64,000 bases of DNA from an uncultured Subdoligranulum sp. GTDB taxonomy: Bacteria; Bacillota; Clostridia; Oscillospirales; Ruminococcaceae. This document shows, one piece after another, positions 1-64,000 of this stretch. The stretch spans positions 1,480,481-1,544,480 of the forward strand of contig NZ_OZ007030.1 of the NCBI RefSeq assembly GCF_963931595.1, read 5' to 3'. The first letter of the stretch is position 1, and every line of letters begins with the position of its first letter. The notes beneath the pieces are model-generated. The model had not been told where the DNA came from and did no database searches. It saw nothing but the letters and a program-made list of their open reading frames with translations. A program made the translations under genes and the position numbers.

Positions 1-344
1 GCCAGCTGGGGCCAGATCTTGGCCGGGCGGTTGTTGGCATACAGCCCCATGCCGGCACGCAGCCGCAGCAGACCTTTTTCGGGGCGCTTGTCACCAGGCA
101 TGCCCTCCCACTTGGGACCGCCGATGGCCCCCAGCAGGACGCTGTCCGACGCCTTGCATTTTTCCAGCTCCGACGCCGGCAGCGGGTCGCCGAACTTGTC
201 GATGGCTTCGCCGCCCATATAGGCACGGGTATAGGTAAAGGTATGGCCGTGCTTAGCGGCGATCTTGTCCAGCACCCGCACCGCCTGGGTGACGATCTCG
301 GGGCTGGAGCAGTCGCCGTAAATCAGTGCAATATTCTTGTTCAT
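1..344 (-). CDS. leuB: 3-isopropylmalate dehydrogenase, N-terminal part (cut by window edge)
   Basis: The minus-strand frame starts at ATG 344, behind a purine-rich AGGGAGAAAAG, and runs off the left edge after about 114 codons. The N-terminus (MNKNIALIYGDCSSPEIV) and the later GAIGGPKW and RPEKGLLRLR segments are those of isopropylmalate dehydrogenase. This enzyme oxidatively decarboxylates 3-isopropylmalate with NAD in leucine synthesis. RPEKGLLRLR carries the arginines that bind substrate. The usual GDGIGPE loop reads GDCSSPE here. The gene lies 14 nt after leuD, so it is the last visible gene of a leuA-leuC-leuD-leuB operon. The C-terminal half is not in the window, so the dimer interface cannot be judged. 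Confidence 0.93.
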   Translation of the reverse strand, partial: MNKNIALIYGDCSSPEIVTQAVRVLDKIAAKHGHTFTYTRAYMGGEAIDKFGDPLPASELEKCKASDSVLLGAIGGPKWEGMPGDKRPEKGLLRLRAGMGLYANNRPAKIWPQL

Positions 345-358
345 GGGTCTTTTCTCCC

Positions 359-838
359 TTATTTCAGGCTGTTCATCAGGCCGCCCTTGGCAATAATGTT
401 CTGGATAAAGGGCGGGAAAGGCGCCGCCTGGAAGGTCTGGCCGGTGGTCTCGTCGGTGATGACGCCGGTGTCAAAGTCGATGCTGACGGTGTCCCCCTCC
501 GAGATAGCCTCGCTGGCCGCCGGGCACTCCAGGATCGGCAGGCCGATGTTGATGGCGTTGCGGTAGAAGATGCGGGCAAAACTCTTGGCAATGACACAGC
601 TGATGCCCGCCGTCTTGATGGCCAGCGGCGCGTGCTCCCGGGAGGAACCGCAGCCGAAGTTTTCGCCGCCCACCATGATGTCGCCGGGCTTGACCCGGGT
701 GACGAAGGTTTTGTCGATATCCTCCATACAGTGGCTGGCCAGTTCCGCCGCGCTCTGGGTGTTCAGATACCGCGCCGGAATGATCACGTCGGTGTCGATG
801 TTGTCACCGTATTTGAAAACAGGTCCTTTGGCGTTCAT
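359..838 (-). CDS. leuD: 3-isopropylmalate dehydratase small subunit
   Basis: This 159-aa protein is the small (swivel) subunit that pairs with LeuC to isomerise 2-isopropylmalate to 3-isopropylmalate. It shows the family core [17 protein letters not shown] near the N-terminus, then [15 protein letters not shown] and [19 protein letters not shown]. The length is typical of the short clostridial/archaeal type. ATG 838 was chosen because GGAGG sits 7 nt upstream; an in-frame TTG at 844 would be almost on top of that site. The ribosome-binding site lies inside the end of leuC and only 2 nt separate the two genes, so translation is probably coupled. Confidence 0.95.
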
Positions 839-840
839 AT

Positions 841-2100
841 TCAAACCTCCCTGGGATCGGTGATGTAGCCGGTCAGCGCGCTGGCCGCCGCCGTGGCCGG
901 GCTGGCCAGGTAGACTTCGGAATCCACATGGCCCATGCGGCCCACAAAGTTGCGGTTGGTGGTGGAGACGCAGCGCTCTCCGGCCGCCAGAATGCCCATG
1001 TAGCCGCCCAGGCAGGGGCCGCAGGTGGGCGTGGAGACGATGCAGCCCGCGTCAATGAAGGCTTCGGTATAGCCGCGGAGGATACATTCCTTATAAACCG
1101 CCATGGTGGCCGGAATGATGATGCCCCGCACGCCCTTGGCGATGTGCTTGCCCTTGAGGATCTCGTAGGCCGCCTGCATGTCCTCGATGCGGCCGTTGGT
1201 GCAGGAACCGATGACGATCTGGTCGATCCTGATGTCCTTACCCTCCTTGGCCAGGTGGGTATTCTCGGGCAGGTGGGGGTAGCTGACGGTGGGCTCCAGC
1301 GCATCCAGGTCGATGGTCACGGTGCGCTCGTACTCCGCGTCGGGATCAGCCTCGTACTTCACCCAGGGGCGCTGGCTGCGGCCCTTGAGGTAGGCCTCGC
1401 AGATCTCATCCACCGGGAAGATACCATTCTTGGCACCGGCCTCGATGGCCATATTGCAGATGCAGAGGCGATCCTCCATGGTCAGGCTCCTGACGCCGTC
1501 GCCGGTGAACTCGAGGCTCTTGTACAAAGCGCCCGAGACGCCGATCTCGCCGATCAGGTGCAGGATGACATCCTTGCCGCTGACCGGGCGGTGCAGGCTG
1601 CCGGTGAGCACCACCTTGATGGCGGCGGGCACCTTGAACCAGGCCACGCCCTTGGCCATGCCGGCGGCCATATCGGTGGAGCCCACGCCGGTGGAGAAAG
1701 CGCCCACCGCGCCGTAGGTGCAGGTGTGGCTGTCGGCGCCGATGATGCAGTCGCCCGCCGTGACGATGCCCTTCTCGGGCAGGAGGGCGTGCTCGATGCC
1801 CATCTCGCCCACGTCGTAGAAGTTGAGGATGTCGTATTTGTTGGCAAACTCCCGGCACTGCTTGGACTGGGTGGCGCTCTTGATATCCTTGTTGGGGACA
1901 AAATGATCCAGCACAATGTTTACGCGGGTCTTATCGAAAACCGAGTCAAACCCGGCCTTTTCAAACTCATTGATGGCCACCGGCGTGGTGATGTCATTGC
2001 CCAGCACAATATCCAGTTTGGCGTTGATGAGCTGGCCTGCCTTGACGGTGGTTTCCCCGCAATGGGCGGCCAGGATCTTCTGGGTCATGGTCATTCCCAT
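841..2100 (-). CDS. leuC: 3-isopropylmalate dehydratase large subunit
   Basis: This 419-aa aconitase-family large subunit works with LeuD in the second step of leucine synthesis. The [4Fe-4S] ligands are visible in GSCTNGR and in [11 protein letters not shown], and [11 protein letters not shown] is a family active-site segment. The length fits the shorter isopropylmalate/homoaconitase subfamily rather than the roughly 466-aa enterobacterial LeuC. The start at 2100 has AGGAG about 10 nt upstream; further in-frame ATGs at 2094 and 2088 are possible. It follows leuA after 30 nt and is directly followed by leuD. Confidence 0.95.
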
Positions 2101-2130
2101 GATGAACTGCTCCTTTCGTAATGGCGTACC

Positions 2131-3798
2131 TTACTTGTTGTTGATGGCACTGACAAGGGCGCGGATACCGGCCACGATGATGTCGGTGTGGGTGCCGCAG
2201 CCCCAGGTCTCCTCGCCGGAGGCCCACTTCAGGCCCACGTAGGAGCAGGCACGGGAATCGGTATCGGAATCCAGCGCATGTTCGCTGTAGTGCACCAGCG
2301 TGAAGTGCATGCCGGTCTGCTGCTCGATGGCCGTGGCCACGGCGTCCAGACGGCCGTTGCCGGTGGCGGTGCAGGTGGCCGTTTTGCCGTTGTCCGAAAT
2401 GGTGATGTTGGCCGTGATGGTGTGATCGGGATTCTGCACGAAATGGGCCTCGGTCACATTGAAGGGGCTGGTGTGGTTAAGGTAGGCGCGCTCGAAGACA
2501 TACAGCACTTCCTTGACACTCAGCTCGCGATGCTCGTGGTCGCTGACTTCCTTGACGCGGTAGCCCAGATCCTCCCGCATCTTGGGCGGCGGGTTGTAGC
2601 CGTAGTTCTGCTGCAGCAGGAAGCCGATGCCGCCCTTGCCGCTCTGGGAATTGATGCGGATGACATCGGCGTCGTAGGTGCGGCCGATGTCGTGGGGGTC
2701 CACCGGGATATAGGGGCAGGTCCAGCGATGCTCGCCCTTCTCCTTGCGCCAGGTCATGCCCTTGGCGATGGCATCCTGATGGCTGCCGCTGAACGCCGCA
2801 AAGACCAGGCTGCCGGCATAGGGAGAACGCTCGTAGACATGCATGCGGGTGACCCGCTCATACACCTCGCAGATGGCGGGCATATCGCTGAAATCCAGAT
2901 GCGGGTCCACGCCGTGGCTGTACATATTCATGGCCAGCGTGATGGCATCCACGTTGCCGGTGCGCTCGCCGTTGCCGAAGAGGCAGCACTCCACGCGCTG
3001 GGCGCCGGCCAGCACCGCCAGCTCGGCATCCGCCACGCCGCAGCCGCGGTCATTGTGGGGATGGGTGGAGAGAATGACGCTGTCCCGGTACTTGAGATGG
3101 TTGGAGCACCACTCGATCTGGTTGGCGTAGATGTGCGGCATGCTCATCTCCACGGTGACCGGCAGATTGATGATCATGGGCCGATCGGGGGTGGGCTGCA
3201 TGACATCCAGCACGGCGTTGCAGACCTCCACCGCGTACTCCGGCTCGGTGCCGGTAAAGCTCTCGGGGCTGTACTCGAACAGGAAGTTCCCCTCGTACTC
3301 CTCGCTGAGCTGCTTGACCAGCTTGGCGCCGTCCACGGCGATCTGCTTGATCTCCTCCTTGGACTTCTTGAACACCTGTTCCCGCTGGGCCACGCTGGTG
3401 GAATTGTAGAAGTGGATGATGGCCCGGGGCGCACCCTTGACCGCCTCAAAGGTCTTGCGGATGATGTGGTCGCGGCACTGGGTCAGCACCTGCAGCGTCA
3501 CATCGGAGGGTACCCGGTCCTCCTCGATGAGCTTGCGCAGGAACTCGTACTCGGTCTCGCTGGCGGCCGGGAAACCGACCTCGATCTCCTTGAAGCCGAT
3601 CTTCACCAGCATATCGTAGAATTCCAGCTTCTCCTCCAGGCTCATGGGAACGATGAGGCTCTGGTTGCCGTCGCGCAGGTCCACGCTGCACCAGATCGGC
3701 GCCTTCTCGATGTGGTCCTTCTGCGTCCACTGGAATACATGCCCCGGTTCTACCGGCGGCGGATAATACCCTACTGCGTACTTGGTTGCGTCCATCAT
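2131..3798 (-). CDS. leuA: 2-isopropylmalate synthase (type 2 LeuA)
   Basis: This enzyme condenses acetyl-CoA with 2-oxoisovalerate, the committed step of leucine synthesis. The 555-aa protein has the long type 2 N-terminus (KYAVGYYPPPVEPGHVFQW) and the catalytic barrel signature WCSVDLRDGNQSL. Metal-binding HPHNDRG follows near mid-protein. A C-terminal LeuA regulatory domain after about residue 420 is where leucine feedback normally acts. The start is ATG 3798, with GAAGGAGG 8 nt upstream; an upstream in-frame TTG at 3843 lies next to the leader terminator and is not credible. Expression is likely controlled by the T-box leader, and the ribosome-binding site lies in a second hairpin (3806-3841). 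Confidence 0.96.
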   Translation of the reverse strand: MMDATKYAVGYYPPPVEPGHVFQWTQKDHIEKAPIWCSVDLRDGNQSLIVPMSLEEKLEFYDMLVKIGFKEIEVGFPAASETEYEFLRKLIEEDRVPSDVTLQVLTQCRDHIIRKTFEAVKGAPRAIIHFYNSTSVAQREQVFKKSKEEIKQIAVDGAKLVKQLSEEYEGNFLFEYSPESFTGTEPEYAVEVCNAVLDVMQPTPDRPMIINLPVTVEMSMPHIYANQIEWCSNHLKYRDSVILSTHPHNDRGCGVADAELAVLAGAQRVECCLFGNGERTGNVDAITLAMNMYSHGVDPHLDFSDMPAICEVYERVTRMHVYERSPYAGSLVFAAFSGSHQDAIAKGMTWRKEKGEHRWTCPYIPVDPHDIGRTYDADVIRINSQSGKGGIGFLLQQNYGYNPPPKMREDLGYRVKEVSDHEHRELSVKEVLYVFERAYLNHTSPFNVTEAHFVQNPDHTITANITISDNGKTATCTATGNGRLDAVATAIEQQTGMHFTLVHYSEHALDSDTDSRACSYVGLKWASGEETWGCGTHTDIIVAGIRALVSAINNK

Positions 3799-3805
3799 AG
3801 AAAAT

Positions 3806-3841
3806 GCCTCCTTCAAGGTTTCGTGTGCCCTTGAAGGAGGC
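3806..3841 (-). promoter_or_regulatory. Hairpin sequestering the leuA ribosome-binding site
   Basis: A perfect 13-bp inverted repeat (arms 3829-3841 and 3806-3818, 10-nt loop) lies between the leader terminator and leuA. On the transcript the 3' arm CCTTGAAGGAGGC contains the leuA Shine-Dalgarno site, and the 5' arm is its exact complement. Folded, it would hide the site. This is not part of the standard T-box plan, so it may add translational control or an RNA-processing site. Confidence 0.6.
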
Positions 3842-3844
3842 AAT

Positions 3845-3887
3845 AAAAAAACCGTCCCTCAAAGGCGTTTTGCCTTTGAGAGACGGG
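3845..3887 (-). terminator. T-box regulated terminator before leuA
   Basis: On the minus strand a 15-bp stem (72-86 against 52-66 of the 3800s, one non-Watson-Crick position) with a short A/T-rich loop is followed by seven T residues. It lies about 20 nt after the T-box motif, where the competing terminator of a T-box riboswitch should be. Confidence 0.88.
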
Positions 3888-4155
3888 AGCAAATACATCT
3901 TGCTGTACCCCGCGGTACCACTCTCATTGCCGTCCCCGTTGCAAATGGACGGCCGCTCTGTACGATCGGCCCCAGTCGGGCGAATCGCGCCTGCATGATA
4001 ACGGTCAGGTTCCGTCCGCACCTACAGCCTTGTGGCCATCAGCACGGCTGCTCCGGGGCCAGTGACGCAAAACCTGCCGCACCGCCTTGCACCATCCGGC
4101 GGCTCTCTGTAGCTGGCTGGGAATTGCTTTCTCCCCATCACTGCATTTCCAATAC
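3845..4155 (-). promoter_or_regulatory. T-box leader (tRNA-Leu sensing) of the leu operon
   Basis: The leader RNA of about 300 nt has the conserved T-box GAGAGTGGTACCGCGGGG (3906-3925), which pairs with uncharged tRNA acceptor ends. It also has the stem I AGAGAGCC...GGATGGTG segment (around 4090-4112) and ends in an intrinsic terminator. A CTG triplet (minus strand, 4062-4060) sits just before CCCCGGAGC in the usual place of the specifier codon, which matches leucine and the leuA gene downstream. Class and position are secure; the exact specifier is inferred from alignment by eye. Confidence 0.88.
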
Positions 4156-4159
4156 GATT

Positions 4160-4188
4160 ACTTTATCAAATTAAAGCGGCCTTGTCAA
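4160..4188 (-). promoter_or_regulatory. Promoter of the leu operon
   Basis: On the minus strand TTGACA (4183-4188) is separated by 17 nt from TAAAGT (4160-4165). It would start transcription just ahead of the T-box leader. Confidence 0.75.
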
Positions 4189-4254
4189 CCGTCGTTTTGC
4201 ACAATTTGATTGATTCTGTTTTGTGTGAATCGTGGAAACCCGCCGGGAATTCGC

Positions 4255-5459
4255 TCAGGAAACACCGTACTGCAGGTTCACGGTGCTGGCCGATACCACT
4301 TCCAAAGAACGTGTTGCCGTCGGTTCTTTCGAGCTGGAAGCCGTGCGTTCCACCATGCCGTCCGGGGCGGTGATCTGCGTTTCCCACTCATTGCGCGGCG
4401 CACTGAAATTGGCTGCCACATACCCGTGGGGCGCCTGTATACAGACATCCTGGGTCTGGTACTCCGTCCCGTCGGACACTTTTTCCAGCCAGACGTTGCC
4501 GATGGCTGTCACCGCATTCAGGTATTCCGTCCGAAGATTACCCGACTGGATAGGGCCGCTGGCGGTAAAGGCATCCAGCTGCCGGATCTGCAGGTCTCCC
4601 AGTTCTATGGCGCCGCTGGTGCTGATGTGTACCTCCACCCGGTTAAAAGCATCCGGCGGCAGGGTGATCGTCACATGGGTATCGGGATCGGTGCTGTCAC
4701 AGACAAAGGCATAACCGTAATCCACCGTCTTGCCGTAATTGACATTGTGGCTCACATCCACATTGCGCACTTCCACCGACGCCTGTTCCCCCGTGCGGAA
4801 GACCACATTGCCCCGGGTGAGGTTGACATAGAAGGTCCCTTCACCGGGCGCATCCAGCACACCGCTGTAGGTAACGGCTCCCTGGGCTTCCAGGCCGGCA
4901 GCTGCCGTGGGCATGGGAGTCACCTCGGTGGCATCCGGCTCCGAAACCCCGCCTTCCACCGCCATAGAGGCCGTATCGCCGCCCTTGCCGGGGAAACCGC
5001 GCAGCCCGAATACCAGCGCGCTGATCTGAATGGCAAGCGCCAGCGCGATGAGCAGCCAGTAGATGATCCACAGCCGACGCCGGACACGTTTGGGAGTGGC
5101 GGAAGGTGCAGGGATGCCCTTGTCTGCACTGGCTGCTGGATGGTCCGGCGCCGGCGGCTCGGGTCCGGCGGGCGGTGCTACCGGCGTGGCGGTTTCCGGA
5201 CAGGGCTTTGCTTCCGGCTGCGGCGTGTCGGCAGGTGTTTTTTCCTCGGCCGGTGTCTCCTGAAGGGCAATGCCCTCCCCTCCAGAATCTTGCGGGCCAC
5301 CTCTGTCGGGTCGCCCAGCGCTTCCGCCGTCTTTTCCTCCTGCTCACTGCCGGCCGCATCGAAATATTCTTCATAGTAGTTCAGGGCATCCTGCCGTTCC
5401 TCGGCAGGCAGGGCGGCCAGCAGCTCTTCCAGCCGGGCCAGATAGGCATACTTCCTCAT
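4255..5459 (-). pseudogene. HAAS/DUF1700 plus DUF4097-like envelope protein, frameshifted
   Basis: Two overlapping frames together encode one protein of about 400 aa. The first frame starts at 5459 (MRKYAYLARLEELLAALP) and carries a HAAS/DUF1700 domain to about residue 60. At 5277, in a GGGG tract, the frame must slip back one base to continue as EGIALQETPAEEK. Next come a Pro/Ala-rich linker, one membrane segment (LWIIYWLLIALALAIQISAL) and a beta-rich DUF4097-like exterior domain ending at 4255. One missing G explains the break: a sequencing error, a mutation or phase variation. The start overlaps the end of padR by 4 nt (ATGA), the usual PadR/HAAS pairing. If the shift is real, only about 93 residues with an aberrant tail are made. 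Confidence 0.75.
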
Positions 5460-5776
5460 AACGGCTCCCCCTTAAACAATTTGTTGATCTGGCTGGTATA
5501 AGCCTCCCATTCCTCCTGGAAGGCCTCCAGCCGGTCGCGCCCGGCCTCCGTGACCTCGTAATAACGGCGGTTGCGGCCGTTGTACGCTTCATCCCGCACG
5601 GTCAGGCATCCATCCTTCTGCAGACGGCGCAGCACAGGATACAGGGTGGATTCCGACAGATCCAGCACCTGCCGGACTTCCTGGGTGATTTTATACCCGT
5701 AGGTTCCCTGCTCCTCCCGCGCCACCACCGCCAGCACAATGGCATCCAACAGCGCAGCGCCGGTATTGATGGCCAT
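5456..5776 (-). CDS. PadR family transcriptional regulator
   Basis: This 106-aa winged-helix protein has the PadR layout: LDAIVLAVVAREEQGTYGYK, then the recognition region ESTLYPVLRRLQKDGCL, the wing with RRYYEVTEAGRDRL and a short C-terminal helix. It is a short PadR of the s1/PadR-2 kind that represses its own operon in many Firmicutes. The start at 5776 has AGGAGG upstream. It lies between two HAAS-domain membrane proteins, the usual context in which such regulators respond to envelope or drug stress. The ligand cannot be read from the sequence. Confidence 0.92.
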   Translation of the reverse strand: MAINTGAALLDAIVLAVVAREEQGTYGYKITQEVRQVLDLSESTLYPVLRRLQKDGCLTVRDEAYNGRNRRYYEVTEAGRDRLEAFQEEWEAYTSQINKLFKGEPL

Positions 5777-5819
5777 GGATCGGCCTCCTTCCTTATGGGA
5801 TTCACTGTTTTTCAGGCAT

Positions 5820-6194
5820 TCAGCTGTCGCCCCCGCCCCGGCCGCCGGGCAGCATTTCGGTCTGCGCCGAAGCGGTATCCGGTGCCTGTGAACCGGAGCT
5901 TCCATTTTGGTCGGACAGCGCCCCGATGCCCACGGCCAGCGCTACCACCAGGACCAGCGCCAGCACAGCCAGCAACAGGCGGCCGCGGGCCTCTTCCCGT
6001 TGTGCCGTGCGCTCCTTCCGGATATGCTCCGCCACCGTTTCGGGGGAACCCAGCTGTGCGGCCACTTCCTCCTCCCGGCCGGGCTCCGCCATCCTGAAGG
6101 CTTCTTCGTAATGCTGCAGAGCGCGCCGGCGATCCTCCCGCGGCAGATCGGCCAGCAGTTCCTCCAGGCGGTTCAGATATGCGTACCGTTTCAT
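5820..6194 (-). CDS. HAAS/DUF1700 domain membrane protein
   Basis: The 124-aa protein starts MKRYAYLNRLEELLADLP, the HAAS (DUF1700) fold, which fills residues 1-60. One membrane helix (LLLAVLALVLVVALAVGIGAL) follows, then a short Gly/Ser-rich tail. It is a paralogue of the first part of the frameshifted gene at 5459, with near-identical opening residues. AGGAGG lies 9 nt before ATG 6194. It is the first gene of the operon and is followed by padR after 43 nt. Such proteins are thought to act as membrane partners of PadR regulators; the precise role is unknown. Confidence 0.85.
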   Translation of the reverse strand: MKRYAYLNRLEELLADLPREDRRRALQHYEEAFRMAEPGREEEVAAQLGSPETVAEHIRKERTAQREEARGRLLLAVLALVLVVALAVGIGALSDQNGSSGSQAPDTASAQTEMLPGGRGGGDS

Positions 6195-6226
6195 GGCGTT
6201 GCCTCCTGTCCTATATGGTTCTATAT

Positions 6227-6257
6227 ATTATATATCATATAATATTATAGTTTGCAA
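6227..6257 (-). promoter_or_regulatory. AT-rich promoter and possible PadR operator
   Basis: On the minus strand TTGCAA (6252-6257) precedes TATAAT (6227-6232, 19 nt) or TATATA (6229-6234, 17 nt). The region 6211-6250 is almost pure A/T, with ATATG...CATAT symmetry resembling PadR-type operators. The TTGCAA is self-complementary and could also serve the plus-strand promoter at 6275. Confidence 0.5.
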
Positions 6258-6280
6258 TAGGTTTTTCCGTTTTTTACAAC
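6252..6280 (+). promoter_or_regulatory. Possible promoter for the 21-codon ORF
   Basis: TTGCAA and TACAAC are 17 nt apart on the plus strand, about 60 nt before the small ORF. A GC-rich hairpin (6290-6315) would form the 5' end of the RNA. Confidence 0.4.
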
Positions 6281-6288
6281 AAAAGGAA

Positions 6289-6316
6289 GCCCCCGCCCTG
6301 AGGGATGGGCGGGGGT
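6289..6316 (-). terminator. GC-rich hairpin between padR operon and small ORF
   Basis: A 9-bp stem (6290-6298 with 6307-6315) is followed on the minus strand by CTTCCTTTTGTTG. It could end the antisense RNA starting near 6404. On the plus strand it would instead be a 5' stem-loop before the ribosome-binding site of the small ORF. Confidence 0.5.
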
Positions 6317-6340
6317 TCAAAGAAAGGAGGAGAAGAACAC

Positions 6341-6406
6341 ATGAAAAATAAGATAATAACAATTTTAGGAAGCTTTGCAACCCTTGGGGTGTTGCTTAGC
6401 TTGTGA
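6341..6406 (+). CDS. Short hydrophobic peptide, 21 aa
   Basis: A 21-codon ORF opens with MKNKIITILGSF and ends GVLLSL before TGA. AAAGGAGG lies 10 nt before the ATG, a stronger site than many real genes here have. The peptide has a basic start and a hydrophobic remainder that could insert in the membrane. Base composition is AT-rich compared with its surroundings. No plus-strand gene follows, so it is not an obvious leader peptide. A promoter on the opposite strand (6411-6439) would give an RNA antisense to the whole ORF, an arrangement seen in type I toxin-antitoxin loci. An AgrD-like origin was considered, but the cysteine-containing core is absent. Function unknown. Confidence 0.4.
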   Translation: MKNKIITILGSFATLGVLLSL

Positions 6407-6410
6407 CTAA

Positions 6411-6439
6411 ATTGTAACCGTTTTGTCACCAGATGTCAA
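6411..6439 (-). promoter_or_regulatory. Strong promoter antisense to the small ORF
   Basis: On the minus strand TTGACA (6434-6439), a 17-nt spacer and TACAAT (6411-6416) form a near-consensus promoter. Transcription would start near 6404 and run across the complement of the 21-codon ORF towards the hairpin at 6289-6316. It might also read on into the padR operon. Confidence 0.7.
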
Positions 6440-6675
6440 TACCGATTTGTTAACATTTTGTAATTTTTAAAGTATGTGCCCTCTATTTGGCGGAACACAT
6501 AAAAAGAAGCACTGCACTTTGTACAAATTGCAGCCGCAGCGCCAGATTTTCGGCTGCCGGGACGCTTTCGGTGGGCTTGACAAGGATTTTTTCATCGTCA
6601 TTCCGGGAAAAAGCTGGTTGCCGCGGCGGCTGTTACGGGAAAACAAATATCTCCTCTGCACACATTGCCATGCAC
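6440..6675. other. Intergenic stretch without recognised features
   Basis: Between the promoter at 6439 and the thioesterase terminator no convincing gene, RNA or repeat was seen. A plus-strand 88-codon frame beginning at 6474 lacks a good ribosome-binding site and family resemblance. Confidence 0.5.
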
Positions 6676-6712
6676 CAAAAAGGCCGCCCCGGAAAGGATC
6701 TCCAGGGCAGCC
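6676..6712 (-). terminator. Terminator of the thioesterase gene
   Basis: On the minus strand a 12-bp stem with two G-T pairs (6712-6701 with 6693-6682) is followed by TTTTTGG, 14 nt after the stop codon. Confidence 0.82.
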
Positions 6713-6726
6713 TGCAGGGTCCGCTA

Positions 6727-7464
6727 TTATGCAAAAGTGATGCTTGCCTCAAAGGCAGACTTGTCCTCCCGCTGGCCGCAGAAGTAGTACTGCTTTTCCG
6801 CCGTCTGGGCCCGCAGAAGCGTGAAGGATTCACCACGGGGAATTTCCCGGTGGTAGTAGATCTTCAGATCCTGCACCACGCCCTGGTCCCACACTTCCCA
6901 GGGCAGCGCGTCGCACAGAATATCGGCATAGCGGGTATTGTTCATGTGGCCGTTCATATCACAGCGGGAATAGGTGGCCACACACTCCCCCATCTGCTCA
7001 CAATCGGCAGGGTCTGCCTTCACCATCTTCATGGGCAGTTCAAAGGGCACGTCGGGCGCCCACTGGTCATTGAACTGTTCGGGATGTTTGCGCAGAATCA
7101 GCCGTTTTTCGGTGTCAATCAGCACCCAGCGGCTGTCCAGCACCGCCACCTGGTTGCCAGCTGCATCGTAAAAGGTGGTGATCCGCTTGTTGACGGCCCG
7201 TTTGCAGCGCTCCGGCTGGGTAATCGCTGTCAGTACTTCATCCACACGGGGGGTGCGGTCGATATGCAGCGCCTGCTTGGCCAGCACATAGGCAGTATGG
7301 GTGGCGGCATACAGCGCATCATTGAGGCCCACCGCTTCGGCATGCATGGTGGCAATCTGCTGGCCGTAGCGCAGCAGCGCGCCGGGTTTCACATTGCCGT
7401 GATGGTCCCCGTCGTGGCGATAGACCGTATATTGTTGTGTATAGGTGGCGATCGGTTCCGACAT
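6727..7464 (-). CDS. Acyl-ACP thioesterase
   Basis: The 245-aa protein has the double hot-dog layout of bacterial FatA/FatB-type acyl-ACP thioesterases, which hydrolyse acyl-ACP to free fatty acid in the cytoplasm. The first half contains YRHDGDHHGNVKPGALLRYGQ. The second half contains SRCDMNGHMNNTRYADILCD, with the catalytic Asn and His of the family and the NNTRY hallmark. ATG 7464 follows AGAGGGAGGG. The gene has its own promoter and terminator, so it is probably monocistronic. Chain-length preference cannot be read from the sequence. Confidence 0.9.
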   Translation of the reverse strand: MSEPIATYTQQYTVYRHDGDHHGNVKPGALLRYGQQIATMHAEAVGLNDALYAATHTAYVLAKQALHIDRTPRVDEVLTAITQPERCKRAVNKRITTFYDAAGNQVAVLDSRWVLIDTEKRLILRKHPEQFNDQWAPDVPFELPMKMVKADPADCEQMGECVATYSRCDMNGHMNNTRYADILCDALPWEVWDQGVVQDLKIYYHREIPRGESFTLLRAQTAEKQYYFCGQREDKSAFEASITFA

Positions 7465-7512
7465 GGCGGTCCCTCCCTCTTGTAATCAATCTGTTTTTTG
7501 TCAATTCTTAGT

Positions 7513-7541
7513 ATTATAGCACGTTGCCCCGGGAAATGCAA
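7513..7541 (-). promoter_or_regulatory. Promoter of the thioesterase gene
   Basis: On the minus strand TTGCAT (7536-7541), 17 nt and TATAAT (7513-7518) lie about 50 nt before the start codon. The -35 overlaps the T-run of the upstream pot operon terminator. Confidence 0.7.
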
Positions 7542-7573
7542 AAAGAAACCGCAGGCCTGTGCCTGCGGTTTCG
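7541..7573 (-). terminator. Terminator of the pot operon
   Basis: On the minus strand a perfect 12-bp stem (7561-7572 with 7545-7556) with a 4-nt loop is followed by TTTTTG, directly after the potD stop codon. Confidence 0.9.
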
Positions 7574-7580
7574 GGGCAGA

Positions 7581-8825
7581 TCAATAATCGTCGCGCACTT
7601 TTTTGCGCAGCTTGCGCCAGATGTTGAAGAAGGAAATGACCAGGGCCAGAGCCAGCAGCACCACGACCATCCAGCCGCTGCCGCCCTCCTCGTAGCTCTT
7701 CATCTCGCTCCACTGGGAATCCAGCTCGGCGTTGATCTCATCGGGCAGGGTGGTGAACACTTCTGCCTTGCTCATGACATCCTCGCCGGGATAGGCGATC
7801 TCGCTGTACTTGAGGTCGTCGTCCAGCTGTTCCCATACCGCCGTGATGGGGGTGGAGTAGCCGATATAATCACAGTTGGCCAGGCCCACCGACGGTTCGC
7901 ACAGATAGTTGATGAACAGTTCGGCGGCTTCCTTGTTGTTGGAATTGGCCGGAATGCACATGCTGTCCACGAAGAAGTTGACGCCCTCGCTGGGATGCAC
8001 AAAAGCAAGGTCGGGATTGTCGGCAATCATGGTCAGGGCGTCGCCGGCGTAGTAGGGCGCCATGGCCGCCTCGCCGCCCTCCATCTTGTCGAAGATCTCG
8101 TCCATGACGTAGGCCTGCACCACGCTCTTCTGGTCCTTGAGCTCCTGCATGACGGTGTCCACTTCCTCCACCGAGCCGGGGTTCAGAGAGTAGCCCAGCT
8201 TCTTGGCGGCAATGGCGTAGGCGTCGCGGGAGTTGTTGAACATGAGCACATTGTTGGCGTACTGCACGTCCCACAGAGCCGACCAGCTGGTGGGGGCCTC
8301 ATCCACCATGGTGGTGTTGTAGATCAGGCCGGTGGTGCCCCACATATAGGGCACGCTGTAGGTGTTGTCGGGGTCAAAGGCCCAGCCCAGGTATTCCTGG
8401 CCGATGCCCGCAAAATTCGGGATGTTGTCGAAATCCAGCGGGGCCAGCATCCCCTCCGACGCCATCTTGCCCACCATATAGTCCGAGGGGAAGATCACGT
8501 CGTAGGTGGCGCCGCCCGATTTCATCTTGGCGTACAGACTCTCGTTGGAGTCAAAGGTGGTGTAGTTGACCTGGATGCCGGTGAGCTCCTCGAAGGCCGA
8601 CAGCACATCCACGCTGTCGTCGGAACCATCCGAGATATACAGGCCCCAGTTGTAGACGTTGAGGGTGATGTTGTCATCGGCAAAGCGGGTCCAGTCGTAA
8701 TCCGAAGATACCGAAATATCGTCGGTCACGGCGATGGTGTCCCCTTCCGCTGCGGCAGAAGGCGCAGCTGCGGCGGCCAGCACACCGGCCGCCAGCACCG
8801 TGGCAAACAGTTTTTCTGCTTTCAT
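7581..8825 (-). CDS. potD: Polyamine ABC transporter substrate-binding protein with C-terminal membrane anchor
   Basis: This 414-aa extracytoplasmic binding protein feeds spermidine/putrescine to the PotABC complex. It begins with a signal peptide (KLFATVLAAGVLAAAAAPSAAA) without a lipobox cysteine. LNVYNWGLYISDG and YDVIFPSDYMVGKMASEGML are typical PotD segments, and SVPYMWGTTGLIYNT lies in the ligand cleft. Unusually, the C-terminus carries a hydrophobic helix (GWMVVVLLALALVISFFNIW) followed by a basic tail RKLRKKVRDDY. The protein may therefore be tethered by a C-terminal anchor instead of a lipid. It is the last gene of the operon, 1 nt after potC. Confidence 0.92.
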   Translation of the reverse strand: MKAEKLFATVLAAGVLAAAAAPSAAAEGDTIAVTDDISVSSDYDWTRFADDNITLNVYNWGLYISDGSDDSVDVLSAFEELTGIQVNYTTFDSNESLYAKMKSGGATYDVIFPSDYMVGKMASEGMLAPLDFDNIPNFAGIGQEYLGWAFDPDNTYSVPYMWGTTGLIYNTTMVDEAPTSWSALWDVQYANNVLMFNNSRDAYAIAAKKLGYSLNPGSVEEVDTVMQELKDQKSVVQAYVMDEIFDKMEGGEAAMAPYYAGDALTMIADNPDLAFVHPSEGVNFFVDSMCIPANSNNKEAAELFINYLCEPSVGLANCDYIGYSTPITAVWEQLDDDLKYSEIAYPGEDVMSKAEVFTTLPDEINAELDSQWSEMKSYEEGGSGWMVVVLLALALVISFFNIWRKLRKKVRDDY

Positions 8826-8826
8826 T

Positions 8827-9678
8827 TCAGCGCGCCCCCTCTTCCTGCATGGCCTTGCGGATGGCCGTCTGGTTTTTGCGGTAGGCGCGGGAATCCGCCG
8901 CGTTGGAGATGAGAATGATGGCGAGGATCACACAGAAAATAACCGCCGACAGCGCGTTGATCTCGGGGCTGACCTTCTTGCGGGTCATGGAGTAGATGGC
9001 GATGGGCAGCGTCTGCATGGTGCCGGAGTTGAAGTAGGAGATCATGAAATCATCGATGGAGTAGGTCAGGCAGATGAGGAACGCCGACAGAATCGCCGGG
9101 GAAAGCTGCGGCATAATGACCTTGAAAAAGGCCTGCCGCGGCGTGCAGCCCAGATCCAGCGCCGCATTGTAGAGACTGGGATCCAGCTGCCGCAGTTTGG
9201 GGCCCACATTGAAGATGACATAGGGCACATTGAAGGTGATGTGGGCGATGATCAGCGTGGGCCAGCCGAAGAGCCCGCCGTCGCCGCCAATGCCGAAGTT
9301 CTGCGCCATGACGAAGAGCAGCATCAGCGAAACACCGGTGATGATCTCGGGGTTGACCACCGGCACATAGCTGATGTTGTTGACCAGCAGCTGGGTGCGC
9401 CGGCTCATGGAATTGATGCCGATGGTGGCCAGCGTTCCCAGCACGGTGGCCAGCACACTGGAAACCAGCGCCAGCACCAGGCTGAGCCCCAGCGCCGAGA
9501 GGATCATCTCGTTGTGGAACAGGCTCCTGTACCAGTCCAGCGTGAAGCCGGTAAAGTTGGAACGGGATTTGCTCTCGTTGAAGCTGAAGGCGATCATGAC
9601 CGCGATGGGCAGGTACATGAAGCAGAAAATCAGGATGATATAGGTGCGCTGCAACAGGATGGACTGTTTTTTGTTCAT
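8827..9678 (-). CDS. potC: Polyamine ABC transporter permease PotC
   Basis: The 283-aa inner-membrane permease has about six helices and starts MNKKQSILLQRTYIILIF. The cytoplasmic EAA loop that docks on the ATPase reads AALDLGCTPRQAFFKVIMPQ near residue 170. The segment YSIDDFMISYF is characteristic of PotC. It lies between potB and potD with gaps of only 1 nt, so the operon is tightly coupled. Substrate specificity is inferred from family and operon context. Confidence 0.93.
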   Translation of the reverse strand: MNKKQSILLQRTYIILIFCFMYLPIAVMIAFSFNESKSRSNFTGFTLDWYRSLFHNEMILSALGLSLVLALVSSVLATVLGTLATIGINSMSRRTQLLVNNISYVPVVNPEIITGVSLMLLFVMAQNFGIGGDGGLFGWPTLIIAHITFNVPYVIFNVGPKLRQLDPSLYNAALDLGCTPRQAFFKVIMPQLSPAILSAFLICLTYSIDDFMISYFNSGTMQTLPIAIYSMTRKKVSPEINALSAVIFCVILAIILISNAADSRAYRKNQTAIRKAMQEEGAR

Positions 9679-9679
9679 C

Positions 9680-10501
9680 TCACATCACCCCTTCCATTTC
9701 CGACTCGTCGAAGCTGGAGGTGAAGCTCATGCAGAGCAGCACGATGACCATCAGCACCAGGCTCATGGCAGAACCCAGGTTCAGGTTGTAGGAGTTGCCC
9801 AGGAACTGCAGTTCGATCAAATCGCCGATGAGCAGGTTGGAACCGCCGCCCAGCATCCGGCTGATGATGAAGGTGGAGACCGACGGCACGAACACCTGGG
9901 TGATGCCGGTGGCAATGCCGGGGCCGGTGAGCGGCACCAGCACCCGCCAGAGAATCTGCCAGACGTTGCAGCCCAGGTCCTGGGCCGCCTCGATGATGGA
10001 GTCATCGATCTTGGTCATGGCGGTATAGATGGGCAGGATCATGAAGGGCAGATAGTTGTACACCATGCCCAGCACCACGGCGCCGGAGGTGTTGATCATA
10101 TTGAAGGGGCCGATGCCGAACAAACCCAGGAACTTGTTGATCAGGCCGTTTTTCTCCAGCAGGGTCATCCAGGCGTAGGTGCGCAGCAAAAAGTTCATCC
10201 ACATGGGCAGCATAACCAGCATGAGCATGATGTGCTGTTTATTGGCACGCAGCCGGGAGAGAAAATACCCCACCGGGAAAGCGAGGATCAGACAGATGAC
10301 GGTGGACACCGCCGCCAGAATGAGACTGCGGGCAAAGACGCTGGAATACCGGCCGATCTGGGTCAGGTTTTCCAGAGTGAACTGGCCGTCCGAGTTGGTC
10401 ATGGCATACCAGATCACGATGAAGAGCGGCACCACGATGAAGGCAGCCATCCAGACCAGGTAGGGACCGGCCAGCCACCGGGAGGTTTTGGATTTGAGCA
10501 T
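9680..10501 (-). CDS. potB: Polyamine ABC transporter permease PotB
   Basis: The 273-aa permease opens MLKSKTSRWLAGPYLVWM and has about six membrane segments. The EAA loop reads AAQDLGCNVWQILWRVLVPL. LPMWMNFLLRTYAWM is a conserved PotB segment. It pairs with PotC to form the channel, and it follows potA after 3 nt. Confidence 0.93.
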   Translation of the reverse strand: MLKSKTSRWLAGPYLVWMAAFIVVPLFIVIWYAMTNSDGQFTLENLTQIGRYSSVFARSLILAAVSTVICLILAFPVGYFLSRLRANKQHIMLMLVMLPMWMNFLLRTYAWMTLLEKNGLINKFLGLFGIGPFNMINTSGAVVLGMVYNYLPFMILPIYTAMTKIDDSIIEAAQDLGCNVWQILWRVLVPLTGPGIATGITQVFVPSVSTFIISRMLGGGSNLLIGDLIELQFLGNSYNLNLGSAMSLVLMVIVLLCMSFTSSFDESEMEGVM

Positions 10502-10504
10502 CGC

Positions 10505-11551
10505 TTACACCTCCGTACGGGCCATGATGTGGATCTCGTCGGGGCCGATGTTCATGCCGATCAGTTCGCCGGGCTGGCTGGCCTGGGTGGAGTGGATCAA
10601 CCATTCGTAGCCTTCCACATCCACGTGCATTTCGAAGTGCACCCCCTTGAAGATCACTTCCCGCACAAGGCCGGTGAGCATACCCACCGAGGGCGGCACG
10701 ATCTGCACGTCCTCGGGACGGATGACCACCTGCACCGGCTCGTTGGGCTTGAAGCCCCGGTCCACACAGGTGAAATCGTGGCCGCCGAAGTTGACCAGGA
10801 AGTCCTTGATCATGACGCCATCCACAATGTTGGAATCGCCGATGAACCGGGCCACAAAGGCGTTGCGCGGTTCGTTGTAGATGTCCTGGGGCGAGCCGAT
10901 CTGCTGGATGTTGCCCCCCGACATGACCACCACGGTGTCCGACATGGTCAGCGCTTCCTCCTGGTCATGGGTGACATAGACGAAGGTGATGTTCATTTCC
11001 CGCTGGAGGCGCTTGAGCTCCAGCTGCATCTCCTTGCGGAGCTTGAGGTCCAAAGCGCCCAGAGGCTCGTCCAGCAGAAGCACCCGGGGCTGATTGACCA
11101 GGCTGCGGGCAATGGCCACGCGCTGCTGCTGGCCGCCCGACAACTGATGGATGCTGCGCCGCTCGAAGCCCTTGAGGCCGACGGTCTCCAGCATTTCCAG
11201 CACCTTGGGGCGGATCTCCTCCTCCGGCATCTTTTTCAGCCGCAGACCGAAGGCCACGTTTTCAAAGACGTTCAGATGCGGAAACAGTGCGTACTTCTGG
11301 AACACTGTGTTGACCTGACGCTTGTAGGGCGGCAGGTCCGCGATGTCCTTGCCATCAAAAAAGACATTGCCCGATTTCGGGGTGATGAACCCGGCAATCA
11401 CGCGCAGCGTTGTGGTCTTGCCACAGCCCGAAGGGCCCAGGAAAGTCACAAACTCCTTGTCGTGAATGTCGAGGGAAAGTCCGTCCAGAACCTTCTGCCC
11501 GTCGAAATCGACAACAATGTCTTTCAGTGATACGATGATGTTTTCGTCCAT
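10505..11551 (-). CDS. potA: Polyamine ABC transporter ATPase PotA
   Basis: This 348-aa ATPase has Walker [10 protein letters not shown] (about residue 39), Q-loop, signature [13 protein letters not shown], Walker [13 protein letters not shown] and switch histidine THDQEEA. A C-terminal TOBE domain ([13 protein letters not shown]) follows from about residue 270, as in PotA and other MOI-type importers. It energises uptake of polyamines through PotBC. It is the first gene of the operon and sits behind a leader of about 210 nt. GGGGG precedes ATG 11551 by about 10 nt. Confidence 0.95.
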
Positions 11552-11762
11552 ATTACTGCATCCCCCTTTGCGGAATTTCCCGTCGTGGGGTCAGCAGTCT
11601 TGTGCGGCTCGGACCGCCTGCGTCCCCCTGCGGGTCAGCGCGCTTTATGCCGCCCCGCAAAGGTTTGTTACACGGTCCTTTCCCGTGGGAAAGGTCGCTA
11701 CAAGCAGCACATACAACGCCAATGTGGCAGGGTACGATCAGATTTACCCTCAGATGCACACA
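11552..11762 (-). promoter_or_regulatory. Long structured 5' leader of the pot operon
   Basis: About 210 nt separate the predicted transcription start from potA. The leader contains clear inverted repeats at 11729-11750 and 11677-11694 (8-bp stem) and further GC-rich pairing at 11590-11660. No open frame with a ribosome-binding site was found in it, and it does not match a riboswitch class that I recognise. A polyamine- or translation-responsive role is only a guess from the gene it precedes. Confidence 0.5.
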
Positions 11763-11768
11763 AGATAC

Positions 11769-11796
11769 ATTATACGGCAAGCACAGGGTTTGTCAA
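11769..11796 (-). promoter_or_regulatory. Promoter of the pot operon
   Basis: On the minus strand consensus TTGACA (11791-11796) and consensus TATAAT (11769-11774) are 16 nt apart. Confidence 0.85.
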
Positions 11797-11851
11797 CAGC
11801 CTGCGTTACCATTGTGGTAAAGAATTTTCAAGATTGCTGTAAAGTATATTT

Positions 11852-12424
11852 TCAGGCGGCTTTCTGCCCGTCCCCGAAGGTCCGGCGCAGGGAATCCAGC
11901 AGGTCGGATTTCCCGGAGACTGCCTCCTCCACCTTTTTCTGCATCGCTTCCAGAAAAGCCTCCGAGGAGACCGGCTGCCCGTTCAGCGTAACGCTCACAT
12001 CGCCCTTGAAGCCCGCGCTCTTTCCGGCGATGCGCAGATCATACCGGCCTGCCGGCAAGGTCACCGTCATGGGATCCTGGCTGTCCAGCGACCACCGGGC
12101 GACCAGTGTTTTCTCCTTCGTGTTGACCACCAGCAATTTGGCTTCGCCCCGTGTCCTGGCCAGCGTGGATTCCACTTCGCACAGCGTTTTGTCCTCCGAC
12201 ACTGTAAAAGAGACCAGTGTCCTGACGCCGGTAAAGCTGCCCGCGCTTAAAGAGTAGCTGCCCTCGTCCTCGTCGTTGCCCCACCACATGATGGTGGCAA
12301 AGTGGTTGGCCCCATCGGTGAGGAAAGATTCATCCTCGTACCGGCTATCATACTGGCTGCAGCCGCACAGCAGCAGCGCCGTGAGCACAGCCACACACCA
12401 CAGCAGCCATCTGCGTTGTTTCAT
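11852..12424 (-). CDS. Putative lipoprotein
   Basis: The 190-aa protein has a basic N-terminus, a hydrophobic stretch and a lipobox LLCGC around residue 22, so it should be lipidated at Cys and exported. The mature part has beta-strand-like segments (TLVSFTVSEDKTLCEVEST, MTVTLPAGRYDLRIAGK) resembling small Ig-like or jelly-roll lipoproteins. A helical C-terminus follows (SEAFLEAMQKKVEEAVSG). I do not recognise a named family. It is the last gene of the GntR/ABC-2 operon, 21 nt after the zinc-ribbon gene. Confidence 0.75.
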   Translation of the reverse strand: MKQRRWLLWCVAVLTALLLCGCSQYDSRYEDESFLTDGANHFATIMWWGNDEDEGSYSLSAGSFTGVRTLVSFTVSEDKTLCEVESTLARTRGEAKLLVVNTKEKTLVARWSLDSQDPMTVTLPAGRYDLRIAGKSAGFKGDVSVTLNGQPVSSEAFLEAMQKKVEEAVSGKSDLLDSLRRTFGDGQKAA

Positions 12425-12445
12425 ACCCTTTTCCTCCTTTGGACA

Positions 12446-12658
12446 TCAACCGCCGATCAGGAAGTCCAGCACATCCCAGCCGTCGCCGCCCTGTTCCTTG
12501 TACAGTTCGGTGTAGCCGCACTGGCAGCAGCTGACCGTGACAAACTTTTTGTTCTGAATATCGAACAGCTTGGCAAAGTTTCCGCCGGTGGCCTGCAGAC
12601 GGTCCGCCTCATATTCGGTGCAGCCGCATTTGGGACATACATACTGACGTTTTTCCAT
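12446..12658 (-). CDS. Small zinc-ribbon protein
   Basis: The 70-aa protein has two Cys pairs, CPKCGC near residue 8 and CCQCGY near residue 44, which can hold one zinc ion. The middle segment (GGNFAKLFDIQNKKFVTVSC) and acidic C-terminus are typical of small clostridial nucleic-acid-binding zinc-ribbon proteins of unknown role. The start at 12658 is supported by AAAAGGAG, 8-10 nt upstream. It lies between the ABC-2 permease and the lipoprotein, 29 nt after the former. Confidence 0.8.
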   Translation of the reverse strand: MEKRQYVCPKCGCTEYEADRLQATGGNFAKLFDIQNKKFVTVSCCQCGYTELYKEQGGDGWDVLDFLIGG

Positions 12659-12687
12659 AAAACACACTCCTTTTAGAATTGTACAGA

Positions 12688-13479
12688 TCAGACAAGGTTC
12701 AGACGCCGGGTCATCAGCCACTGGATGATGGCCCACTTGATGGCATCCACCAGAACAATGCAAAGCAGCACCAGCAGGAACATCCATACCATCGTTGCCT
12801 CCGGGCTTACCCGGGCGAAGGCTTCCAGCCAGCTTCCGGCATTTACCTGAATGGAGCCGAAGGCCACCACAATCAGCAGGAATACCAACAGAATCTGTTC
12901 CAGGAACCCCAGCACAAAGTAACTGACGATACTGGCCAGCAAGCGCTGCTGTCCGAACTGCCCGCCGATGGCGCAGGCCAGGTAGAATTCCAGATACGCC
13001 TCCACCAGCAGGGCCAGCAGAAGCAAAACCAGCATGAGCATGGCCGCCGCGACAGGCCAGTCCAGATTGTCCGTACTGACCAGAGAAGTGGGCACGCTGC
13101 CGCTGAGAATGCTGCCGCACACCCCCAGATAGAACACACAGCCAATGGTCCACAGGCAGGCACAGAGCAGTTTGGCCGCAATGTGCTGCCATGCCGGCAC
13201 CGGCAGGGAGAGCATCAGGTAGCCCTGCTCCCCCAGCAGTTTGTAAAAGCGCTGGACGTTGACAAAGACACAGGCCGCCACCACCAGCAGCAGGGCGAGG
13301 CCGGCAGCAAAGAGAAGCAGCGCCTGCAGGAATTCCACCATATCGGGCAGGTTGCTCTGGCTGTTCAGCACCGCATTGACAAGGCCGGTCACCACCGTAA
13401 AGGCCAGCACACCGCCGCCAACGGGCAGCAACGTCCGGGCTGTCACCTTCAGTTCATAACGCAGCAGTTTGTTCAGCAT
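12688..13479 (-). CDS. ABC-2 type transporter permease
   Basis: The 263-aa membrane protein has about six hydrophobic segments. It starts MLNKLLRYELKVTARTLLP, a common opening of ABC-2 permeases in YtrA-type operons. GEQGYLMLSLPVPAWQHIAAK is the cytoplasmic region that contacts the ATPase. It overlaps the ATPase gene by 7 nt. The substrate is unknown; such systems export antimicrobial or envelope-active compounds or handle lipids. Confidence 0.85.
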   Translation of the reverse strand: MLNKLLRYELKVTARTLLPVGGGVLAFTVVTGLVNAVLNSQSNLPDMVEFLQALLLFAAGLALLLVVAACVFVNVQRFYKLLGEQGYLMLSLPVPAWQHIAAKLLCACLWTIGCVFYLGVCGSILSGSVPTSLVSTDNLDWPVAAAMLMLVLLLLALLVEAYLEFYLACAIGGQFGQQRLLASIVSYFVLGFLEQILLVFLLIVVAFGSIQVNAGSWLEAFARVSPEATMVWMFLLVLLCIVLVDAIKWAIIQWLMTRRLNLV

Positions 13480-14171
13480 TTGTATACCTCCCGGAAATAT
13501 TCATCCACGCTCTGCCCGGTTTCCTCCCGCAGAGCGTCCACCCCCACCTGGCGCATCACAGCGCCTTCCTTTAAAAAGATTACTTCATCCAGGGCTTTTT
13601 CAATATCCCCGATCAGGTGGGTGGAAAGTACCAGCGCCGCCTCCTCGCTGTAGTTGCACAGGATGGTGTGCAGAATGTAGTCCCGCGCCGCCGGGTCCAC
13701 GCCGCCCAGCGGTTCGTCCAGCAGATACAGCTTGGCCGCGCGGCTCATCGTCAGGCAGAGCTGCATCTTTTCCTGGGTGCCCTTGCTCATGGCGCCGATG
13801 CGGTCCCGTGCCTCGATGTGCAGGTCCGCCAGCATGGCCCGGGCTTTGCCTGCATCGAAATCCGTGAAAAAATCCTCGTACAGGCTGACGGCATCCTCCG
13901 CCCGCATCTCGGTGGGCAGGGACATCCGGTCCGGCAGATAGCTGGTCACCTGCCTGGTGGCGATGCCGGGCCGCTGCCCGTCAATACGTACCTCGCCGCC
14001 GTTGGCCGTCAGCAATCCGGCGGAAATTTTGAGCAGCGTCGTCTTGCCGCTGCCGTTGGGGCCCAGCAGCCCCACCAGTTTGCCGGGCTGCACCGAAAAG
14101 GTAGCCCCATTCAGCGCCGCCTTGCGGCCATACCATTTATACAGGCCCTGTGCTTCATAGATTGCCTTCAT
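13473..14171 (-). CDS. ABC transporter ATPase (ABC-2 exporter)
   Basis: This 232-aa ATPase has Walker A GPNGSGKTT, signature MSKGTQEKMQL (a relaxed LSGGQ typical of YtrB-like exporters), Walker B LYLLDEPLGGVDPAARD and switch histidine STHLIGD. The start is ATG 14171; the longer upstream frame would run through the regulator gene. The start lies 17 nt inside the end of the GntR gene, which suggests coupled translation. Confidence 0.9.
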   Translation of the reverse strand: MKAIYEAQGLYKWYGRKAALNGATFSVQPGKLVGLLGPNGSGKTTLLKISAGLLTANGGEVRIDGQRPGIATRQVTSYLPDRMSLPTEMRAEDAVSLYEDFFTDFDAGKARAMLADLHIEARDRIGAMSKGTQEKMQLCLTMSRAAKLYLLDEPLGGVDPAARDYILHTILCNYSEEAALVLSTHLIGDIEKALDEVIFLKEGAVMRQVGVDALREETGQSVDEYFREVYKC

Positions 14172-14541
14172 CGTGTTCTCCTCCCTCTGCGGTTTCCCGC
14201 AGCAGTTCTTCGGTCTGCGCCCGGTCCAGCCCCAGCGCCTGCATCTGACGCAGAAATTCCTCCGCCAGTGTCTGTGCCCGTCTGCGGTGCAACTGCTGCA
14301 GAATTTCGGCATCCGCCGTCACCGTGCGTCCCGCCGTGCGCTGCGCCTGCAAAAGCCCCCGGCTCTCCAGTTCCTGCAGGGCGCGCTGCATCGTGTTGGG
14401 GTTGACCCCTGCCTCCGCCGCCAGCTCCCTGACCGGCGGAATTTTGCTGCCCGGCGGAAAGATCCCGTTCACCAGTGCCAGTTCCATCTGTTCCACCAGC
14501 TGAACATAGACCGGGCGCCCCGCCGTGATGTTCCAGTCCAT
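14155..14541 (-). CDS. GntR family regulator, YtrA subfamily
   Basis: The 128-aa protein has the winged-helix GntR N-terminus (GRPVYVQLVEQMELALVNG, PPVRELAAEAGVNPNTMQRAL) and only a short two-helix C-terminal part. That layout defines the YtrA subfamily, which represses ABC transporter operons. It is the first gene of its operon. The promoter -10 element lies inside a 38-bp palindrome (14555-14592), so autorepression is very likely. Confidence 0.93.
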   Translation of the reverse strand: MDWNITAGRPVYVQLVEQMELALVNGIFPPGSKIPPVRELAAEAGVNPNTMQRALQELESRGLLQAQRTAGRTVTADAEILQQLHRRRAQTLAEEFLRQMQALGLDRAQTEELLRETAEGGEHDEGNL

Positions 14542-14554
14542 GGCTTGCTCCCTT

Positions 14555-14592
14555 CTGTATTATTGTATTAAGGGCTTAATACAATAATACAG
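14555..14592. promoter_or_regulatory. Perfect palindromic operator for the YtrA-type regulator
   Basis: Two 18-bp arms (CTGTATTATTGTATTAAG and its exact complement) flank a central GG. It covers the -10 element, immediately upstream of the regulator gene. Perfect symmetry over 36 positions is characteristic of a dimer-of-dimers or high-affinity GntR/YtrA site. Confidence 0.88.
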
Positions 14593-14612
14593 ATTTTCTG
14601 TGTCGCTGTCAA
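14584..14612 (-). promoter_or_regulatory. Promoter of the GntR/ABC-2 operon
   Basis: On the minus strand TTGACA (14607-14612) and TATTAT (14584-14589) are separated by 17 nt. The -10 lies within the operator palindrome. Confidence 0.82.
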
Positions 14613-14621
14613 GGGGATAAC

Positions 14622-14661
14622 AAAGAAAATCCGCACGACAAATGTCGTGCGGATTTTCTTT
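14622..14661. terminator. Bidirectional terminator after the hydrolase gene
   Basis: A perfect 18-bp stem (14622-14639 with 14644-14661) with a 4-nt loop has T-rich ends on both strands. It directly follows the stop codon of the alpha/beta hydrolase on the minus strand. Confidence 0.9.
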
Positions 14662-15599
14662 CAGGCAGGCAGTCTGTCCTCCAGCCAGTGCAGGACGTAG
14701 TCGAAGACTTCCTCCCGGTTCCATTCATTGTGCAGTTCGTGGCGGGCGCCCTCAAAGATCTCACAGGTCAGATCCTTGATTCCGGCGTCGCCCAGCATCG
14801 CCCAGACTTTGCGCACACCCTCTCCATAGCCGCCCACCGGATCCTCGGCGCCGGAGATGAGCAGGATGGGCAGATTCTTGTCCACCGACCGGGCCCAGCG
14901 GGCGCGGTTCACATGGTGGATGGCCGCCAGCATCTCCCGGTAACTACCCAACGTAAAGGGAAAGGCACACAGCGGGTCGGCGTCATAGGCCCGGACCACC
15001 GCTTCATCCCGGGTAAGCCAGGCGTTGGGGGATTTTGCATCGGGAATCCGTTTGCAGTAGCCGCCCATGTTGGCCCGGACCATAAACGGAGACACCGTGC
15101 GCGGGCCCCGCAGAGCCGCCAGCACCGTGGCAATCCCCTGCCCCACCGTATGGAGCAGCTGGGGACCGGCCGTGCCGGAGATGATCAGGCCGGCAATGGT
15201 TTCGGGCCAGCGCTCGGCGTACCAGCGGGCATAAAAACTGCCCATGCTGTGCCCGTACAGAAAAACCGGCAGACCGGGGAACTCCTGATGCAGATGCTCG
15301 TTCATCCGGTGCAGGTCCTGCAAAAGATAATACCGCCCACCGGGTTCGCCGTAATGGCCGTACTCCCCCGGCGCGGCACTTTCGCCGTGGCCCAGATGAT
15401 CGTTTCCGGCCAGAGCGATACCGTGGGCCGCATAAAACCGGGCCATGGGCTCATAGCGGCGGATATACTCGCACATGCCATGGCTGAGCTGCAGTACCGC
15501 GTGGACCGGCACATCCGGCATGGTATACACATACGCCGCAATGGTATGGGTGGTATCCGAGGAGGGAAAGTGGATCGTTTCCCGGCAAAGCTGTGCCAT
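14661..15599 (-). CDS. Alpha/beta hydrolase, lysophospholipase or monoacylglycerol lipase-like
   Basis: This 312-aa serine hydrolase has the oxyanion region LQLSHGMCEYIRRYEPMA and AGNDHLGHGES. The nucleophile elbow is YGHSMGSF (Ser near residue 119). The acid is in ISGAEDPVGGYG and the histidine in GARHELHNE. These segments match the monoacylglycerol lipase/lysophospholipase (PldB-like) group. There is no signal peptide, so it acts in the cytoplasm or at the inner face of the membrane. AGGAGG stands just ahead of ATG 15599. It follows rarA after 9 nt, so the pair is cotranscribed. Confidence 0.88.
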   Translation of the reverse strand: MAQLCRETIHFPSSDTTHTIAAYVYTMPDVPVHAVLQLSHGMCEYIRRYEPMARFYAAHGIALAGNDHLGHGESAAPGEYGHYGEPGGRYYLLQDLHRMNEHLHQEFPGLPVFLYGHSMGSFYARWYAERWPETIAGLIISGTAGPQLLHTVGQGIATVLAALRGPRTVSPFMVRANMGGYCKRIPDAKSPNAWLTRDEAVVRAYDADPLCAFPFTLGSYREMLAAIHHVNRARWARSVDKNLPILLISGAEDPVGGYGEGVRKVWAMLGDAGIKDLTCEIFEGARHELHNEWNREEVFDYVLHWLEDRLPA

Positions 15600-15608
15600 C
15601 GCAACCTC

Positions 15609-16874
15609 CTATTCTTCTCCTTTGATCTTCTTCCAGTATTGGGCAAAGGCCTGCTCGTTCTTGTTGTCGCCGGGCTCGTAGTAGCGCCGGTTCTTGAGGG
15701 CATCGGGCAGGTATTGCTGCTTGGTCCAGTGATGGGGAAAGTCGTGGGGGTAGAGGTAGTGCTGCCCCTTCACCTTGGCATCGGCCCCGTCGTAGTGCTT
15801 GTTCTGCAGCTGGCGGGGAATGGGCCCGGTGCGCCCCGCCTGAACATCGGCCATGGCCGCATTGATGCCATCATGGGCCGAGTTGGATTTGGGCGCCGTG
15901 GCCACCAGCACCACCGCATCGGCCAGCGCCAGCCGGGCTTCCGGCAGGCCCACCGCGTTGGCAATGTCCACCGCCGCCTTGACGATGGGAATGATCTGCG
16001 GCCAGGCCAGGCCCACATCCTCGCAGGCGCAGACCATCAGCCGCCGGCAGGCACTGGGCAGGTCCCCCGCCTCCAGCAGCCGGGCCAGATAGTGCAGCGC
16101 CGCATCGGGGTCGGAACCACGCATGGATTTCTGGTAGGCCGACACAATATCGTAGTGGTCGTCCCCCAGCTTGTCATACCGCATGGCCGTGCGGGCCGCC
16201 ACCTGCTGGACCATGTCCAGCGTCACGGTGCGGCTGCCGTTTTCCACCGGCGCCGCCGTCACCGCGAACTCCAGATTGCCCAGCGCCTTGCGCATATCGC
16301 CGCCGGCACTCTGGGCCAGGTAGTCCAGCGCGTCCTCGGGAATCAGGATCGGGACCTTGTCCTCGGCCCCCAGACGCGCCACCGCGTGCTCCACCCCCTG
16401 GCGGATATCCGCCGCCGTCAGGGATTTGAACTCAAACACCGTGCACCGGGACAGCAGCGCATTGTACACATAGAAATAGGGATTCTCGGTGGTGGAGGCG
16501 ATCAGCGTCACGGTTCCCTGCTCCACACATTCCAGAAGGCTCTGCTGCTGCCTTTTATTAAAGTACTGGATCTCATCCAGGTAGAGCAGAATGCCGCCGG
16601 TGGCACCCAGTGTGCCGATGTCGGCCAGCACCGACTTGATGTCGCTGGTGGAAGCGGTGGTCCCGTTGAGCTTGTGCAGCTGCATGCCGCTGCCCGCCGC
16701 AATGATGCTGGCCACCGTGGTCTTCCCCACCCCCGACGGGCCGTAAAAGATCATGTTGGGAATGCGGCCGCTTTCCACCGTGCGGCGGAACACTTGATTC
16801 TTGCCCAGAAGATGCTGCTGCCCGCAGACTTCATCCAGCGTGCGCGGCCGCAGCCGCTGTGCCAGGGGTTCCAT
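15609..16874 (-). CDS. rarA: Replication-associated recombination protein A
   Basis: The 421-aa AAA+ ATPase is related to clamp-loader subunits and acts at stalled forks. It opens with MEPLAQRLRPRTLDEVCGQQHLLG, followed by Walker A YGPSGVGKTT and Walker B LLYLDEIQYFNKRQQ. Sensor 1 lies in ASTTENPYF. The C-terminal oligomerisation domain contains RGSDPDAALHYLARLLEAGD and the closing YLPDALKNRRYYEPGDNK found in MgsA/RarA. The length is normal. AAGGAGGG lies just before the start. Confidence 0.94.
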   Translation of the reverse strand: MEPLAQRLRPRTLDEVCGQQHLLGKNQVFRRTVESGRIPNMIFYGPSGVGKTTVASIIAAGSGMQLHKLNGTTASTSDIKSVLADIGTLGATGGILLYLDEIQYFNKRQQQSLLECVEQGTVTLIASTTENPYFYVYNALLSRCTVFEFKSLTAADIRQGVEHAVARLGAEDKVPILIPEDALDYLAQSAGGDMRKALGNLEFAVTAAPVENGSRTVTLDMVQQVAARTAMRYDKLGDDHYDIVSAYQKSMRGSDPDAALHYLARLLEAGDLPSACRRLMVCACEDVGLAWPQIIPIVKAAVDIANAVGLPEARLALADAVVLVATAPKSNSAHDGINAAMADVQAGRTGPIPRQLQNKHYDGADAKVKGQHYLYPHDFPHHWTKQQYLPDALKNRRYYEPGDNKNEQAFAQYWKKIKGEE

Positions 16875-16972
16875 GGGTTTCCCTCCTTGTTATATATCCA
16901 TTTCTTCGGGCACTCGGGCCCCGTTTTTTTATTTGTTTAAGCCGTCCTCCCCCAAACTGGGGGCTCTTCCTC

Positions 16973-17001
16973 TTGATTATAAGGTATCACCGTGGTAGAA
17001 T
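16973..17001 (+). promoter_or_regulatory. Promoter of the nth operon
   Basis: TTGATT (16973-16978) and TAGAAT (16996-17001) are 17 nt apart. The predicted start near 17008 lies downstream of an in-frame GTG at 16992, which excludes that codon as the start of nth. Confidence 0.65.
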
Positions 17002-17033
17002 CAAGAGAAAGAACGCGAAACGGAGCGAATGCT

Positions 17034-17690
17034 GTGACAAAAAAGGAACTGGCGCAGATCTGTATTGACCGCCTCAAAGCCGAATATCCTCTGGCCGAAT
17101 GTACGCTGGATTACGACCACGCCTGGCAGCTGCTGGTGGAGGTACGCCTGGCTGCCCAGTGCACCGACGCCCGCGTCAATGTGGTGGTGCAGGATCTGTT
17201 TGCCCGCTACCCCAGTGTGGAGGCCCTGGCGGCTGCCACGCCGGAGGAGATCGAGGCCATCGTCAAGCCCTGCGGCCTGGGACGCAGCAAGGCGCGGGAT
17301 ATTTCCGCCTGCATGCGGATGCTCCGTGATCAGTACGGCGGCAAGGTGCCCGACGATTTTGACGCGCTGCTGGCCCTGCCCGGAGTCGGCCGCAAGAGCG
17401 CCAACCTGATTATGGGCGATGTGTTCGGCAAGCCGGCCATTGTGACCGACACCCACTGCATCCGCCTTTGCAACCGCATCGGCCTGGTGGACAACATCAA
17501 GGAACCCGCCAAGGTGGAGCGCGAGCTCTGGAAGATCATCCCGCCGGAGGAGGGCAGCGATTTCTGCCACCGGCTGGTCTACCACGGCCGGGCTGTCTGC
17601 ACGGCGCGGACCACCCCCTTCTGCGAAAAGTGCTGTCTGGCCGATGTGTGCCGGACAGGAAAGGAATATCTGCATGAAAAAGGAAACTGA
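17034..17690 (+). CDS. nth: Endonuclease III
   Basis: This 218-aa base-excision-repair DNA glycosylase/AP lyase removes oxidised pyrimidines. The helix-hairpin-helix reads LLALPGVGRKSANLIMG, containing the catalytic Lys; the catalytic Asp is in AIVTDTHCIRLCNRIGL. A C-terminal [4Fe-4S] motif reads CTARTTPFCEKCCLADVC. The first spacing is seven residues, one more than in the E. coli enzyme. GTG 17034 was chosen because CGGAG lies about 8 nt upstream and the promoter places the RNA start near 17008. The end overlaps the next gene by 17 nt. Confidence 0.93.
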   Translation: MTKKELAQICIDRLKAEYPLAECTLDYDHAWQLLVEVRLAAQCTDARVNVVVQDLFARYPSVEALAAATPEEIEAIVKPCGLGRSKARDISACMRMLRDQYGGKVPDDFDALLALPGVGRKSANLIMGDVFGKPAIVTDTHCIRLCNRIGLVDNIKEPAKVERELWKIIPPEEGSDFCHRLVYHGRAVCTARTTPFCEKCCLADVCRTGKEYLHEKGN

Positions 17691-18426
17691 TACCCCGCTG
17701 GGCGGCGAACTGCGCAGCCAGCAGACCGCCGACCGGCTGGTTGCTGAGCTGCGCAGCGGTCTGTATGCCGGTGCTTCCCAGCTGCCCAGTGAGGTGGAAC
17801 TGGCCGGCGCGCTGGGCATCAGCCGCACGGTGGTGCGGGATGCCCTCAGCCTGCTGGAACGGGAGGGGTATCTGGAGCGTGTGCGCGGCATCGGGACGCT
17901 GGTCAACCGCGACGTGCTGAAGATGGAAAACCGTCTGGACCAGAAACTGGAATTCTACCGCATGATCCGCGCCGCCGGGTATGAACCCCACAGCGACAAC
18001 GTGCTGGTCACCCGGGAAACCGCCCCCGATGATCTGGCACGGCGGCTGGGTCTTGCCCCGGAGGAGCATCCCACGCTGGTGTTTGTGCGCCGGCGCGTTC
18101 TGGCGGACAACACCCCCGTGCTTTACTCCACCGACATTCTGCCGCTGGCGCTTTTCGGCGGGCAGCGGCTGGATACGCTGGATTTCACCCGTTCCATCTT
18201 TGAGATTGTGTCGGAATACTGCCACGTGGAGGTGACCAAAACACTGGCCCACATCCGCGCTGTGACCGGCACCCCGGGCATCCGGCACCAGCTGGGGCTG
18301 CGGCCCGATCAGGCCCTGATGCAGCTGGACGAGACCTGCTATTCCCGCCTGTGCCGCCCGGTACTGTGCTGCCAGACCTGCTACACGGATTTCTTCGATT
18401 TTGCCATCGTGCGCAAGCTGGTGTAA
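17674..18426 (+). CDS. GntR family regulator, HutC type with UTRA domain
   Basis: The 250-aa protein has an N-terminal winged helix (TADRLVAELRSGLYAGASQL, then LGISRTVVRDALSLLEREGYL). From about residue 90 a UTRA ligand-binding domain follows (RAAGYEPHSDNVLVTRE, VLADNTPVLYSTDILP). UTRA domains bind small sugars, phosphorylated metabolites or amino acids; the effector here is unknown. ATG 17674 has AGGAAAGGAA upstream and lies within the end of nth. It precedes pyrB by 82 nt, but no link to pyrimidine control can be shown. Confidence 0.9.
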   Translation: MKKETDTPLGGELRSQQTADRLVAELRSGLYAGASQLPSEVELAGALGISRTVVRDALSLLEREGYLERVRGIGTLVNRDVLKMENRLDQKLEFYRMIRAAGYEPHSDNVLVTRETAPDDLARRLGLAPEEHPTLVFVRRRVLADNTPVLYSTDILPLALFGGQRLDTLDFTRSIFEIVSEYCHVEVTKTLAHIRAVTGTPGIRHQLGLRPDQALMQLDETCYSRLCRPVLCCQTCYTDFFDFAIVRKLV

Positions 18427-18508
18427 CTGTTTTTGTTGTCATTGGGTGCCGCCGCCCGGACGGGCCGGCGCTCCATGAGATAAATAGAGATTTTAAAGGG
18501 GAATGTGT

Positions 18509-19462
18509 ATGAGACATCTGATCGACCCGGCGGACTTTACGCTGGATGAAACCCTTCGCCTGATGGATCTGGCCGACCGTATCCACGACGACCCGGCTGC
18601 GTACAAGGACGTTGCCTACCGCAAGCGCCTGGCGACGCTGTTCTACGAGCCGAGCACCCGCACCCGCCTCTCCTTTGAGGCAGCCATGCTCAATCTGGGC
18701 GGCCAGGTGCTGGGCTTTCCCGACGCCCGCGTCTCCAGCGCCTCCAAGGGTGAGACCGTTGCCGACACCATCCGCATCATCAGCTGCTACGCCGACATCG
18801 CCGCCATGCGCCATCCCAAGGAGGGCGCCCCGCTGCGGGCTGCCCGTTACAGCCGCATCCCGGTCATCAACGCCGGCGACGGCGGCCACAGCCACCCCAC
18901 CCAGACCTTGCTGGACATGATGACCATCCGCCGCCGCAAAGGTCGCCTGGACAACCTGACCATCGGCTTCTGCGGCGACCTGAAATTCGGCCGCACCGTC
19001 CACAGCCTGATCAAGAGCCTGTCCCGCCTGCCGGGCATGCGGTTCGTGCTCATCTCGCCCGAAGAGCTGCGGGTGCCGGACTACATCATCAGCGAAGTGC
19101 TAGCCCCCAACGGCATCGATTACATCGAGACCCGCAATCTGGAACAGTCCCTGCCGGATCTGGACATTCTGTACATGACCCGTGTGCAGCAGGAGCGCTT
19201 CTTCAACGAGGAAGATTACATCCGCCTGAAGAACAGCTACATCCTGACCAAGGAAAAACTTTCGCTGGCCCCCGCCGATATGGCGGTGCTGCATCCTCTG
19301 CCCCGCGTGAACGAGATCACGCTGGACGTGGATGACGATCCGCGTGCCGCCTATTTTGAGCAGGCACAGAACGGCGTATACATGCGCATGGCCTTGATTA
19401 TGACGCTGCTGGGTCTTGCAGACCCCAAAACCGGGGAGGTAGCCTTTGATGTTAACGGTTGA
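18509..19462 (+). CDS. pyrB: Aspartate carbamoyltransferase catalytic subunit
   Basis: This 317-aa enzyme joins carbamoyl phosphate and aspartate in pyrimidine synthesis. Carbamoyl-phosphate binding is seen in [13 protein letters not shown], and [11 protein letters not shown] is the 80s loop. [12 protein letters not shown] and the C-terminal HPLPRVNEI complete the active site. AAAGGGG is about 8 nt before ATG 18509, a better distance than for the ATG at 18503. It overlaps pyrI by 14 nt. CarAB, PyrE and PyrDK are encoded about 40 kb away in a separate operon. Confidence 0.96.
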
Positions 19463-19877
19463 TGAGATTCTGAACGGCGTGGTGATTGACCACATTACCG
19501 CCGGTACCGGCCTGGGCCTGTACCACCTGATGGAACTGGAAAAGCTGCACGATGCCAGCGTAGCCCTGCTGCAGAACGTCCGCAGCCAGAAGAGCGGCAA
19601 AAAGGACATCATCAAAATTGAGGGTGATGTCAGCAAGCTGAACTTCGACATTCTGGGCTATCTGGACCCCAAAATTACCATCACAGTGATCGCGGACGGA
19701 CACATCGTGGAGAAAATCCGCCCCAAACAGCCCCAGCGTCTGGTCAACGTGATCAAATGCACCAATCCCCGCTGCGTGACCTCGGTGGAAGAGGGCTGCG
19801 ACCATATCTTTACGCTCACCCCCAGCGGACGCTACCGCTGCATCTACTGTGAGCAGGAGTTCCGCGTAAAGCCGTAA
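19449..19877 (+). CDS. pyrI: Aspartate carbamoyltransferase regulatory subunit
   Basis: The 142-aa regulatory chain has the nucleotide-binding N-terminal domain ([19 protein letters not shown]) and a C-terminal zinc domain with CTNPRC and YRCIYC. It assembles with PyrB so that CTP/ATP can tune activity. GGGGAGG lies 8 nt before ATG 19449, inside the end of pyrB. The length is slightly shorter than the 153-aa E. coli PyrI, and the four cysteines are all present. Confidence 0.96.
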
Positions 19878-19890
19878 CGTTTTCAACGTA

Positions 19891-20127
19891 CAAGAGAGCA
19901 CCGGGAAAAGCGCGGGCGACATAAGAAAACAAGGGTTCTGCAAGAACTGCGAAGCATCGCAAAACCGCTGCAAAGCGGTCTATGCAAGGCAGAGGGCTGC
20001 AGCACTCCTTGGTGGAATGCAAAGCCCGATAACGCGGCAGAGGCCGCTTTGCAGACAGAGTTTTGCGACTTTGTTTTCTTATGGAACCGCGCGGAAGTCT
20101 GGCGCTCTCTTTTTTGCGCCGTTTTTT
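19891..20127 (+). ncRNA. Rod-shaped structured RNA candidate after pyrI, ending in a terminator
   Basis: The region folds as one long nested rod. AAGAGAGC (19892-19899) pairs with 20104-20111, a 12-bp stem joins 19921-19932 to 20071-20082, and a 9-bp stem joins 19957-19965 to 20060-20068. An 11-bp stem joins 19968-19978 to 20044-20054, and an inner hairpin lies around 19993-20027. All long stems are perfect and in register, with short internal loops. The 3' end holds a second hairpin (GGCGC with GCGCC, 20101-20120) followed by TTTTTT, which would end transcription. Overall shape recalls 6S-like or other rod RNAs, but I cannot match a known family. A MITE-like element is the alternative. No ORF in it is credible. 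The strand is assumed from the T-run. Confidence 0.5.
20101..20127 (+). terminator. Terminator after pyrI and the structured element
   Basis: GGCGC and GCGCC form a 5-bp stem around a 10-nt T-rich loop, followed by GTTTTTTG. It lies at the 3' side of the rod-shaped element. Confidence 0.6.
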
Positions 20128-20169
20128 GTTATATTGCACAGTATTTTTCAATGATTGTTGAATTTGTTA

Positions 20170-20198
20170 TTGATTTATCATTCTCCAGCCCGTATAAT
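20170..20198 (+). promoter_or_regulatory. Promoter of the hydrogenase operon
   Basis: TTGATT (20170-20175) and consensus TATAAT (20193-20198) are 17 nt apart, 40 nt before the first start codon. Confidence 0.8.
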
Positions 20199-20237
20199 AG
20201 GAACAAGACCACCCGACCATACGGAGGAATTGCTTCT

Positions 20238-22073
20238 ATGATACGACTTTCCATCGAGACGCCCGACCGCGCGCAGCAGGTGGTACAGGACCTCTGCCGC
20301 GACATGGGGCACCGCATCGCCGCCAACCCGCCGGGGCTCTGCCCGGTGGATATGGCGCTGAATTTTTTGCGCCTGTGCCATGCACAGACCTGCGGCAAAT
20401 GTGTTCCCTGCCGCATCGGCCTTTCCCAGCTGGAGACCCTGCTGGAAAACGTCCTGGACCAGACTGCGCCGGAAGGCACCATTGATCTCATCGAGCAGAC
20501 GGCCGCCGCCATTGTGGATTCCGCCGACTGTGCCATCGGCTACGAGGCTGCGGCCATGGTGCTGCAGGGGGTACGGGGCTTCCGGGAAGATTACGAGGAG
20601 CACGCCCGGTACGGCCGGTGCATCTGCTCGCTGAAACAGCCGGTGCCCTGCGTGACGGTCTGCCCCGCCCACGTGGATATTCCCGGCTACATTGCCCTGA
20701 TCCGGGAGGGCCAGTATGACGACGCCATGGACCTCATCCGCAAGGACAACCCCTTCCCCCACTCCTGTGCCTACGTCTGCGAGCACCCCTGTGAACGGCA
20801 GTGCCGCCGCCGTCTGGTGGACGACGCCGTCAACATCTGCGGTCTCAAGCGCTATGCCGCCGACCATGCGGGCGCCCAGACCCCGCCGGCCCCCGCCGAG
20901 GACACCGGCAAGCGGGTGGCCATCATCGGCGGCGGTCCCAGCGGCCTGACGGCTGCCTACTACCTGCGCCTGATGGGCCACAGCATCACCGTCTTTGAGC
21001 AGCGGGAAAAGCTGGGCGGCATGCTGCGCTACGGCATTCCCGACTACCGCCTGCCACCCGAGGTACTTCAGCGGGACATTGATTACATTCTGGCCACCGG
21101 CATGGAGGTGAAAACCGGCGTCTGTGTGGGCAAGGACCTGCAGCTGCCCGACCTGCAGAAAGAATACGATGCGCTGTACATTGCCATCGGAGCCCACGCT
21201 GACAAGAAGCTGGGCCTGGAGGGTGAAAACAGCCGCAACGTGCTGTCCGCCGTGGAATTCCTGCGCGGCTGCGGCGAGGGCAACGCCCCTGATTTCACCG
21301 GCAAGCGCATCGTGGTCATCGGCGGCGGCAACGTGAGCATGGATGCCACCCGCACTTCCATCCGGCTGGGTGCCGAGAGTGTGACCTGCGTCTACCGCCG
21401 CCGGGTGGAAGACATGACCGCCCTGCCCGAGGAAATCGAAGACGCCATGGCGGAAGGCTGCCAGATACTGCCCCTGCAGGCCCCGGCCCGCATCGAGGCC
21501 AACGAGAACGGGGGGGTCAGCGCCCTGTGGACCCGCCCGCAGATCATCGGCGGATACGGGCGGGACGGCCGCCCCGCCCCGCGGGATGCCCGGCAGAAGG
21601 AATTCCGCATCCCCTGCGATTATCTGATCATTGCCATCGGGCAGCGCATCGAATCCGATGAATTTGAAAAGGGCGGCATCGGTACCAGCCGCGGCGCCCT
21701 GAAAGCCGATCTGTCGGGATATGTGCCCGGAACCCCCAACGTCTTTGCGGGCGGTGACGCCGTAACCGGGCCCGCCACCGTCATCCGTGCGGTGGCCGCC
21801 GGCAAGGTCAGCGCTGCCAACATCGACAGTTTTCTGGGCTACGCCCATACCATCGGCACCGGCGTCAGAATTCCGCCCGCCAGACTGTCCAACACGCCGC
21901 CCTGCGGGCGTATCCAGCTCAAGAGCCGCAACGCCCTGGAGGCACGCCAGGACTTTGCCCTGGCCAGCTGCGGCATGACCCACGAGGAAGCCATGCAGGA
22001 GGCCAGCCGCTGTCTGCGGTGTGACCACTTCGGCTATGGCATCTTCAAAGGAGGGAGGACGACCCAATGGTGA
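20238..22073 (+). CDS. GltD-like FAD oxidoreductase with NuoF-type iron-sulfur N-terminus, hydrogenase partner
   Basis: The 611-aa protein joins two parts. Residues 1-95 resemble the C-terminal iron-sulfur domain of NuoF/HydB (TCGKCVPCRIGLSQLE, then a later Cys in DSADCAIG), but the FMN-binding Rossmann domain is absent. From about residue 110 it is a GltD-type flavoprotein. It has a CICSLKQPVPCVTVCPAHVD cluster region, the FAD site VAIIGGGPSGLTAAYYL and the NAD(P)H site IVVIGGGNVSMDATRT. The closing GGDAVTGPATVIRAVAAGK belongs to the same fold, and a C-terminal CLRCDHFGYG may hold one more metal site. It overlaps the [FeFe] hydrogenase gene by 7 nt, so it is probably the electron-input subunit from NAD(P)H. 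GGAGG precedes ATG 20238. Confidence 0.85.
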   Translation: MIRLSIETPDRAQQVVQDLCRDMGHRIAANPPGLCPVDMALNFLRLCHAQTCGKCVPCRIGLSQLETLLENVLDQTAPEGTIDLIEQTAAAIVDSADCAIGYEAAAMVLQGVRGFREDYEEHARYGRCICSLKQPVPCVTVCPAHVDIPGYIALIREGQYDDAMDLIRKDNPFPHSCAYVCEHPCERQCRRRLVDDAVNICGLKRYAADHAGAQTPPAPAEDTGKRVAIIGGGPSGLTAAYYLRLMGHSITVFEQREKLGGMLRYGIPDYRLPPEVLQRDIDYILATGMEVKTGVCVGKDLQLPDLQKEYDALYIAIGAHADKKLGLEGENSRNVLSAVEFLRGCGEGNAPDFTGKRIVVIGGGNVSMDATRTSIRLGAESVTCVYRRRVEDMTALPEEIEDAMAEGCQILPLQAPARIEANENGGVSALWTRPQIIGGYGRDGRPAPRDARQKEFRIPCDYLIIAIGQRIESDEFEKGGIGTSRGALKADLSGYVPGTPNVFAGGDAVTGPATVIRAVAAGKVSAANIDSFLGYAHTIGTGVRIPPARLSNTPPCGRIQLKSRNALEARQDFALASCGMTHEEAMQEASRCLRCDHFGYGIFKGGRTTQW

Positions 22074-23824
22074 ACATCACAGTCAACGGTGCGGCCGTCC
22101 GGGTGCCGGAGGGCACCACCATCCTCAACGCTGCCAAGGCCGCCGGGGTGGATATCCCCCATCTGTGCTATCTGAAGGACCTGAACGAGATCGGCGCCTG
22201 TCGGGTCTGCTGTGTGGAAATCGAGGGGGAACGCAACCTGGTACCCAGCTGCAACAACCCGGTCTTTGAAGGCATGGCCATCCGCACCAACACCGACCGG
22301 GTGCGCCGTACCCGCCGCATCAATGTGGAACTGATCCTGAGCCAGCACGACTGCCATTGCGCCACCTGCCCGCGCAGCGGCAACTGCCATTTACAGAATG
22401 TGGCCAACGATCTGGGCATTCTGGAGAACCCCTACCCTTCCGATCTGGTGACCGGTGCCCGGGCCCAATGGCCCCGGGATTTTCCCCTGTACCGCGACAC
22501 CAACAAGTGCATCAAATGCATGCGCTGCATCCAGGTGTGCGACAAAGTGCAGGGCGTCCATGTGTGGGACCTGTCCGGCACCGGCAGCCGTACCCGGGTG
22601 GACGTGAGCGGCAACCGCCGCATCAAGGAGAGTGACTGCGCCCTCTGCGGCCAGTGCATCACCCACTGTCCCACCGGCGCCTTGCGGGAACGCAACGACG
22701 CCCAGCGCGCCTTTGATGCCATCGCCGATCCCGATAAGATCACCGTGGTCCAGATCGCTCCCGCCGTGCGCACCGCCTGGGGCGAAACGCTGGGCCTTGC
22801 CCCTGAGCAGGCCACCGTGCACCGGATGGCTGCCTGTCTGCGGCGGCTGGGGTTTGACTATGTGTTCGACACCTCCTTCAGTGCTGACCTGACCATCATG
22901 GAGGAGGGCACCGAGTTTTTGCACCGCTACCAGGCCGGCGAGACCCGGGAACTGCCCATGTTCACCAGCTGCTGCCCCGGCTGGGTGCGGTATCTCAAAA
23001 GCCATTACCCCCAGTGGACCGACCGTCTTTCCACGGCCAAGAGCCCCCAGCAGATGTTCGGCGCCGTGAGCAAAAACTATTTTGCCCAAAAGCTGGAAGT
23101 GCCGCCCGAAAAAATTTACTGTGTGTCCCTGATGCCCTGCATTGCCAAAAAGCAGGAATGCGACCTGCCCACCATGCACACCGAGGCCGGCCGGGACGTG
23201 GACCTGGTCCTGACCACCCGGGAACTGGTGCGGATGATCCGGGCGGAGCGGCTGCACCCCGAAACGCTGCCCGAAGAAGCCCTGGACTCCCCGCTGGGCA
23301 CCTACACCGGCGCCGGGGTCATCTTCGGCGCGACCGGCGGCGTGATGGAAGCGGCGCTGCGCACCGCATACTACCTTGTCAACGGGAAGAATCCCCCGGC
23401 CGAGGCCTTTACCGCTGTACGCGGGCAGGCCTTTGCTCAGGGCTGGACCGAGGCGGAATTTGACCTGGGTGGCGGCGCCATGGTACGCACCGCCGTGGTC
23501 AATGGTCTGGGCAACACCCGCCATCTGCTGGACGCCATTGCCGCCGGCAAGGTCCGCTACGACTTTGTGGAAGTGATGGCCTGTCCGGGCGGTTGCGCGG
23601 GCGGCGGCGGACAGCCCCAGAACCTGGACGACGAAGAGCGCGCCGCCCAGCGCGGACAGCGGCTCTACGCCCTGGACCAGTGCAGCACCCTGCGGTTCAG
23701 CCACGAAAACCCCGAAATTCAGACCCTCTACCGGGAAGCACTGGAAGCTCCCGGCAGCGAACTTTCCGAAGAATGGCTGCACACTGACCACAACGGCTGG
23801 CAGATGCCCCACAGTACCCGGTGA
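22067..23824 (+). CDS. [FeFe] hydrogenase catalytic subunit, multi-cluster
   Basis: The 585-aa enzyme produces or consumes H2. The N-terminus is a [2Fe-2S] domain (Cys34, 45, 48, 62). A His-ligated [4Fe-4S] motif follows (His94, Cys98, Cys101, Cys107), then two ferredoxin-like clusters (CIKCMRCIQVC and CALCGQCITHC). The H-cluster domain shows all three signatures: FTSCCPGW (299-306), LMPCIAKKQE (355-364) and MACPGGCAGGGG (504-515). It is encoded directly after the GltD-like subunit with overlapping codons. Known classification schemes include a glutamate-synthase-linked group of [FeFe] hydrogenases, and this pair fits that description. The hydE/F/G maturases are not in the window. Confidence 0.95.
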   Translation: MVNITVNGAAVRVPEGTTILNAAKAAGVDIPHLCYLKDLNEIGACRVCCVEIEGERNLVPSCNNPVFEGMAIRTNTDRVRRTRRINVELILSQHDCHCATCPRSGNCHLQNVANDLGILENPYPSDLVTGARAQWPRDFPLYRDTNKCIKCMRCIQVCDKVQGVHVWDLSGTGSRTRVDVSGNRRIKESDCALCGQCITHCPTGALRERNDAQRAFDAIADPDKITVVQIAPAVRTAWGETLGLAPEQATVHRMAACLRRLGFDYVFDTSFSADLTIMEEGTEFLHRYQAGETRELPMFTSCCPGWVRYLKSHYPQWTDRLSTAKSPQQMFGAVSKNYFAQKLEVPPEKIYCVSLMPCIAKKQECDLPTMHTEAGRDVDLVLTTRELVRMIRAERLHPETLPEEALDSPLGTYTGAGVIFGATGGVMEAALRTAYYLVNGKNPPAEAFTAVRGQAFAQGWTEAEFDLGGGAMVRTAVVNGLGNTRHLLDAIAAGKVRYDFVEVMACPGGCAGGGGQPQNLDDEERAAQRGQRLYALDQCSTLRFSHENPEIQTLYREALEAPGSELSEEWLHTDHNGWQMPHSTR

Positions 23825-23840
23825 TTTTCCATAAGAATCA

Positions 23841-23868
23841 GGCCGCCCGGCTGTATGGCCGGGCGGCC
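23841..23868. terminator. Bidirectional terminator between hydrogenase and Clp genes
   Basis: An 11-bp GC-only stem with a short loop lies 16 nt after the hydrogenase stop and 14 nt after the convergent Clp stop. The T-runs are short (TTTCC on the plus strand), so efficiency is uncertain. Confidence 0.65.
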
Positions 23869-23882
23869 TTTCCGTTTTCTCC

Positions 23883-26159
23883 TTATACGCAGGCGGCCAG
23901 ATCGGTCTCCTGCAGCACGATGGTCCCGTCCGGCCCGGCATCGGCGGTATACACCGCACCCGCACGGGCCGTGCCTGCCGCAATCCGATCGGCCAGCGCC
24001 TGCTCCACCGCCCGGCTCACCGTGCGGCGCAGTTCCCGCGCCCCGTAGGGCGGCACTTTGTCCCCCGCCAGGCAGCGTGCGGCCGCCGGGGTATGGTTCA
24101 GCGTATAGCCTTGTTGGGCGGCACGTTCCTCCAGCTCGGTGAGCAGGCGGTCGGCGATGGCCGCCAGCTGCTGGGGACCCAGCGGATCGAACAGCACCGT
24201 CTCGTCCAGGCGGCCCATCAGTTCCGGCCGGAAAAAGGCCTTGGCCTCCTGCAGGGCCTGCTTGCCCCTCCGCTCCGCTTCACTGTCCGCCGCGCCGAAT
24301 CCCAACGGGGCGGTCTGACCGCTCAGGCAGCGCGCCCCCAGATTGGAAGTCAGCAGAATGATCGTGTTGGAAAAGTCCGCCTTGCGTCCCTGGGAATCGG
24401 TGAGGCAGCCGTCCTCCAGAATCTGCAGCAGCAGATTCTGGATATCCCCGTGGGCTTTTTCGATCTCATCGAAGAGCACCACGCTGTAGGGCCGCCGGCG
24501 CACCGCTTCGGTCAGCTGGCCGCCCTCGTCGTGGCCCACATAGCCCGGAGGCGCGCCAATGAGCCGTGCCACCGTGTGACGTTCCATATACTCCGACATG
24601 TCAAACCGCAGCAGCGCCTTCTCGCTGCCAAACCAGCATTTGGCCAGCGTGCGGGCCAGCTGGGTCTTGCCCACGCCGGTGGGGCCCAGGAACAGCATGG
24701 CACCGATGGGCCGCCCCGCTTCCCGCAGCCCGGTACGGCTGCGCCGGATGGCAGCCGCCACGGCGGCCACCGCCTTGGGCTGGCCGATCACCTCGGCGCC
24801 CAGGCGGCTTTCCAGGTGGGCCAGCCGTTCCCGCTCGGCTTCCCCTACCCGTTCCGCCGGCACACCGCTGGCTTCGCTGACCACCTTGGCCACATCGGCA
24901 GGCTGTAAAGTGCGCGGCTTGCCATCCCCTTCCGCCCCGGCGATCCGCACCGAGGCCGCCGCCTCGTCCAGCAGGTCAATGGCTTTGTCGGGCAGATACC
25001 GCCCCGGCAGGTACCGCACGCTGAGCTCCACCGCCGCGTGGATGGCTTCCTGGGGAATGGCGATGCCGTGATACCGCTCGTACCGCGGCATCAGTCCCCG
25101 CAGGATGGTCTCCGCGTCGGCGGGGCTGGGTTCCTCCACCATCACCTTGCCGAACCGCCGTTCCAGGGCCGAGTCCTTCTGGATGGTCTTGCGGTATTCC
25201 TCCACCGTGGTGGCACCGATCAGCTGGATCTCCCCGCGGGCCAGCATGGGCTTGAGGATGCTCGCTGCGTCGATAGCCCCCTCGGCCGCCCCGGCCCCCG
25301 CGATCACATGGATTTCGTCGATGAAAAGGATGGTGGAATTGTCGCGGTAGAGCTCTTCCAGCAGATTCTTGAACCGTTCCTCAAAATCTCCCCGGTATTT
25401 GGTGCCCGCCACCATGGAGGCCATATCCAACGCCAGCACCCGCTTGTTGCGCAGCGACGGCGTGATCTGCCCCGAGGCGATGCGCTGGGCCAGCGCCTCG
25501 GCCAGGGCGCTTTTGCCCACACCCGGCTCTCCCAGCAGGCAGGGGTTGTTCTTCTGGCGCCGGCAGAGGATCTCGATCATCCGGGCCAGCTCGGCGTCCC
25601 GGCACAGTACCGGGTCCAGCCGTCCCTCCTGGGCAAGCCTGGTGAGATCCCGGCCGTACTTCTCGCTGGGTCTGCCGCCGCGGGTGGCCGCCATCCGCGG
25701 CTGTGCCGGCAGTACCATCTGCCCCGAGAGCTGGCGGCACTCCCGCGCAGCCTGGGGTACCTCGATGCCCAGGGACGCCAGCCAGACGCTGGCCGTACAG
25801 GATGTATCCTCCAGCATGGCGCAGAGCAGATGTTCGTTTTCTGCCCGGGCCGCGCTGGCCGCATGGGCGCCCAGCACCGCGAACTCCATGGCCTTCCGGG
25901 TCTCGGGGGCCAGGTCCTGTCTGCCGAGATACCGCGGCGTCCCGCAGCTTCTTGCCTGCACGCAACCGCGCAGTGCGGACTCGGTGATCCGTTTGCGCCG
26001 CAGGAAATCTGCCGCCGGTCCCTGGGCAGTCTGCAGCATGGCCAGCAGCAAATGACCCGTGTCAGCCGCCGAACATCCCTGCCGTCCCGCCAGGATGACC
26101 GCCGTGTGCAGGGTATGGGCCGCCGCACGGGAAAAACCTTTATAATATTGAAACAGCAT
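23883..26159 (-). CDS. ClpC/ClpA-type AAA+ unfoldase without M domain
   Basis: This 758-aa Hsp100 protein has two Clp N repeats (residues 1-140). D1 has Walker [17 protein letters not shown] and a pore loop [11 protein letters not shown]2 has Walker [22 protein letters not shown] and LFDEIEKAH. An LGF tripeptide (TAPLGFGA) occupies the ClpP-docking loop position, so partnership with ClpP is likely. The coiled-coil M/UVR domain normally present in ClpC is missing: D1 runs straight into [19 protein letters not shown]. No ctsR or mcsAB genes adjoin it. The start was set at ATG 26159, with AGGAGG 7 nt upstream. The gene stands alone on the minus strand. Confidence 0.9.
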
Positions 26160-26240
26160 CCTTGTGCCTCCTGATTTGGTCTCATAGCAAGTATAGGCGC
26201 CACCGGCGCAAATAATCATCGAATCGAGGCCAATCCTGCC

Positions 26241-26269
26241 ATGACAAATGGGAAAGACTGTGCTATACT
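26241..26269 (+). promoter_or_regulatory. Promoter of the ABC exporter operon
   Basis: ATGACA (26241-26246) and TATACT (26264-26269) are 17 nt apart, about 45 nt before the first start codon. Confidence 0.65.
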
Positions 26270-26314
26270 AGGTAGCGCGCCCCCCAACATTCAATCCATA
26301 AGGTGGTTTTGTTC

Positions 26315-28054
26315 ATGCACAAATTGCTGCGCTATCTCAAGGGCTACGAAAAACAGGCCCTGCTGGCGCCGCTGTTCAAGATGCTGGAGGCCTGCTTCGA
26401 GCTGTTCGTGCCTCTGGTGGTAGCCAGCATCATCGACACCGGCATCAAGGATCACGACACCGTTTTTATCTGGCAGCGCTGCGGCCTGCTGGTTCTGCTG
26501 GCTGTCATCGGACTGACCTGCAGCCTCACCGCCCAGTTTTTTTCGGCCCGGGCGGCCTTGGGGTTCGGCACTGCGCTGCGCAAGGACCTTTTCCGTCACA
26601 TCGGCACCCTGAGCTACAGCGAACTGGACGGCATCGGCACTCCCACCCTGGTCACCCGGATGACCAGCGATATCAACCAGGTGCAAAGCGGCCTCAACCT
26701 GACGCTCCGGCTGCTGCTGCGCTGCCCTTTCATCGTGCTGGGCGCGCTGGTTATGGCGGCTTCCATCAGCCCCCGGCTGACGCTGCTGTTCCTGGTAGCC
26801 ACCGCCGTGATCTCGCTGATCGTCTGGCGGATCATGCATACCACCGTGCCGCTCTACCATGAAGCTCAAAACAGCCTGGACCGCGTCACGCTGCTCACCC
26901 GCGAAAACTACGTGGGCGCCCGTGTGGTGCGGGCTTTTGCCCGCCAGGCCGATGAACTGGCCGCCTTTGTGGAAACCAACGACCATCTGAAAACCATGCA
27001 GATCAGGGCCGGCCGGATCTCCGCTCTGATGAATCCGCTCACCTATCTGGTGGTCAATCTGACGGTCATCGCGCTGCTGCTGCTCGGCGGCCGGGAAGTC
27101 AATGTGGGCAACCTCACCCAGGGCGAAGTGATTGCCCTGATCAATTATCTGAGCCAGATCCTCATCAACCTTCTGCGTCTGGCCGATCTGGTGATCTCGG
27201 TGACCCGCGCCCTGGCCAGCGGCCTGCGCGTCAATGAGATTCTCAACACCCGCACCTCCATGCCGGACCCCGCATCCCCTGAACTGGCTCCCTGCGGCGA
27301 TACGCCTGCCGTATCCTTCGAGGGTGTCACCTTTACTTACCGCGGTGCCGGCGCCCCCAGCCTGACCGACGTGAGCTTTACGGCACAGCCCGGCCAGACC
27401 ATCGGAGTCATCGGCGGCACCGGCAGCGGCAAGACCACGCTGATCGACCTGGTAGCCCGCTTTTACGATGCCAGCGAAGGCTGTGTCCGACTCTTCGGCC
27501 ACGATGTAAAGAAATATTCCTTTACACAGTTGCGGCAGTGGGTGGGCATTGTGCCCCAGCAGGCCATCCTCTTTACCGGCACCATCCGGGACAACATGCG
27601 CTGGGCTGCCCCCGAGGCCACCGACGAGGAGATCTGGGCCGCCCTGGAAATCGCCCAGGCCGCCGATTTTGTGCGCGGTAAGCCCGGCATGCTGGAGGCA
27701 CCGGTGGAAACCGCCGGACGCAATTTCTCGGGCGGGCAGCGTCAGCGCCTGACGATCGCCCGCGCCCTGGTCTCCCGGCCCAGGATCCTGATTCTGGACG
27801 ACAGTGCCTCGGCGCTGGATTTCGCCACCGACGCCGCCCTGCGCAAGGCCCTGAAAGAAAAGACCCAGGGCATGACGGTCTTTATTGTATCCCAGCGGGC
27901 GGCCAGCGTGCAGCGCGCTGACCACATTCTGGTGCTGGACGACGGTGTGCTGACCGGCGACGCCCCCCATGCCGAGCTGCTGAAAAGCTGTCCGGTATAC
28001 CGGGAAATCTGCCTGAGCCAGTTGAGCAAGGAGGAGGTGGGCAAGACGTTATGA
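26315..28054 (+). CDS. Heterodimeric ABC exporter, half with degenerate ATP site
   Basis: The 579-aa half-transporter has six membrane helices (residues 1-310) and a C-terminal ATPase. It shows Walker A GGTGSGKTT and an intact signature NFSGGQRQRL. Walker B reads ILILDDSASALD, so the catalytic Glu is Asp. The switch histidine is replaced by Gln (VSQRAASVQ). These losses mark the non-catalytic half of heterodimeric multidrug or peptide exporters such as BmrC or TM287. AAGGTGG precedes ATG 26315; the four codons upstream in the same frame are discarded. Its stop overlaps the next start (ATGA). Confidence 0.92.
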   Translation: MHKLLRYLKGYEKQALLAPLFKMLEACFELFVPLVVASIIDTGIKDHDTVFIWQRCGLLVLLAVIGLTCSLTAQFFSARAALGFGTALRKDLFRHIGTLSYSELDGIGTPTLVTRMTSDINQVQSGLNLTLRLLLRCPFIVLGALVMAASISPRLTLLFLVATAVISLIVWRIMHTTVPLYHEAQNSLDRVTLLTRENYVGARVVRAFARQADELAAFVETNDHLKTMQIRAGRISALMNPLTYLVVNLTVIALLLLGGREVNVGNLTQGEVIALINYLSQILINLLRLADLVISVTRALASGLRVNEILNTRTSMPDPASPELAPCGDTPAVSFEGVTFTYRGAGAPSLTDVSFTAQPGQTIGVIGGTGSGKTTLIDLVARFYDASEGCVRLFGHDVKKYSFTQLRQWVGIVPQQAILFTGTIRDNMRWAAPEATDEEIWAALEIAQAADFVRGKPGMLEAPVETAGRNFSGGQRQRLTIARALVSRPRILILDDSASALDFATDAALRKALKEKTQGMTVFIVSQRAASVQRADHILVLDDGVLTGDAPHAELLKSCPVYREICLSQLSKEEVGKTL

Positions 28055-29805
28055 GCGAACAGATCAAACACAATGGTTCCACCGTCCGCCGGGTTCTGAA
28101 ACTCATCCGCCCCTACGCCGGGCTGGTGGCCCTTACGCTGACCCTGGCCGCCGTCACCGTCTTTACCACCCTGCTGGCGCCGGTTCTCTCCGGCAAGGCA
28201 GTGGACCTGATCGTGGGTCCCGGCCAGGTGGATTTTGCAGGGCTGGCCAAACTGGCTGTAGCCATCGCCGCCACCATCCTCTGCACCGCCGTGGCCCAGT
28301 GGCTGATGAACGTGGTCAACAACCGCATCACCTTCCAGGTGGTGCGGGACATGCGCATCCGGGCTTTCCGGCAGATGGAGATCCTGCCGCTGAAATACAT
28401 GGACGCCCACCGCCCCGGCGACGCCATCAGCCGGATCACCACCGACGTGGAACAGTTCAGTGACGGCCTGCTCATGGGCTTTACCCAGCTGTTCACCGGC
28501 GTGCTGACCATCCTGGGCACCCTGGGCGTCATGATCTCCATCGACTGGCGCATCGCCCTGGTGGTGGTGGCACTGACGCCGCTGTCCATCTTTGTGGCGC
28601 GCTTTATCGCCACCCACACCTACTCCATGTTCAAGGTCCAGAGCGAAACCCGCGCCGAGATGACCAGCCTGGTGGAGGAACTGGTGGGCAACGAACACCT
28701 GGTGCGCGCCTTCGGCTACGAGAGCCGCGCCGAAGCACGCTTTGACCGGATCAACCGGGACCTGCAGAAATGCGGCGTGCGTGCCGTCTTCTTCTCTTCC
28801 CTCACCAACCCCTGCACCCGGTTCGTCAACTCTCTGGTGTATGCCGCCGTGGGCGTGCTGGGCGCTTTCGCCGCCATCGCCGGCACCATCACGGTGGGCG
28901 AGCTCACGGTATTCCTGAACTACGCCAACCAGTACACCAAGCCTTTCAACGACATCTCTGATGTCATGACCGAACTGCAGAACGCCCTGGCCTGCGCCCA
29001 GCGGGTCTTTGACCTCATCGACGAAACGCCCATCCAGCCCGATGCCCCCGATGCCGTCGTGCTGCCTGCGGGCGCCGGCAGTGTGGAATTCGAGCACGTG
29101 AAATTCCGCTACACCCCCGACGTGCCGCTGATCGAGGACATGAACCTGCGGGTCTGGCCCGGACAGCGCATCGCTCTGGTGGGCCCCACCGGCTGCGGCA
29201 AAACCACACTGGTGAATCTGCTCATGCGGTTCTACGAGATCAACGGCGGCTGCCTGAAGGTGGACGGTCATCCCATTGACACCGTCACCCGGGACAGTCT
29301 GCGCGCCAACCTGGGCATGGTGCTGCAGGAAACCTGGTTGAAATCCGGCACCATCGCCGAGAACATTGCCTACGGAAAACCCGACGCCACCCGGGAGGAG
29401 ATCGTGGAGGCCGCCAAACGGGCCCGTGCCCACAGCTTTATCTGCCGGCTGCCCAATGGCTATGATACGGTGGTGGCCGAGGATGGCGGCAACATCAGCC
29501 AGGGACAGCGGCAGCTGCTCTGCATCGCCCGGGTCATGCTGCGGCGTCCCCCCATCCTGATCCTGGACGAAGCCACTTCCAGCATCGACACCCGCACCGA
29601 AGTGCTTGTGCAGGATGCCTTTGAGGAACTGATGAAGGGCCGCACCAGCTTCATTGTGGCGCATCGTCTTTCCACCATCAAGAATGCCGACCAGATTCTC
29701 GTCATGAAGGCCGGCAACATCATCGAGCGCGGCACCCACGAGGACCTGCTGGCCAAGGGCGGGTTCTATGCCCAGCTGTATGAGAGCCAGTTTGCCAAAG
29801 CCTGA
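28051..29805 (+). CDS. Heterodimeric ABC exporter, catalytic half
   Basis: The 584-aa partner has six helices in the first 330 residues and a complete ATPase. Walker A is GPTGCGKTT, Walker B ILILDEATSSID carries the catalytic Glu, and the switch histidine is in VAHRLSTIK. Its signature is degenerate (NISQGQRQLL). Together with the first half, this gives one complete ATP site built from its own Walker motifs and the partner signature. It overlaps the first half by 4 nt. The transported compound is unknown; multidrug or lipid export is typical of the family. Confidence 0.93.
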   Translation: MSEQIKHNGSTVRRVLKLIRPYAGLVALTLTLAAVTVFTTLLAPVLSGKAVDLIVGPGQVDFAGLAKLAVAIAATILCTAVAQWLMNVVNNRITFQVVRDMRIRAFRQMEILPLKYMDAHRPGDAISRITTDVEQFSDGLLMGFTQLFTGVLTILGTLGVMISIDWRIALVVVALTPLSIFVARFIATHTYSMFKVQSETRAEMTSLVEELVGNEHLVRAFGYESRAEARFDRINRDLQKCGVRAVFFSSLTNPCTRFVNSLVYAAVGVLGAFAAIAGTITVGELTVFLNYANQYTKPFNDISDVMTELQNALACAQRVFDLIDETPIQPDAPDAVVLPAGAGSVEFEHVKFRYTPDVPLIEDMNLRVWPGQRIALVGPTGCGKTTLVNLLMRFYEINGGCLKVDGHPIDTVTRDSLRANLGMVLQETWLKSGTIAENIAYGKPDATREEIVEAAKRARAHSFICRLPNGYDTVVAEDGGNISQGQRQLLCIARVMLRRPPILILDEATSSIDTRTEVLVQDAFEELMKGRTSFIVAHRLSTIKNADQILVMKAGNIIERGTHEDLLAKGGFYAQLYESQFAKA

Positions 29806-29844
29806 CCGCTTTCCCTGTTTTGTAAGAATAAGAAGGAGAATACT

Positions 29845-30855
29845 ATGAGTTCTGTCCAGATTCCCGAAAACTACAAAAGCCTTCTGGGGTTGTACGACAC
29901 CCAGAAGGCCATCGGCCTGATCAAGACAATCTTTCAGGAAAAACTTTGTCTGGCACTGCACCTGAAACGGGTCACGGCACCGCTGTTCGTGCTGCACGGC
30001 AGCGGCCTCAACGATGACCTCAACGGTGTGGAGCGGCCTGTGGCCTTTGACGTACCCTGCCTGGACGAGCAGGCCGAGATTGTGCACAGCCTTGCCAAAT
30101 GGAAGCGCTATGCCCTGTACAAGTACGGGTTCCGCCCCGGCCAGGGCCTGGTAACCGACATGAACGCCGTGCGCCGGGATGAGGAACTGGACAACCTGCA
30201 CAGCATTTATGTGGACCAGTGGGACTGGGAGCGGGTGATCACCGCCCGCCAGCGCACCGCCGCCTTCCTGCAGGACACCGTTCGGGACATCGTGGACGCC
30301 GTGTGCGCCACCTCCGATGAACTGCGCTGGAAGTTCCCTGCCCTGAAAAAGATTCACCTGACCCGGGAAGTGACCTTCATCACCACCCAGGAGTTGGAGG
30401 ATCTCTACCCCGACCTTACCCCCAAACAGCGGGAAAACGCCTTTGCCGAAAAGCACGGGACCATCTGCATCCAGCAGATCGGCGGCAAGCTGAAAAGCGG
30501 CAAGCCCCACGATGGACGCGCCCCCGACTACGACGACTGGACGCTGAACTGCGATATTCTGTTCTGGCACAAGCCGCTGGGCTGTGCGCTGGAACTTTCC
30601 AGCATGGGCATCCGGGTGGACGCCGACGCCCTGCGCCGCCAGCTGGACCTGGCGGGTTGCCCCCAGCGGGCGGAACTGCCCTTCCACAAGCTGCTGCTGG
30701 ACGGCACCCTGCCGCTGACCATGGGCGGCGGCATCGGCCAGAGCCGGCTGTGCATGCTCCTGTTGGGGAAAGTACATGTGGGCGAGGTTCAGGTCAGCCT
30801 GTGGGATGCGGATACGGTGAACGCCTGCCGTGACGCTGGTGTGGATCTGCTGTAA
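29845..30855 (+). CDS. asnA: Aspartate-ammonia ligase
   Basis: This 336-aa enzyme makes asparagine from aspartate, ammonia and ATP. It has the class II synthetase-like fold. LFVLHGSGLNDDLNGVERPV, HSLAKWKRYALYKYGF and the closing TMGGGIGQSRLCMLLL are hallmark AsnA segments. The length matches the family (about 330-340 aa). AAGGAG precedes ATG 29845 by 8-10 nt. It follows the ABC pair by 39 nt without an obvious terminator, so it may be read from the same promoter. Confidence 0.96.
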   Translation: MSSVQIPENYKSLLGLYDTQKAIGLIKTIFQEKLCLALHLKRVTAPLFVLHGSGLNDDLNGVERPVAFDVPCLDEQAEIVHSLAKWKRYALYKYGFRPGQGLVTDMNAVRRDEELDNLHSIYVDQWDWERVITARQRTAAFLQDTVRDIVDAVCATSDELRWKFPALKKIHLTREVTFITTQELEDLYPDLTPKQRENAFAEKHGTICIQQIGGKLKSGKPHDGRAPDYDDWTLNCDILFWHKPLGCALELSSMGIRVDADALRRQLDLAGCPQRAELPFHKLLLDGTLPLTMGGGIGQSRLCMLLLGKVHVGEVQVSLWDADTVNACRDAGVDLL

Positions 30856-30873
30856 CCGCGAAAAAACAATAAA

Positions 30874-30907
30874 AAAGCACCGCGGCCCTGACGGGCCGCG
30901 GTGCTTT
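30874..30907. terminator. Bidirectional terminator of asnA and tRNA-Thr
   Basis: A 15-bp stem (30874-30888 with 30893-30907) with a TGAC loop has T-runs on both strands. It closes asnA on the plus strand and the tRNA transcript on the minus strand. Confidence 0.88.
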
Positions 30908-30913
30908 GCTGTT

Positions 30914-30989
30914 TGGAGCTAGCAACAGGAATCGAACCTGCAACCTGCTGATTACAAATCAGCTGCACTGCCAATTGTGCTATGCTAGC
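30914..30989 (-). tRNA. tRNA-Thr (anticodon TGT)
   Basis: The minus strand gives a 76-nt cloverleaf. The acceptor GCTAGCA pairs with TGCTAGC, and the anticodon stem CTGAT/ATCAG holds the loop TTTGTAA with anticodon TGT. The T arm contains GGTTCGATTCC and CCA is encoded. It lies 37 nt after rsmA and just before a terminator, and reads ACA codons. Confidence 0.95.
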
Positions 30990-31026
30990 GGAACTTAGTT
31001 AGTATAGCACATTCGGAGTGGCGTTG

Positions 31027-31890
31027 TCAATCCTCATGGAGCGCCGTCAGCAGCGCCGCATAGTCCTGCAGCGTCAGCTGTTCGGGGCGGGCGCGCTTGT
31101 CCATGCCTGCCTTCTGCAAGGCGGCCAATACCTGGGCTTTGGGAAGTTTGAGACCGTTGGCGATGGCATTGGCCGCCGTCTTGCGCCGCTGGGAGAAGGC
31201 CGCGCGGATCAGCGCAAAGTAGGCACTCTCCTGCCCTTCCGGCAGTTCCACCGGCGGCTCTTGCCGCACATCCAGCCGGATAACCGCACTGGTCACGCTG
31301 GGCGCCGGATAGAAACTGCCCGGCTGCACCGTAAAGAGCATTTTGGGCTGGGCATAATAGGCCACCGCGTAGCTGATGGCGCCGGCCTCCCGGGTGCCAG
31401 GGGCGGCGCAGAGGCGCTGTGCAGCCTCCCTTTGCACCATGACAGTAATGTTCCGGATGGGGAGTTTTTCCTCCAGAAGGCGCATCAGAATGGGGCTGGT
31501 GATGTAATAGGGCAGATTAGCACAGACCGCCACCGGCTTGTCGCCGAACTCCTCCGCCAGCAGCGCCTTCAGGTCCACCTTGAGCACATCCTGCAGCACC
31601 AGCTTGAAATTGTCGTACCCGGCCATCGTTTCCGCCAGCAGCGGCGGGAGGCGCTTGTCCACCTCCACCGAAACCACCTTGTCAGCGCGCTTGCAGAGCT
31701 GTTCGGTGAGTACCCCGATGCCGGGGCCGATCTCCAGCACGCCCCAGCCGGGGCCGATCTCCGCCGCCTCCGCAATACGGGGGCAGATGCCCGGATTGAT
31801 GATGAAGTTTTGGCCGAACCCCTTGGAGAGGGTGAAATCATACCGCGCACACAGGTCGCGGATGGTGGAAAGGTCGGTCAGATTGGGCAC
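31027..31890 (-). CDS. rsmA: 16S rRNA dimethyladenosine transferase
   Basis: This 287-aa SAM-dependent enzyme dimethylates two adjacent adenines near the 3' end of 16S rRNA. Typical segments are SKGFGQNFIINPGICPRI, the SAM loop VLEIGPGIGVLTEQL, the acidic VSVEVDKRL and catalytic NLPYYITSPI. The C-terminal helical domain ends with AAFSQRRKTAANAI and PEQLTLQDYAALL. It is the last protein gene of the ftsEX-envC-S41 operon, 20 nt after the peptidase. Confidence 0.95.
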   Translation of the reverse strand: MPNLTDLSTIRDLCARYDFTLSKGFGQNFIINPGICPRIAEAAEIGPGWGVLEIGPGIGVLTEQLCKRADKVVSVEVDKRLPPLLAETMAGYDNFKLVLQDVLKVDLKALLAEEFGDKPVAVCANLPYYITSPILMRLLEEKLPIRNITVMVQREAAQRLCAAPGTREAGAISYAVAYYAQPKMLFTVQPGSFYPAPSVTSAVIRLDVRQEPPVELPEGQESAYFALIRAAFSQRRKTAANAIANGLKLPKAQVLAALQKAGMDKRARPEQLTLQDYAALLTALHED

Positions 31891-31910
31891 AGTATTCTTC
31901 CTTTCCCTGA

Positions 31911-33125
31911 TCAGTTCTGCCCCGCCAGCGACATGGCGGCATTGACCGCTTTGCTGATCTGCGGGTCATTCTCGATGGTGAAGTCATAGTAGGCGCTCTG
32001 CTGGTCGGCGCTCAGCGCGGCATCCACGTCGGGGGTTAGACCGGTGTCATTCCAGGTCTGGCCTTCATTGTCCAGCAGCAGACCCACCGTGATGTAGGCC
32101 GCCGAACCGTCCGAGAAGCTCTGCGCATCGCTCATGACGACGCCCTTGCCCATGGTGGTGGTACCCACCAGGGTGGCCCCGCCCATCTTGCGCAGGGCAT
32201 TGGCAAACAGTTCCGCACCGCCTGCCGTGCTGCCGTTCACCAGGCAGACCATGGGCAACGACACCTCGTTTTCGTCAGAGATGCGAAGATCGGTGGTGGT
32301 GCCATCCTTGTTTTCCTGCTGGGCAATCAGGCCCGAGGGGACGCAGTAATCCGCCGACACCAGCGCGGCGTTGAGGTTTTCGCCGGCATTGTCCCGCAGG
32401 TCAAACACATAGCAGGTGGCGCCCTGCTCCTTCAGGCTGTCCACCGCCGTCTTGAATTCGGTGGCGGTGCCGGTTCCGAAGGAGTCCATACGGATATACC
32501 CGCAGGTGCCGGCCGTCAGCTGGTAGGAAAGGGTGGGCGTATTGTAGTTGGTGTGCACCAGGTCCAGCGTCTGCTCCTGGCGGTCCGGCGTCAGGTAGGT
32601 AATCGTGGTGGTGGTGCCTTCCTCCCCCAGCAGCGCCGATGTGATGGTGGCGGTATCCCCCATCGTCTTGGTGGAAGTGCCGTTGATGGCTGTGATGAAG
32701 CCGCGCACTTCCAGGCCCTGCTCGCTGGCCGGAGAGCCGTCATAGACACGGATGATCCGCGCGTAGCCCGAGGAGGCATCGTTGACCACCGCCACGCCGA
32801 TGCCGGTCAGCTTGCCGGAAGCCACACCCTGCATCTCGCTGTAGGCCTTGGCGCTGTAATAGCGGGCATACTTGTCGTTGATGCCCAGCATATATCCGGC
32901 GGCAATCGTATCGTTGAGGGTATCCTCATTGATGGTAAAATACTCATTGGCGCGCACAAAGCGGTCGATCTCCGAGAGTTTGTTGTACTGCCGTTCCTTG
33001 TTCTTGACGCTGGACACGGTAGAGTTGAACATATTCATCGAAATGACCATCGTAAGCGAAAAGGTCACCGCCATTGCGATCAGCGCAATGGTGGCAGCAA
33101 CGCCCAGACTGATTTTTTTACTCAT
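31911..33125 (-). CDS. S41 family carboxy-terminal processing peptidase with PDZ domain
   Basis: This 404-aa exported serine peptidase has an N-terminal membrane anchor (VAATIALIAMAVTFSLTMVI). A PDZ domain lies around residues 105-190 (GIGVAVVND, GSPASEQGLEVRGFITAING). The S41 core has the nucleophile in VNGSTAGGAELFANAL and the Lys in GTTTMGKGVVMSD. AAGGAG lies before ATG 33125. In ftsEX-linked operons such CtpA/CtpB-like enzymes process wall or division proteins outside the cell; the substrate is unknown. The small 37-aa gene lies directly upstream. Confidence 0.93.
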   Translation of the reverse strand: MSKKISLGVAATIALIAMAVTFSLTMVISMNMFNSTVSSVKNKERQYNKLSEIDRFVRANEYFTINEDTLNDTIAAGYMLGINDKYARYYSAKAYSEMQGVASGKLTGIGVAVVNDASSGYARIIRVYDGSPASEQGLEVRGFITAINGTSTKTMGDTATITSALLGEEGTTTTITYLTPDRQEQTLDLVHTNYNTPTLSYQLTAGTCGYIRMDSFGTGTATEFKTAVDSLKEQGATCYVFDLRDNAGENLNAALVSADYCVPSGLIAQQENKDGTTTDLRISDENEVSLPMVCLVNGSTAGGAELFANALRKMGGATLVGTTTMGKGVVMSDAQSFSDGSAAYITVGLLLDNEGQTWNDTGLTPDVDAALSADQQSAYYDFTIENDPQISKAVNAAMSLAGQN

Positions 33126-33159
33126 GGGTCAGACGGCTCCTTACTGTTTGGTGACCGCC

Positions 33160-33273
33160 TCAGGCGGCGTAGGACAACGAGAACAGAATGGTGCTGAACA
33201 GACTCAACACCATCATGGCTGCGAACACAAGACAGAAAATGCGCACAGCCGTTTTATGCTTCTGCGGTTTCAT
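33160..33273 (-). CDS. Small single-pass membrane protein, 37 aa
   Basis: A 38-codon frame lies between the M23 and S41 genes. It begins MKPQKHKTAVRIFCLVFAAM and ends with SLFSTILFSLSYAA. GGAGGG stands 8 nt before ATG 33273, which is as good as its neighbours. The basic N-terminus and one hydrophobic span predict a single-pass inner-membrane peptide. Its place inside the ftsEX-envC-S41 operon suggests a role in the division or hydrolase complex, but no family is recognised. Confidence 0.68.
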   Translation of the reverse strand: MKPQKHKTAVRIFCLVFAAMMVLSLFSTILFSLSYAA

Positions 33274-33294
33274 GGATAGCTCCCTCCTCCGCGA

Positions 33295-34512
33295 CTAGTG
33301 CGGGATCCAGTTGACGACGTTGGTCAGCACGCCGTTGATCTTCATTTCCAGATGCAGGTGGTTGCCGGTAGAATAGCCGGTAGAGCCCACATAACCGATG
33401 ACCTGGCCTTTGGTGACACTCTGCCCGGCGCTGACGATGGGAGTGCTGATCATATGGGCGTAGAGCGTGGAGTAGGTGTTGCCCTGGTCGTCCTTGCCGT
33501 GGTAGATCTGCACGTAGTTGCCCCAGCTGTAATGATAGGTGGCGTCGGTGACGATGCCATCTGCAATGGCATAAATTTCGGTGCCGCCGGGGGCCGCGAA
33601 GTCGGTGCCGCGGTGACCGCCGGTGCCGAACACGCAGGAGATGTACTTGTAGGAAGGCAGGGCCGGGCCGAAGCTCAGCGAGCAGGTCAGCGCCGCACTG
33701 CTGTACTTGTTGACCTGCGCATTCAGGTAGGCATCCAGCTGGGCGGCGGCCTCATCCAGATTTTTCCGGGCCTGCTCCTCCTCGACCTTCAGCGCCTCTT
33801 CTTTTGCCTCCGCATCCGAGATGGTCTGGTCCTGCTGCTGGATACTGGTCTGCAGTTCGGACTTCTTGCTGTCCAGCTGGCTGTTCTGGTCTTCCAGGTC
33901 GGCCTGGTTGGCTTCCAGCTCCGCCTTGGCATTCTCCAGTTCGGTGCGCTGGTTTTCCAGCTCCTGGCGCTGGGTTTCGATCTGCTGGCAGATCTCCTTA
34001 TCCTTGCTGGAGATCTGCTCCAGGGATTCGGCGAAAGTCAGCAGCTGATAGAGGTTGTTGGCGCTGGAAAGCAGCGCGATGGAGCCGCCGTCGTTGAGCA
34101 TCTGCATGGCGCCCAGGCGCTCCTTGAAACCGGCCCAGCGCTCATCGTATTCGGCCTGCTTGACATCCACTTCCGCCTGCTTCTCGTCGATTTCCAGCTG
34201 CTTGTTGTTGATGTCCTCCTCAACCTGGGCAATGGACTTCTGCAGCAGGCCGATCTGGGTGGTGATGACCTCGGTCTGCTGCTGGTACTGCTCCTTCAGG
34301 TCCTCGGCGTTGGCTTTTTTGGCCTGGTTGTCCTTGATTTTTTGCTGGATTTCCTCCAGTTCCTGCTGGGCGGCGTCTTTCTGCGCCTGCAGTTCGGATT
34401 TTTTATCGTCCGCCAGTGTCATGGTGTTGGTGGAGACCGTTATGCTCACAACCATCGCCACCGCCAACGTCATGGACACGGCGCGTTTGATCAGCGGTGA
34501 AATTCTCTTCAT
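33295..34512 (-). CDS. EnvC-like murein hydrolase activator with M23 domain
   Basis: The 405-aa exported protein has a signal peptide (residues 1-34, ending near MTLADD). A long coiled coil rich in Glu, Gln and Lys covers about residues 38-265. A C-terminal M23 domain keeps HRGTDFAAPGG, the YAHM segment and GNHLHLEMKING, so the metal ligands appear present and it may be an active peptidase. Coiled-coil M23 proteins encoded with ftsEX (EnvC, PcsB, CwlO-like) are opened by FtsX to cut septal peptidoglycan. It follows ftsX after 21 nt. Confidence 0.92.
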   Translation of the reverse strand: MKRISPLIKRAVSMTLAVAMVVSITVSTNTMTLADDKKSELQAQKDAAQQELEEIQQKIKDNQAKKANAEDLKEQYQQQTEVITTQIGLLQKSIAQVEEDINNKQLEIDEKQAEVDVKQAEYDERWAGFKERLGAMQMLNDGGSIALLSSANNLYQLLTFAESLEQISSKDKEICQQIETQRQELENQRTELENAKAELEANQADLEDQNSQLDSKKSELQTSIQQQDQTISDAEAKEEALKVEEEQARKNLDEAAAQLDAYLNAQVNKYSSAALTCSLSFGPALPSYKYISCVFGTGGHRGTDFAAPGGTEIYAIADGIVTDATYHYSWGNYVQIYHGKDDQGNTYSTLYAHMISTPIVSAGQSVTKGQVIGYVGSTGYSTGNHLHLEMKINGVLTNVVNWIPH

Positions 34513-34533
34513 GGTTCGTTCCGTCCTGTTTGC

Positions 34534-35439
34534 TCACACATTCAGATGTTTACGGATACTGGTGGCCGTACCGATGCCGCACAGCACAAAACCCAGCAGC
34601 GCGAAGCCGCCCACAATGTAATACCACACATCGGTGAGGGGCACCAGCTGGCCGCCGAACATCTGGGAAAGGGTGCTGGGATTCTCGGCGTACCAGCGGC
34701 AGAGCGCGTAGTAGGCGCCGCACACCACGCCGGAGGCGATGGCCGCCGCGATCAGGCCGGAGGTGACACCCTCCACAAAGAAGGGGAACCGGATGAAGCC
34801 GTTGGTGGCGCCCACCAGCTTCATGATGCCGATCTCCTTGCGGCGGTTGAAGACCGTGATTTTGATGGTGTTGTTGATGACCACAATGCTGACGATGGCC
34901 AGCACGCCCACCACCACGTAGCAGGCGTAACTGATGGTGCGCTGCAGCGACACGAAGATGTTGGACAGATCCAGCGGCGCATTGACGCGGTAGACGCCGT
35001 CGATCTGTTCCAGCTGCTGCTTCACGGCGGGGATGTTGTCGGGGCTGTCCACCACCACCCGGTAGTTGGGATAGAACGGGTTGTCATTGGCAAAGGCGGA
35101 CTGCAGGTCGATGTAGTCGGACAGCATATCGCTGTAGATGGAAAGCACTTCCTGGGGCGATACGTAGGTAACCCCCACCACATGCTCGGTGCTGCGGATG
35201 GCGGAATCCGCTGCGGCGATCTGGTCCTCGGTGGCGTCCAGGTTCATGTAGACGACGGTCTCGTTCTGGTCGCCGATGTAGGCCACCATGGCGTCAATGT
35301 TGACGCCCAGCAGATACGCCGCACCGATCAGCAGCATGCAGACCGTCAGCACGCCCATCGAGGCAAAGGTCATCAGCCGGTTGGCCCGCAGATTGTGCAG
35401 GCCCTGACCGACCAGGTATGTAAAACTGGAAAAACGCAT
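34534..35439 (-). CDS. ftsX: Cell division protein FtsX
   Basis: The 301-aa permease-like protein has four membrane segments, with a large extracellular loop (about residues 55-165) between the first and second. It starts MRFSSFTYLVGQGLHNLRANRLMTFAS with an N-terminal amphipathic part. RRKEIGIMKLVGATNGFIRFPFFVEG is the conserved cytoplasmic coupling region. With FtsE it transmits ATP hydrolysis to the outside hydrolase encoded next. It follows ftsE after 28 nt. Confidence 0.95.
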   Translation of the reverse strand: MRFSSFTYLVGQGLHNLRANRLMTFASMGVLTVCMLLIGAAYLLGVNIDAMVAYIGDQNETVVYMNLDATEDQIAAADSAIRSTEHVVGVTYVSPQEVLSIYSDMLSDYIDLQSAFANDNPFYPNYRVVVDSPDNIPAVKQQLEQIDGVYRVNAPLDLSNIFVSLQRTISYACYVVVGVLAIVSIVVINNTIKITVFNRRKEIGIMKLVGATNGFIRFPFFVEGVTSGLIAAAIASGVVCGAYYALCRWYAENPSTLSQMFGGQLVPLTDVWYYIVGGFALLGFVLCGIGTATSIRKHLNV

Positions 35440-35467
35440 GTTGTTCCCCTCTTGGTTCTGTTATGGG

Positions 35468-36220
35468 TTATTCGTCGTCGTATTCCTCGCGGCTGCGGGC
35501 TGCCACCTTGGCGGCATAGCGACGCGCCACCTCCGGGTGGGCGGTATCGGATGCCACCATACCGTCCGCCAGTGTGATGACGCGATTGTTGTATTTGGCC
35601 GCCAGCTTGTGGACCAGCTCGTGCTCGTGGGTAACGACCACCACCGTGATGTTGACCTTGTTGATGGCCTCAAACAGCTGCATGATATCCAGCGACATTT
35701 CCGGGTCGATGTTGCCGGTGGGCTCGTCCGCGATGATGATCTTGGGGCCGTGGGCCAGGGCGCGGGCCACCGCCACACGCTGCTGCTCGCCGCCGGAAAG
35801 CTCATCGGGCAGGCGGTCCATCTTGTCCTCCAGGCCCACCAGCGACAGGGCAAAGGGCACGCGGGCCTTGATCTTCTTGGTGGAGATGTTGGTCACCCGC
35901 ATGGCAAAGGCCACATTCTCGTAGACCGTCATGGTGGGGATCAGGCGGAAGTCCTGGAACACCACACCCATCTGACGGCGCAGGTAGGGCACCTTGCGCC
36001 GCTTGATCCTGGTCAGGTCCTGTCCGTTGATGAAGACCTTGCCCTCGGTGGGCTTCTCCTCCATCTGGATCAGCTTCAGGAAGGTGGATTTGCCTGCACC
36101 GGAGTGGCCCAGAATGAAGACAAACTCGCCTTCATCGATGTGAATATTGATATCCTCGAGGGCCACATTCTCGTCATTGTGGGTCTCGTAGGTCTTGGAA
36201 ACATGCTCAAAATCGATCAT
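35468..36220 (-). CDS. ftsE: Cell division ATP-binding protein FtsE
   Basis: This 250-aa ATPase has Walker [30 protein letters not shown] after the Q-loop, signature [15 protein letters not shown], Walker [13 protein letters not shown] and switch histidine VTHEHELV. The FtsE-specific QDFRL and a short C-terminal extension ([11 protein letters not shown]) are present. It is the first gene of the operon and partner of FtsX. Confidence 0.95.
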
Positions 36221-36277
36221 TGATGAACTCCTGTTGACTTGCTACGTCCGGGTTATGGTTACAGTCATACATTTATA

Positions 36278-36306
36278 AGGATACCATGCTGTGCAGGTTC
36301 GGTCAA
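36278..36306 (-). promoter_or_regulatory. Promoter of the ftsEX operon
   Basis: On the minus strand TTGACC (36301-36306) and TATCCT (36278-36283) are 17 nt apart, about 60 nt before ftsE. Confidence 0.6.
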
Positions 36307-36377
36307 GGGTTTGCCCCCGTATAAAACCGTGAAAATTGTGGGAACTTTCTCCACACTTTTTCATGCAACAAGACAGA

Positions 36378-36428
36378 ACCGCGCCGTCACAGCCTTTCCG
36401 GCTGCCCGGGCGCGGTCCTCATTTTTTA
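36378..36428 (-). terminator. Possible terminator of the rRNA methyltransferase gene
   Basis: GC-rich arms ACCGCGCC and GGCGCGGT enclose a second small hairpin. On the minus strand only TCTGTCTTGTTG follows, so the T-run is weak. Confidence 0.4.
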
Positions 36429-36434
36429 TTCGTA

Positions 36435-37802
36435 TTACCGAAGATTTCTCAATCCCTTGGGATAGTGGTTCTTGATGCGGCCACCGCTGACCTTCCCCGC
36501 TCCCAGCGGGAAGCCGTCCACGCAGACCGCGCACCATCCGCTGTCTGCGTCGCGGGCCTCGATCTCCTCGCCACGCAGCCAGGCCTCGGTGCGGGGATCC
36601 TCCCGGGTCAGGTTTTCCCGGTTGGTGCATCGGGCTCCATAGGCCATGAAAAGCGCATGGGCGGGCTGGAACCGCTTTTTGACCACACTGCCTGCCAGCA
36701 CACCGCCGCGGACCAGCCGCAGCTTGCCCAGCGGCAGTTCCTCGCCGCCCGCGGGCGGCAGCAGCAGCCAGTCCCCTGCCGTCGTCACCGGCCGCTGTGC
36801 CAGTTCCGGGAAGTAGGTCCGGGCAAAATCCGTCCATTCGGACGGCACTTTCGGAGCCCGCGGCGGCTTGCCGCGGCCCGGGGCGGCCGGTTCCGCCGCC
36901 GGGGATTTCTGCAGTTTGGCCATGAAATGCCCCTCCCCGCCGTCCGCCGGCCAGATGCGGCGGCACCGCCGGGCGTCAAAGCCCTCGGGGGCACGGTTGG
37001 CCTCCCCGGGGCGGCCGAAACCGCACCCCGACAGGTCACAGAGGGAAAACTCGGGATGGCGGGCCAGGAAGGCCGCCATCTGCCCCTCATCCTCCTGGGG
37101 GGCAAAGGTGCAGGTGGAGTAGACGAGGATGCCCCCCGGCGCCAGCAGCGCCGCCGCGTTCTCCAGGATCTCGGCGCCCAGTGCGGCACAGTGCTCCACC
37201 AGCGCTTCATTATGCTGGGTGGCGGCCACTGCCTCCTTGCGGAACATGCCTTCCCCGGAACAGGGCGCGTCCACCAGCACCCGGTCAAACCGGCCGGGCC
37301 AGGCGGCGGCCAGGCGGGCGGTGTCCTCGTTGGTGATGAGGGCGTTGGTCACCCCCATCCGCTCCAGGTTCTGGCGCAGCACTTCGGCCCGCGCCGCCAC
37401 ATACTCGTTGGCCACCAGAAGGCCCTGACCCTGCAGCGCCGCCGCCAGCTGGCTGGTCTTGCCCCCCGGTGCGGCGCACAGGTCCGCCACCCGCATGCCG
37501 GGCTGCACATCCAGCAGCGCCGCCGGGGCGCTGGCGCTGGGTTCCTGGGCGTAGAACACCCCGGCATGGTGCCAGGGATGACGCCCGGGACGCCATCCGG
37601 CTTCGGTGGTGAAGGCCGCAGGACAGAACGGCGACGCTTCCACGGCAAAATCCGCATGGTCTTTGAGCCAGTCCGGCGTGCAGCGCAGCGTGTTGACGGT
37701 GATGCCCCGGGCCGGTTCCGGCGTGGCATAGCGGTAGAGTTCCTCGAAGCGCTCCCCCAGCAGGGCACGCTCCCGCGCGGCAAAGTCGGCGGGGAATTCC
37801 AT
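36435..37802 (-). CDS. rRNA (cytosine-C5) methyltransferase, RsmF/NOL1 family
   Basis: This 455-aa SAM-dependent methyltransferase modifies a cytosine in rRNA. The SAM motif is MRVADLCAAPGGKTSQLAAA, and the two catalytic cysteines are in LVDAPCSGEGMFRKEA and YSTCTFAPQEDEG. A C-terminal PUA-like region (LRLVRGGVLAGSVVKKRFQP, then the RsmF-type DGFPLGAGKVSGGRIKN tail) resembles RsmF/YebU. The start was placed at ATG 37802 with AAGGGAGG upstream; the longer frame begins in the intergenic region. The exact target base is not evident. Confidence 0.92.
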   Translation of the reverse strand: MEFPADFAARERALLGERFEELYRYATPEPARGITVNTLRCTPDWLKDHADFAVEASPFCPAAFTTEAGWRPGRHPWHHAGVFYAQEPSASAPAALLDVQPGMRVADLCAAPGGKTSQLAAALQGQGLLVANEYVAARAEVLRQNLERMGVTNALITNEDTARLAAAWPGRFDRVLVDAPCSGEGMFRKEAVAATQHNEALVEHCAALGAEILENAAALLAPGGILVYSTCTFAPQEDEGQMAAFLARHPEFSLCDLSGCGFGRPGEANRAPEGFDARRCRRIWPADGGEGHFMAKLQKSPAAEPAAPGRGKPPRAPKVPSEWTDFARTYFPELAQRPVTTAGDWLLLPPAGGEELPLGKLRLVRGGVLAGSVVKKRFQPAHALFMAYGARCTNRENLTREDPRTEAWLRGEEIEARDADSGWCAVCVDGFPLGAGKVSGGRIKNHYPKGLRNLR

Positions 37803-37903
37803 CTTGTATCCTCCCTTGCATAAACAGGCCATGACCGGGCAAACTACCAGTGCGGCCACAAAACCGCAAGATCGTTTTTTACTTGCGAAAGGAGTAACCT
37901 CTC

Positions 37904-38044
37904 ATGGCAAAGAATCAGACGAACAACACGACCAACCGCACCACCAACACCACCAATGGCACCCAGAAAAAGACCACCAACGGTACCCAGCAGCGCAGCA
38001 CCAACCGCACCACCAGCGCGACCGAGAGCAAGAACTGCAAGTGA
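37904..38044 (+). CDS. Small Asn/Thr-rich protein, 46 aa
   Basis: A 47-codon plus-strand frame begins MAKNQTNNTTNRTTNTTNGT and ends SATESKNCK. More than half of the residues are Asn or Thr, arranged as imperfect TTN/NGTQ repeats; the rest are mostly Lys, Arg, Gln and Ser. GAAAGGAG lies 10 nt before ATG 37904, and a clean intrinsic terminator follows 33 nt after the stop, so this looks like a real single-gene unit. It has no signal peptide or hydrophobic stretch. The composition predicts a disordered, basic cytoplasmic protein; a spore- or nucleoid-associated role is conceivable but unproven. Confidence 0.62.
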   Translation: MAKNQTNNTTNRTTNTTNGTQKKTTNGTQQRSTNRTTSATESKNCK

Positions 38045-38077
38045 TTTTCCGGTGCACCGCTGATACGGTGCAGAAAA

Positions 38078-38112
38078 GGCTCCGGCCCCCGCAAAGGGGC
38101 CGGGGCCTTTTT
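38078..38112 (+). terminator. Terminator of the Asn/Thr-rich gene
   Basis: A 12-bp stem (38078-38089 with 38096-38107) with a 6-nt loop is followed by TTTTTA. A smaller hairpin (GCACCG with CGGTGC) precedes it. Confidence 0.88.
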
Positions 38113-38515
38113 ATTGCGGCTGATACCCTGTCCAGAGGGCATCAAACAATTCCTGGACGCGGTCGGTGCGCCCCTGCAGATAAAGCCAGCCCAGCAGGCA
38201 CTCAAAGCCGGTGGAGGCCCGGTACTCCTGCACGGTGGCATGTTTGGCCACGCTGGCTTTGCTGGCGTTCTTGCCCCGGCGCAGCACGCTGGCTTCCGCT
38301 TCGCTGAGCAGCGGTTCCAGGATTTCCAGTTCCCGGCTCTGGGCGTGGGCGCTCACATAATTGGTGGCCACGGTGTGCAGGCGGTTGGGCTGCAGCCGGG
38401 TGGTGCCCACCAGTTTGGCGCGCACCAGCAGTTCCAGCACCGCGTCCCCCACAAAGGCCAGCGCCAGCGGGGACATCTCATGAATATCCACTTCGGGTTT
38501 TGTCTCAAACAGCAT
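38111..38515 (-). CDS. mrnC: Mini-ribonuclease 3
   Basis: The 134-aa protein is a stand-alone RNase III catalytic domain without a dsRNA-binding domain; it matures 23S rRNA ends in Firmicutes. LALAFVGDAVLELLVRAKLV carries the conserved catalytic acids, and RGKNASKASVAKHATVQEYR and TGFECLLGWLYLQG are Mini-III hallmarks. ATG 38515 is preferred; it lies 2 nt beyond the obg stop and has no strong ribosome-binding site, so translation is probably coupled to obg. A TTG at 38521 is the alternative. Confidence 0.92.
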   Translation of the reverse strand: MLFETKPEVDIHEMSPLALAFVGDAVLELLVRAKLVGTTRLQPNRLHTVATNYVSAHAQSRELEILEPLLSEAEASVLRRGKNASKASVAKHATVQEYRASTGFECLLGWLYLQGRTDRVQELFDALWTGYQPQ

Positions 38516-38517
38516 AC

Positions 38518-39801
38518 TCAATACAGATAATCAAACTCGTATTCGCCGATCTTGATGGTGTCGTCCTCCTCGACGCCCTCCGCCACCAGCTTGTCCAGAA
38601 TGCCGGAATCGCCCAGCTGGGTCTGGAAATACTGCAGGCTCTCGTAGTCCTCCACGTTGGTGCCGGCCAGAATGCGCTCCAGCCAGGGGGCATCGATGGT
38701 GAACTCGTGCTCGCCGGTGCGGGTGACGGTAAAGGGCCGGGTGGGCTCCAGGCTCTTGTCGGGACGCTTGTATTCCGGCGCGTACACCTTGATGGGCGGC
38801 AGGTCCTTGAGCCGGTTGTAGACCAGCGCCGGCAGGCCGTCCACCCCCTGGCGGGTGGCTGCCGAGATGGGCAGGAAGGTCAGGCCCTTCCCTTCAATAT
38901 AGTTTTTGAACTCCTCCACCTGTTCCGGGGTGGCGATGTCGCACTTGTTGCCCAGCACGATCTGGGGACGCTGGGCCAGCTCGGCGCTGAAGCCCGCCAG
39001 CTCATGGTTGATCTGCTCAAAGTCCGCCTTGGGGTCGCGCCCCTCGCAGCCGGACACATCCACCACGTGCAGCAGCAGCCGGCAGCGCTCCACATGGCGC
39101 AGGAAATCATGGCCCAGGCCCACGCCTTCGGCGGCGCCCTCAATGAGACCGGGGATATCGGCGCAGACAAAGCTCTGTTCCGGACCCACCCGCACCACGC
39201 CCAGCACGGGGGTCAGCGTGGTGAAGTGATAGTTGGCGATCTTGGGCTTGGCCGCCGAGATGATGCTGATAAGGGTGGATTTGCCCACGTTGGGGAAGCC
39301 GATCAGGCCCACATCGGCGATGACCTTCAGTTCCAGCTGGACGTGCAGGTCCTCCCCCGGCAGGCCGGGCTTGGCAAACTTGGGAATCTGACGGGTGGGG
39401 GTGGCAAAGTGGGAGTTGCCCCAGCCGCCGCGGCCGCCCTTGGCCACCACCACCGGGTCGGAGCCGGACAGATCGGCAATGACCAGGCCGGTCTCCGCCT
39501 CCTTGAGCACGGTGCCCCGGGGCACCCTGATCACAAGATCGTCGGCGTCTGCGCCACTCTGCCGCTTGGCACGGCCGTTCTCCCCGTCCGCCGCCGTGTA
39601 CTTGCGCTTGTAGCGGAAGTCCATCAGGGTGGAAAGGTTGTCGTCGGCCACAAAGATGATGTCGCCGCCGCGGCCGCCGTCGCCGCCGTCGGGACCGCCC
39701 GCCGCCACGAATTTCTCCCGGTGGAAGGTCACGGCGCCGTCGCCGCCCTTGCCGGCGTGCAGCCAGATGGTTGCGGTATCAATAAAATTGCTGGTTGCCA
39801 T
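38518..39801 (-). CDS. obg: GTPase Obg (CgtA)
   Basis: This 427-aa ribosome-associated GTPase has the glycine-rich Obg fold (residues 1-158, AGKGGDGAVTFHREKFVAAG) and a G domain with GFPNVGKST, DIPGLIEGA, NKCD and ISAA. It also has a C-terminal OCT domain (residues 340-427). It takes part in 50S assembly and growth control. GAGGT precedes ATG 39801; upstream codons in the same frame were discarded. It is cotranscribed with rplU and rpmA, a common arrangement. Confidence 0.96.
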   Translation of the reverse strand: MATSNFIDTATIWLHAGKGGDGAVTFHREKFVAAGGPDGGDGGRGGDIIFVADDNLSTLMDFRYKRKYTAADGENGRAKRQSGADADDLVIRVPRGTVLKEAETGLVIADLSGSDPVVVAKGGRGGWGNSHFATPTRQIPKFAKPGLPGEDLHVQLELKVIADVGLIGFPNVGKSTLISIISAAKPKIANYHFTTLTPVLGVVRVGPEQSFVCADIPGLIEGAAEGVGLGHDFLRHVERCRLLLHVVDVSGCEGRDPKADFEQINHELAGFSAELAQRPQIVLGNKCDIATPEQVEEFKNYIEGKGLTFLPISAATRQGVDGLPALVYNRLKDLPPIKVYAPEYKRPDKSLEPTRPFTVTRTGEHEFTIDAPWLERILAGTNVEDYESLQYFQTQLGDSGILDKLVAEGVEEDDTIKIGEYEFDYLY

Positions 39802-39879
39802 TAGTGTACCTCGCGCGGTGCAGGGCACCGTCTAGAATAAAAATCGGGCAGGCCATGCCGGCCCGCCCGTCTGGTTTTT

Positions 39880-40131
39880 TTACTGCTTGACCGTGCAGCG
39901 CTTGCGGTCGCGGCCCATGCGCTCGAAGTGAACGCGGCCATCCACGAGGGCAAACAGCGTGTCGTCGCTGCCAATGCCGACGCCCTCACCCGGATGGATG
40001 TGGGTGCCGCGCTGGCGGACCAGAATGTTGCCGGCCAGAACGAACTGACCGTCGCCGCGCTTGACGCCGAGGCGCTTGGACTCGGAATCACGGCCGTTCT
40101 TGGTAGAACCTACGCCTTTTTTATGTGCCAT
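39880..40131 (-). CDS. rpmA: Ribosomal protein bL27
   Basis: The 83-aa protein starts [20 protein letters not shown] and ends [14 protein letters not shown], and is clearly L27. In most Firmicutes L27 carries an N-terminal extension that the protease Prp removes, and the prp gene lies between rplU and rpmA. Both are absent here: the protein starts directly at the mature position and only 14 nt separate it from rplU. AGGAGG stands before ATG 40131. Confidence 0.97.
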
Positions 40132-40145
40132 TGTGCTGTACCTCC

Positions 40146-40457
40146 TTAGCCGTTAATCGCGGTGATTTCCACCTTGGTGTAGGGCTGACGATGACCCTTG
40201 CGGACCATGCTGCCCTTCTTGGGACGGTAGGTGATGATGTTGAGCTTCTTGCCCTTGCCGTTCTTGACGACCTTGGCAGTGACGGAAGCGCCCTCAACAA
40301 CGGGAGCGCCAACCTTGACAGCGCCCTCCTCGCCAACGGCCAGGACCTGATCGAAGGTGACTTCGCTGTCAGCCTCAGCGTTGAGCTTCTCGACGTAAAC
40401 CACGTCGCCAACCTTGACGCTGTACTGCTTGCCACCGGTCTTGATAACTGCGTACAT
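40146..40457 (-). CDS. rplU: Ribosomal protein bL21
   Basis: The 103-aa protein starts [20 protein letters not shown] and contains [20 protein letters not shown], the L21 signature. AAAGAGG precedes ATG 40457; the longer frame would extend into the leader. It is the first gene of the rplU-rpmA-obg-mrnC operon. Confidence 0.97.
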
Positions 40458-40541
40458 TCGGATAACCTCTTTCAACAAGTCTCGCTGGACAGTAGGGCGT
40501 TGCGGCAAAACCACACACTTTTCGGGCCCATACCAAGCGGC
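40458..40541 (-). promoter_or_regulatory. Leader of the rplU operon (possible L21 leader)
   Basis: About 84 nt lie between the predicted start and rplU. They contain several short complementary segments (for example GGCCGC with GCGGC across 40500-40541). Firmicutes often carry an autoregulatory L21 leader here; this one was not matched in detail. Confidence 0.35.
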
Positions 40542-40547
40542 CTTAAA

Positions 40548-40576
40548 ACTATACCATAGATTGTGCGGCTTGTCAA
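40548..40576 (-). promoter_or_regulatory. Promoter of the rplU operon
   Basis: On the minus strand consensus TTGACA (40571-40576), 17 nt and TATAGT (40548-40553). Confidence 0.85.
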
Positions 40577-40612
40577 GACATTTTCATCAGAACAAGACCG
40601 ATGCAGCGTATT

Positions 40613-41467
40613 TTATTTCTTCAGCGTGCGGCGGGCTGCCTCCACCGTGTTGAGCATGAGCATGGCGCGGGTCATGGGACCCACCCCGCCGGGCACCGGC
40701 GTGATCCAGGAAGCCTTCTCGCAGGCCGCCGCAAAGTCCACATCCCCGTGCAGTTTGCCGTCGGCGCCGCGGTTGATGCCCACATCGATGACCACCGCGC
40801 CAGGCTTGACCATATCCCCGGTGACAAAGCCCTCGCGGCCCACCGCCGCCACCAGAATGTCGGCGGAGGCACAGATTTCCTTGAGGTTCTGCGTCCTGGA
40901 ATGGCAGATGGTCACGGTGGCGTTTTTCGCCAGCAGCAGCATGGCCGCCGGCTTGCCCACAATGTTGGACCGGCCGATCACCACGGCGTGCTTGCCGGTG
41001 ATGTCGGTGCCGGTGGACTCAATCATACGGATGCAGCCCGCAGGCGTGCAGGGCAGATAGCAGGGTTCCCCGATCTGCATACGGCCCACATTCACCGGGG
41101 AGAAGCCGTCCACGTCCTTCTCGGGCGGGATGGCGTCGATGACCGCCTTCTCGTCGATCTGTGCCGGCAGCGGCAGCTGTACGAGGATGCCGTGCACGGC
41201 GGGGTCCTGTGCCAGGGCGCTGACCTGGGCCAGCAGCTCCTTCTGGGTGGTGGTCTCCGGCAGACGGATGTTCCGGCTCTCCATGCCGCACTGGGCACAG
41301 TCATTGATCTTGCCCCGCACATACACCTGGCTGGCGGGGTCCTCCCCCACCAGAATAACCGCCAGGCAGGGGGTCACGCCCTGCGCCTTCAGTTCCTCCA
41401 CCTGCTGGGCAGCCTCCTGCTTGACCTGGGCCGCCAGCGCCTTGCCGTCGATGATCTTTGCACTCAT
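40613..41467 (-). CDS. folD: Bifunctional methylenetetrahydrofolate dehydrogenase/cyclohydrolase
   Basis: This 284-aa enzyme interconverts methylene- and formyl-tetrahydrofolate using NADP. The catalytic Lys lies in [13 protein letters not shown], and [21 protein letters not shown] and [14 protein letters not shown] are family signatures, with the closing [21 protein letters not shown] is inside the end of lgt, to which folD is directly adjacent. It is the last gene of the M16 pair-lgt-folD operon. Confidence 0.96.
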
Positions 41468-42616
41468 TTACTTTCCCTCCTGCTGTGCGTCCTCCCCTTC
41501 GGCAGGCTGTGCCGCCTCCGCTTCGGCCGCAGATTGATCTATCTCGTCCGGCGCCGGCGCGGGGGCTTCCCCGGCCGGTTCCGGTTCGGGATCTTCCAGT
41601 TCCTCAATGTCGGGGGCATCCAGGTCCAGTCCCGCCAGACGGGCGTTCATGGCATCGGTGGCCGCCACAAACTCTGCATGGGAGGCATTGGCCGGCAGCG
41701 TGTCGGGCGCAAAGCGGTTGCCCGCTTTGGCCTCCTTTTGAATGTCACGCACGGCCAGCGTTACCTGGAGCGTCTTGCCCCGGGCGCGGCGCATCCCCGC
41801 CAGCAGCAGGCAGAAGGCCGCCAATGCCGAGATGTAGGCCACCAGCTGGCTGGCCCGCAGGCCGGTACCGCCGATCAGCAGCGAGTCGGTGCGCAGGCCC
41901 TCGATCCAGCCGCGGCCCAGGCCGTACCAGATGGCGTACAGCAGGAAAAGCTGACCGTGGAACTTGCGGTGCTTGACATACAGCGCCAGCGCCACAAAGC
42001 CCACCAGGCACCAGATGCTCTCATACAGGAAGGTGGGATGCACCGGCATGCTGGGGTCCACCGTCACGCCGGCCGGCAGCGTGACCTGCACCGACTGCAG
42101 GTAGGCCTTGGTGCCCTCGCTGTACATGCCCCAGGGCAGCGTGGTGTTGGTGCCGAAGGCTTCCTGGTTCACAAAGTTGCCCCAGCGGCCGATGCCCTGC
42201 CCGATGAGGAAGCCCAGCGCCACCAGATCGAACAGCGGCAGCAGCGGCACCTTGCGCCATTTGGCGGCCAGACCGCCGAAGACAAAGGCGCCGATCACCG
42301 CGCCGTAAATGGCAATGCCGCCCAGGCGGATGTCCACCATCTCCCAGAGGCTGTGATACTGGAAGGGCGCCATGGCCACATAGTAGATGCGCGCACAGAC
42401 AATGGCCATCACGGTACCGATGGCCACAACATCCACCAGACGGTCGGAGTCAATGCCGAAGTCCGGGGCGTTGCGGAACGCATACAACAGCGCCAGCAGC
42501 ATGCCCACCGCAATGATAACGCCGTACCAATAGATATTGAATCCGCCGATGGACAGGGCCACCCGGTTGATGGTAAACGACAGGCCCAGTCCCGGGAATT
42601 GAACATGGTAGACCAT
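41468..42616 (-). CDS. lgt: Prolipoprotein diacylglyceryl transferase with acidic C-terminal tail
   Basis: This membrane enzyme adds diacylglyceryl to the lipobox Cys of prolipoproteins. The 382-aa protein has about seven helices and the Lgt signature GRWGNFVNQEAFG, plus GGIAIYGAVIGAF and GLRTDSLLIG. After about residue 285 a soluble tail of roughly 95 residues follows, rich in Ala, Glu, Asp and Pro, which most Lgt proteins lack. GAGGA precedes ATG 42616. The tail is probably cytoplasmic and disordered. Confidence 0.95.
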   Translation of the reverse strand: MVYHVQFPGLGLSFTINRVALSIGGFNIYWYGVIIAVGMLLALLYAFRNAPDFGIDSDRLVDVVAIGTVMAIVCARIYYVAMAPFQYHSLWEMVDIRLGGIAIYGAVIGAFVFGGLAAKWRKVPLLPLFDLVALGFLIGQGIGRWGNFVNQEAFGTNTTLPWGMYSEGTKAYLQSVQVTLPAGVTVDPSMPVHPTFLYESIWCLVGFVALALYVKHRKFHGQLFLLYAIWYGLGRGWIEGLRTDSLLIGGTGLRASQLVAYISALAAFCLLLAGMRRARGKTLQVTLAVRDIQKEAKAGNRFAPDTLPANASHAEFVAATDAMNARLAGLDLDAPDIEELEDPEPEPAGEAPAPAPDEIDQSAAEAEAAQPAEGEDAQQEGK

Positions 42617-42643
42617 AATACTTCCTCGATTTCTTCTATTATA

Positions 42644-43930
42644 TTACTGCGGGTCGATCTGCACGTAGGCGCGGTTTTCCTCCCGCAGCGCCGTCTGCAT
42701 CAGCGCATTGGCATCCTCCACCGTCAGCTCCGCCAGCGCCGCGATCTCATCGGCCAGCGTGCGGCCCTTCAGGCAGGCGGCGGCCGCTTCCTCGGCGGCA
42801 TCATCCACCGTCTCCACGTCGCCCAGCAGTTCGCCGTACATCTGGTTTTTCACCAGCAGGAACAGCTCCGGGTCGATGCCCTCGGTGCGCATCCGCTCGA
42901 TCTCCGCCTGGAGCATCTCGGTCACCTTCCGGGGTTCTTCGCTCTCCCCGGTGAAAGCTACCGCGCAGGCCCCCTGCACTGCCAGGAAGTCGCCGGAAAA
43001 CTCCGGGTTGACCAGGGCTTCATCGTACAGTTTCCGGTACAGGTTTGTCAGACCGCCCGCCACCAGATCGCCCAGCATGTCCAGCAGCAGTTCCCGCTTC
43101 AGGTCCCCGTGGGCCAGCGGCGGCTCCCGGTAGGCCACGCCGAAGCAGGGCTTGTTCACCGGCATGGTGAAATGCGCCTCCTTGCAGGGAATGGGGCCCG
43201 TTTCCGCCGGGATCTCCCATTCCACCTGGTGCGCCGCACGGGCCCGGTAGAGACCGTTGCGCTTGCAGGCTTCCACCGCCTGGTCCAGCGTGATCTTGCC
43301 CGCCACCGACAGCACCATGTTGGAGGGCGCATAAAAGGCTTTGGTGCAGCTGTAGAGCATCTGGGGCGTCAGCGTGGCGATGCTGTCCACCGTGCCGGCG
43401 ATGTCGTCCCGCAGGGGGTGGTCGGTGTACAGGCAGCGGAAGAGGGCGTTGAGCAGCCGCCAGTCGGGGCTGTCGTCGTACATCTTGATCTCCTGGCCGA
43501 TGATGCCCTGCTCCTTGGCGATGGTCTCCTTGGTGAACCAGGGTTTGCCCACCAGGCCCAGCAGAATGTCCAGATTTTCCTCGATTTTCTGGGTGGCCGA
43601 GAAGATATAGCAGGTGCGGTCATAGCTGGTGAAGGCATTGGCCGAAGCGCCGGTCTTGGCATAGAAGCTGAAGGAATCGCCCTGGGGCGTTTCGCACATT
43701 TTGTGTTCCAGGAAATGGGCCGTGCCGGCCGGCAGGGACACCGGTTTGCCGTCCAGCGTGAACTGGCGGTGGATGGAGCCGAAGGCGGTGGCATAGATGG
43801 CATGCACGCTGCTGTAGCCCGGCATGGTGCGGCAGAGCACCGTCAGGCCGCTGGGCAGCACCACCTTCTCGCAGCTGACGGCCGCGGCGGCCCGGGCCTG
43901 GGCGGCGGCGAATCGTTCGTTATTGGACAT
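42644..43930 (-). CDS. M16 family zinc peptidase, YmfH-like (active subunit)
   Basis: The 428-aa protein is an M16 peptidase of the kind encoded in pairs in Firmicutes. The inverted zinc motif HFLEH (in GTAHFLEHKMCETPQGDSF, near residue 75) is intact, and the downstream acidic ligand region is present. The start is ATG 43930, with AAAGGAGG about 8 nt upstream, and it overlaps the partner gene by 11 nt. Database names link this pair to elongation factor P modification, but the biochemical role is not settled. Confidence 0.9.
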   Translation of the reverse strand: MSNNERFAAAQARAAAAVSCEKVVLPSGLTVLCRTMPGYSSVHAIYATAFGSIHRQFTLDGKPVSLPAGTAHFLEHKMCETPQGDSFSFYAKTGASANAFTSYDRTCYIFSATQKIEENLDILLGLVGKPWFTKETIAKEQGIIGQEIKMYDDSPDWRLLNALFRCLYTDHPLRDDIAGTVDSIATLTPQMLYSCTKAFYAPSNMVLSVAGKITLDQAVEACKRNGLYRARAAHQVEWEIPAETGPIPCKEAHFTMPVNKPCFGVAYREPPLAHGDLKRELLLDMLGDLVAGGLTNLYRKLYDEALVNPEFSGDFLAVQGACAVAFTGESEEPRKVTEMLQAEIERMRTEGIDPELFLLVKNQMYGELLGDVETVDDAAEEAAAACLKGRTLADEIAALAELTVEDANALMQTALREENRAYVQIDPQ

Positions 43931-45218
43931 CTTCGGCGCCTCCTTTCCCCTGGGTGCCGGGTTTGGCCGTGACGGCATAGCAGACCGAATAGCTGTAACC
44001 CTGCAGGGCCTGGCGCACCTCGTCCAGCGACACAGCGCTGGTGAGCACCTTGCCGTATTCCGGCGGGTAGAGCGGCTCGTCCCGGGTGATCTGGCCGTAG
44101 TACCAGCCTTCCAGCGCGGCCAGACTGTCCCCCAGCGCGTCCATGCCGGAGAGCAGACTGCGGCGGCAGTCGTCCACCTCTTCCTGGGTGATGGGGCCGT
44201 TCTTGAGGGCCTCCCACTCGGCCAGAATGGCCGCTTCGGCCTGCTCCTCCCGGCCCGGTTCCACGCCGGAATCGATCATCATCACGCCGGTGGCCCGCTG
44301 GGCCGCCGAACCGCAGTAATAGCACAGCGACTGCTTTTCCCGCACGTTGCGGAACAGCCGGCTGGTGGCGGAACCGCCCAGCACGCTCATGGCCACCCGC
44401 AGGATGCTGACACTGGGCGGGTTGGGGTTGTCCCCCGCCGTGAACAGCATGCAGAGTTTGGCCTGGGTCAGGCCGGGGATCTCCTCCCGGTAATGCTGCA
44501 CCGGCGCGGCGGGCATCCCCATGGGCGCCGCAAAGGGCTGGGGCTGCCGGGCAAGGTGCTGCAGCTTCTGCAGAAGAAGATCCGCCACCCGGGCCTCGTT
44601 CGCCCCCTGTACCATGACATCGATGGTGGCGCTGGAGAGAATCCGGTCATACTCCGCCTTCAGGCTGGCGGGCGTCACATGGACCAGTTCCCCGGGATAG
44701 CCGCCCAGCTCGATGCCCGCCGGGGAATCCCCGAAGAATTTGCGCCGCGCCTGGCGCACGCAGTAGAGCCGCTTGGAGTTGAACTCCGCTTCCAGCCGCC
44801 GGGCCTGGGTCTCCGTCTCGATGCGCACGGCCTCGGCGTCAAAGACACCGTCCACCAGGTAGGGGTCGAAGATCGTGCCGAAGACAATGTCGGCATAGGC
44901 GTCCGTCAGGTTCTCCCCGTTCAGGGCGTAGCGGTCCTGGATGCCGCAGATATCCGCCGAGAGAATGCGGTCCGTCCCGGCGTTGGAGAGATCCACCCCC
45001 AAATCGGCACCGTACAGTTCGGCCAGCCGGCGGGACAGTGCCGTCATATCCGGGCAGGCCGCATAGCCGCGCTCCAGCACCAGGGCCAGCACGGCGGCAT
45101 CGGTGGCGGACTCCCGCCGCGCCGGAAAGCGCAGATGGATGGTGATGCGGCAGCGATTGAATTTTGAAGCGTCCAGCGTCGTGATGAAGACACCGGGCGC
45201 GAGTTGCTTACGTTCCAA
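43920..45218 (-). CDS. M16 family peptidase homologue, YmfF-like (inactive partner)
   Basis: The 432-aa protein has the two-domain M16 fold, but the HxxEH motif is lost: the aligned place reads LVLERGYAAC. It is therefore likely a structural partner of the active subunit that follows. The start is TTG 45218: AAAGGA lies 8 nt upstream, and the promoter at 45252-45280 excludes the longer frame from 45308. It is the first gene of the operon with lgt and folD. Confidence 0.88.
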   Translation of the reverse strand: MERKQLAPGVFITTLDASKFNRCRITIHLRFPARRESATDAAVLALVLERGYAACPDMTALSRRLAELYGADLGVDLSNAGTDRILSADICGIQDRYALNGENLTDAYADIVFGTIFDPYLVDGVFDAEAVRIETETQARRLEAEFNSKRLYCVRQARRKFFGDSPAGIELGGYPGELVHVTPASLKAEYDRILSSATIDVMVQGANEARVADLLLQKLQHLARQPQPFAAPMGMPAAPVQHYREEIPGLTQAKLCMLFTAGDNPNPPSVSILRVAMSVLGGSATSRLFRNVREKQSLCYYCGSAAQRATGVMMIDSGVEPGREEQAEAAILAEWEALKNGPITQEEVDDCRRSLLSGMDALGDSLAALEGWYYGQITRDEPLYPPEYGKVLTSAVSLDEVRQALQGYSYSVCYAVTAKPGTQGKGGAEDVQ

Positions 45219-45251
45219 AGTGTTATTCCTTTCCAACAAATAGATATCGGT

Positions 45252-45280
45252 ATTATACCGCTTGCGTCCCCAAAAGTAAA
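45252..45280 (-). promoter_or_regulatory. Promoter of the M16-lgt-folD operon
   Basis: On the minus strand TTTACT (45275-45280), 17 nt and consensus TATAAT (45252-45257). Confidence 0.72.
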
Positions 45281-45350
45281 CCGACCCGCTCAAAATCCTC
45301 CCCTGCAAAAAGGAATTTTAGGTAAAACTTTGAATTTTTTCAAAAAATGA

Positions 45351-45381
45351 TTGACGCACACCGGGTTTGCTGCGGTATTAT
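45351..45381 (+). promoter_or_regulatory. Possible promoter of the MATE gene
   Basis: TTGACG (45351-45356) and TATTAT (45376-45381) with a rather long 19-nt spacer. Confidence 0.45.
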
Positions 45382-45471
45382 AGAAGGTACGGAGGGAGAA
45401 TGTTGCCGCAGGTTCCGCCGGGCACCAAACCACTTGTGCCCACTTTGCGGACGGAGCCGGGGCTTTTGCAC

Positions 45472-46824
45472 ATGGAAAAAAATCTTACCACCGGCAGCGT
45501 ACTGCGCAATGTGCTGTACTTTTCGCTGCCCTATCTTTTATCCTATTTTCTGCAGCTGCTCTACGGCATGGCCGACCTGTTCATCATCGGCCAGTATGAG
45601 GGCGCAGCCTCCACCACCGCCGTCTCGGTGGGCAGCCAGGTCATGCACATGATCACCGTCATGATCGTGGGACTGGCCATGGGCACCACCGTCAGCATCG
45701 GGCGGGCCATCGGCGCCCAGGACCACAAGAAAACCTCCGCCGTCATCGGCAACACCGTCTCGCTGTTCATGGCGGTGTCCGTCGCCCTGATGGTGGTCTT
45801 CCTGGCGCTGGTGCGCCCCATCGTGGCCGTCATGTCCACCCCCGAGGAAGCCGTGGCCGGCACCACCGCCTACCTGACCATCTGCTTCATCGGCATCCCC
45901 TGTATCACCGCCTACAACATCATCAGTTCCATCTTCCGGGGAATGGGCGATTCCAAAAGCCCCATGTACTTCATCGCCGTGGCCTGTGTGGCCAACATCG
46001 CCCTGGACTATCTGTTCATCGGCGCCATGGGACTGGGCCCCGCCGGTGCGGCCCTGGGCACCACCCTCTCCCAGGCCATCAGCGTGGTGGTATCCCTGGT
46101 GGTGATCCTCAAGCGGGAGACCGGCATCAAACTCCACCGCCGGGACCTCCGTCCCCGGCGGGGCGTTCTGCAGCAGATTCTCAAGATCGGCCTTCCCGTG
46201 GCGTTCCAGGACGGGTTCATCCAGATCGCCTTCCTGGTCATCACCATCATCGCCAACCGCCGCGGCCTGAGCGACGCCGCCGCCGTGGGCATTGTGGAAA
46301 AGGTCATCAGCTTCCTGTTCCTGGTGCCGTCCTCCATGCTGTCCACCGTCTCGGCGCTGGGCGCCCAGAACATCGGCGCCGGCAAACACGACCGCGCCGC
46401 CCAAACCCTGCGGTACGCCATCCTCATAGCCACCGGGTTCGGCTTCTGCGTCAGCATCCTCATGCAGTGGATCGCCGAGCCGGTGGTGGGACTGTTCACC
46501 ACAGATGCCATCGTCGTGGTGGCCGGCGGGCAGTACATCCGCGGCTACATCTGGGACTGCCTGTTTGCCGGTATCCATTTCAGTTTCAGCGGGTATTTCT
46601 GCGCCTACGGCCGGTCGGAGATCTCCTTTTTGCACAACATCTGCGCCATCCTGCTCATGCGCATTCCCGGCGTCTACCTGATGTCGGTGCTCTTCCCCGA
46701 CACGCTGCTGCCCATGGGCCTGGCCACCGTCTGCGGCTCTGTGCTCTCGGTGCTCATCTGTGTGGGCGCCTACCTCTATCTCAAACGGCGCGGCTGCTTC
46801 AGCGGCGCTGCCGTGCGGGCCTGA
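45472..46824 (+). CDS. MATE family efflux transporter
   Basis: The 450-aa membrane protein has about twelve helices and the MATE layout. It opens MEKNLTTGSVLRNVLYFSLP, followed by GMADLFIIGQYEGAASTTAV and, in the second half, GLPVAFQDGFIQIAF. Such proteins export drugs or metabolites with Na+ or H+. The family alignment favours ATG 45472. An upstream ATG at 45400 has a stronger GGAGGG site and would add 24 non-hydrophobic residues, so the start is uncertain. It stands alone, with a terminator shared with the convergent aspartokinase gene. Confidence 0.9.
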   Translation: MEKNLTTGSVLRNVLYFSLPYLLSYFLQLLYGMADLFIIGQYEGAASTTAVSVGSQVMHMITVMIVGLAMGTTVSIGRAIGAQDHKKTSAVIGNTVSLFMAVSVALMVVFLALVRPIVAVMSTPEEAVAGTTAYLTICFIGIPCITAYNIISSIFRGMGDSKSPMYFIAVACVANIALDYLFIGAMGLGPAGAALGTTLSQAISVVVSLVVILKRETGIKLHRRDLRPRRGVLQQILKIGLPVAFQDGFIQIAFLVITIIANRRGLSDAAAVGIVEKVISFLFLVPSSMLSTVSALGAQNIGAGKHDRAAQTLRYAILIATGFGFCVSILMQWIAEPVVGLFTTDAIVVVAGGQYIRGYIWDCLFAGIHFSFSGYFCAYGRSEISFLHNICAILLMRIPGVYLMSVLFPDTLLPMGLATVCGSVLSVLICVGAYLYLKRRGCFSGAAVRA

Positions 46825-46833
46825 TTCCCACAA

Positions 46834-46883
46834 GATAACAAAATCCTCCGCACACGGCACTGTGTGCGGAGGATTTTGTTATC
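46834..46883. terminator. Bidirectional terminator between MATE and aspartokinase
   Basis: A perfect 22-bp inverted repeat (46834-46855 with 46862-46883) with a 6-nt loop. GC-rich near the loop and A/T-rich outside, it works in both directions. Confidence 0.92.
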
Positions 46884-46894
46884 AGAAAGACCGA

Positions 46895-48103
46895 TCAGTT
46901 GATGAAAGCGTCATGGATGGCCGCCACAGCCTTGTCGGCATCCTTCTTGTCGATGATGACGCTGATCTTGATCTCGCTGGTGGAGATCATCTTGATGTTG
47001 ATGTTCTGGCTGAACAGCGCCTCGAACATGGTGGAGGCCACGCCGGAATGGCTCTGCATGCCGGCGCCCACGATGGAGACCTTGGCGGACTCCTTGTCGA
47101 CGCTGATATCGCCGCCGCCGAACCGGGAGGAAGCAGCCTGCAGGGCGGAGACAGCCGACTCGGCGTCTCCCAGCGGCACCGTGAAGCTCAGGTCCTTCTT
47201 GCCTTCCTCATTGCCGGAGCTCTGCAGGATGATATCCACGTTGATGTTCTTCTGGGCCAGCAGGCTGAACACCTTGAAGGACATACCCGGCACATCCGGG
47301 ACATTCTTGATAGAGACAACCGCGACATCGTTATCCTTCGCCACGCCTTTGATCAGCATACCTTCCACTTTGGTTTCCTCCTTTACGATGGTGCCGGGCA
47401 CCGGGTTGATGCTGGAGATGACTTCCAGCTCCACGTTGTATTTCTTGGCCAGTTCGACGCTGCGGTTGTTGAGCACCTGGGCGCCCAGCGAGGCAAGTTC
47501 CAGCATCTCGTCAAACGTAATTTCCTTCAGTTTGGTTGCCTTGGGGATCTTGCGGGGGTCAGCGGTGTAGACGCCTTCCACGTCGGTGTAGATCTGGCAG
47601 CGGTCGGCGTGCAGCGCTGCGGCCAGCGCCACAGCGGAGGTATCGCTGCCGCCGCGGCCCAGCGTCGTGATGTCGTCCGAACGGTTGATGCCCTGGAAAC
47701 CGGCCACCACCACCACACGGTTGCGGGCCAGCTCACTTTCCACGCGCTCGGTGTCCAGACGCTTGATGCGCGCCTTGGAGTAGGCACGGTCGGTGTTGAA
47801 GCCTGCCTGCCAGCCCGTCAGGCTGATGGCGGAAACGCCCAGTTCCTGCAGCGCCATGGTCAGCAGCGCGATGGAAATCTGCTCGCCGGTGGCCAGCAGC
47901 ATATCCATCTCCCGGTGGGACGGATCCGAGGTGATCTCGGCCGCCTTGGCGATGAGGTCATCGGTGGTATCGCCCTGGGCGGACACCACCACCACCACGT
48001 CGTTGCCGGCGTTGCGCGTATTCATGACGATGCGCGCCACGTTGAAAATGCGGTTGCGGTCCTTTACCGACGTACCGCCGAATTTTTGCACGATCAAAGC
48101 CAT
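46895..48103 (-). CDS. Aspartate kinase
   Basis: This 402-aa enzyme phosphorylates aspartate, the entry to lysine, threonine and methionine synthesis. The N-terminal kinase domain starts MALIVQKFGGTSV and contains GFQGINRSDDITTLGRGGSD. Two ACT domains (after about residue 265, including the closing MISTSEIKISVIIDKKDADK) provide feedback control. The size matches the LysC class that makes an internal beta subunit in Bacillus. AGGAGG precedes ATG 48103; the longer frame starts inside thrB. It is the last gene of the hom-thrB operon, so threonine pathway feedback is likely. Confidence 0.95.
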   Translation of the reverse strand: MALIVQKFGGTSVKDRNRIFNVARIVMNTRNAGNDVVVVVSAQGDTTDDLIAKAAEITSDPSHREMDMLLATGEQISIALLTMALQELGVSAISLTGWQAGFNTDRAYSKARIKRLDTERVESELARNRVVVVAGFQGINRSDDITTLGRGGSDTSAVALAAALHADRCQIYTDVEGVYTADPRKIPKATKLKEITFDEMLELASLGAQVLNNRSVELAKKYNVELEVISSINPVPGTIVKEETKVEGMLIKGVAKDNDVAVVSIKNVPDVPGMSFKVFSLLAQKNINVDIILQSSGNEEGKKDLSFTVPLGDAESAVSALQAASSRFGGGDISVDKESAKVSIVGAGMQSHSGVASTMFEALFSQNINIKMISTSEIKISVIIDKKDADKAVAAIHDAFIN

Positions 48104-48140
48104 AGGTATCCTCTTCCTCCTCAATCTATGCGCAGGCTTT

Positions 48141-49031
48141 TTACTCCACCACCGCGCCGGTGTTGTCCGCCAGCAGTCGATGCACGGTAAAATGCCGGAG
48201 CAGCTCACTCTGCTGCAGTGCCGCTGCAGCCCGGTCAAAGAAGGCGGTATCGTCCTTGTGGACCACCGCCATGATGGTGGGGCCGGCCCCCGAAATGTAC
48301 ACCGCCAGCGCCCCCAGGTCCAGGGCCAGTTCAAAGACTTCGTCGCCGCCCTGAATCAGCGGCAGCCGGTACTGCTGGTGCAGCGCATCCTTGGTGGCCA
48401 CCCCCAGCAGCGCATAGTCGCCGTCGCAGAAGGCGGCCGTGGCCAGGGCTGCACGGGACAGGTTATACACCGCATCCTTGTGGCTGACCATCTGGGGCAG
48501 CGCGGCGCGCGCCTTGGCGGTCAGCAGCCGGAAATCCGGCACGAACGCCGCAAAGGCCAGTTCCAGGTCGATGTCCTTCTTGACGGTGTAGACCTGGCCT
48601 TCGTCGATGACGCTGGTGACAAAACCGCCCAGCATGGCCGGAGCCACGTTGTCGGGATGGCCCTCGATGGCGGTGGCCAGCGTCAGCATCTGGCGCTTGG
48701 TCAGCTTGTTGCCCAGCAGCGCATTGGCGCCCAGGATGCCCGCCACGATACAGGCGGAACTGGAACCCAGGCCCCGGGCCATGGGGATATCGTTGCGCTG
48801 GGTGATGCGCAGGCCCCGCATGGGAATGCCCAGCTGGTCGTACACCACCCGCGCCGAGCGATAGACCAGGTTGTTGGAGCCGGCCGGCACATGGGTGCCG
48901 TCCACAGAGGAAATCTGGATGCCGCTGCACTCCTCGAAGGTGAAGACGTTGTGCATCGAGACCGCCAGGCCCAGCGAGTCAAAGCCCGCGCCCACGTTGG
49001 CGCTCGTCGCAGGAACCGTTACCTTTACCAT
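48141..49031 (-). CDS. thrB: Homoserine kinase
   Basis: This 296-aa GHMP kinase phosphorylates homoserine with ATP in threonine synthesis. It starts MVKVTVPATSANVGAGFDSL. The nucleotide loop is PMARGLGSSSACIVAG, and the late GHMP motif is VYISGAGPTIMAVV. The start at 49031 gives the usual N-terminus; the longer frame reads through hom. It follows hom after 31 nt. Threonine synthase is not in the window. Confidence 0.95.
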   Translation of the reverse strand: MVKVTVPATSANVGAGFDSLGLAVSMHNVFTFEECSGIQISSVDGTHVPAGSNNLVYRSARVVYDQLGIPMRGLRITQRNDIPMARGLGSSSACIVAGILGANALLGNKLTKRQMLTLATAIEGHPDNVAPAMLGGFVTSVIDEGQVYTVKKDIDLELAFAAFVPDFRLLTAKARAALPQMVSHKDAVYNLSRAALATAAFCDGDYALLGVATKDALHQQYRLPLIQGGDEVFELALDLGALAVYISGAGPTIMAVVHKDDTAFFDRAAAALQQSELLRHFTVHRLLADNTGAVVE

Positions 49032-49062
49032 ATGAGAGCTCCCTCTCTTTCGTGATTTGTAT

Positions 49063-50292
49063 TCAGTCCGCCAGCTGCTTGAGCACCAGCGCCACTTTCC
49101 CGCCGAGGACCTCGATCTTGCCGCGGATCTCCTCCAGCTGGTCCACGGTGGCCGCATCGATGCGGTAGGCCGCCTGGTCCTGCTCCTCCAGCACCACATG
49201 GCCCGCGCCCGCCACCTTGGGCAGCAGCGCCGCCGCCACACCGCACACCCGGATGTACCAGGCGTAGGTGCCGGGGTCCTTCACCATACCCTCCAGCTTG
49301 GGGGCGGGTTTCCAGAAGAGGCTGTCATGGACTTTGACGCCCTCCTTGAGGGCATCGATCACATCGGCCACCACGGCGCTGGCCGTGGGCAGCTTGCCGG
49401 CGCCCTTGCCGTAGAAGACCACATCGCCCAGCATATCGCCCTGCATGAGCACCGCATTGAAGACATCGTCCACGCCCGCCAACTGGTTGGAGTTGGGCAC
49501 CAGCATGGGCTCCACGCCCACCGCCATCCGACCGTTCTCCCCCTCGTCGTACCAGGCGATGAGTTTGATGGCGCTGTCCAGCTTTTCCGCCGCCTTGATG
49601 TCGGTGACGGTGATGTCCCGGATACCCCGGGTGGGGATGTTGTCGGGATAGATGTGGTGCCCGCAGGCAAGGCTGGCCAGAATGGCGATCTTACGGCAGG
49701 CGTCGCGGCCGTCCACATCGTCGCCGGGGTCCTTCGTTTCGGCATAGCCCAGCTGCTGGGCGATCTTGAGGGCTTCCGCAAAGCCCATATTCTCCCGCTT
49801 CATCTTGGTGAGCATGAAGTTGGTGGTGCCGTTCACAATGCCCTGGATGCGGCTGATATGGTTGGCCGCCAGGCACTGATGCATCGGGGTGATGATGGGG
49901 GTGCCGCCGCCCACGCTGGCCTCAAACAGGAAGGCCACACCGTGCTCCCGCGCCAGCGCCAGCAGTTCGGCGCCGTAGGTGGCCACCATCTCCTTGTTGG
50001 AGGTGCAGACGCTGCGGCCGCTCTCCAGGCACTGCCGCACATACGGGTAGGCAAACTTGGTGCCGCCGATGGTCTCCACCACCACCTTGACCTCCGGATC
50101 GGCCAGGATGGTGTCCAGGGAATTGGTGAACAGGGCCGCATCCGGCGAACCGGAAAAGTCCCGCACATCCAGAATGTATTTCACTTCCACCGGCTCGCCG
50201 GCACGGCGGGCAATGGATGCCGCATTGCGGCGGCAGACCTCCAGCACGCCGCTGCCGACGGTGCCGAAGCCCATGATTGCGATTTTAGCCAT
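49063..50292 (-). CDS. hom: Homoserine dehydrogenase
   Basis: This 409-aa enzyme reduces aspartate semialdehyde to homoserine. It has the nucleotide fold IAIMGFGTVGSGVLEV, catalytic segment IVNGTTNFMLTKM and GYAETKDPGDDVDGRDACRK with the active-site acids and Lys. The C-terminal 80 residues form an ACT domain (GTYAWYIRVCGVAAALLPKV). It lies 46 nt after the ACT-domain protein gene and before thrB. Confidence 0.95.
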   Translation of the reverse strand: MAKIAIMGFGTVGSGVLEVCRRNAASIARRAGEPVEVKYILDVRDFSGSPDAALFTNSLDTILADPEVKVVVETIGGTKFAYPYVRQCLESGRSVCTSNKEMVATYGAELLALAREHGVAFLFEASVGGGTPIITPMHQCLAANHISRIQGIVNGTTNFMLTKMKRENMGFAEALKIAQQLGYAETKDPGDDVDGRDACRKIAILASLACGHHIYPDNIPTRGIRDITVTDIKAAEKLDSAIKLIAWYDEGENGRMAVGVEPMLVPNSNQLAGVDDVFNAVLMQGDMLGDVVFYGKGAGKLPTASAVVADVIDALKEGVKVHDSLFWKPAPKLEGMVKDPGTYAWYIRVCGVAAALLPKVAGAGHVVLEEQDQAAYRIDAATVDQLEEIRGKIEVLGGKVALVLKQLAD

Positions 50293-50338
50293 CTATGTTT
50301 CCCCCTTACTTGCTTATCAAAGGCCGGCTGCCCCCGCT

Positions 50339-50767
50339 TCAGGCCCCCCGGTGGATCTCCACCACACAGGGCTGATGGGACAGGCGGGTGAGCATCTCCT
50401 CCACCGGCATCTGCATCGTGCCGGTGCGCACCGTGACTTCCACCTGGGCCGCGCCGTTCTCCGGCCGGGACTGGGTGATGGTCACGATGGAAGCGCCGGC
50501 GGCGGAAATGCCCGACAGCAGCGCCTGCAAAGCGCCTGTTTTATCCAGCAGGGTGGCCACCACCGTGATGGACTCCCGCCCTGCTTCGGCGTCAAACACC
50601 GTATCCTTATATTTATAAAAGGCACTGCGGGAAATGCCTGCCTGACGAGCCGCCGTAGAAATGTTGGTCACCGCACCAGAAGCCAGCAGTTCCTTGGCCT
50701 GCAACACCTTGAGAAACACTTCCGGCAGAACGGCCGCATCCACCAGCAGGAATCGGCGATCCGGCAT
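50339..50767 (-). CDS. ACT domain protein, UPF0735/PheB-like
   Basis: The 142-aa protein has an N-terminal helix-turn-helix-like part (AKELLASGAVTNISTAARQA, ISRSAFYKYKDTVFDA) and a C-terminal ACT domain (SITVVATLLDKTGALQALLS). Proteins of this family precede hom or lie near aromatic amino acid genes in Firmicutes and are suspected amino-acid-sensing regulators. The start is ATG 50767 with AAGGAGG upstream. As first gene of the hom-thrB-aspartokinase operon it may control it. Confidence 0.88.
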   Translation of the reverse strand: MPDRRFLLVDAAVLPEVFLKVLQAKELLASGAVTNISTAARQAGISRSAFYKYKDTVFDAEAGRESITVVATLLDKTGALQALLSGISAAGASIVTITQSRPENGAAQVEVTVRTGTMQMPVEEMLTRLSHQPCVVEIHRGA

Positions 50768-50809
50768 GTTGTCCCCTCCTTGCGTACAGTTGTAGTTTCG
50801 ACAAGCATC

Positions 50810-50838
50810 ATCATACCACCGAAACCACCACTTTGCAA
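50810..50838 (-). promoter_or_regulatory. Promoter of the hom operon
   Basis: On the minus strand TTGCAA (50833-50838), 17 nt and TATGAT (50810-50815). The leader is short, so no attenuator fits in. Confidence 0.7.
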
Positions 50839-50937
50839 GCCTCTTGCCCCGCCTTTTGCCCGTTTTTGGCATTTTGCACAGCGTTCCACCACTTTGCCAC
50901 CTGTTTTTCTACGGCAGCTTTTTGTGCGCGAGTGAAA

Positions 50938-50976
50938 AACAGACGACCACCCCGATGCAGTGCATCGGGGTGGTCG
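50938..50976 (-). terminator. Terminator of the penicillin-binding protein gene
   Basis: A near-perfect 16-bp stem (centred on 50960) followed on the minus strand by TCTGTTTTTC, 16 nt after the stop codon. Confidence 0.9.
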
Positions 50977-50991
50977 CAAAGAGTTACAGCA

Positions 50992-53538
50992 TCAGGCTGC
51001 CGGCTGGGCGGTGGCATCCGCAGGCTGGGTCGAATCCGTAGCCTGCGCGCCCTCCGCCGCCTGCTGTGCCAGCGCCGCGTAGGGATCCACTTCCGGCGTC
51101 GAATAGCTGTCGTCGGGGAGGTTGTCCTCGGTGTAGTAGCCCGTGGCACCGCCGCCCGAAACAATCGCACCGGTGGAGGTATCGAACTGCTTGGCCACAA
51201 CGCCATCCGGCATGGGGAACTCTGCCGCCTCCTTGTCGGCCTGCAGGGTTTCCATCAGCGACTTCCAGACCAGCTGGATGGGCTTGCCGCTGCGGCCCGC
51301 ACGCCCCAGCTCATACAGGCTGGTGGGCTTGTCGCAACCCCACCACAGCGTGGTGACATAGTAGGGCGTCAGACCCGCAAAGGTGTAATCCTTGTAGTCA
51401 CTGGTCGTACCGGTCTTGGCCACCGCCTCGATGTCGCCTTCCGGCGCCATGCCGCTGGCCGTACCGCCGCTCTTCAGGACGTTGGCCATCATGCGGTTCA
51501 TGATATAGGCCGTGGTCGGGTCAATGGCCTGAATGGTGTTGATATACTTGGTGTTATCCAGCACCTCGTTGCCCTGGTAGTCGGTGATCTCGGTGTAGTA
51601 GTGCGGCGTGGTGAAGGTGCCGTCATAGAAGATGCTGTAGGCACCGGCCAGCTGCACCACCGTCATACCGTGACTCTGGGAACCCAGCACCAGCGGGCCC
51701 AGGTCCATATCGGTCTCAGCGTCGATATAGGTGCATTCCAGGGTATCGTGGACAAAGTTGTACAGGAAGTCCACGCCCACCATGTTGCCGACCCAGACAG
51801 CCACCGTGTTGTAGGACTGACGCAGGGCGTCGTACACCAGCATGGGGTTGCCCTGACCGCCGGCGCCGCCGTAGTTGGTGGGCCAGGCACGCCAGACATC
51901 CGAACGGGACTGGGCCGCTTCGGAATACGGATCCATATAGGAATACTGATCCTTCAGCACCCGCTTGTCCTCCGCCGCATAGAAAGGCGCATCCAGCACC
52001 TGGGAGGAGTAGTTGATCAGCTTGTAGTCCAGCGCCAGGCAGTAGGCACCGATGGGTTTCATGGTAGAACCGGTCTGGTGCGGGATGGTGGCGCGGTTGG
52101 TGCCCAGGTCGTATTTCTTCTCACCGACACCGCCGCCAATACCCAGGATGTTGCCGTCATAGTCCAGCGTGGCAATGGCCGCCTGGGTGCGCACCGTTTC
52201 GTACACGCAGAGGTACTCGGTATCATCGTTGGGGTAGTTGTCGTCGGTGGAAGTACCCATCTTGAGGGTGGTATGCTCGTCATCGGTGTAGACCGGGATG
52301 TCGTCCACGCCGTACACTGCCAGACCATCCTTGGTCAGCGGCAGACCGGTGTTCTCGTCGAACTGGACTTCGTCCCAGCTGCTGGTATCCGCCGGGTAAT
52401 CCCGCAAGCAGACTGCCTCCTCATGCCACAGCGCCGGGATGTTGCCCTCCGCGTCGTACATGGCATTCTCGATGGCCGTCTGGACCTCGGGGTCCACGGT
52501 GGAGTAGACGCGCAGACCGCCGTTGAAGATCATCGACTTGGCCTCGTCCGCCGTCATGTTCAGCTTCTCCTGCAGATCGTTGAGCAGCTCATAGTAGAGC
52601 GCATCGGTGAAGTAGGAGTTCTGGGAGGAACGGGTGGCGTTCTCGGTGGAGCTGCTGGTCTCGGTCAGCGTGATGGTCTCGGCACAGGCGGAATTGTACT
52701 CATCCTCGGTGATATACCCCTGGGTATACATCTCATACAGCACGTGGTTGCGCCGGGTGATGAGGTTTTCCGGGTTGGTGAAGGGATTGTACGCCGTGGG
52801 GTTCTTGGTGATGGAAGCCAGCACCGCGCACTCCGACAGGGTCAGATCCTCCACATGCTTGCCGAAATATTCCTGGGCGCCCGCCTCCATGCCGCAGACA
52901 ATGCCCGTCAGCGGGATGGTGTTCAGGTAGGCTTCCAGGATGGTCTCCTTGCTGTAGCGGTTGGCAAGACCCAGGGCGCGGAAAATTTCGCGCACCTTAC
53001 GCATCTTGTCCACCTCATCGTCGCCGGTCAAGTTCTTGACCAGCTGCTGCTCCAGCGTGGAAGCACCCTGCTGGGAGCCGTAGATGGCGTGGTCGGTGAA
53101 CTCGTTGAGGGCCGCGCCGATGGTACGCTTGATGTTGATGCCGGGCTCGTGGTAGAAGTCCTTGTCCTCGATGGCGATGACCGCATGCTGCAGATTCTCC
53201 GGCATGGCCGAAAGTTCGCGCCAGATACGGTTTTCGCCCTGGGTCAGCGTGGCGTACTCGTTGCCGTTCTTGTCGTAGATGATGGTGGTCTGCTTGTTTT
53301 TCTGGTTGTCCAGGTCCAGGACCTCGCCGTCATCCGCGGTGACCTGCACGATATACATCGACAGCAGCACACCGCCCACACTGCAAAGCATGATGCCCAC
53401 GCAGAACACACAGCCGATGAACCGAAGAATCATGCCGGGAATACTGCGGCGTTTCTTCTTCTTTTTCTTCTTGGGGTCCTGCGGATTGACCGGGTCAAAC
53501 TGCCCCGTGGCACCGTTTCCAGACTTTGCGCCACCCAT
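50992..53538 (-). CDS. Class A penicillin-binding protein (PBP1A type)
   Basis: The 848-aa bifunctional wall synthase has a Lys-rich cytoplasmic N-terminus and a membrane helix (RFIGCVFCVGIMLCSVGGVL). The glycosyltransferase domain contains EDKDFYHEPGINIKRTI and QGASTLEQQLVKNL. The transpeptidase domain has the nucleophile in TGSTMKPIGAY, the SYN motif in RQSYNTVAVW and AKTGTTSDYKDYTF. The tail is Ala/Gln/Thr-rich. ATG 53538 is the first usual start codon, but its AAGGAG is 12 nt away. A perfect AAAGGAGG stands 8 nt before an in-frame ATA (about 53568), so initiation there cannot be excluded. Confidence 0.95.
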   Translation of the reverse strand: MGGAKSGNGATGQFDPVNPQDPKKKKKKKRRSIPGMILRFIGCVFCVGIMLCSVGGVLLSMYIVQVTADDGEVLDLDNQKNKQTTIIYDKNGNEYATLTQGENRIWRELSAMPENLQHAVIAIEDKDFYHEPGINIKRTIGAALNEFTDHAIYGSQQGASTLEQQLVKNLTGDDEVDKMRKVREIFRALGLANRYSKETILEAYLNTIPLTGIVCGMEAGAQEYFGKHVEDLTLSECAVLASITKNPTAYNPFTNPENLITRRNHVLYEMYTQGYITEDEYNSACAETITLTETSSSTENATRSSQNSYFTDALYYELLNDLQEKLNMTADEAKSMIFNGGLRVYSTVDPEVQTAIENAMYDAEGNIPALWHEEAVCLRDYPADTSSWDEVQFDENTGLPLTKDGLAVYGVDDIPVYTDDEHTTLKMGTSTDDNYPNDDTEYLCVYETVRTQAAIATLDYDGNILGIGGGVGEKKYDLGTNRATIPHQTGSTMKPIGAYCLALDYKLINYSSQVLDAPFYAAEDKRVLKDQYSYMDPYSEAAQSRSDVWRAWPTNYGGAGGQGNPMLVYDALRQSYNTVAVWVGNMVGVDFLYNFVHDTLECTYIDAETDMDLGPLVLGSQSHGMTVVQLAGAYSIFYDGTFTTPHYYTEITDYQGNEVLDNTKYINTIQAIDPTTAYIMNRMMANVLKSGGTASGMAPEGDIEAVAKTGTTSDYKDYTFAGLTPYYVTTLWWGCDKPTSLYELGRAGRSGKPIQLVWKSLMETLQADKEAAEFPMPDGVVAKQFDTSTGAIVSGGGATGYYTEDNLPDDSYSTPEVDPYAALAQQAAEGAQATDSTQPADATAQPAA

Positions 53539-53649
53539 GGAAAGATGACGCTCCTTTTTGGGTTCTATGGGAACCGCCTCCTTTGATACGATCCGAAAAA
53601 GCATTGCCGGCAGAGCCGGAACACAGAATTGCAGAATGTTATAGAATGG

Positions 53650-53658
53650 ATTATACCA
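53650..53658 (-). promoter_or_regulatory. Extended -10 promoter of the penicillin-binding protein gene
   Basis: On the minus strand TGGTATAAT provides an extended -10 (core 53650-53655) without a good -35 element. Confidence 0.55.
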
Positions 53659-53757
53659 CAAAACCATCGCAAAAGTACAGTCTGTTCCGCAAAATTCACA
53701 AGTTTTTGTTTTTTTGCCGCCATATCGTCCCATACTAACGCAAAAGGAGGGCTTAGG

Positions 53758-54069
53758 ATGGAAAACAAACACAGACGGGGTGCTTCGGTGTATCTCTGGG
53801 CGCTGGGCGCGGCGGCGCTGGTGTGTCTTGTCATCAGCGTATGGTTTCTCTGGCGGGGCAGCGCCCGCAGGGCAGAACCCCTCTACCTTTTAAAGGACAA
53901 CGCCGGCCATCTGGCGCTGTACACCGGGGACGGCACCGGACCGCTGGCCCAGTACGACGAGATCTACACCCGGCTGCTGCCCGAGGCAGACGTACTGGCC
54001 CTGCAGCAGGGCGTGCCCGTCTACAGCGAGACCGAACTGGAAAAACGGCTGGAGGATTACGGTTTCTGA
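53758..54069 (+). CDS. Small membrane-anchored protein of unknown function
   Basis: The 103-aa protein has a short basic N-terminus, one membrane helix (VYLWALGAAALVCLVISVWF) and an extracytoplasmic part of about 65 residues. The latter reads LYLLKDNAGHLALYTGDG, then TRLLPEADVLALQQGVPV and ends ELEKRLEDYGF. Similar small clostridial proteins with an L-hhh-DY ending are known, and the domain faintly recalls the C-terminal part of BofC, but I cannot assign it. AAAAGGAGG precedes ATG 53758. It is divergent from the PBP gene, 219 nt away. Confidence 0.75.
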   Translation: MENKHRRGASVYLWALGAAALVCLVISVWFLWRGSARRAEPLYLLKDNAGHLALYTGDGTGPLAQYDEIYTRLLPEADVLALQQGVPVYSETELEKRLEDYGF

Positions 54070-54103
54070 AGGGCAGAATTCCGCCGCTCTTTTACAACTT
54101 TTC

Positions 54104-54132
54104 TTGCGCCGCGCATGGATTTATGCTATAGT
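54104..54132 (+). promoter_or_regulatory. Promoter of the ACP cassette
   Basis: TTGCGC (54104-54109), 17 nt and TATAGT (54127-54132), about 35 nt before the ACP start. Confidence 0.68.
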
Positions 54133-54166
54133 ATGGGTAATTACCAATCTTTAAAGGAGAAACATT

Positions 54167-54406
54167 ATGACCGAACAGGATATTTTGACTGCGGTGCAGG
54201 ATATTTTCCGTGACAACTTCGACGACGACACGCTGGTCATCACCCGCGATACCTGCGCCGACGACATCGAGGACTGGGACAGCCTGGAACAGATCAACCT
54301 GCTGACCGCCATCGAAAAGAAATTCAATATCAAGTTCAAGCTCTCGGATGTCCGCGGCCTCAAGGACGTGGGCGACCTGCTGGACCTGGTGGCCCGCATG
54401 GTCTGA
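54167..54406 (+). CDS. Acyl carrier protein (stand-alone)
   Basis: The 79-aa acidic protein has the phosphopantetheine site IEDWDSLEQINLL, with the Ser that receives the prosthetic group. The fold continues IEKKFNIKFKLSDV. It differs from a typical fatty-acid ACP (DSLDTVE) in the DSLEQI motif, which is usual for ACPs of special pathways such as polysaccharide or lipid modification. AAAGGAG precedes the ATG. It begins a four-gene unit with a MaoC hydratase, a reductase and an acyltransferase-like protein. Confidence 0.93.
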   Translation: MTEQDILTAVQDIFRDNFDDDTLVITRDTCADDIEDWDSLEQINLLTAIEKKFNIKFKLSDVRGLKDVGDLLDLVARMV

Positions 54407-54482
54407 TGAACCGGGAAGTGTAACACATCCTGTAAGGGGCGGCTCTGAGCCGCCTTTTTTCGAAGGAATAAAGGAGTCTGCG

Positions 54483-54899
54483 ATGAACCACTATACCCTG
54501 GCTGAGATGGTGCCCGGCCTGACCGAGGAATTCACCGTCACGGTCACCGCCGAGATGATGGAGGCCTTCCGGACCATTACCGGTGATGTCTCCCCCATCC
54601 ACATCGACGCCGACTACGCCAAGGACCGCGGCTATCCCGGCCGGGTGGTCTACGGCATGCTGGGTGCCAGCTTTTTCTCCACGCTGGCCGGCGTGTACCT
54701 GCCCGGCGAGCACTGCCTGCTCCACGGCGTGGAGTGCAAGTTTGCCAAGCCGGTCTTTATCGGCGACACCCTGACCGTGAAAGGCACCGTCCTGCGGGTC
54801 AGCGAGATCGGCAGCGAGGCCGAGATCAAGGCCGTCATCACCAACCAGAACGGCCAGCGCGTCACCCGGGGTATCATCAAAGCAGGCCTTGCCAAATAA
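54483..54899 (+). CDS. MaoC-like (R)-specific enoyl hydratase/dehydratase
   Basis: The 138-aa hot-dog protein has the hydratase-2 core TGDVSPIHIDADYAKDRGYPG, where Asp and His are catalytic, followed by RVVYGMLGASFFSTLAGVYLPG. It interconverts enoyl and (R)-3-hydroxyacyl thioesters on CoA or ACP. ATG 54483 has AAAGGAG 8 nt upstream. It lies 76 nt after the ACP gene and 14 nt before the reductase. Confidence 0.92.
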   Translation: MNHYTLAEMVPGLTEEFTVTVTAEMMEAFRTITGDVSPIHIDADYAKDRGYPGRVVYGMLGASFFSTLAGVYLPGEHCLLHGVECKFAKPVFIGDTLTVKGTVLRVSEIGSEAEIKAVITNQNGQRVTRGIIKAGLAK

Positions 54900-54913
54900 G
54901 GGAGGTTTCCGCT

Positions 54914-55654
54914 ATGTCGTATACGTATCTGATCACCGGCGCCACCAGCGATGTGGGCCGTGCCCTGATCGCCCGCCTGCTGAACGGCGCCCCCGACGCG
55001 CTGGTCCTTGCCCAGGGCTGCGGCGATCTGGACAAGCTGGCGTCCCTGTGCCAGCGTTTTCCGGGACAGGTCCGTCCCTTTGACGTGGATCTGTCCGACC
55101 GGGCCAAGGTAGACACCTTCATGCAGCTGCTGGAGACCTCTGCCCCCGCCCCCACCCACTTCATCCATCTGCCGGCGCTCCCCGTGATCAACACCAAGTT
55201 CAAGGCCTTCGACCAGACCCGCTTCGACAAGGACCTGGAAATTGAAGTGCACAGCGCCATCCGCATCTGCCGGGGCATTCTGCCCGCCATGGCCCGGGCC
55301 AAGTTCGGCCGGGTGCTCTTTATCCAGACCAGCTACACCATCGGCTGCCCGCCCAAAAACACCGCCGCCTACGTGATGGCCAAGAGCGCCATCGGCGGCC
55401 TGGTGAAGAGCCTGGCCGTGGAGTATGCCAAGTTCGGTGTCACGGTGAACTGCGTGGCCCCCAGCATGATGGAGACCCACTTCCTCAAGGACACTCCCGA
55501 CCTCATCGTGCAGGCAGCGGCGGCCGACAACCCCATGGGCCGCAACGCCACCCCAGAGGACGTAGTGCCCGCCATGGCGTTCCTGCTCTCCGACGAGGCG
55601 GGCTTCATTACCGGCGTGACGCTGCCGGTGACGGGAGGTTCGGCCATTGTCTGA
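54914..55654 (+). CDS. Short-chain dehydrogenase/reductase, FabG-like
   Basis: The 246-aa Rossmann protein has TYLITGATSDVGRALIARLL as cofactor loop, the active-site Ser in IQTSYTIG and YVMAKSA (YxxxK). The late NCVAPSMMETHFL and the closing SDEAGFITGVTLPVTGGSA are SDR segments. It resembles 3-oxoacyl-ACP reductases, but the first part (IHLPALPVINTKFKAFDQTR) replaces the usual NNAG motif and is atypical. GGAGG precedes ATG 54914. Its stop overlaps the next gene by 8 nt. Confidence 0.9.
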   Translation: MSYTYLITGATSDVGRALIARLLNGAPDALVLAQGCGDLDKLASLCQRFPGQVRPFDVDLSDRAKVDTFMQLLETSAPAPTHFIHLPALPVINTKFKAFDQTRFDKDLEIEVHSAIRICRGILPAMARAKFGRVLFIQTSYTIGCPPKNTAAYVMAKSAIGGLVKSLAVEYAKFGVTVNCVAPSMMETHFLKDTPDLIVQAAAADNPMGRNATPEDVVPAMAFLLSDEAGFITGVTLPVTGGSAIV

Positions 55655-56642
55655 CGTGACATTCCGTCTGGCCCGACTGGGCGAAGACCGGGCCATCATC
55701 GACTTCATCAATGAGCACTTTGACATGCGGCTGCCGCTGCTCAATCGCCCTGAACTCTACCACCACTACTATGCCGGGCGCGGCGGTGTGCCCCAGTTCG
55801 CCGTGGCCGAACAGGACGGCCGCTATGTGAGCGCCGCCGGATACATACTGGCCAACACGGCGCGCCGGCCCGATGTGTGGGTCAGCGTCTGGGTGGCCGC
55901 CAAGGGACACAACGGCGTGGGCCTGGAACTGATGAATGCGCTGCCCGGCCTTTTGCACGCCGACGTGCTGGCCTGCAACAACATCCGGCCCAACACCTGC
56001 ACCTTCTACCAGTTTCTGGGATGGCAGGCCGGACGCATCCCCCACTACTACCGGCTGGGACGGCGCTCCGATTACCAGCTGGCCAAGCCGCTGCGCTATA
56101 CCCTGCCCCCCGTGCAGCGGGACCTGGGGCTGGAGAAAATCGAGTCGGCCGCTGACCTGATCCCCCTGGGCATGCCCCCCACGCCCCATACACCCCGCAA
56201 GGACACCTGGTATCTGCGGCGGCGGTATTTCCACTATCCCCACTTTCACTACGATGTGTGGGCGGCCCGGGAGCACGGCAAGCTGCTGGCCTACGTTGTC
56301 ACCCGCACCGTCACCGCCCGGGAGACCGGCTGCGTGCCGGTGGTCCGGCTGGTGGACTACATCGGCGAGGACCGGGTCCTGCCGCGGCTGGGCGGCGCCC
56401 TGGACGCCATCCTGCACCGCACCGGCGCCGAGTATATGGACTGCTACAACGTGGGTATTCCGGCGGCGATCTGGCAGGCGGCGGGCTTCACTGAGCGGCT
56501 GGAGGGAGACGGCTGCATCATTCCCAACTACCTGACGCCCCCGCTGCGGGAGAACACCGAATATTACTATTTCACAAACAAGCCGGAAAACTTCGTGCTG
56601 TTCAAGGCAGACGGCGACCAGGACCGGCCCAACCTGAAATGA
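55647..56642 (+). CDS. GNAT-like acyltransferase of polysaccharide-cluster type
   Basis: The 331-aa protein has a GNAT-like N-terminal half (RLARLGEDRAIIDFINEHFD, then WVSVWVAAKGHNGVGLELMN as cofactor loop, and CTFYQFLGWQAGRIPHYYRL). A second half of similar length contains VVRLVDYIGEDRVLPRLGGA. Two-part proteins of this look occur in O-antigen and capsule gene clusters, where they acylate amino sugars. TTG 55647 was chosen because GGGAGG stands 8 nt upstream; GTG 55656 is the alternative. No glycosyltransferase is nearby. The acyl donor may be the ACP-bound product of the three genes before it; this is inference. Confidence 0.75.
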   Translation: MSDVTFRLARLGEDRAIIDFINEHFDMRLPLLNRPELYHHYYAGRGGVPQFAVAEQDGRYVSAAGYILANTARRPDVWVSVWVAAKGHNGVGLELMNALPGLLHADVLACNNIRPNTCTFYQFLGWQAGRIPHYYRLGRRSDYQLAKPLRYTLPPVQRDLGLEKIESAADLIPLGMPPTPHTPRKDTWYLRRRYFHYPHFHYDVWAAREHGKLLAYVVTRTVTARETGCVPVVRLVDYIGEDRVLPRLGGALDAILHRTGAEYMDCYNVGIPAAIWQAAGFTERLEGDGCIIPNYLTPPLRENTEYYYFTNKPENFVLFKADGDQDRPNLK

Positions 56643-56646
56643 CGAA

Positions 56647-56690
56647 CCCCCCCCCCCGCCCGGATGGAAATCTGGGCGGGGGTTTTGTTA
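56647..56690 (+). terminator. Terminator of the ACP cassette, preceded by a run of 11 C
   Basis: A 9-bp stem of G-C pairs (56653-56661 with 56674-56682) is followed by TTTTGTT. The 5' arm merges with a homopolymer of eleven C (56647-56657). Confidence 0.82.
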
Positions 56691-56698
56691 TGGGCTCA

Positions 56699-56726
56699 CA
56701 AAAGAAGACCGCCTGCAAGGGCGGTC
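56699..56726 (-). terminator. Terminator of the HU gene
   Basis: On the minus strand a 7-bp stem (56720-56726 with 56707-56713) is followed by TTCTTTTG. Confidence 0.75.
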
Positions 56727-56747
56727 CGAACGGTGGGGTAACAGGAT

Positions 56748-57023
56748 TTACTGGGCGACCTTCTCCTTGAGGCGGCCGCTGGCCTTGAAGCCGGGGATGG
56801 CGGTGGGCTCCAGCTTGCTGGTCACCTTCGTCTTGGGATTGGTAAAGTTCTTGGTCTGGCGCTCCCGCATCTCAAAACGGCCAAAACCCGCAATCGTAAC
56901 CTTGTCGCCGCCCTTGAGCACGTCACCGATGGTGCCGAAAATGCAGTCCATGACCTTTTCCACTTCGCCGCTGGTCATGCCGGTGTCGTTTGCAACTTTG
57001 GTAATCAACTGAGATCTCGTCAT
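56748..57023 (-). CDS. hup: DNA-binding protein HU
   Basis: The 91-aa histone-like protein starts MTRSQLITKVANDTGMTSGE. The beta-arm has GFGRFEMRERQTKNFTNPKT followed by a Pro near the tip (EPTAIPGFKASGRLKEKV). It bends DNA as a dimer and organises the nucleoid. It has its own promoter and terminator. Confidence 0.97.
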   Translation of the reverse strand: MTRSQLITKVANDTGMTSGEVEKVMDCIFGTIGDVLKGGDKVTIAGFGRFEMRERQTKNFTNPKTKVTSKLEPTAIPGFKASGRLKEKVAQ

Positions 57024-57079
57024 AATTCCTTTATACTCCCTATTGCTTAGGCATGGTGCCTGTTATTGTTACGCCCCAT

Positions 57080-57108
57080 ATTATAGAAAAAATACCGCGC
57101 AGAATCAA
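57080..57108 (-). promoter_or_regulatory. Promoter of the HU gene
   Basis: On the minus strand TTGATT (57103-57108), 17 nt and consensus TATAAT (57080-57085). Confidence 0.8.
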
Positions 57109-57243
57109 GCGTTTTTGACCAATTGAGACGGAAATCGGCAAATGGTCTAAAATTCCCCAAATACAGCCGCGCAAATTCCGTCATTCAGCGAATAGACGCT
57201 GCTTTTTCTGCCAGCCCGGCGCAAATTTTATCGCAGAATCCAC

Positions 57244-57283
57244 AAAAAATGTGCCCGCACCACACGGTACGGGCACATTTTTT
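57244..57283 (-). terminator. Terminator of the pyrimidine operon
   Basis: A GC-rich stem (CGGGCACATT with its complement, 57244-57257 and 57270-57283) flanked by A/T-runs directly follows carB; it would also work in the opposite direction. Confidence 0.88.
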
Positions 57284-57290
57284 CATAAAA

Positions 57291-60519
<3,229 letters not shown>

Positions 60520-60527
<8 letters not shown>

Positions 60528-61650
60528 TGTCGGTTACTCCTTTCGCTGCCAGCATGCGGCTGACAAACTCGTCAAACAGGAACTCGGTATCCTTGGGGCC
60601 GCCGTTGGCCTCGGGGTGGAACTGCACCGTGAAGCAGTTCCAGCGGAAATAATCCACGCCCTCGCAGGTGCCGTCGTTGGCGTTGCGGTAGCTCACACGG
60701 CCCACCTCGGCGGGCAGGGTCTCCCCTTCCACCGCGTAGCCGTGGTTCTGGCTGGTGATGAAGGTGCGGCTGCCGCTGATATGGCTGACCGGCTGGTTGG
60801 CGCCGCGATGGCCGTACTTCAGCTTGCAGGTCTTGGCGCCGGCGGCCAGCGCCGTCAGCTGATGGCCCAGGCAGATGCCGAAGGCCGGAATGCCGCTATC
60901 CAGCATCTCGCCGATGTTCTTGATGATCTCCACGTTTTCCGCCGGGTCGCCGGGGCCGTTGGACAGCATCAGCCCGTCGGGGTTCAGCGCCTTCAGCTGG
61001 GCGGCGGTGGTGTAGCCGGGCAGCACCGTCACACGGCAGCCGCGCTTCTGCAGGCAGCGCACGATGTTGTTCTTGCAGCCCAGGTCCAGCAGCGCCACAT
61101 GCAGCGGCGTTTCGCCCCAGGCGCCCTGGGCGGTGGGCTCGTAGGTGGTGGCCTGCCGGCAGGTGACGGTCTTGACTGCGTCCACCACGGCGTAGGCCTG
61201 GATCTGCGGCATGATCGCCGCCACCTTCTCGGGCTCCGCGTCGGGATCAAACTCGGTGGTGATGGCACCGTTCATGACGCCGCTCTCCCGCAGGGTGCGG
61301 GTCAGGCTGCGGGTGTCGATGCCCTCGATGCCGATGATGCCATACTGTTTGAGGAAAGAATCCAGCGTTTCCTCACTGCGGAAGTTGGAGGGCGTCTTGC
61401 ACGCTTCGCGGACAATGTACCCCTGCGCCCAGACCTTGGTGCTCTCCACATCCTCATGGTTCATGCCATAGTTGCCGATGAGCGGGTAGGTCTGGGTGAT
61501 GATCTGCCCGTAGTAGCTGGGGTCGGTCAGCGTTTCCTCAAAGCCGACCATACCGGTGGCAAACACCACTTCGCCGATGGTGGTGCCGGGGCAGCCAATG
61601 CTCTGCCCGCGGAACACCCGGCCGTTTGCCAGTATCAGATATGCCTGCAT
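60520..61650 (-). CDS. carA: Carbamoyl-phosphate synthase small subunit
   Basis: This 376-aa glutaminase subunit supplies ammonia to CarB. The class I amidotransferase domain shows LSNGPGDPAEN, the nucleophile in GICLGHQL and the His-Glu pair in VQFHPEANGGP. The N-terminal half has GEVVFATGMVGFEETLTDPS. It overlaps carB by 8 nt and follows pyrE after 22 nt. Confidence 0.97.
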
Positions 61651-61672
61651 ATTCTAAACTCCCTGTTTCTTA

Positions 61673-62269
61673 TTAAAGAGTCTGCTTGGCCGCTTCCTTC
61701 ATCTTGCGGCTGCCCAGATGGACCAGCGGCAGCTTGCCCTCCTTGCAGATGGGGCATTCTTCCGGGGCGTAGTTGGGCAGGTCCAGCTTCAGCGCGCTGG
61801 CCACGATGGGAATGGGAGACGGCGCTTCGGCCCGGGTGCGGTCCACCACACAGGCAATGCCCAGGCAGACGCCGCCCGCTTCCTCGATGACGCGCTTGGT
61901 TTCCAGGCTGGAAACTCCGGTGGTGACCACGTCCTCCGCGATGATGCAGCGCTCACCCGGATGGATACGGAACCGCTTGAGGGTCATCACGTTGTCCACA
62001 CGCTCGGTGAAGATGGCCCGCTTGCCCAGCTGGCGGCCCAGCTCGTAGGCGTAGACGATGCCGCCCATGGCGGGGCCCACAACCACATCCACGTTGAGTT
62101 CCTTCAGCTTCTCGGCCACCGGCGCCATGACCTCGGCGCAGCGGTCGGGATACTGCTGCAGAAACGCCATCTGGCAGTAGGCGCCGGAATGACGGCCGGA
62201 CGACAGCAGAAAATGCCCCTCCAGGAAGGCTTCACATTCCTTCAAAACTTCAATTGCTTCTCTCGCCAT
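61673..62269 (-). CDS. pyrE: Orotate phosphoribosyltransferase
   Basis: This 198-aa enzyme joins orotate and PRPP. The PRPP loop is ERCIIAEDVVTTGVSSLET. GHFLLSSGRHSGAYCQMAFL and VGPAMGGIVYAYELGRQL are further family segments. The C-terminus has an extra Cys pair (CPICKEGKLP) that recalls a small metal site in some clostridial PyrE proteins. AGGAGG precedes ATG 62269. Its own promoter lies in the 83-nt gap after pyrD. Confidence 0.95.
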   Translation of the reverse strand: MAREAIEVLKECEAFLEGHFLLSSGRHSGAYCQMAFLQQYPDRCAEVMAPVAEKLKELNVDVVVGPAMGGIVYAYELGRQLGKRAIFTERVDNVMTLKRFRIHPGERCIIAEDVVTTGVSSLETKRVIEEAGGVCLGIACVVDRTRAEAPSPIPIVASALKLDLPNYAPEECPICKEGKLPLVHLGSRKMKEAAKQTL

Positions 62270-62301
62270 GATAGGTTCCTCCTGTAGTTTCTCTTCCTTT
62301 T

Positions 62302-62330
62302 ATCCTAGCACAGTCTGTATATTATTACAA
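62302..62330 (-). promoter_or_regulatory. Possible internal promoter before pyrE
   Basis: On the minus strand TTGTAA (62325-62330), 17 nt and TAGGAT (62302-62307) in the A/T-rich gap between pyrD and pyrE. No PyrR-type attenuator was seen here. Confidence 0.5.
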
Positions 62331-62352
62331 GATAGATGCATAAAAACTCAAA

Positions 62353-63261
62353 TCAGCTGCGGGCGCAGCCGCGGATCTCGTCCAGGGTCCTGACGCCGTG
62401 GGCATCCATCCACTGGCCGATCTCGGCGGTGATGCGCACACAGGCCTGGGGGTCCAGGAAGTTGGCCGTGCCCACCTGCACCGCGGCCGCGCCGGCCATG
62501 ATGAATTCCAGCGCATCCTTGCCGGTGAGGATGCCGCCCAGCCCCACCACGGGGATCTTGACGGCGCCCACTGCCTGCCAGACCATCCGCAGGGCGATGG
62601 GGCGCACCGCCGGGCCGGACAGCCCCGCAAAGGTGTTGTTGAACACCGGGCGACGCTTTTCCAGGTCGATGGCGCAGGCCTGGAAGGTGTTGCACAGGCT
62701 GATGCCGTCGGCCCCCGCCGCCTCCACCGCCTTGCACATCTCGGGGATGCTCTCCGCCTGGGGGCTGAGCTTGACCACCAGCGGCACCGTGCAGACCTTG
62801 CGCACGGCGCTGACCACCTCGCTGGCATCCTGTGCCCGGATACCGAAGGCGAGCCCGCCCTGCTTCACATTGGGGCAGCTGATGTTCAGTTCCAGCACAT
62901 CGATGCCGGCGGCGCAGAGCATCTCCACGCCCTCCACATTTTCCTCGATGGTGTGGCCGCCCAGGTTGGCCCAGACGGTGGTGCCGCATTTGCGCATGGC
63001 CGGCAGCTCGTTGTCAATGAAATGCTGTACGCCGGGGTTCTGCAGCCCGATGGAATTCATCAGACCGGAGGGCGTCTCGTAGAGGCGCTCGCCCTCGTTG
63101 CCGGGCTGGCCGTGGAGGGTCAGCCCCTTGCCGGAGATGCCGCCCAGCACCCGCAGGTCCTCGATGTCGGCGTACTCCGGGCCGAAACCAAAGGTACCGG
63201 AAGCGGCGATGACCGGGCCGGCCAAACGCTTGCCGAGAAAATCCACATGCAGGTCTGCCAT
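62353..63261 (-). CDS. pyrD: Dihydroorotate dehydrogenase, class 1B catalytic subunit
   Basis: This 302-aa FMN enzyme oxidises dihydroorotate. The active-site Cys is in LELNISCPNVKQGG, as in class 1B enzymes (class 2 uses Ser). VIAASGTFGFGPEY and the late VVGLGGILTGKDALEFIMAG hold the FMN. It works with PyrK, which passes electrons to NAD. Its start codon overlaps the pyrK stop. Confidence 0.96.
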   Translation of the reverse strand: MADLHVDFLGKRLAGPVIAASGTFGFGPEYADIEDLRVLGGISGKGLTLHGQPGNEGERLYETPSGLMNSIGLQNPGVQHFIDNELPAMRKCGTTVWANLGGHTIEENVEGVEMLCAAGIDVLELNISCPNVKQGGLAFGIRAQDASEVVSAVRKVCTVPLVVKLSPQAESIPEMCKAVEAAGADGISLCNTFQACAIDLEKRRPVFNNTFAGLSGPAVRPIALRMVWQAVGAVKIPVVGLGGILTGKDALEFIMAGAAAVQVGTANFLDPQACVRITAEIGQWMDAHGVRTLDEIRGCARS

Positions 63262-64000
63262 CAGTCAAACACCTCCTCGGCTTTGAATACCGGTCCGTCC
63301 TTGCAGACCGTGCGGGGGCCCACCTTGGTGTGGCAGGTGCAGCCCAGGCAGGCGCCCAGTCCGCAGGCCATCTTCTTTTCCAGGCTGGCCAGGCAGGGCG
63401 TGCCCGCCGCCGCGCAGAGTTTGGCAACACCGCGCATCATGACCATGGGGCCGCAGGTGAGCACCACATCGTAGTTGGCGGCGTCCAGCAGGTCGGTGAC
63501 CAGGCCGTGGTGGCCGTGGGCGCCGGAATCGGTGGCCAGGTGGATGGTGTGGCACCAGGGCACGAAGCTCTCCATGCCGTAGGGCTCATCCCGGAAGCCC
63601 ACGAACAGGTCGGGGCGCACGCCGGCGCGGCAGAGCTGCTTGCAGAGCAGCAGCAGCGGCGCAGTGCCGATGCCGCCGCCTACCACGGCGATTCTCTGAT
63701 ATTGTCCGGCCAGGGCCGCGGCATCAAACCCGTTGCCGCAGGGGCCGGTGACGGTCACCGTCTGGCCCGGCTGCAGGGCCGCCAGCTTCTGGGTGCCCTC
63801 CCCCTTGACCTGATACAGGAAGGTCAGCGCGCCGCTCTGGTTGTCAAAGTCGTGGACGCTGATGGGCCGGGACAGAATGGGGGTGGCGTCGGGCGCCCAG
63901 GCCCGGAGCATATAGAACTGACCGGCATGGGGTTCGTGGCGGGGGTCCTGCCACTGCACCACCAGGCGGCGGATGTCCGGCGCCAGGGCTTCCTGGGCCA
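63261..64000 (-). CDS. pyrK: Dihydroorotate dehydrogenase electron transfer subunit, N-terminus beyond window
   Basis: The frame is open to the right edge (reading AQEALAPDIRRLVVQW at the border), so a GTG at 63962 is not the start. It has the FAD-binding barrel (HAGQFYMLRAW, ILSRPISVHDF), the NAD domain (IAVVGGGIGTAPLLLLCKQL) and a C-terminal [2Fe-2S] motif with CGLGACLGCTCHT and a preceding Cys. It carries electrons from PyrD FMN to NAD. Confidence 0.95.
   Translation of the reverse strand, partial: AQEALAPDIRRLVVQWQDPRHEPHAGQFYMLRAWAPDATPILSRPISVHDFDNQSGALTFLYQVKGEGTQKLAALQPGQTVTVTGPCGNGFDAAALAGQYQRIAVVGGGIGTAPLLLLCKQLCRAGVRPDLFVGFRDEPYGMESFVPWCHTIHLATDSGAHGHHGLVTDLLDAANYDVVLTCGPMVMMRGVAKLCAAAGTPCLASLEKKMACGLGACLGCTCHTKVGPRTVCKDGPVFKAEEVFD

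Follow-up and report, generated by a model that had tools for sequence, protein, structure and literature searches.

This locus raises the question of what a compact block of four genes, encoding an acyl carrier protein (ACP), a MaoC hydratase, a FabG-like SDR reductase and a 331-aa protein, does in a gut bacterium, and in particular which acyl group it handles and what accepts it. Our preferred answer, to which we assign a probability of roughly two in three, is that a legionaminic-acid-type nonulosonic acid receives its non-acetyl N-acyl group from this block, with an ACP loaded by an FkbH-domain protein and a GNAT acting at the LegH step. Legionaminic acid is a sialic-acid relative made by bacteria.

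A four-gene block that includes a predicted tandem GNAT

The window (the whole stretch of DNA analysed, 64,000 nt) comes from a single-contig genome of 2.99 Mb, whose nearest database matches are Gemmiger. All four reading frames were confirmed on the + strand, together with possible signals around them:

54104..54132, +: possible promoter (TTGCGC, 17 nt, extended -10 TGC-TATAGT), read by eye and below the scanner threshold
54167..54406, +: stand-alone acyl carrier protein, 79 aa, with a DWDSLEQ phosphopantetheine motif (PF00550, above cutoff)
54438..54460, +: terminator-like hairpin GGCGGCT-CTG-AGCCGCC-TTTTTT between ACP and MaoC, found in the sequence and not reported by the scanner
54483..54899, +: MaoC/hotdog hydratase-dehydratase, 138 aa, with a GDVSPIH catalytic D/H motif (PF01575, E 1e-17)
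54914..55654, +: FabG-like SDR reductase, 246 aa, with TGATSDVG and S...YVMAK motifs (PF13561, E 8e-35)
55647..56642, +: tandem-GNAT N-acyltransferase, 331 aa, putative LegH-step enzyme using acyl-ACP (from the model, Foldseek, VIA-align, and linkage to and co-occurrence with legionaminic acid genes)
56653..56686, +: intrinsic terminator 3' of the GNAT gene, with a 13-bp stem and a T-rich tail (terminator scan)

The gene for the 331-aa protein has a TTG start and shares 8 nt with the end of the SDR gene. A sequence-only reading of this DNA had described an ACP, a MaoC hydratase, a FabG-like SDR and a two-part acyltransferase with no ketosynthase nearby. Pfam and the structural model below bear out these assignments, and no ketosynthase (PF00109) match was found in the window; the only two in the genome lie outside it, and we rejected a type II fatty acid synthesis cluster as an identity for the block. 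The catalytic motif of the MaoC domain, G-D-x-S/N-P-I/L-H, was present in 62 of 62 homologues scanned. The SDR did not reach the curated cutoff of any NCBIfam model shown, among them that for the EF-P 5-aminopentanone reductase YmfI (NF047420, 123.8 bits against a required 238), an identity that we also rejected. A PADLOC search for a defence system gave no match.

The idea that one promoter and one terminator serve all four genes oversimplifies, given the hairpin between ACP and MaoC. At the possible promoter, 'ATGCTATAGT' or a near variant is retained 5' of ACP in the closest Gemmiger loci. A hairpin of differing sequence occupies this intergenic position in nearly all relatives examined (it is absent in L016), and it may be an attenuator that raises ACP expression over that of the enzymes.

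The 331-aa protein matched nothing in Pfam, NCBIfam, PADLOC or PHROGs, some of its relatives matched Pfam GNAT weakly, and a PDB sequence search with its alignment gave a best E of 0.17, which is not meaningful. Its structure, which the sequence-only reading had proposed to model, was predicted for the protein alone by AlphaFold from a 24-member alignment (pLDDT 90.3). Foldseek matched this model to the tandem GNATs 7q3a (E 4.5e-10) and 2wpw, and VIA-align, a fold-level comparison covering the families listed there, gave Z scores up to 14 to N-myristoyltransferase (NMT) and GNAT/Eis-type acetyltransferase folds, with the glucosamine N-acetyltransferase 5kga among the structural neighbours (Z 12.4). 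The model thus lets us assign the protein confidently as a tandem GNAT with two GNAT domains. A PglD/NeuD-type acetyltransferase was considered and rejected, as the protein has no PglD_N or hexapeptide-repeat Pfam match and models as a tandem GNAT.

The block is conserved as a unit

Relatives of the block were collected as 58 loci from one scan of GTDB genomes. The neighbourhood survey of the 331-aa protein proposed by the sequence-only reading found that its homologues do co-occur with the other genes: the order ACP-MaoC-SDR-GNAT, with close spacing, is kept in 55 of the 58. Because the block is so ordered and so tightly spaced across these loci, its conservation as a four-gene set is far beyond chance. 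In the three exceptions, GNAT stands alone in the stretch examined (L043), GNAT lies about 2.6 kb from the rest (L045), or the locus starts inside the SDR (L047). Most loci from Fournierella, Anaerofilum and Ruthenibacterium also carry an FkbH-domain protein of about 596 aa directly 5' of ACP (TIGR01686, E 3e-89). When the survey was extended across the phylum, two of the 397 other genomes drawn matched the GNAT profile, both outside the host family. Divergent GNATs in two genomes outside the family (L091 and L092) have an AMP-ligase and an ACP nearby by Pfam, instead of FkbH. In L092, from genome G607 of another family, LegB/C/G/I/F-like genes and flagellin-region-like reading frames also lie close to the tandem GNAT, AMP-ligase and ACP.

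A penicillin-binding protein (PBP), homoserine dehydrogenase and a BofC-like gene remain close to the cassette in many loci; this part of the neighbourhood is thus conserved, but a functional tie to the cassette is not supported. In the window the BofC_C-like gene (53758-54069) encodes a small membrane protein just 5' of the cassette, with an E of 0.001, below cutoff. A wall or small-molecule role, suggested earlier from the PBP and HU neighbours, is likewise unsupported, because HU and CarB matches are limited to the five closest relatives (L001-L005) while the cassette tracks LegI across the family, as described next.

Association with legionaminic acid genes and the LegH step

Several relatives tie the cassette physically to the legionaminic acid (Leg) pathway. 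GNAT is the first gene in a GNAT-amidotransferase-LegB-LegC-PtmE-LegI-LegG-Gfo/Idh run in L043 and L045; the L043 homologues of LegB, LegC and NeuB score above NCBIfam cutoffs, and in L045 ACP-MaoC-SDR lies about 2.6 kb upstream of the run. GNAT adjoins a LegB...LegF set in L078. In L081 FkbH-ACP-SDR stands at the tail of the Leg set, after LegF and with the same orientation. The window genome itself encodes PtmE, LegB, LegC, LegG, LegI and LegF, the whole pathway gene set, at scattered positions, and its cassette adjoins no Leg gene:

C1:339231: LegB (88% to the L043 copy)
C1:1898542: amidotransferase (85% to the L043 copy)
C1 about 1.726-1.734 Mb: LegC-PtmE-LegI-LegG-Gfo/Idh-LegF cluster

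GNAT and LegI also co-occur. Among 248 family genomes surveyed at a completeness floor of 85%, with LegI orthologues called at 53% identity or above, GNAT was present in 41 and LegI in 43; 38 had both, 3 GNAT alone and 5 LegI alone (Fisher p 1e-35). Because shared ancestry inflates genome-level p-values, we also counted genera: 18 had both genes, 2 and 4 had one alone, and 83 had neither (p 1e-14). The co-occurrence is partly shared ancestry. The cassette therefore proves isolated, as the sequence-only reading had it, in map position in the window genome and not in function, given the Leg linkage in relatives and the co-occurrence with LegI, and that reading's suggestion that a surface-glycan amino sugar is acylated at its amine from a carrier-bound acyl group gains support at the pathway level.

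To see which acyltransferase accompanies LegI, we scanned the LegI loci of all 43 genomes that carry the gene, 38 together with GNAT and five without it. Three of the five GNAT-less genomes (G092, G107 and G164) carry a PglD/NeuD-type hexapeptide gene at this locus. The other two have a FemAB-like GNAT (G159) or FkbH-ACP-SDR (G143); no GNAT was found in G143, whose LegI locus carries this partial module, and this counts against our preferred answer. Where both genes occur, a PglD/NeuD-type gene was found in 1 of 38 genomes (G012; a weak match in G186 is a different left-handed-beta-helix acetyltransferase). The difference is significant (Fisher p 0.003), with absence weighing less where LegI sits outside a full cluster within the stretch scanned (G035, G011 and G013) or where contigs end early, as several do. 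It is mainly this pattern, a PglD/NeuD-type gene in most GNAT-less LegI clusters and in almost none of the rest, that suggests that the GNAT performs the N-acylation step. Filling of the LegH step by the GNAT is thus our best reading, predicted from its position in clusters and from the co-occurrence. Counting against it, a PglD_N-type hexapeptide transferase encoded just outside the window (L075:6707-7246, C1:1476706) could be the enzyme that acetylates the Leg precursor; near its gene lie MBOAT-like and glycosyltransferase-like reading frames.

FkbH and the probable acyl group

The module differs in composition between loci, from FkbH-ACP-GNAT (L079) and FkbH-ACP-SDR (L081) to the FkbH-ACP-MaoC-SDR-GNAT of most loci, and FkbH-ACP is retained where MaoC and SDR are missing (L079 and L151). 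Because FkbH and ACP are thus its constant pair, we favour a glycerate-derived acyl group, probably glyceryl, or lactyl if MaoC and SDR act on it; the (R)-3-hydroxyacyl group of the sequence-only reading is not supported, and the FkbH upstream in relatives points instead to a three-carbon acyl derived from glycerate.

The window genome lacks the cassette FkbH, and its remaining FkbH, at C1:947276, is 0.6 Mb away and belongs to a different clade; both points count against our preferred answer. The pairing of FkbH with an adjacent stand-alone ACP is seen in relatives. Each of the five Gemmiger genomes surveyed gave a single FkbH match, with about 50% identity to the cassette type. In a 31-row tree the Gemmiger FkbHs fell into an MBOAT-linked clade, separate from that of the cassette FkbHs (both 100/100); L149, with an adjoining MBOAT gene, groups with the cassette-type FkbHs as an exception to this split. 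At about 947 kb on C1 (L062:9277-13593), FkbH, DltD-like and MBOAT genes stand in a row without an ACP. DltD-like and MBOAT genes likewise lie 3' of FkbH, with no ACP seen alongside, in three of the four further Gemmiger loci read; the FkbH of L139, also Gemmiger, has no MBOAT gene. Elsewhere in the family an ACP lies directly beside FkbH; a nearby MBOAT gene with the same orientation accompanies the pair in L084, L142, L143, L144 and L146, but not in L145 or L147 within the stretch examined. Because the absences are reciprocal, the cassette lacking an FkbH and the FkbH lacking an ACP, and because the window ACP is the sole one of FkbH-partner type among the ACPs read in the genome, we assume that the distant FkbH loads it.

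A proposed pathway and its alternatives

In the pathway we propose, FkbH would charge the ACP with a three-carbon glycolytic acid (glyceryl, from 1,3-bisphosphoglycerate), which MaoC and the SDR may then tailor, with dehydration of glyceryl-ACP to hydroxyacryloyl- or pyruvyl-ACP and reduction to lactyl-ACP, a route that we put forward on chemical grounds. LegC makes GDP-4-amino-4,6-dideoxy-GlcNAc, and the tandem GNAT would acylate the 4-amino group of this sugar at the step where a PglD/NeuD-type enzyme would otherwise carry out LegH acetylation; LegG, LegI and LegF would then yield the CMP-activated sugar for a surface glycan. We infer direct use of the ACP by the GNAT, the N-4 acceptor and each step of the acyl chemistry; the acyl donor could instead be an acyl-CoA. 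A more detailed proposal, which we advance only tentatively and regard as doubtful as a whole, is that gut Oscillospiraceae make N-lactyl or N-glyceryl legionaminic acid from glycolysis through an ACP-dependent tandem GNAT that replaces LegH, and that in Gemmiger the ACP is loaded by the FkbH of a separate MBOAT O-acylation locus, which that FkbH may also serve.

The pairing of MaoC with a FabG-like reductase is a classic route to 3-hydroxyacyl thioesters, and the same pathway position might be served by (R)-3-hydroxybutanoyl made by the SDR and MaoC from acetoacetyl-ACP or crotonyl-ACP. Legionaminic and pseudaminic acids with a 7-N-(R)-3-hydroxybutanoyl group (Leg5Ac7R and Pse5Ac7R) are indeed tabulated for Acinetobacter capsules (PMC9676051, PMC6586298). 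However, the gene that travels with the cassette is FkbH, not a ketosynthase, and the persistence of FkbH-ACP without MaoC and SDR (L079, L151) also argues against this acyl group, which we consider unlikely. It is similarly improbable, in our estimate, that the GNAT is an ordinary LegH that transfers plain acetyl from acetyl-CoA, the usual GNAT substrate, while ACP-MaoC-SDR serve a separate acylation. L043 speaks for such a division, as its GNAT sits inside a Leg cluster and ACP, MaoC and SDR were not found within the 17 kb examined, but the ordered block of nearly all other loci, in which SDR and GNAT overlap or almost do, and the ACP next to even the divergent GNATs speak against it.

The cassette might also acylate a different amino sugar, or a small molecule of an unrelated kind, with its LegI co-occurrence due to shared ancestry. 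G080 has FkbH-ACP-GNAT and no NeuB homologue was found there, so another acceptor is possible in that genome, and the lack of a Leg gene beside the cassette in the window genome points the same way. Set against this are the physical Leg linkage in L043, L045, L078, L081 and L092 and the association between GNAT and LegI at the genus level, and we judge it quite improbable for the cassette in general. Provision of a non-acetyl N-acyl group at the LegH step would give a concrete function to a conserved block that includes a protein without Pfam or NCBIfam domain annotation. It would predict an unusual surface sugar in the gut bacteria Gemmiger and Fournierella, which could affect how host lectins or phages recognise them, and it suggests that a carrier-protein module standing in for LegH can set the N-acyl group of nonulosonic acids.

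Comparison with known systems

The legionaminic acid pathway of Campylobacter jejuni, PtmE-LegB-LegC-LegH-LegG-LegI-LegF (tabulated in PMC3438082), resembles the system described here in that its genes are present in the window genome and adjacent in relatives, with a GNAT where an N-acyltransferase is needed. The C. jejuni LegH (Cj1298) stands alone, whereas the transferase here, likened to it by pathway position, has a tandem-GNAT fold and is linked with ACP, MaoC, SDR and, in relatives, FkbH. Variation of the 7-N-acyl group through a swapped acyltransferase gene with its hydrolase partner is shared with the Acinetobacter lgaABCHIFG and psaABCGHF clusters, unlike which the cassette carries genes for acyl supply (ACP, MaoC, SDR and, in relatives, FkbH) alongside that for the transferase, and probably provides a different acyl group.

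FkbH/ACP glyceryl-ACP modules of polyketide clusters, such as mad7/mad8 and mad14/mad12 (PMC7489565), likewise pair an FkbH-domain protein with a stand-alone ACP, as relatives of the cassette do; there the companions are FabH-like or O-methyltransferase genes, here MaoC, SDR and GNAT in a glycan-precursor setting. Within the family, the FkbH-ACP-MBOAT loci (L084, L142-L144, L146) share FkbH and ACP with the cassette but have an MBOAT gene close by in the same direction in place of GNAT, and their FkbHs form a separate clade. As for the product, the 4-(D-glyceroyl)amino-2,4,6-trideoxyglucose of the Pragia fontium O-antigen, as cited in PMC10609480, is an N-acylated 4-amino sugar of the type predicted here if glyceryl is transferred; it belongs to a Gram-negative O-antigen, and the likeness is drawn between the sugars.
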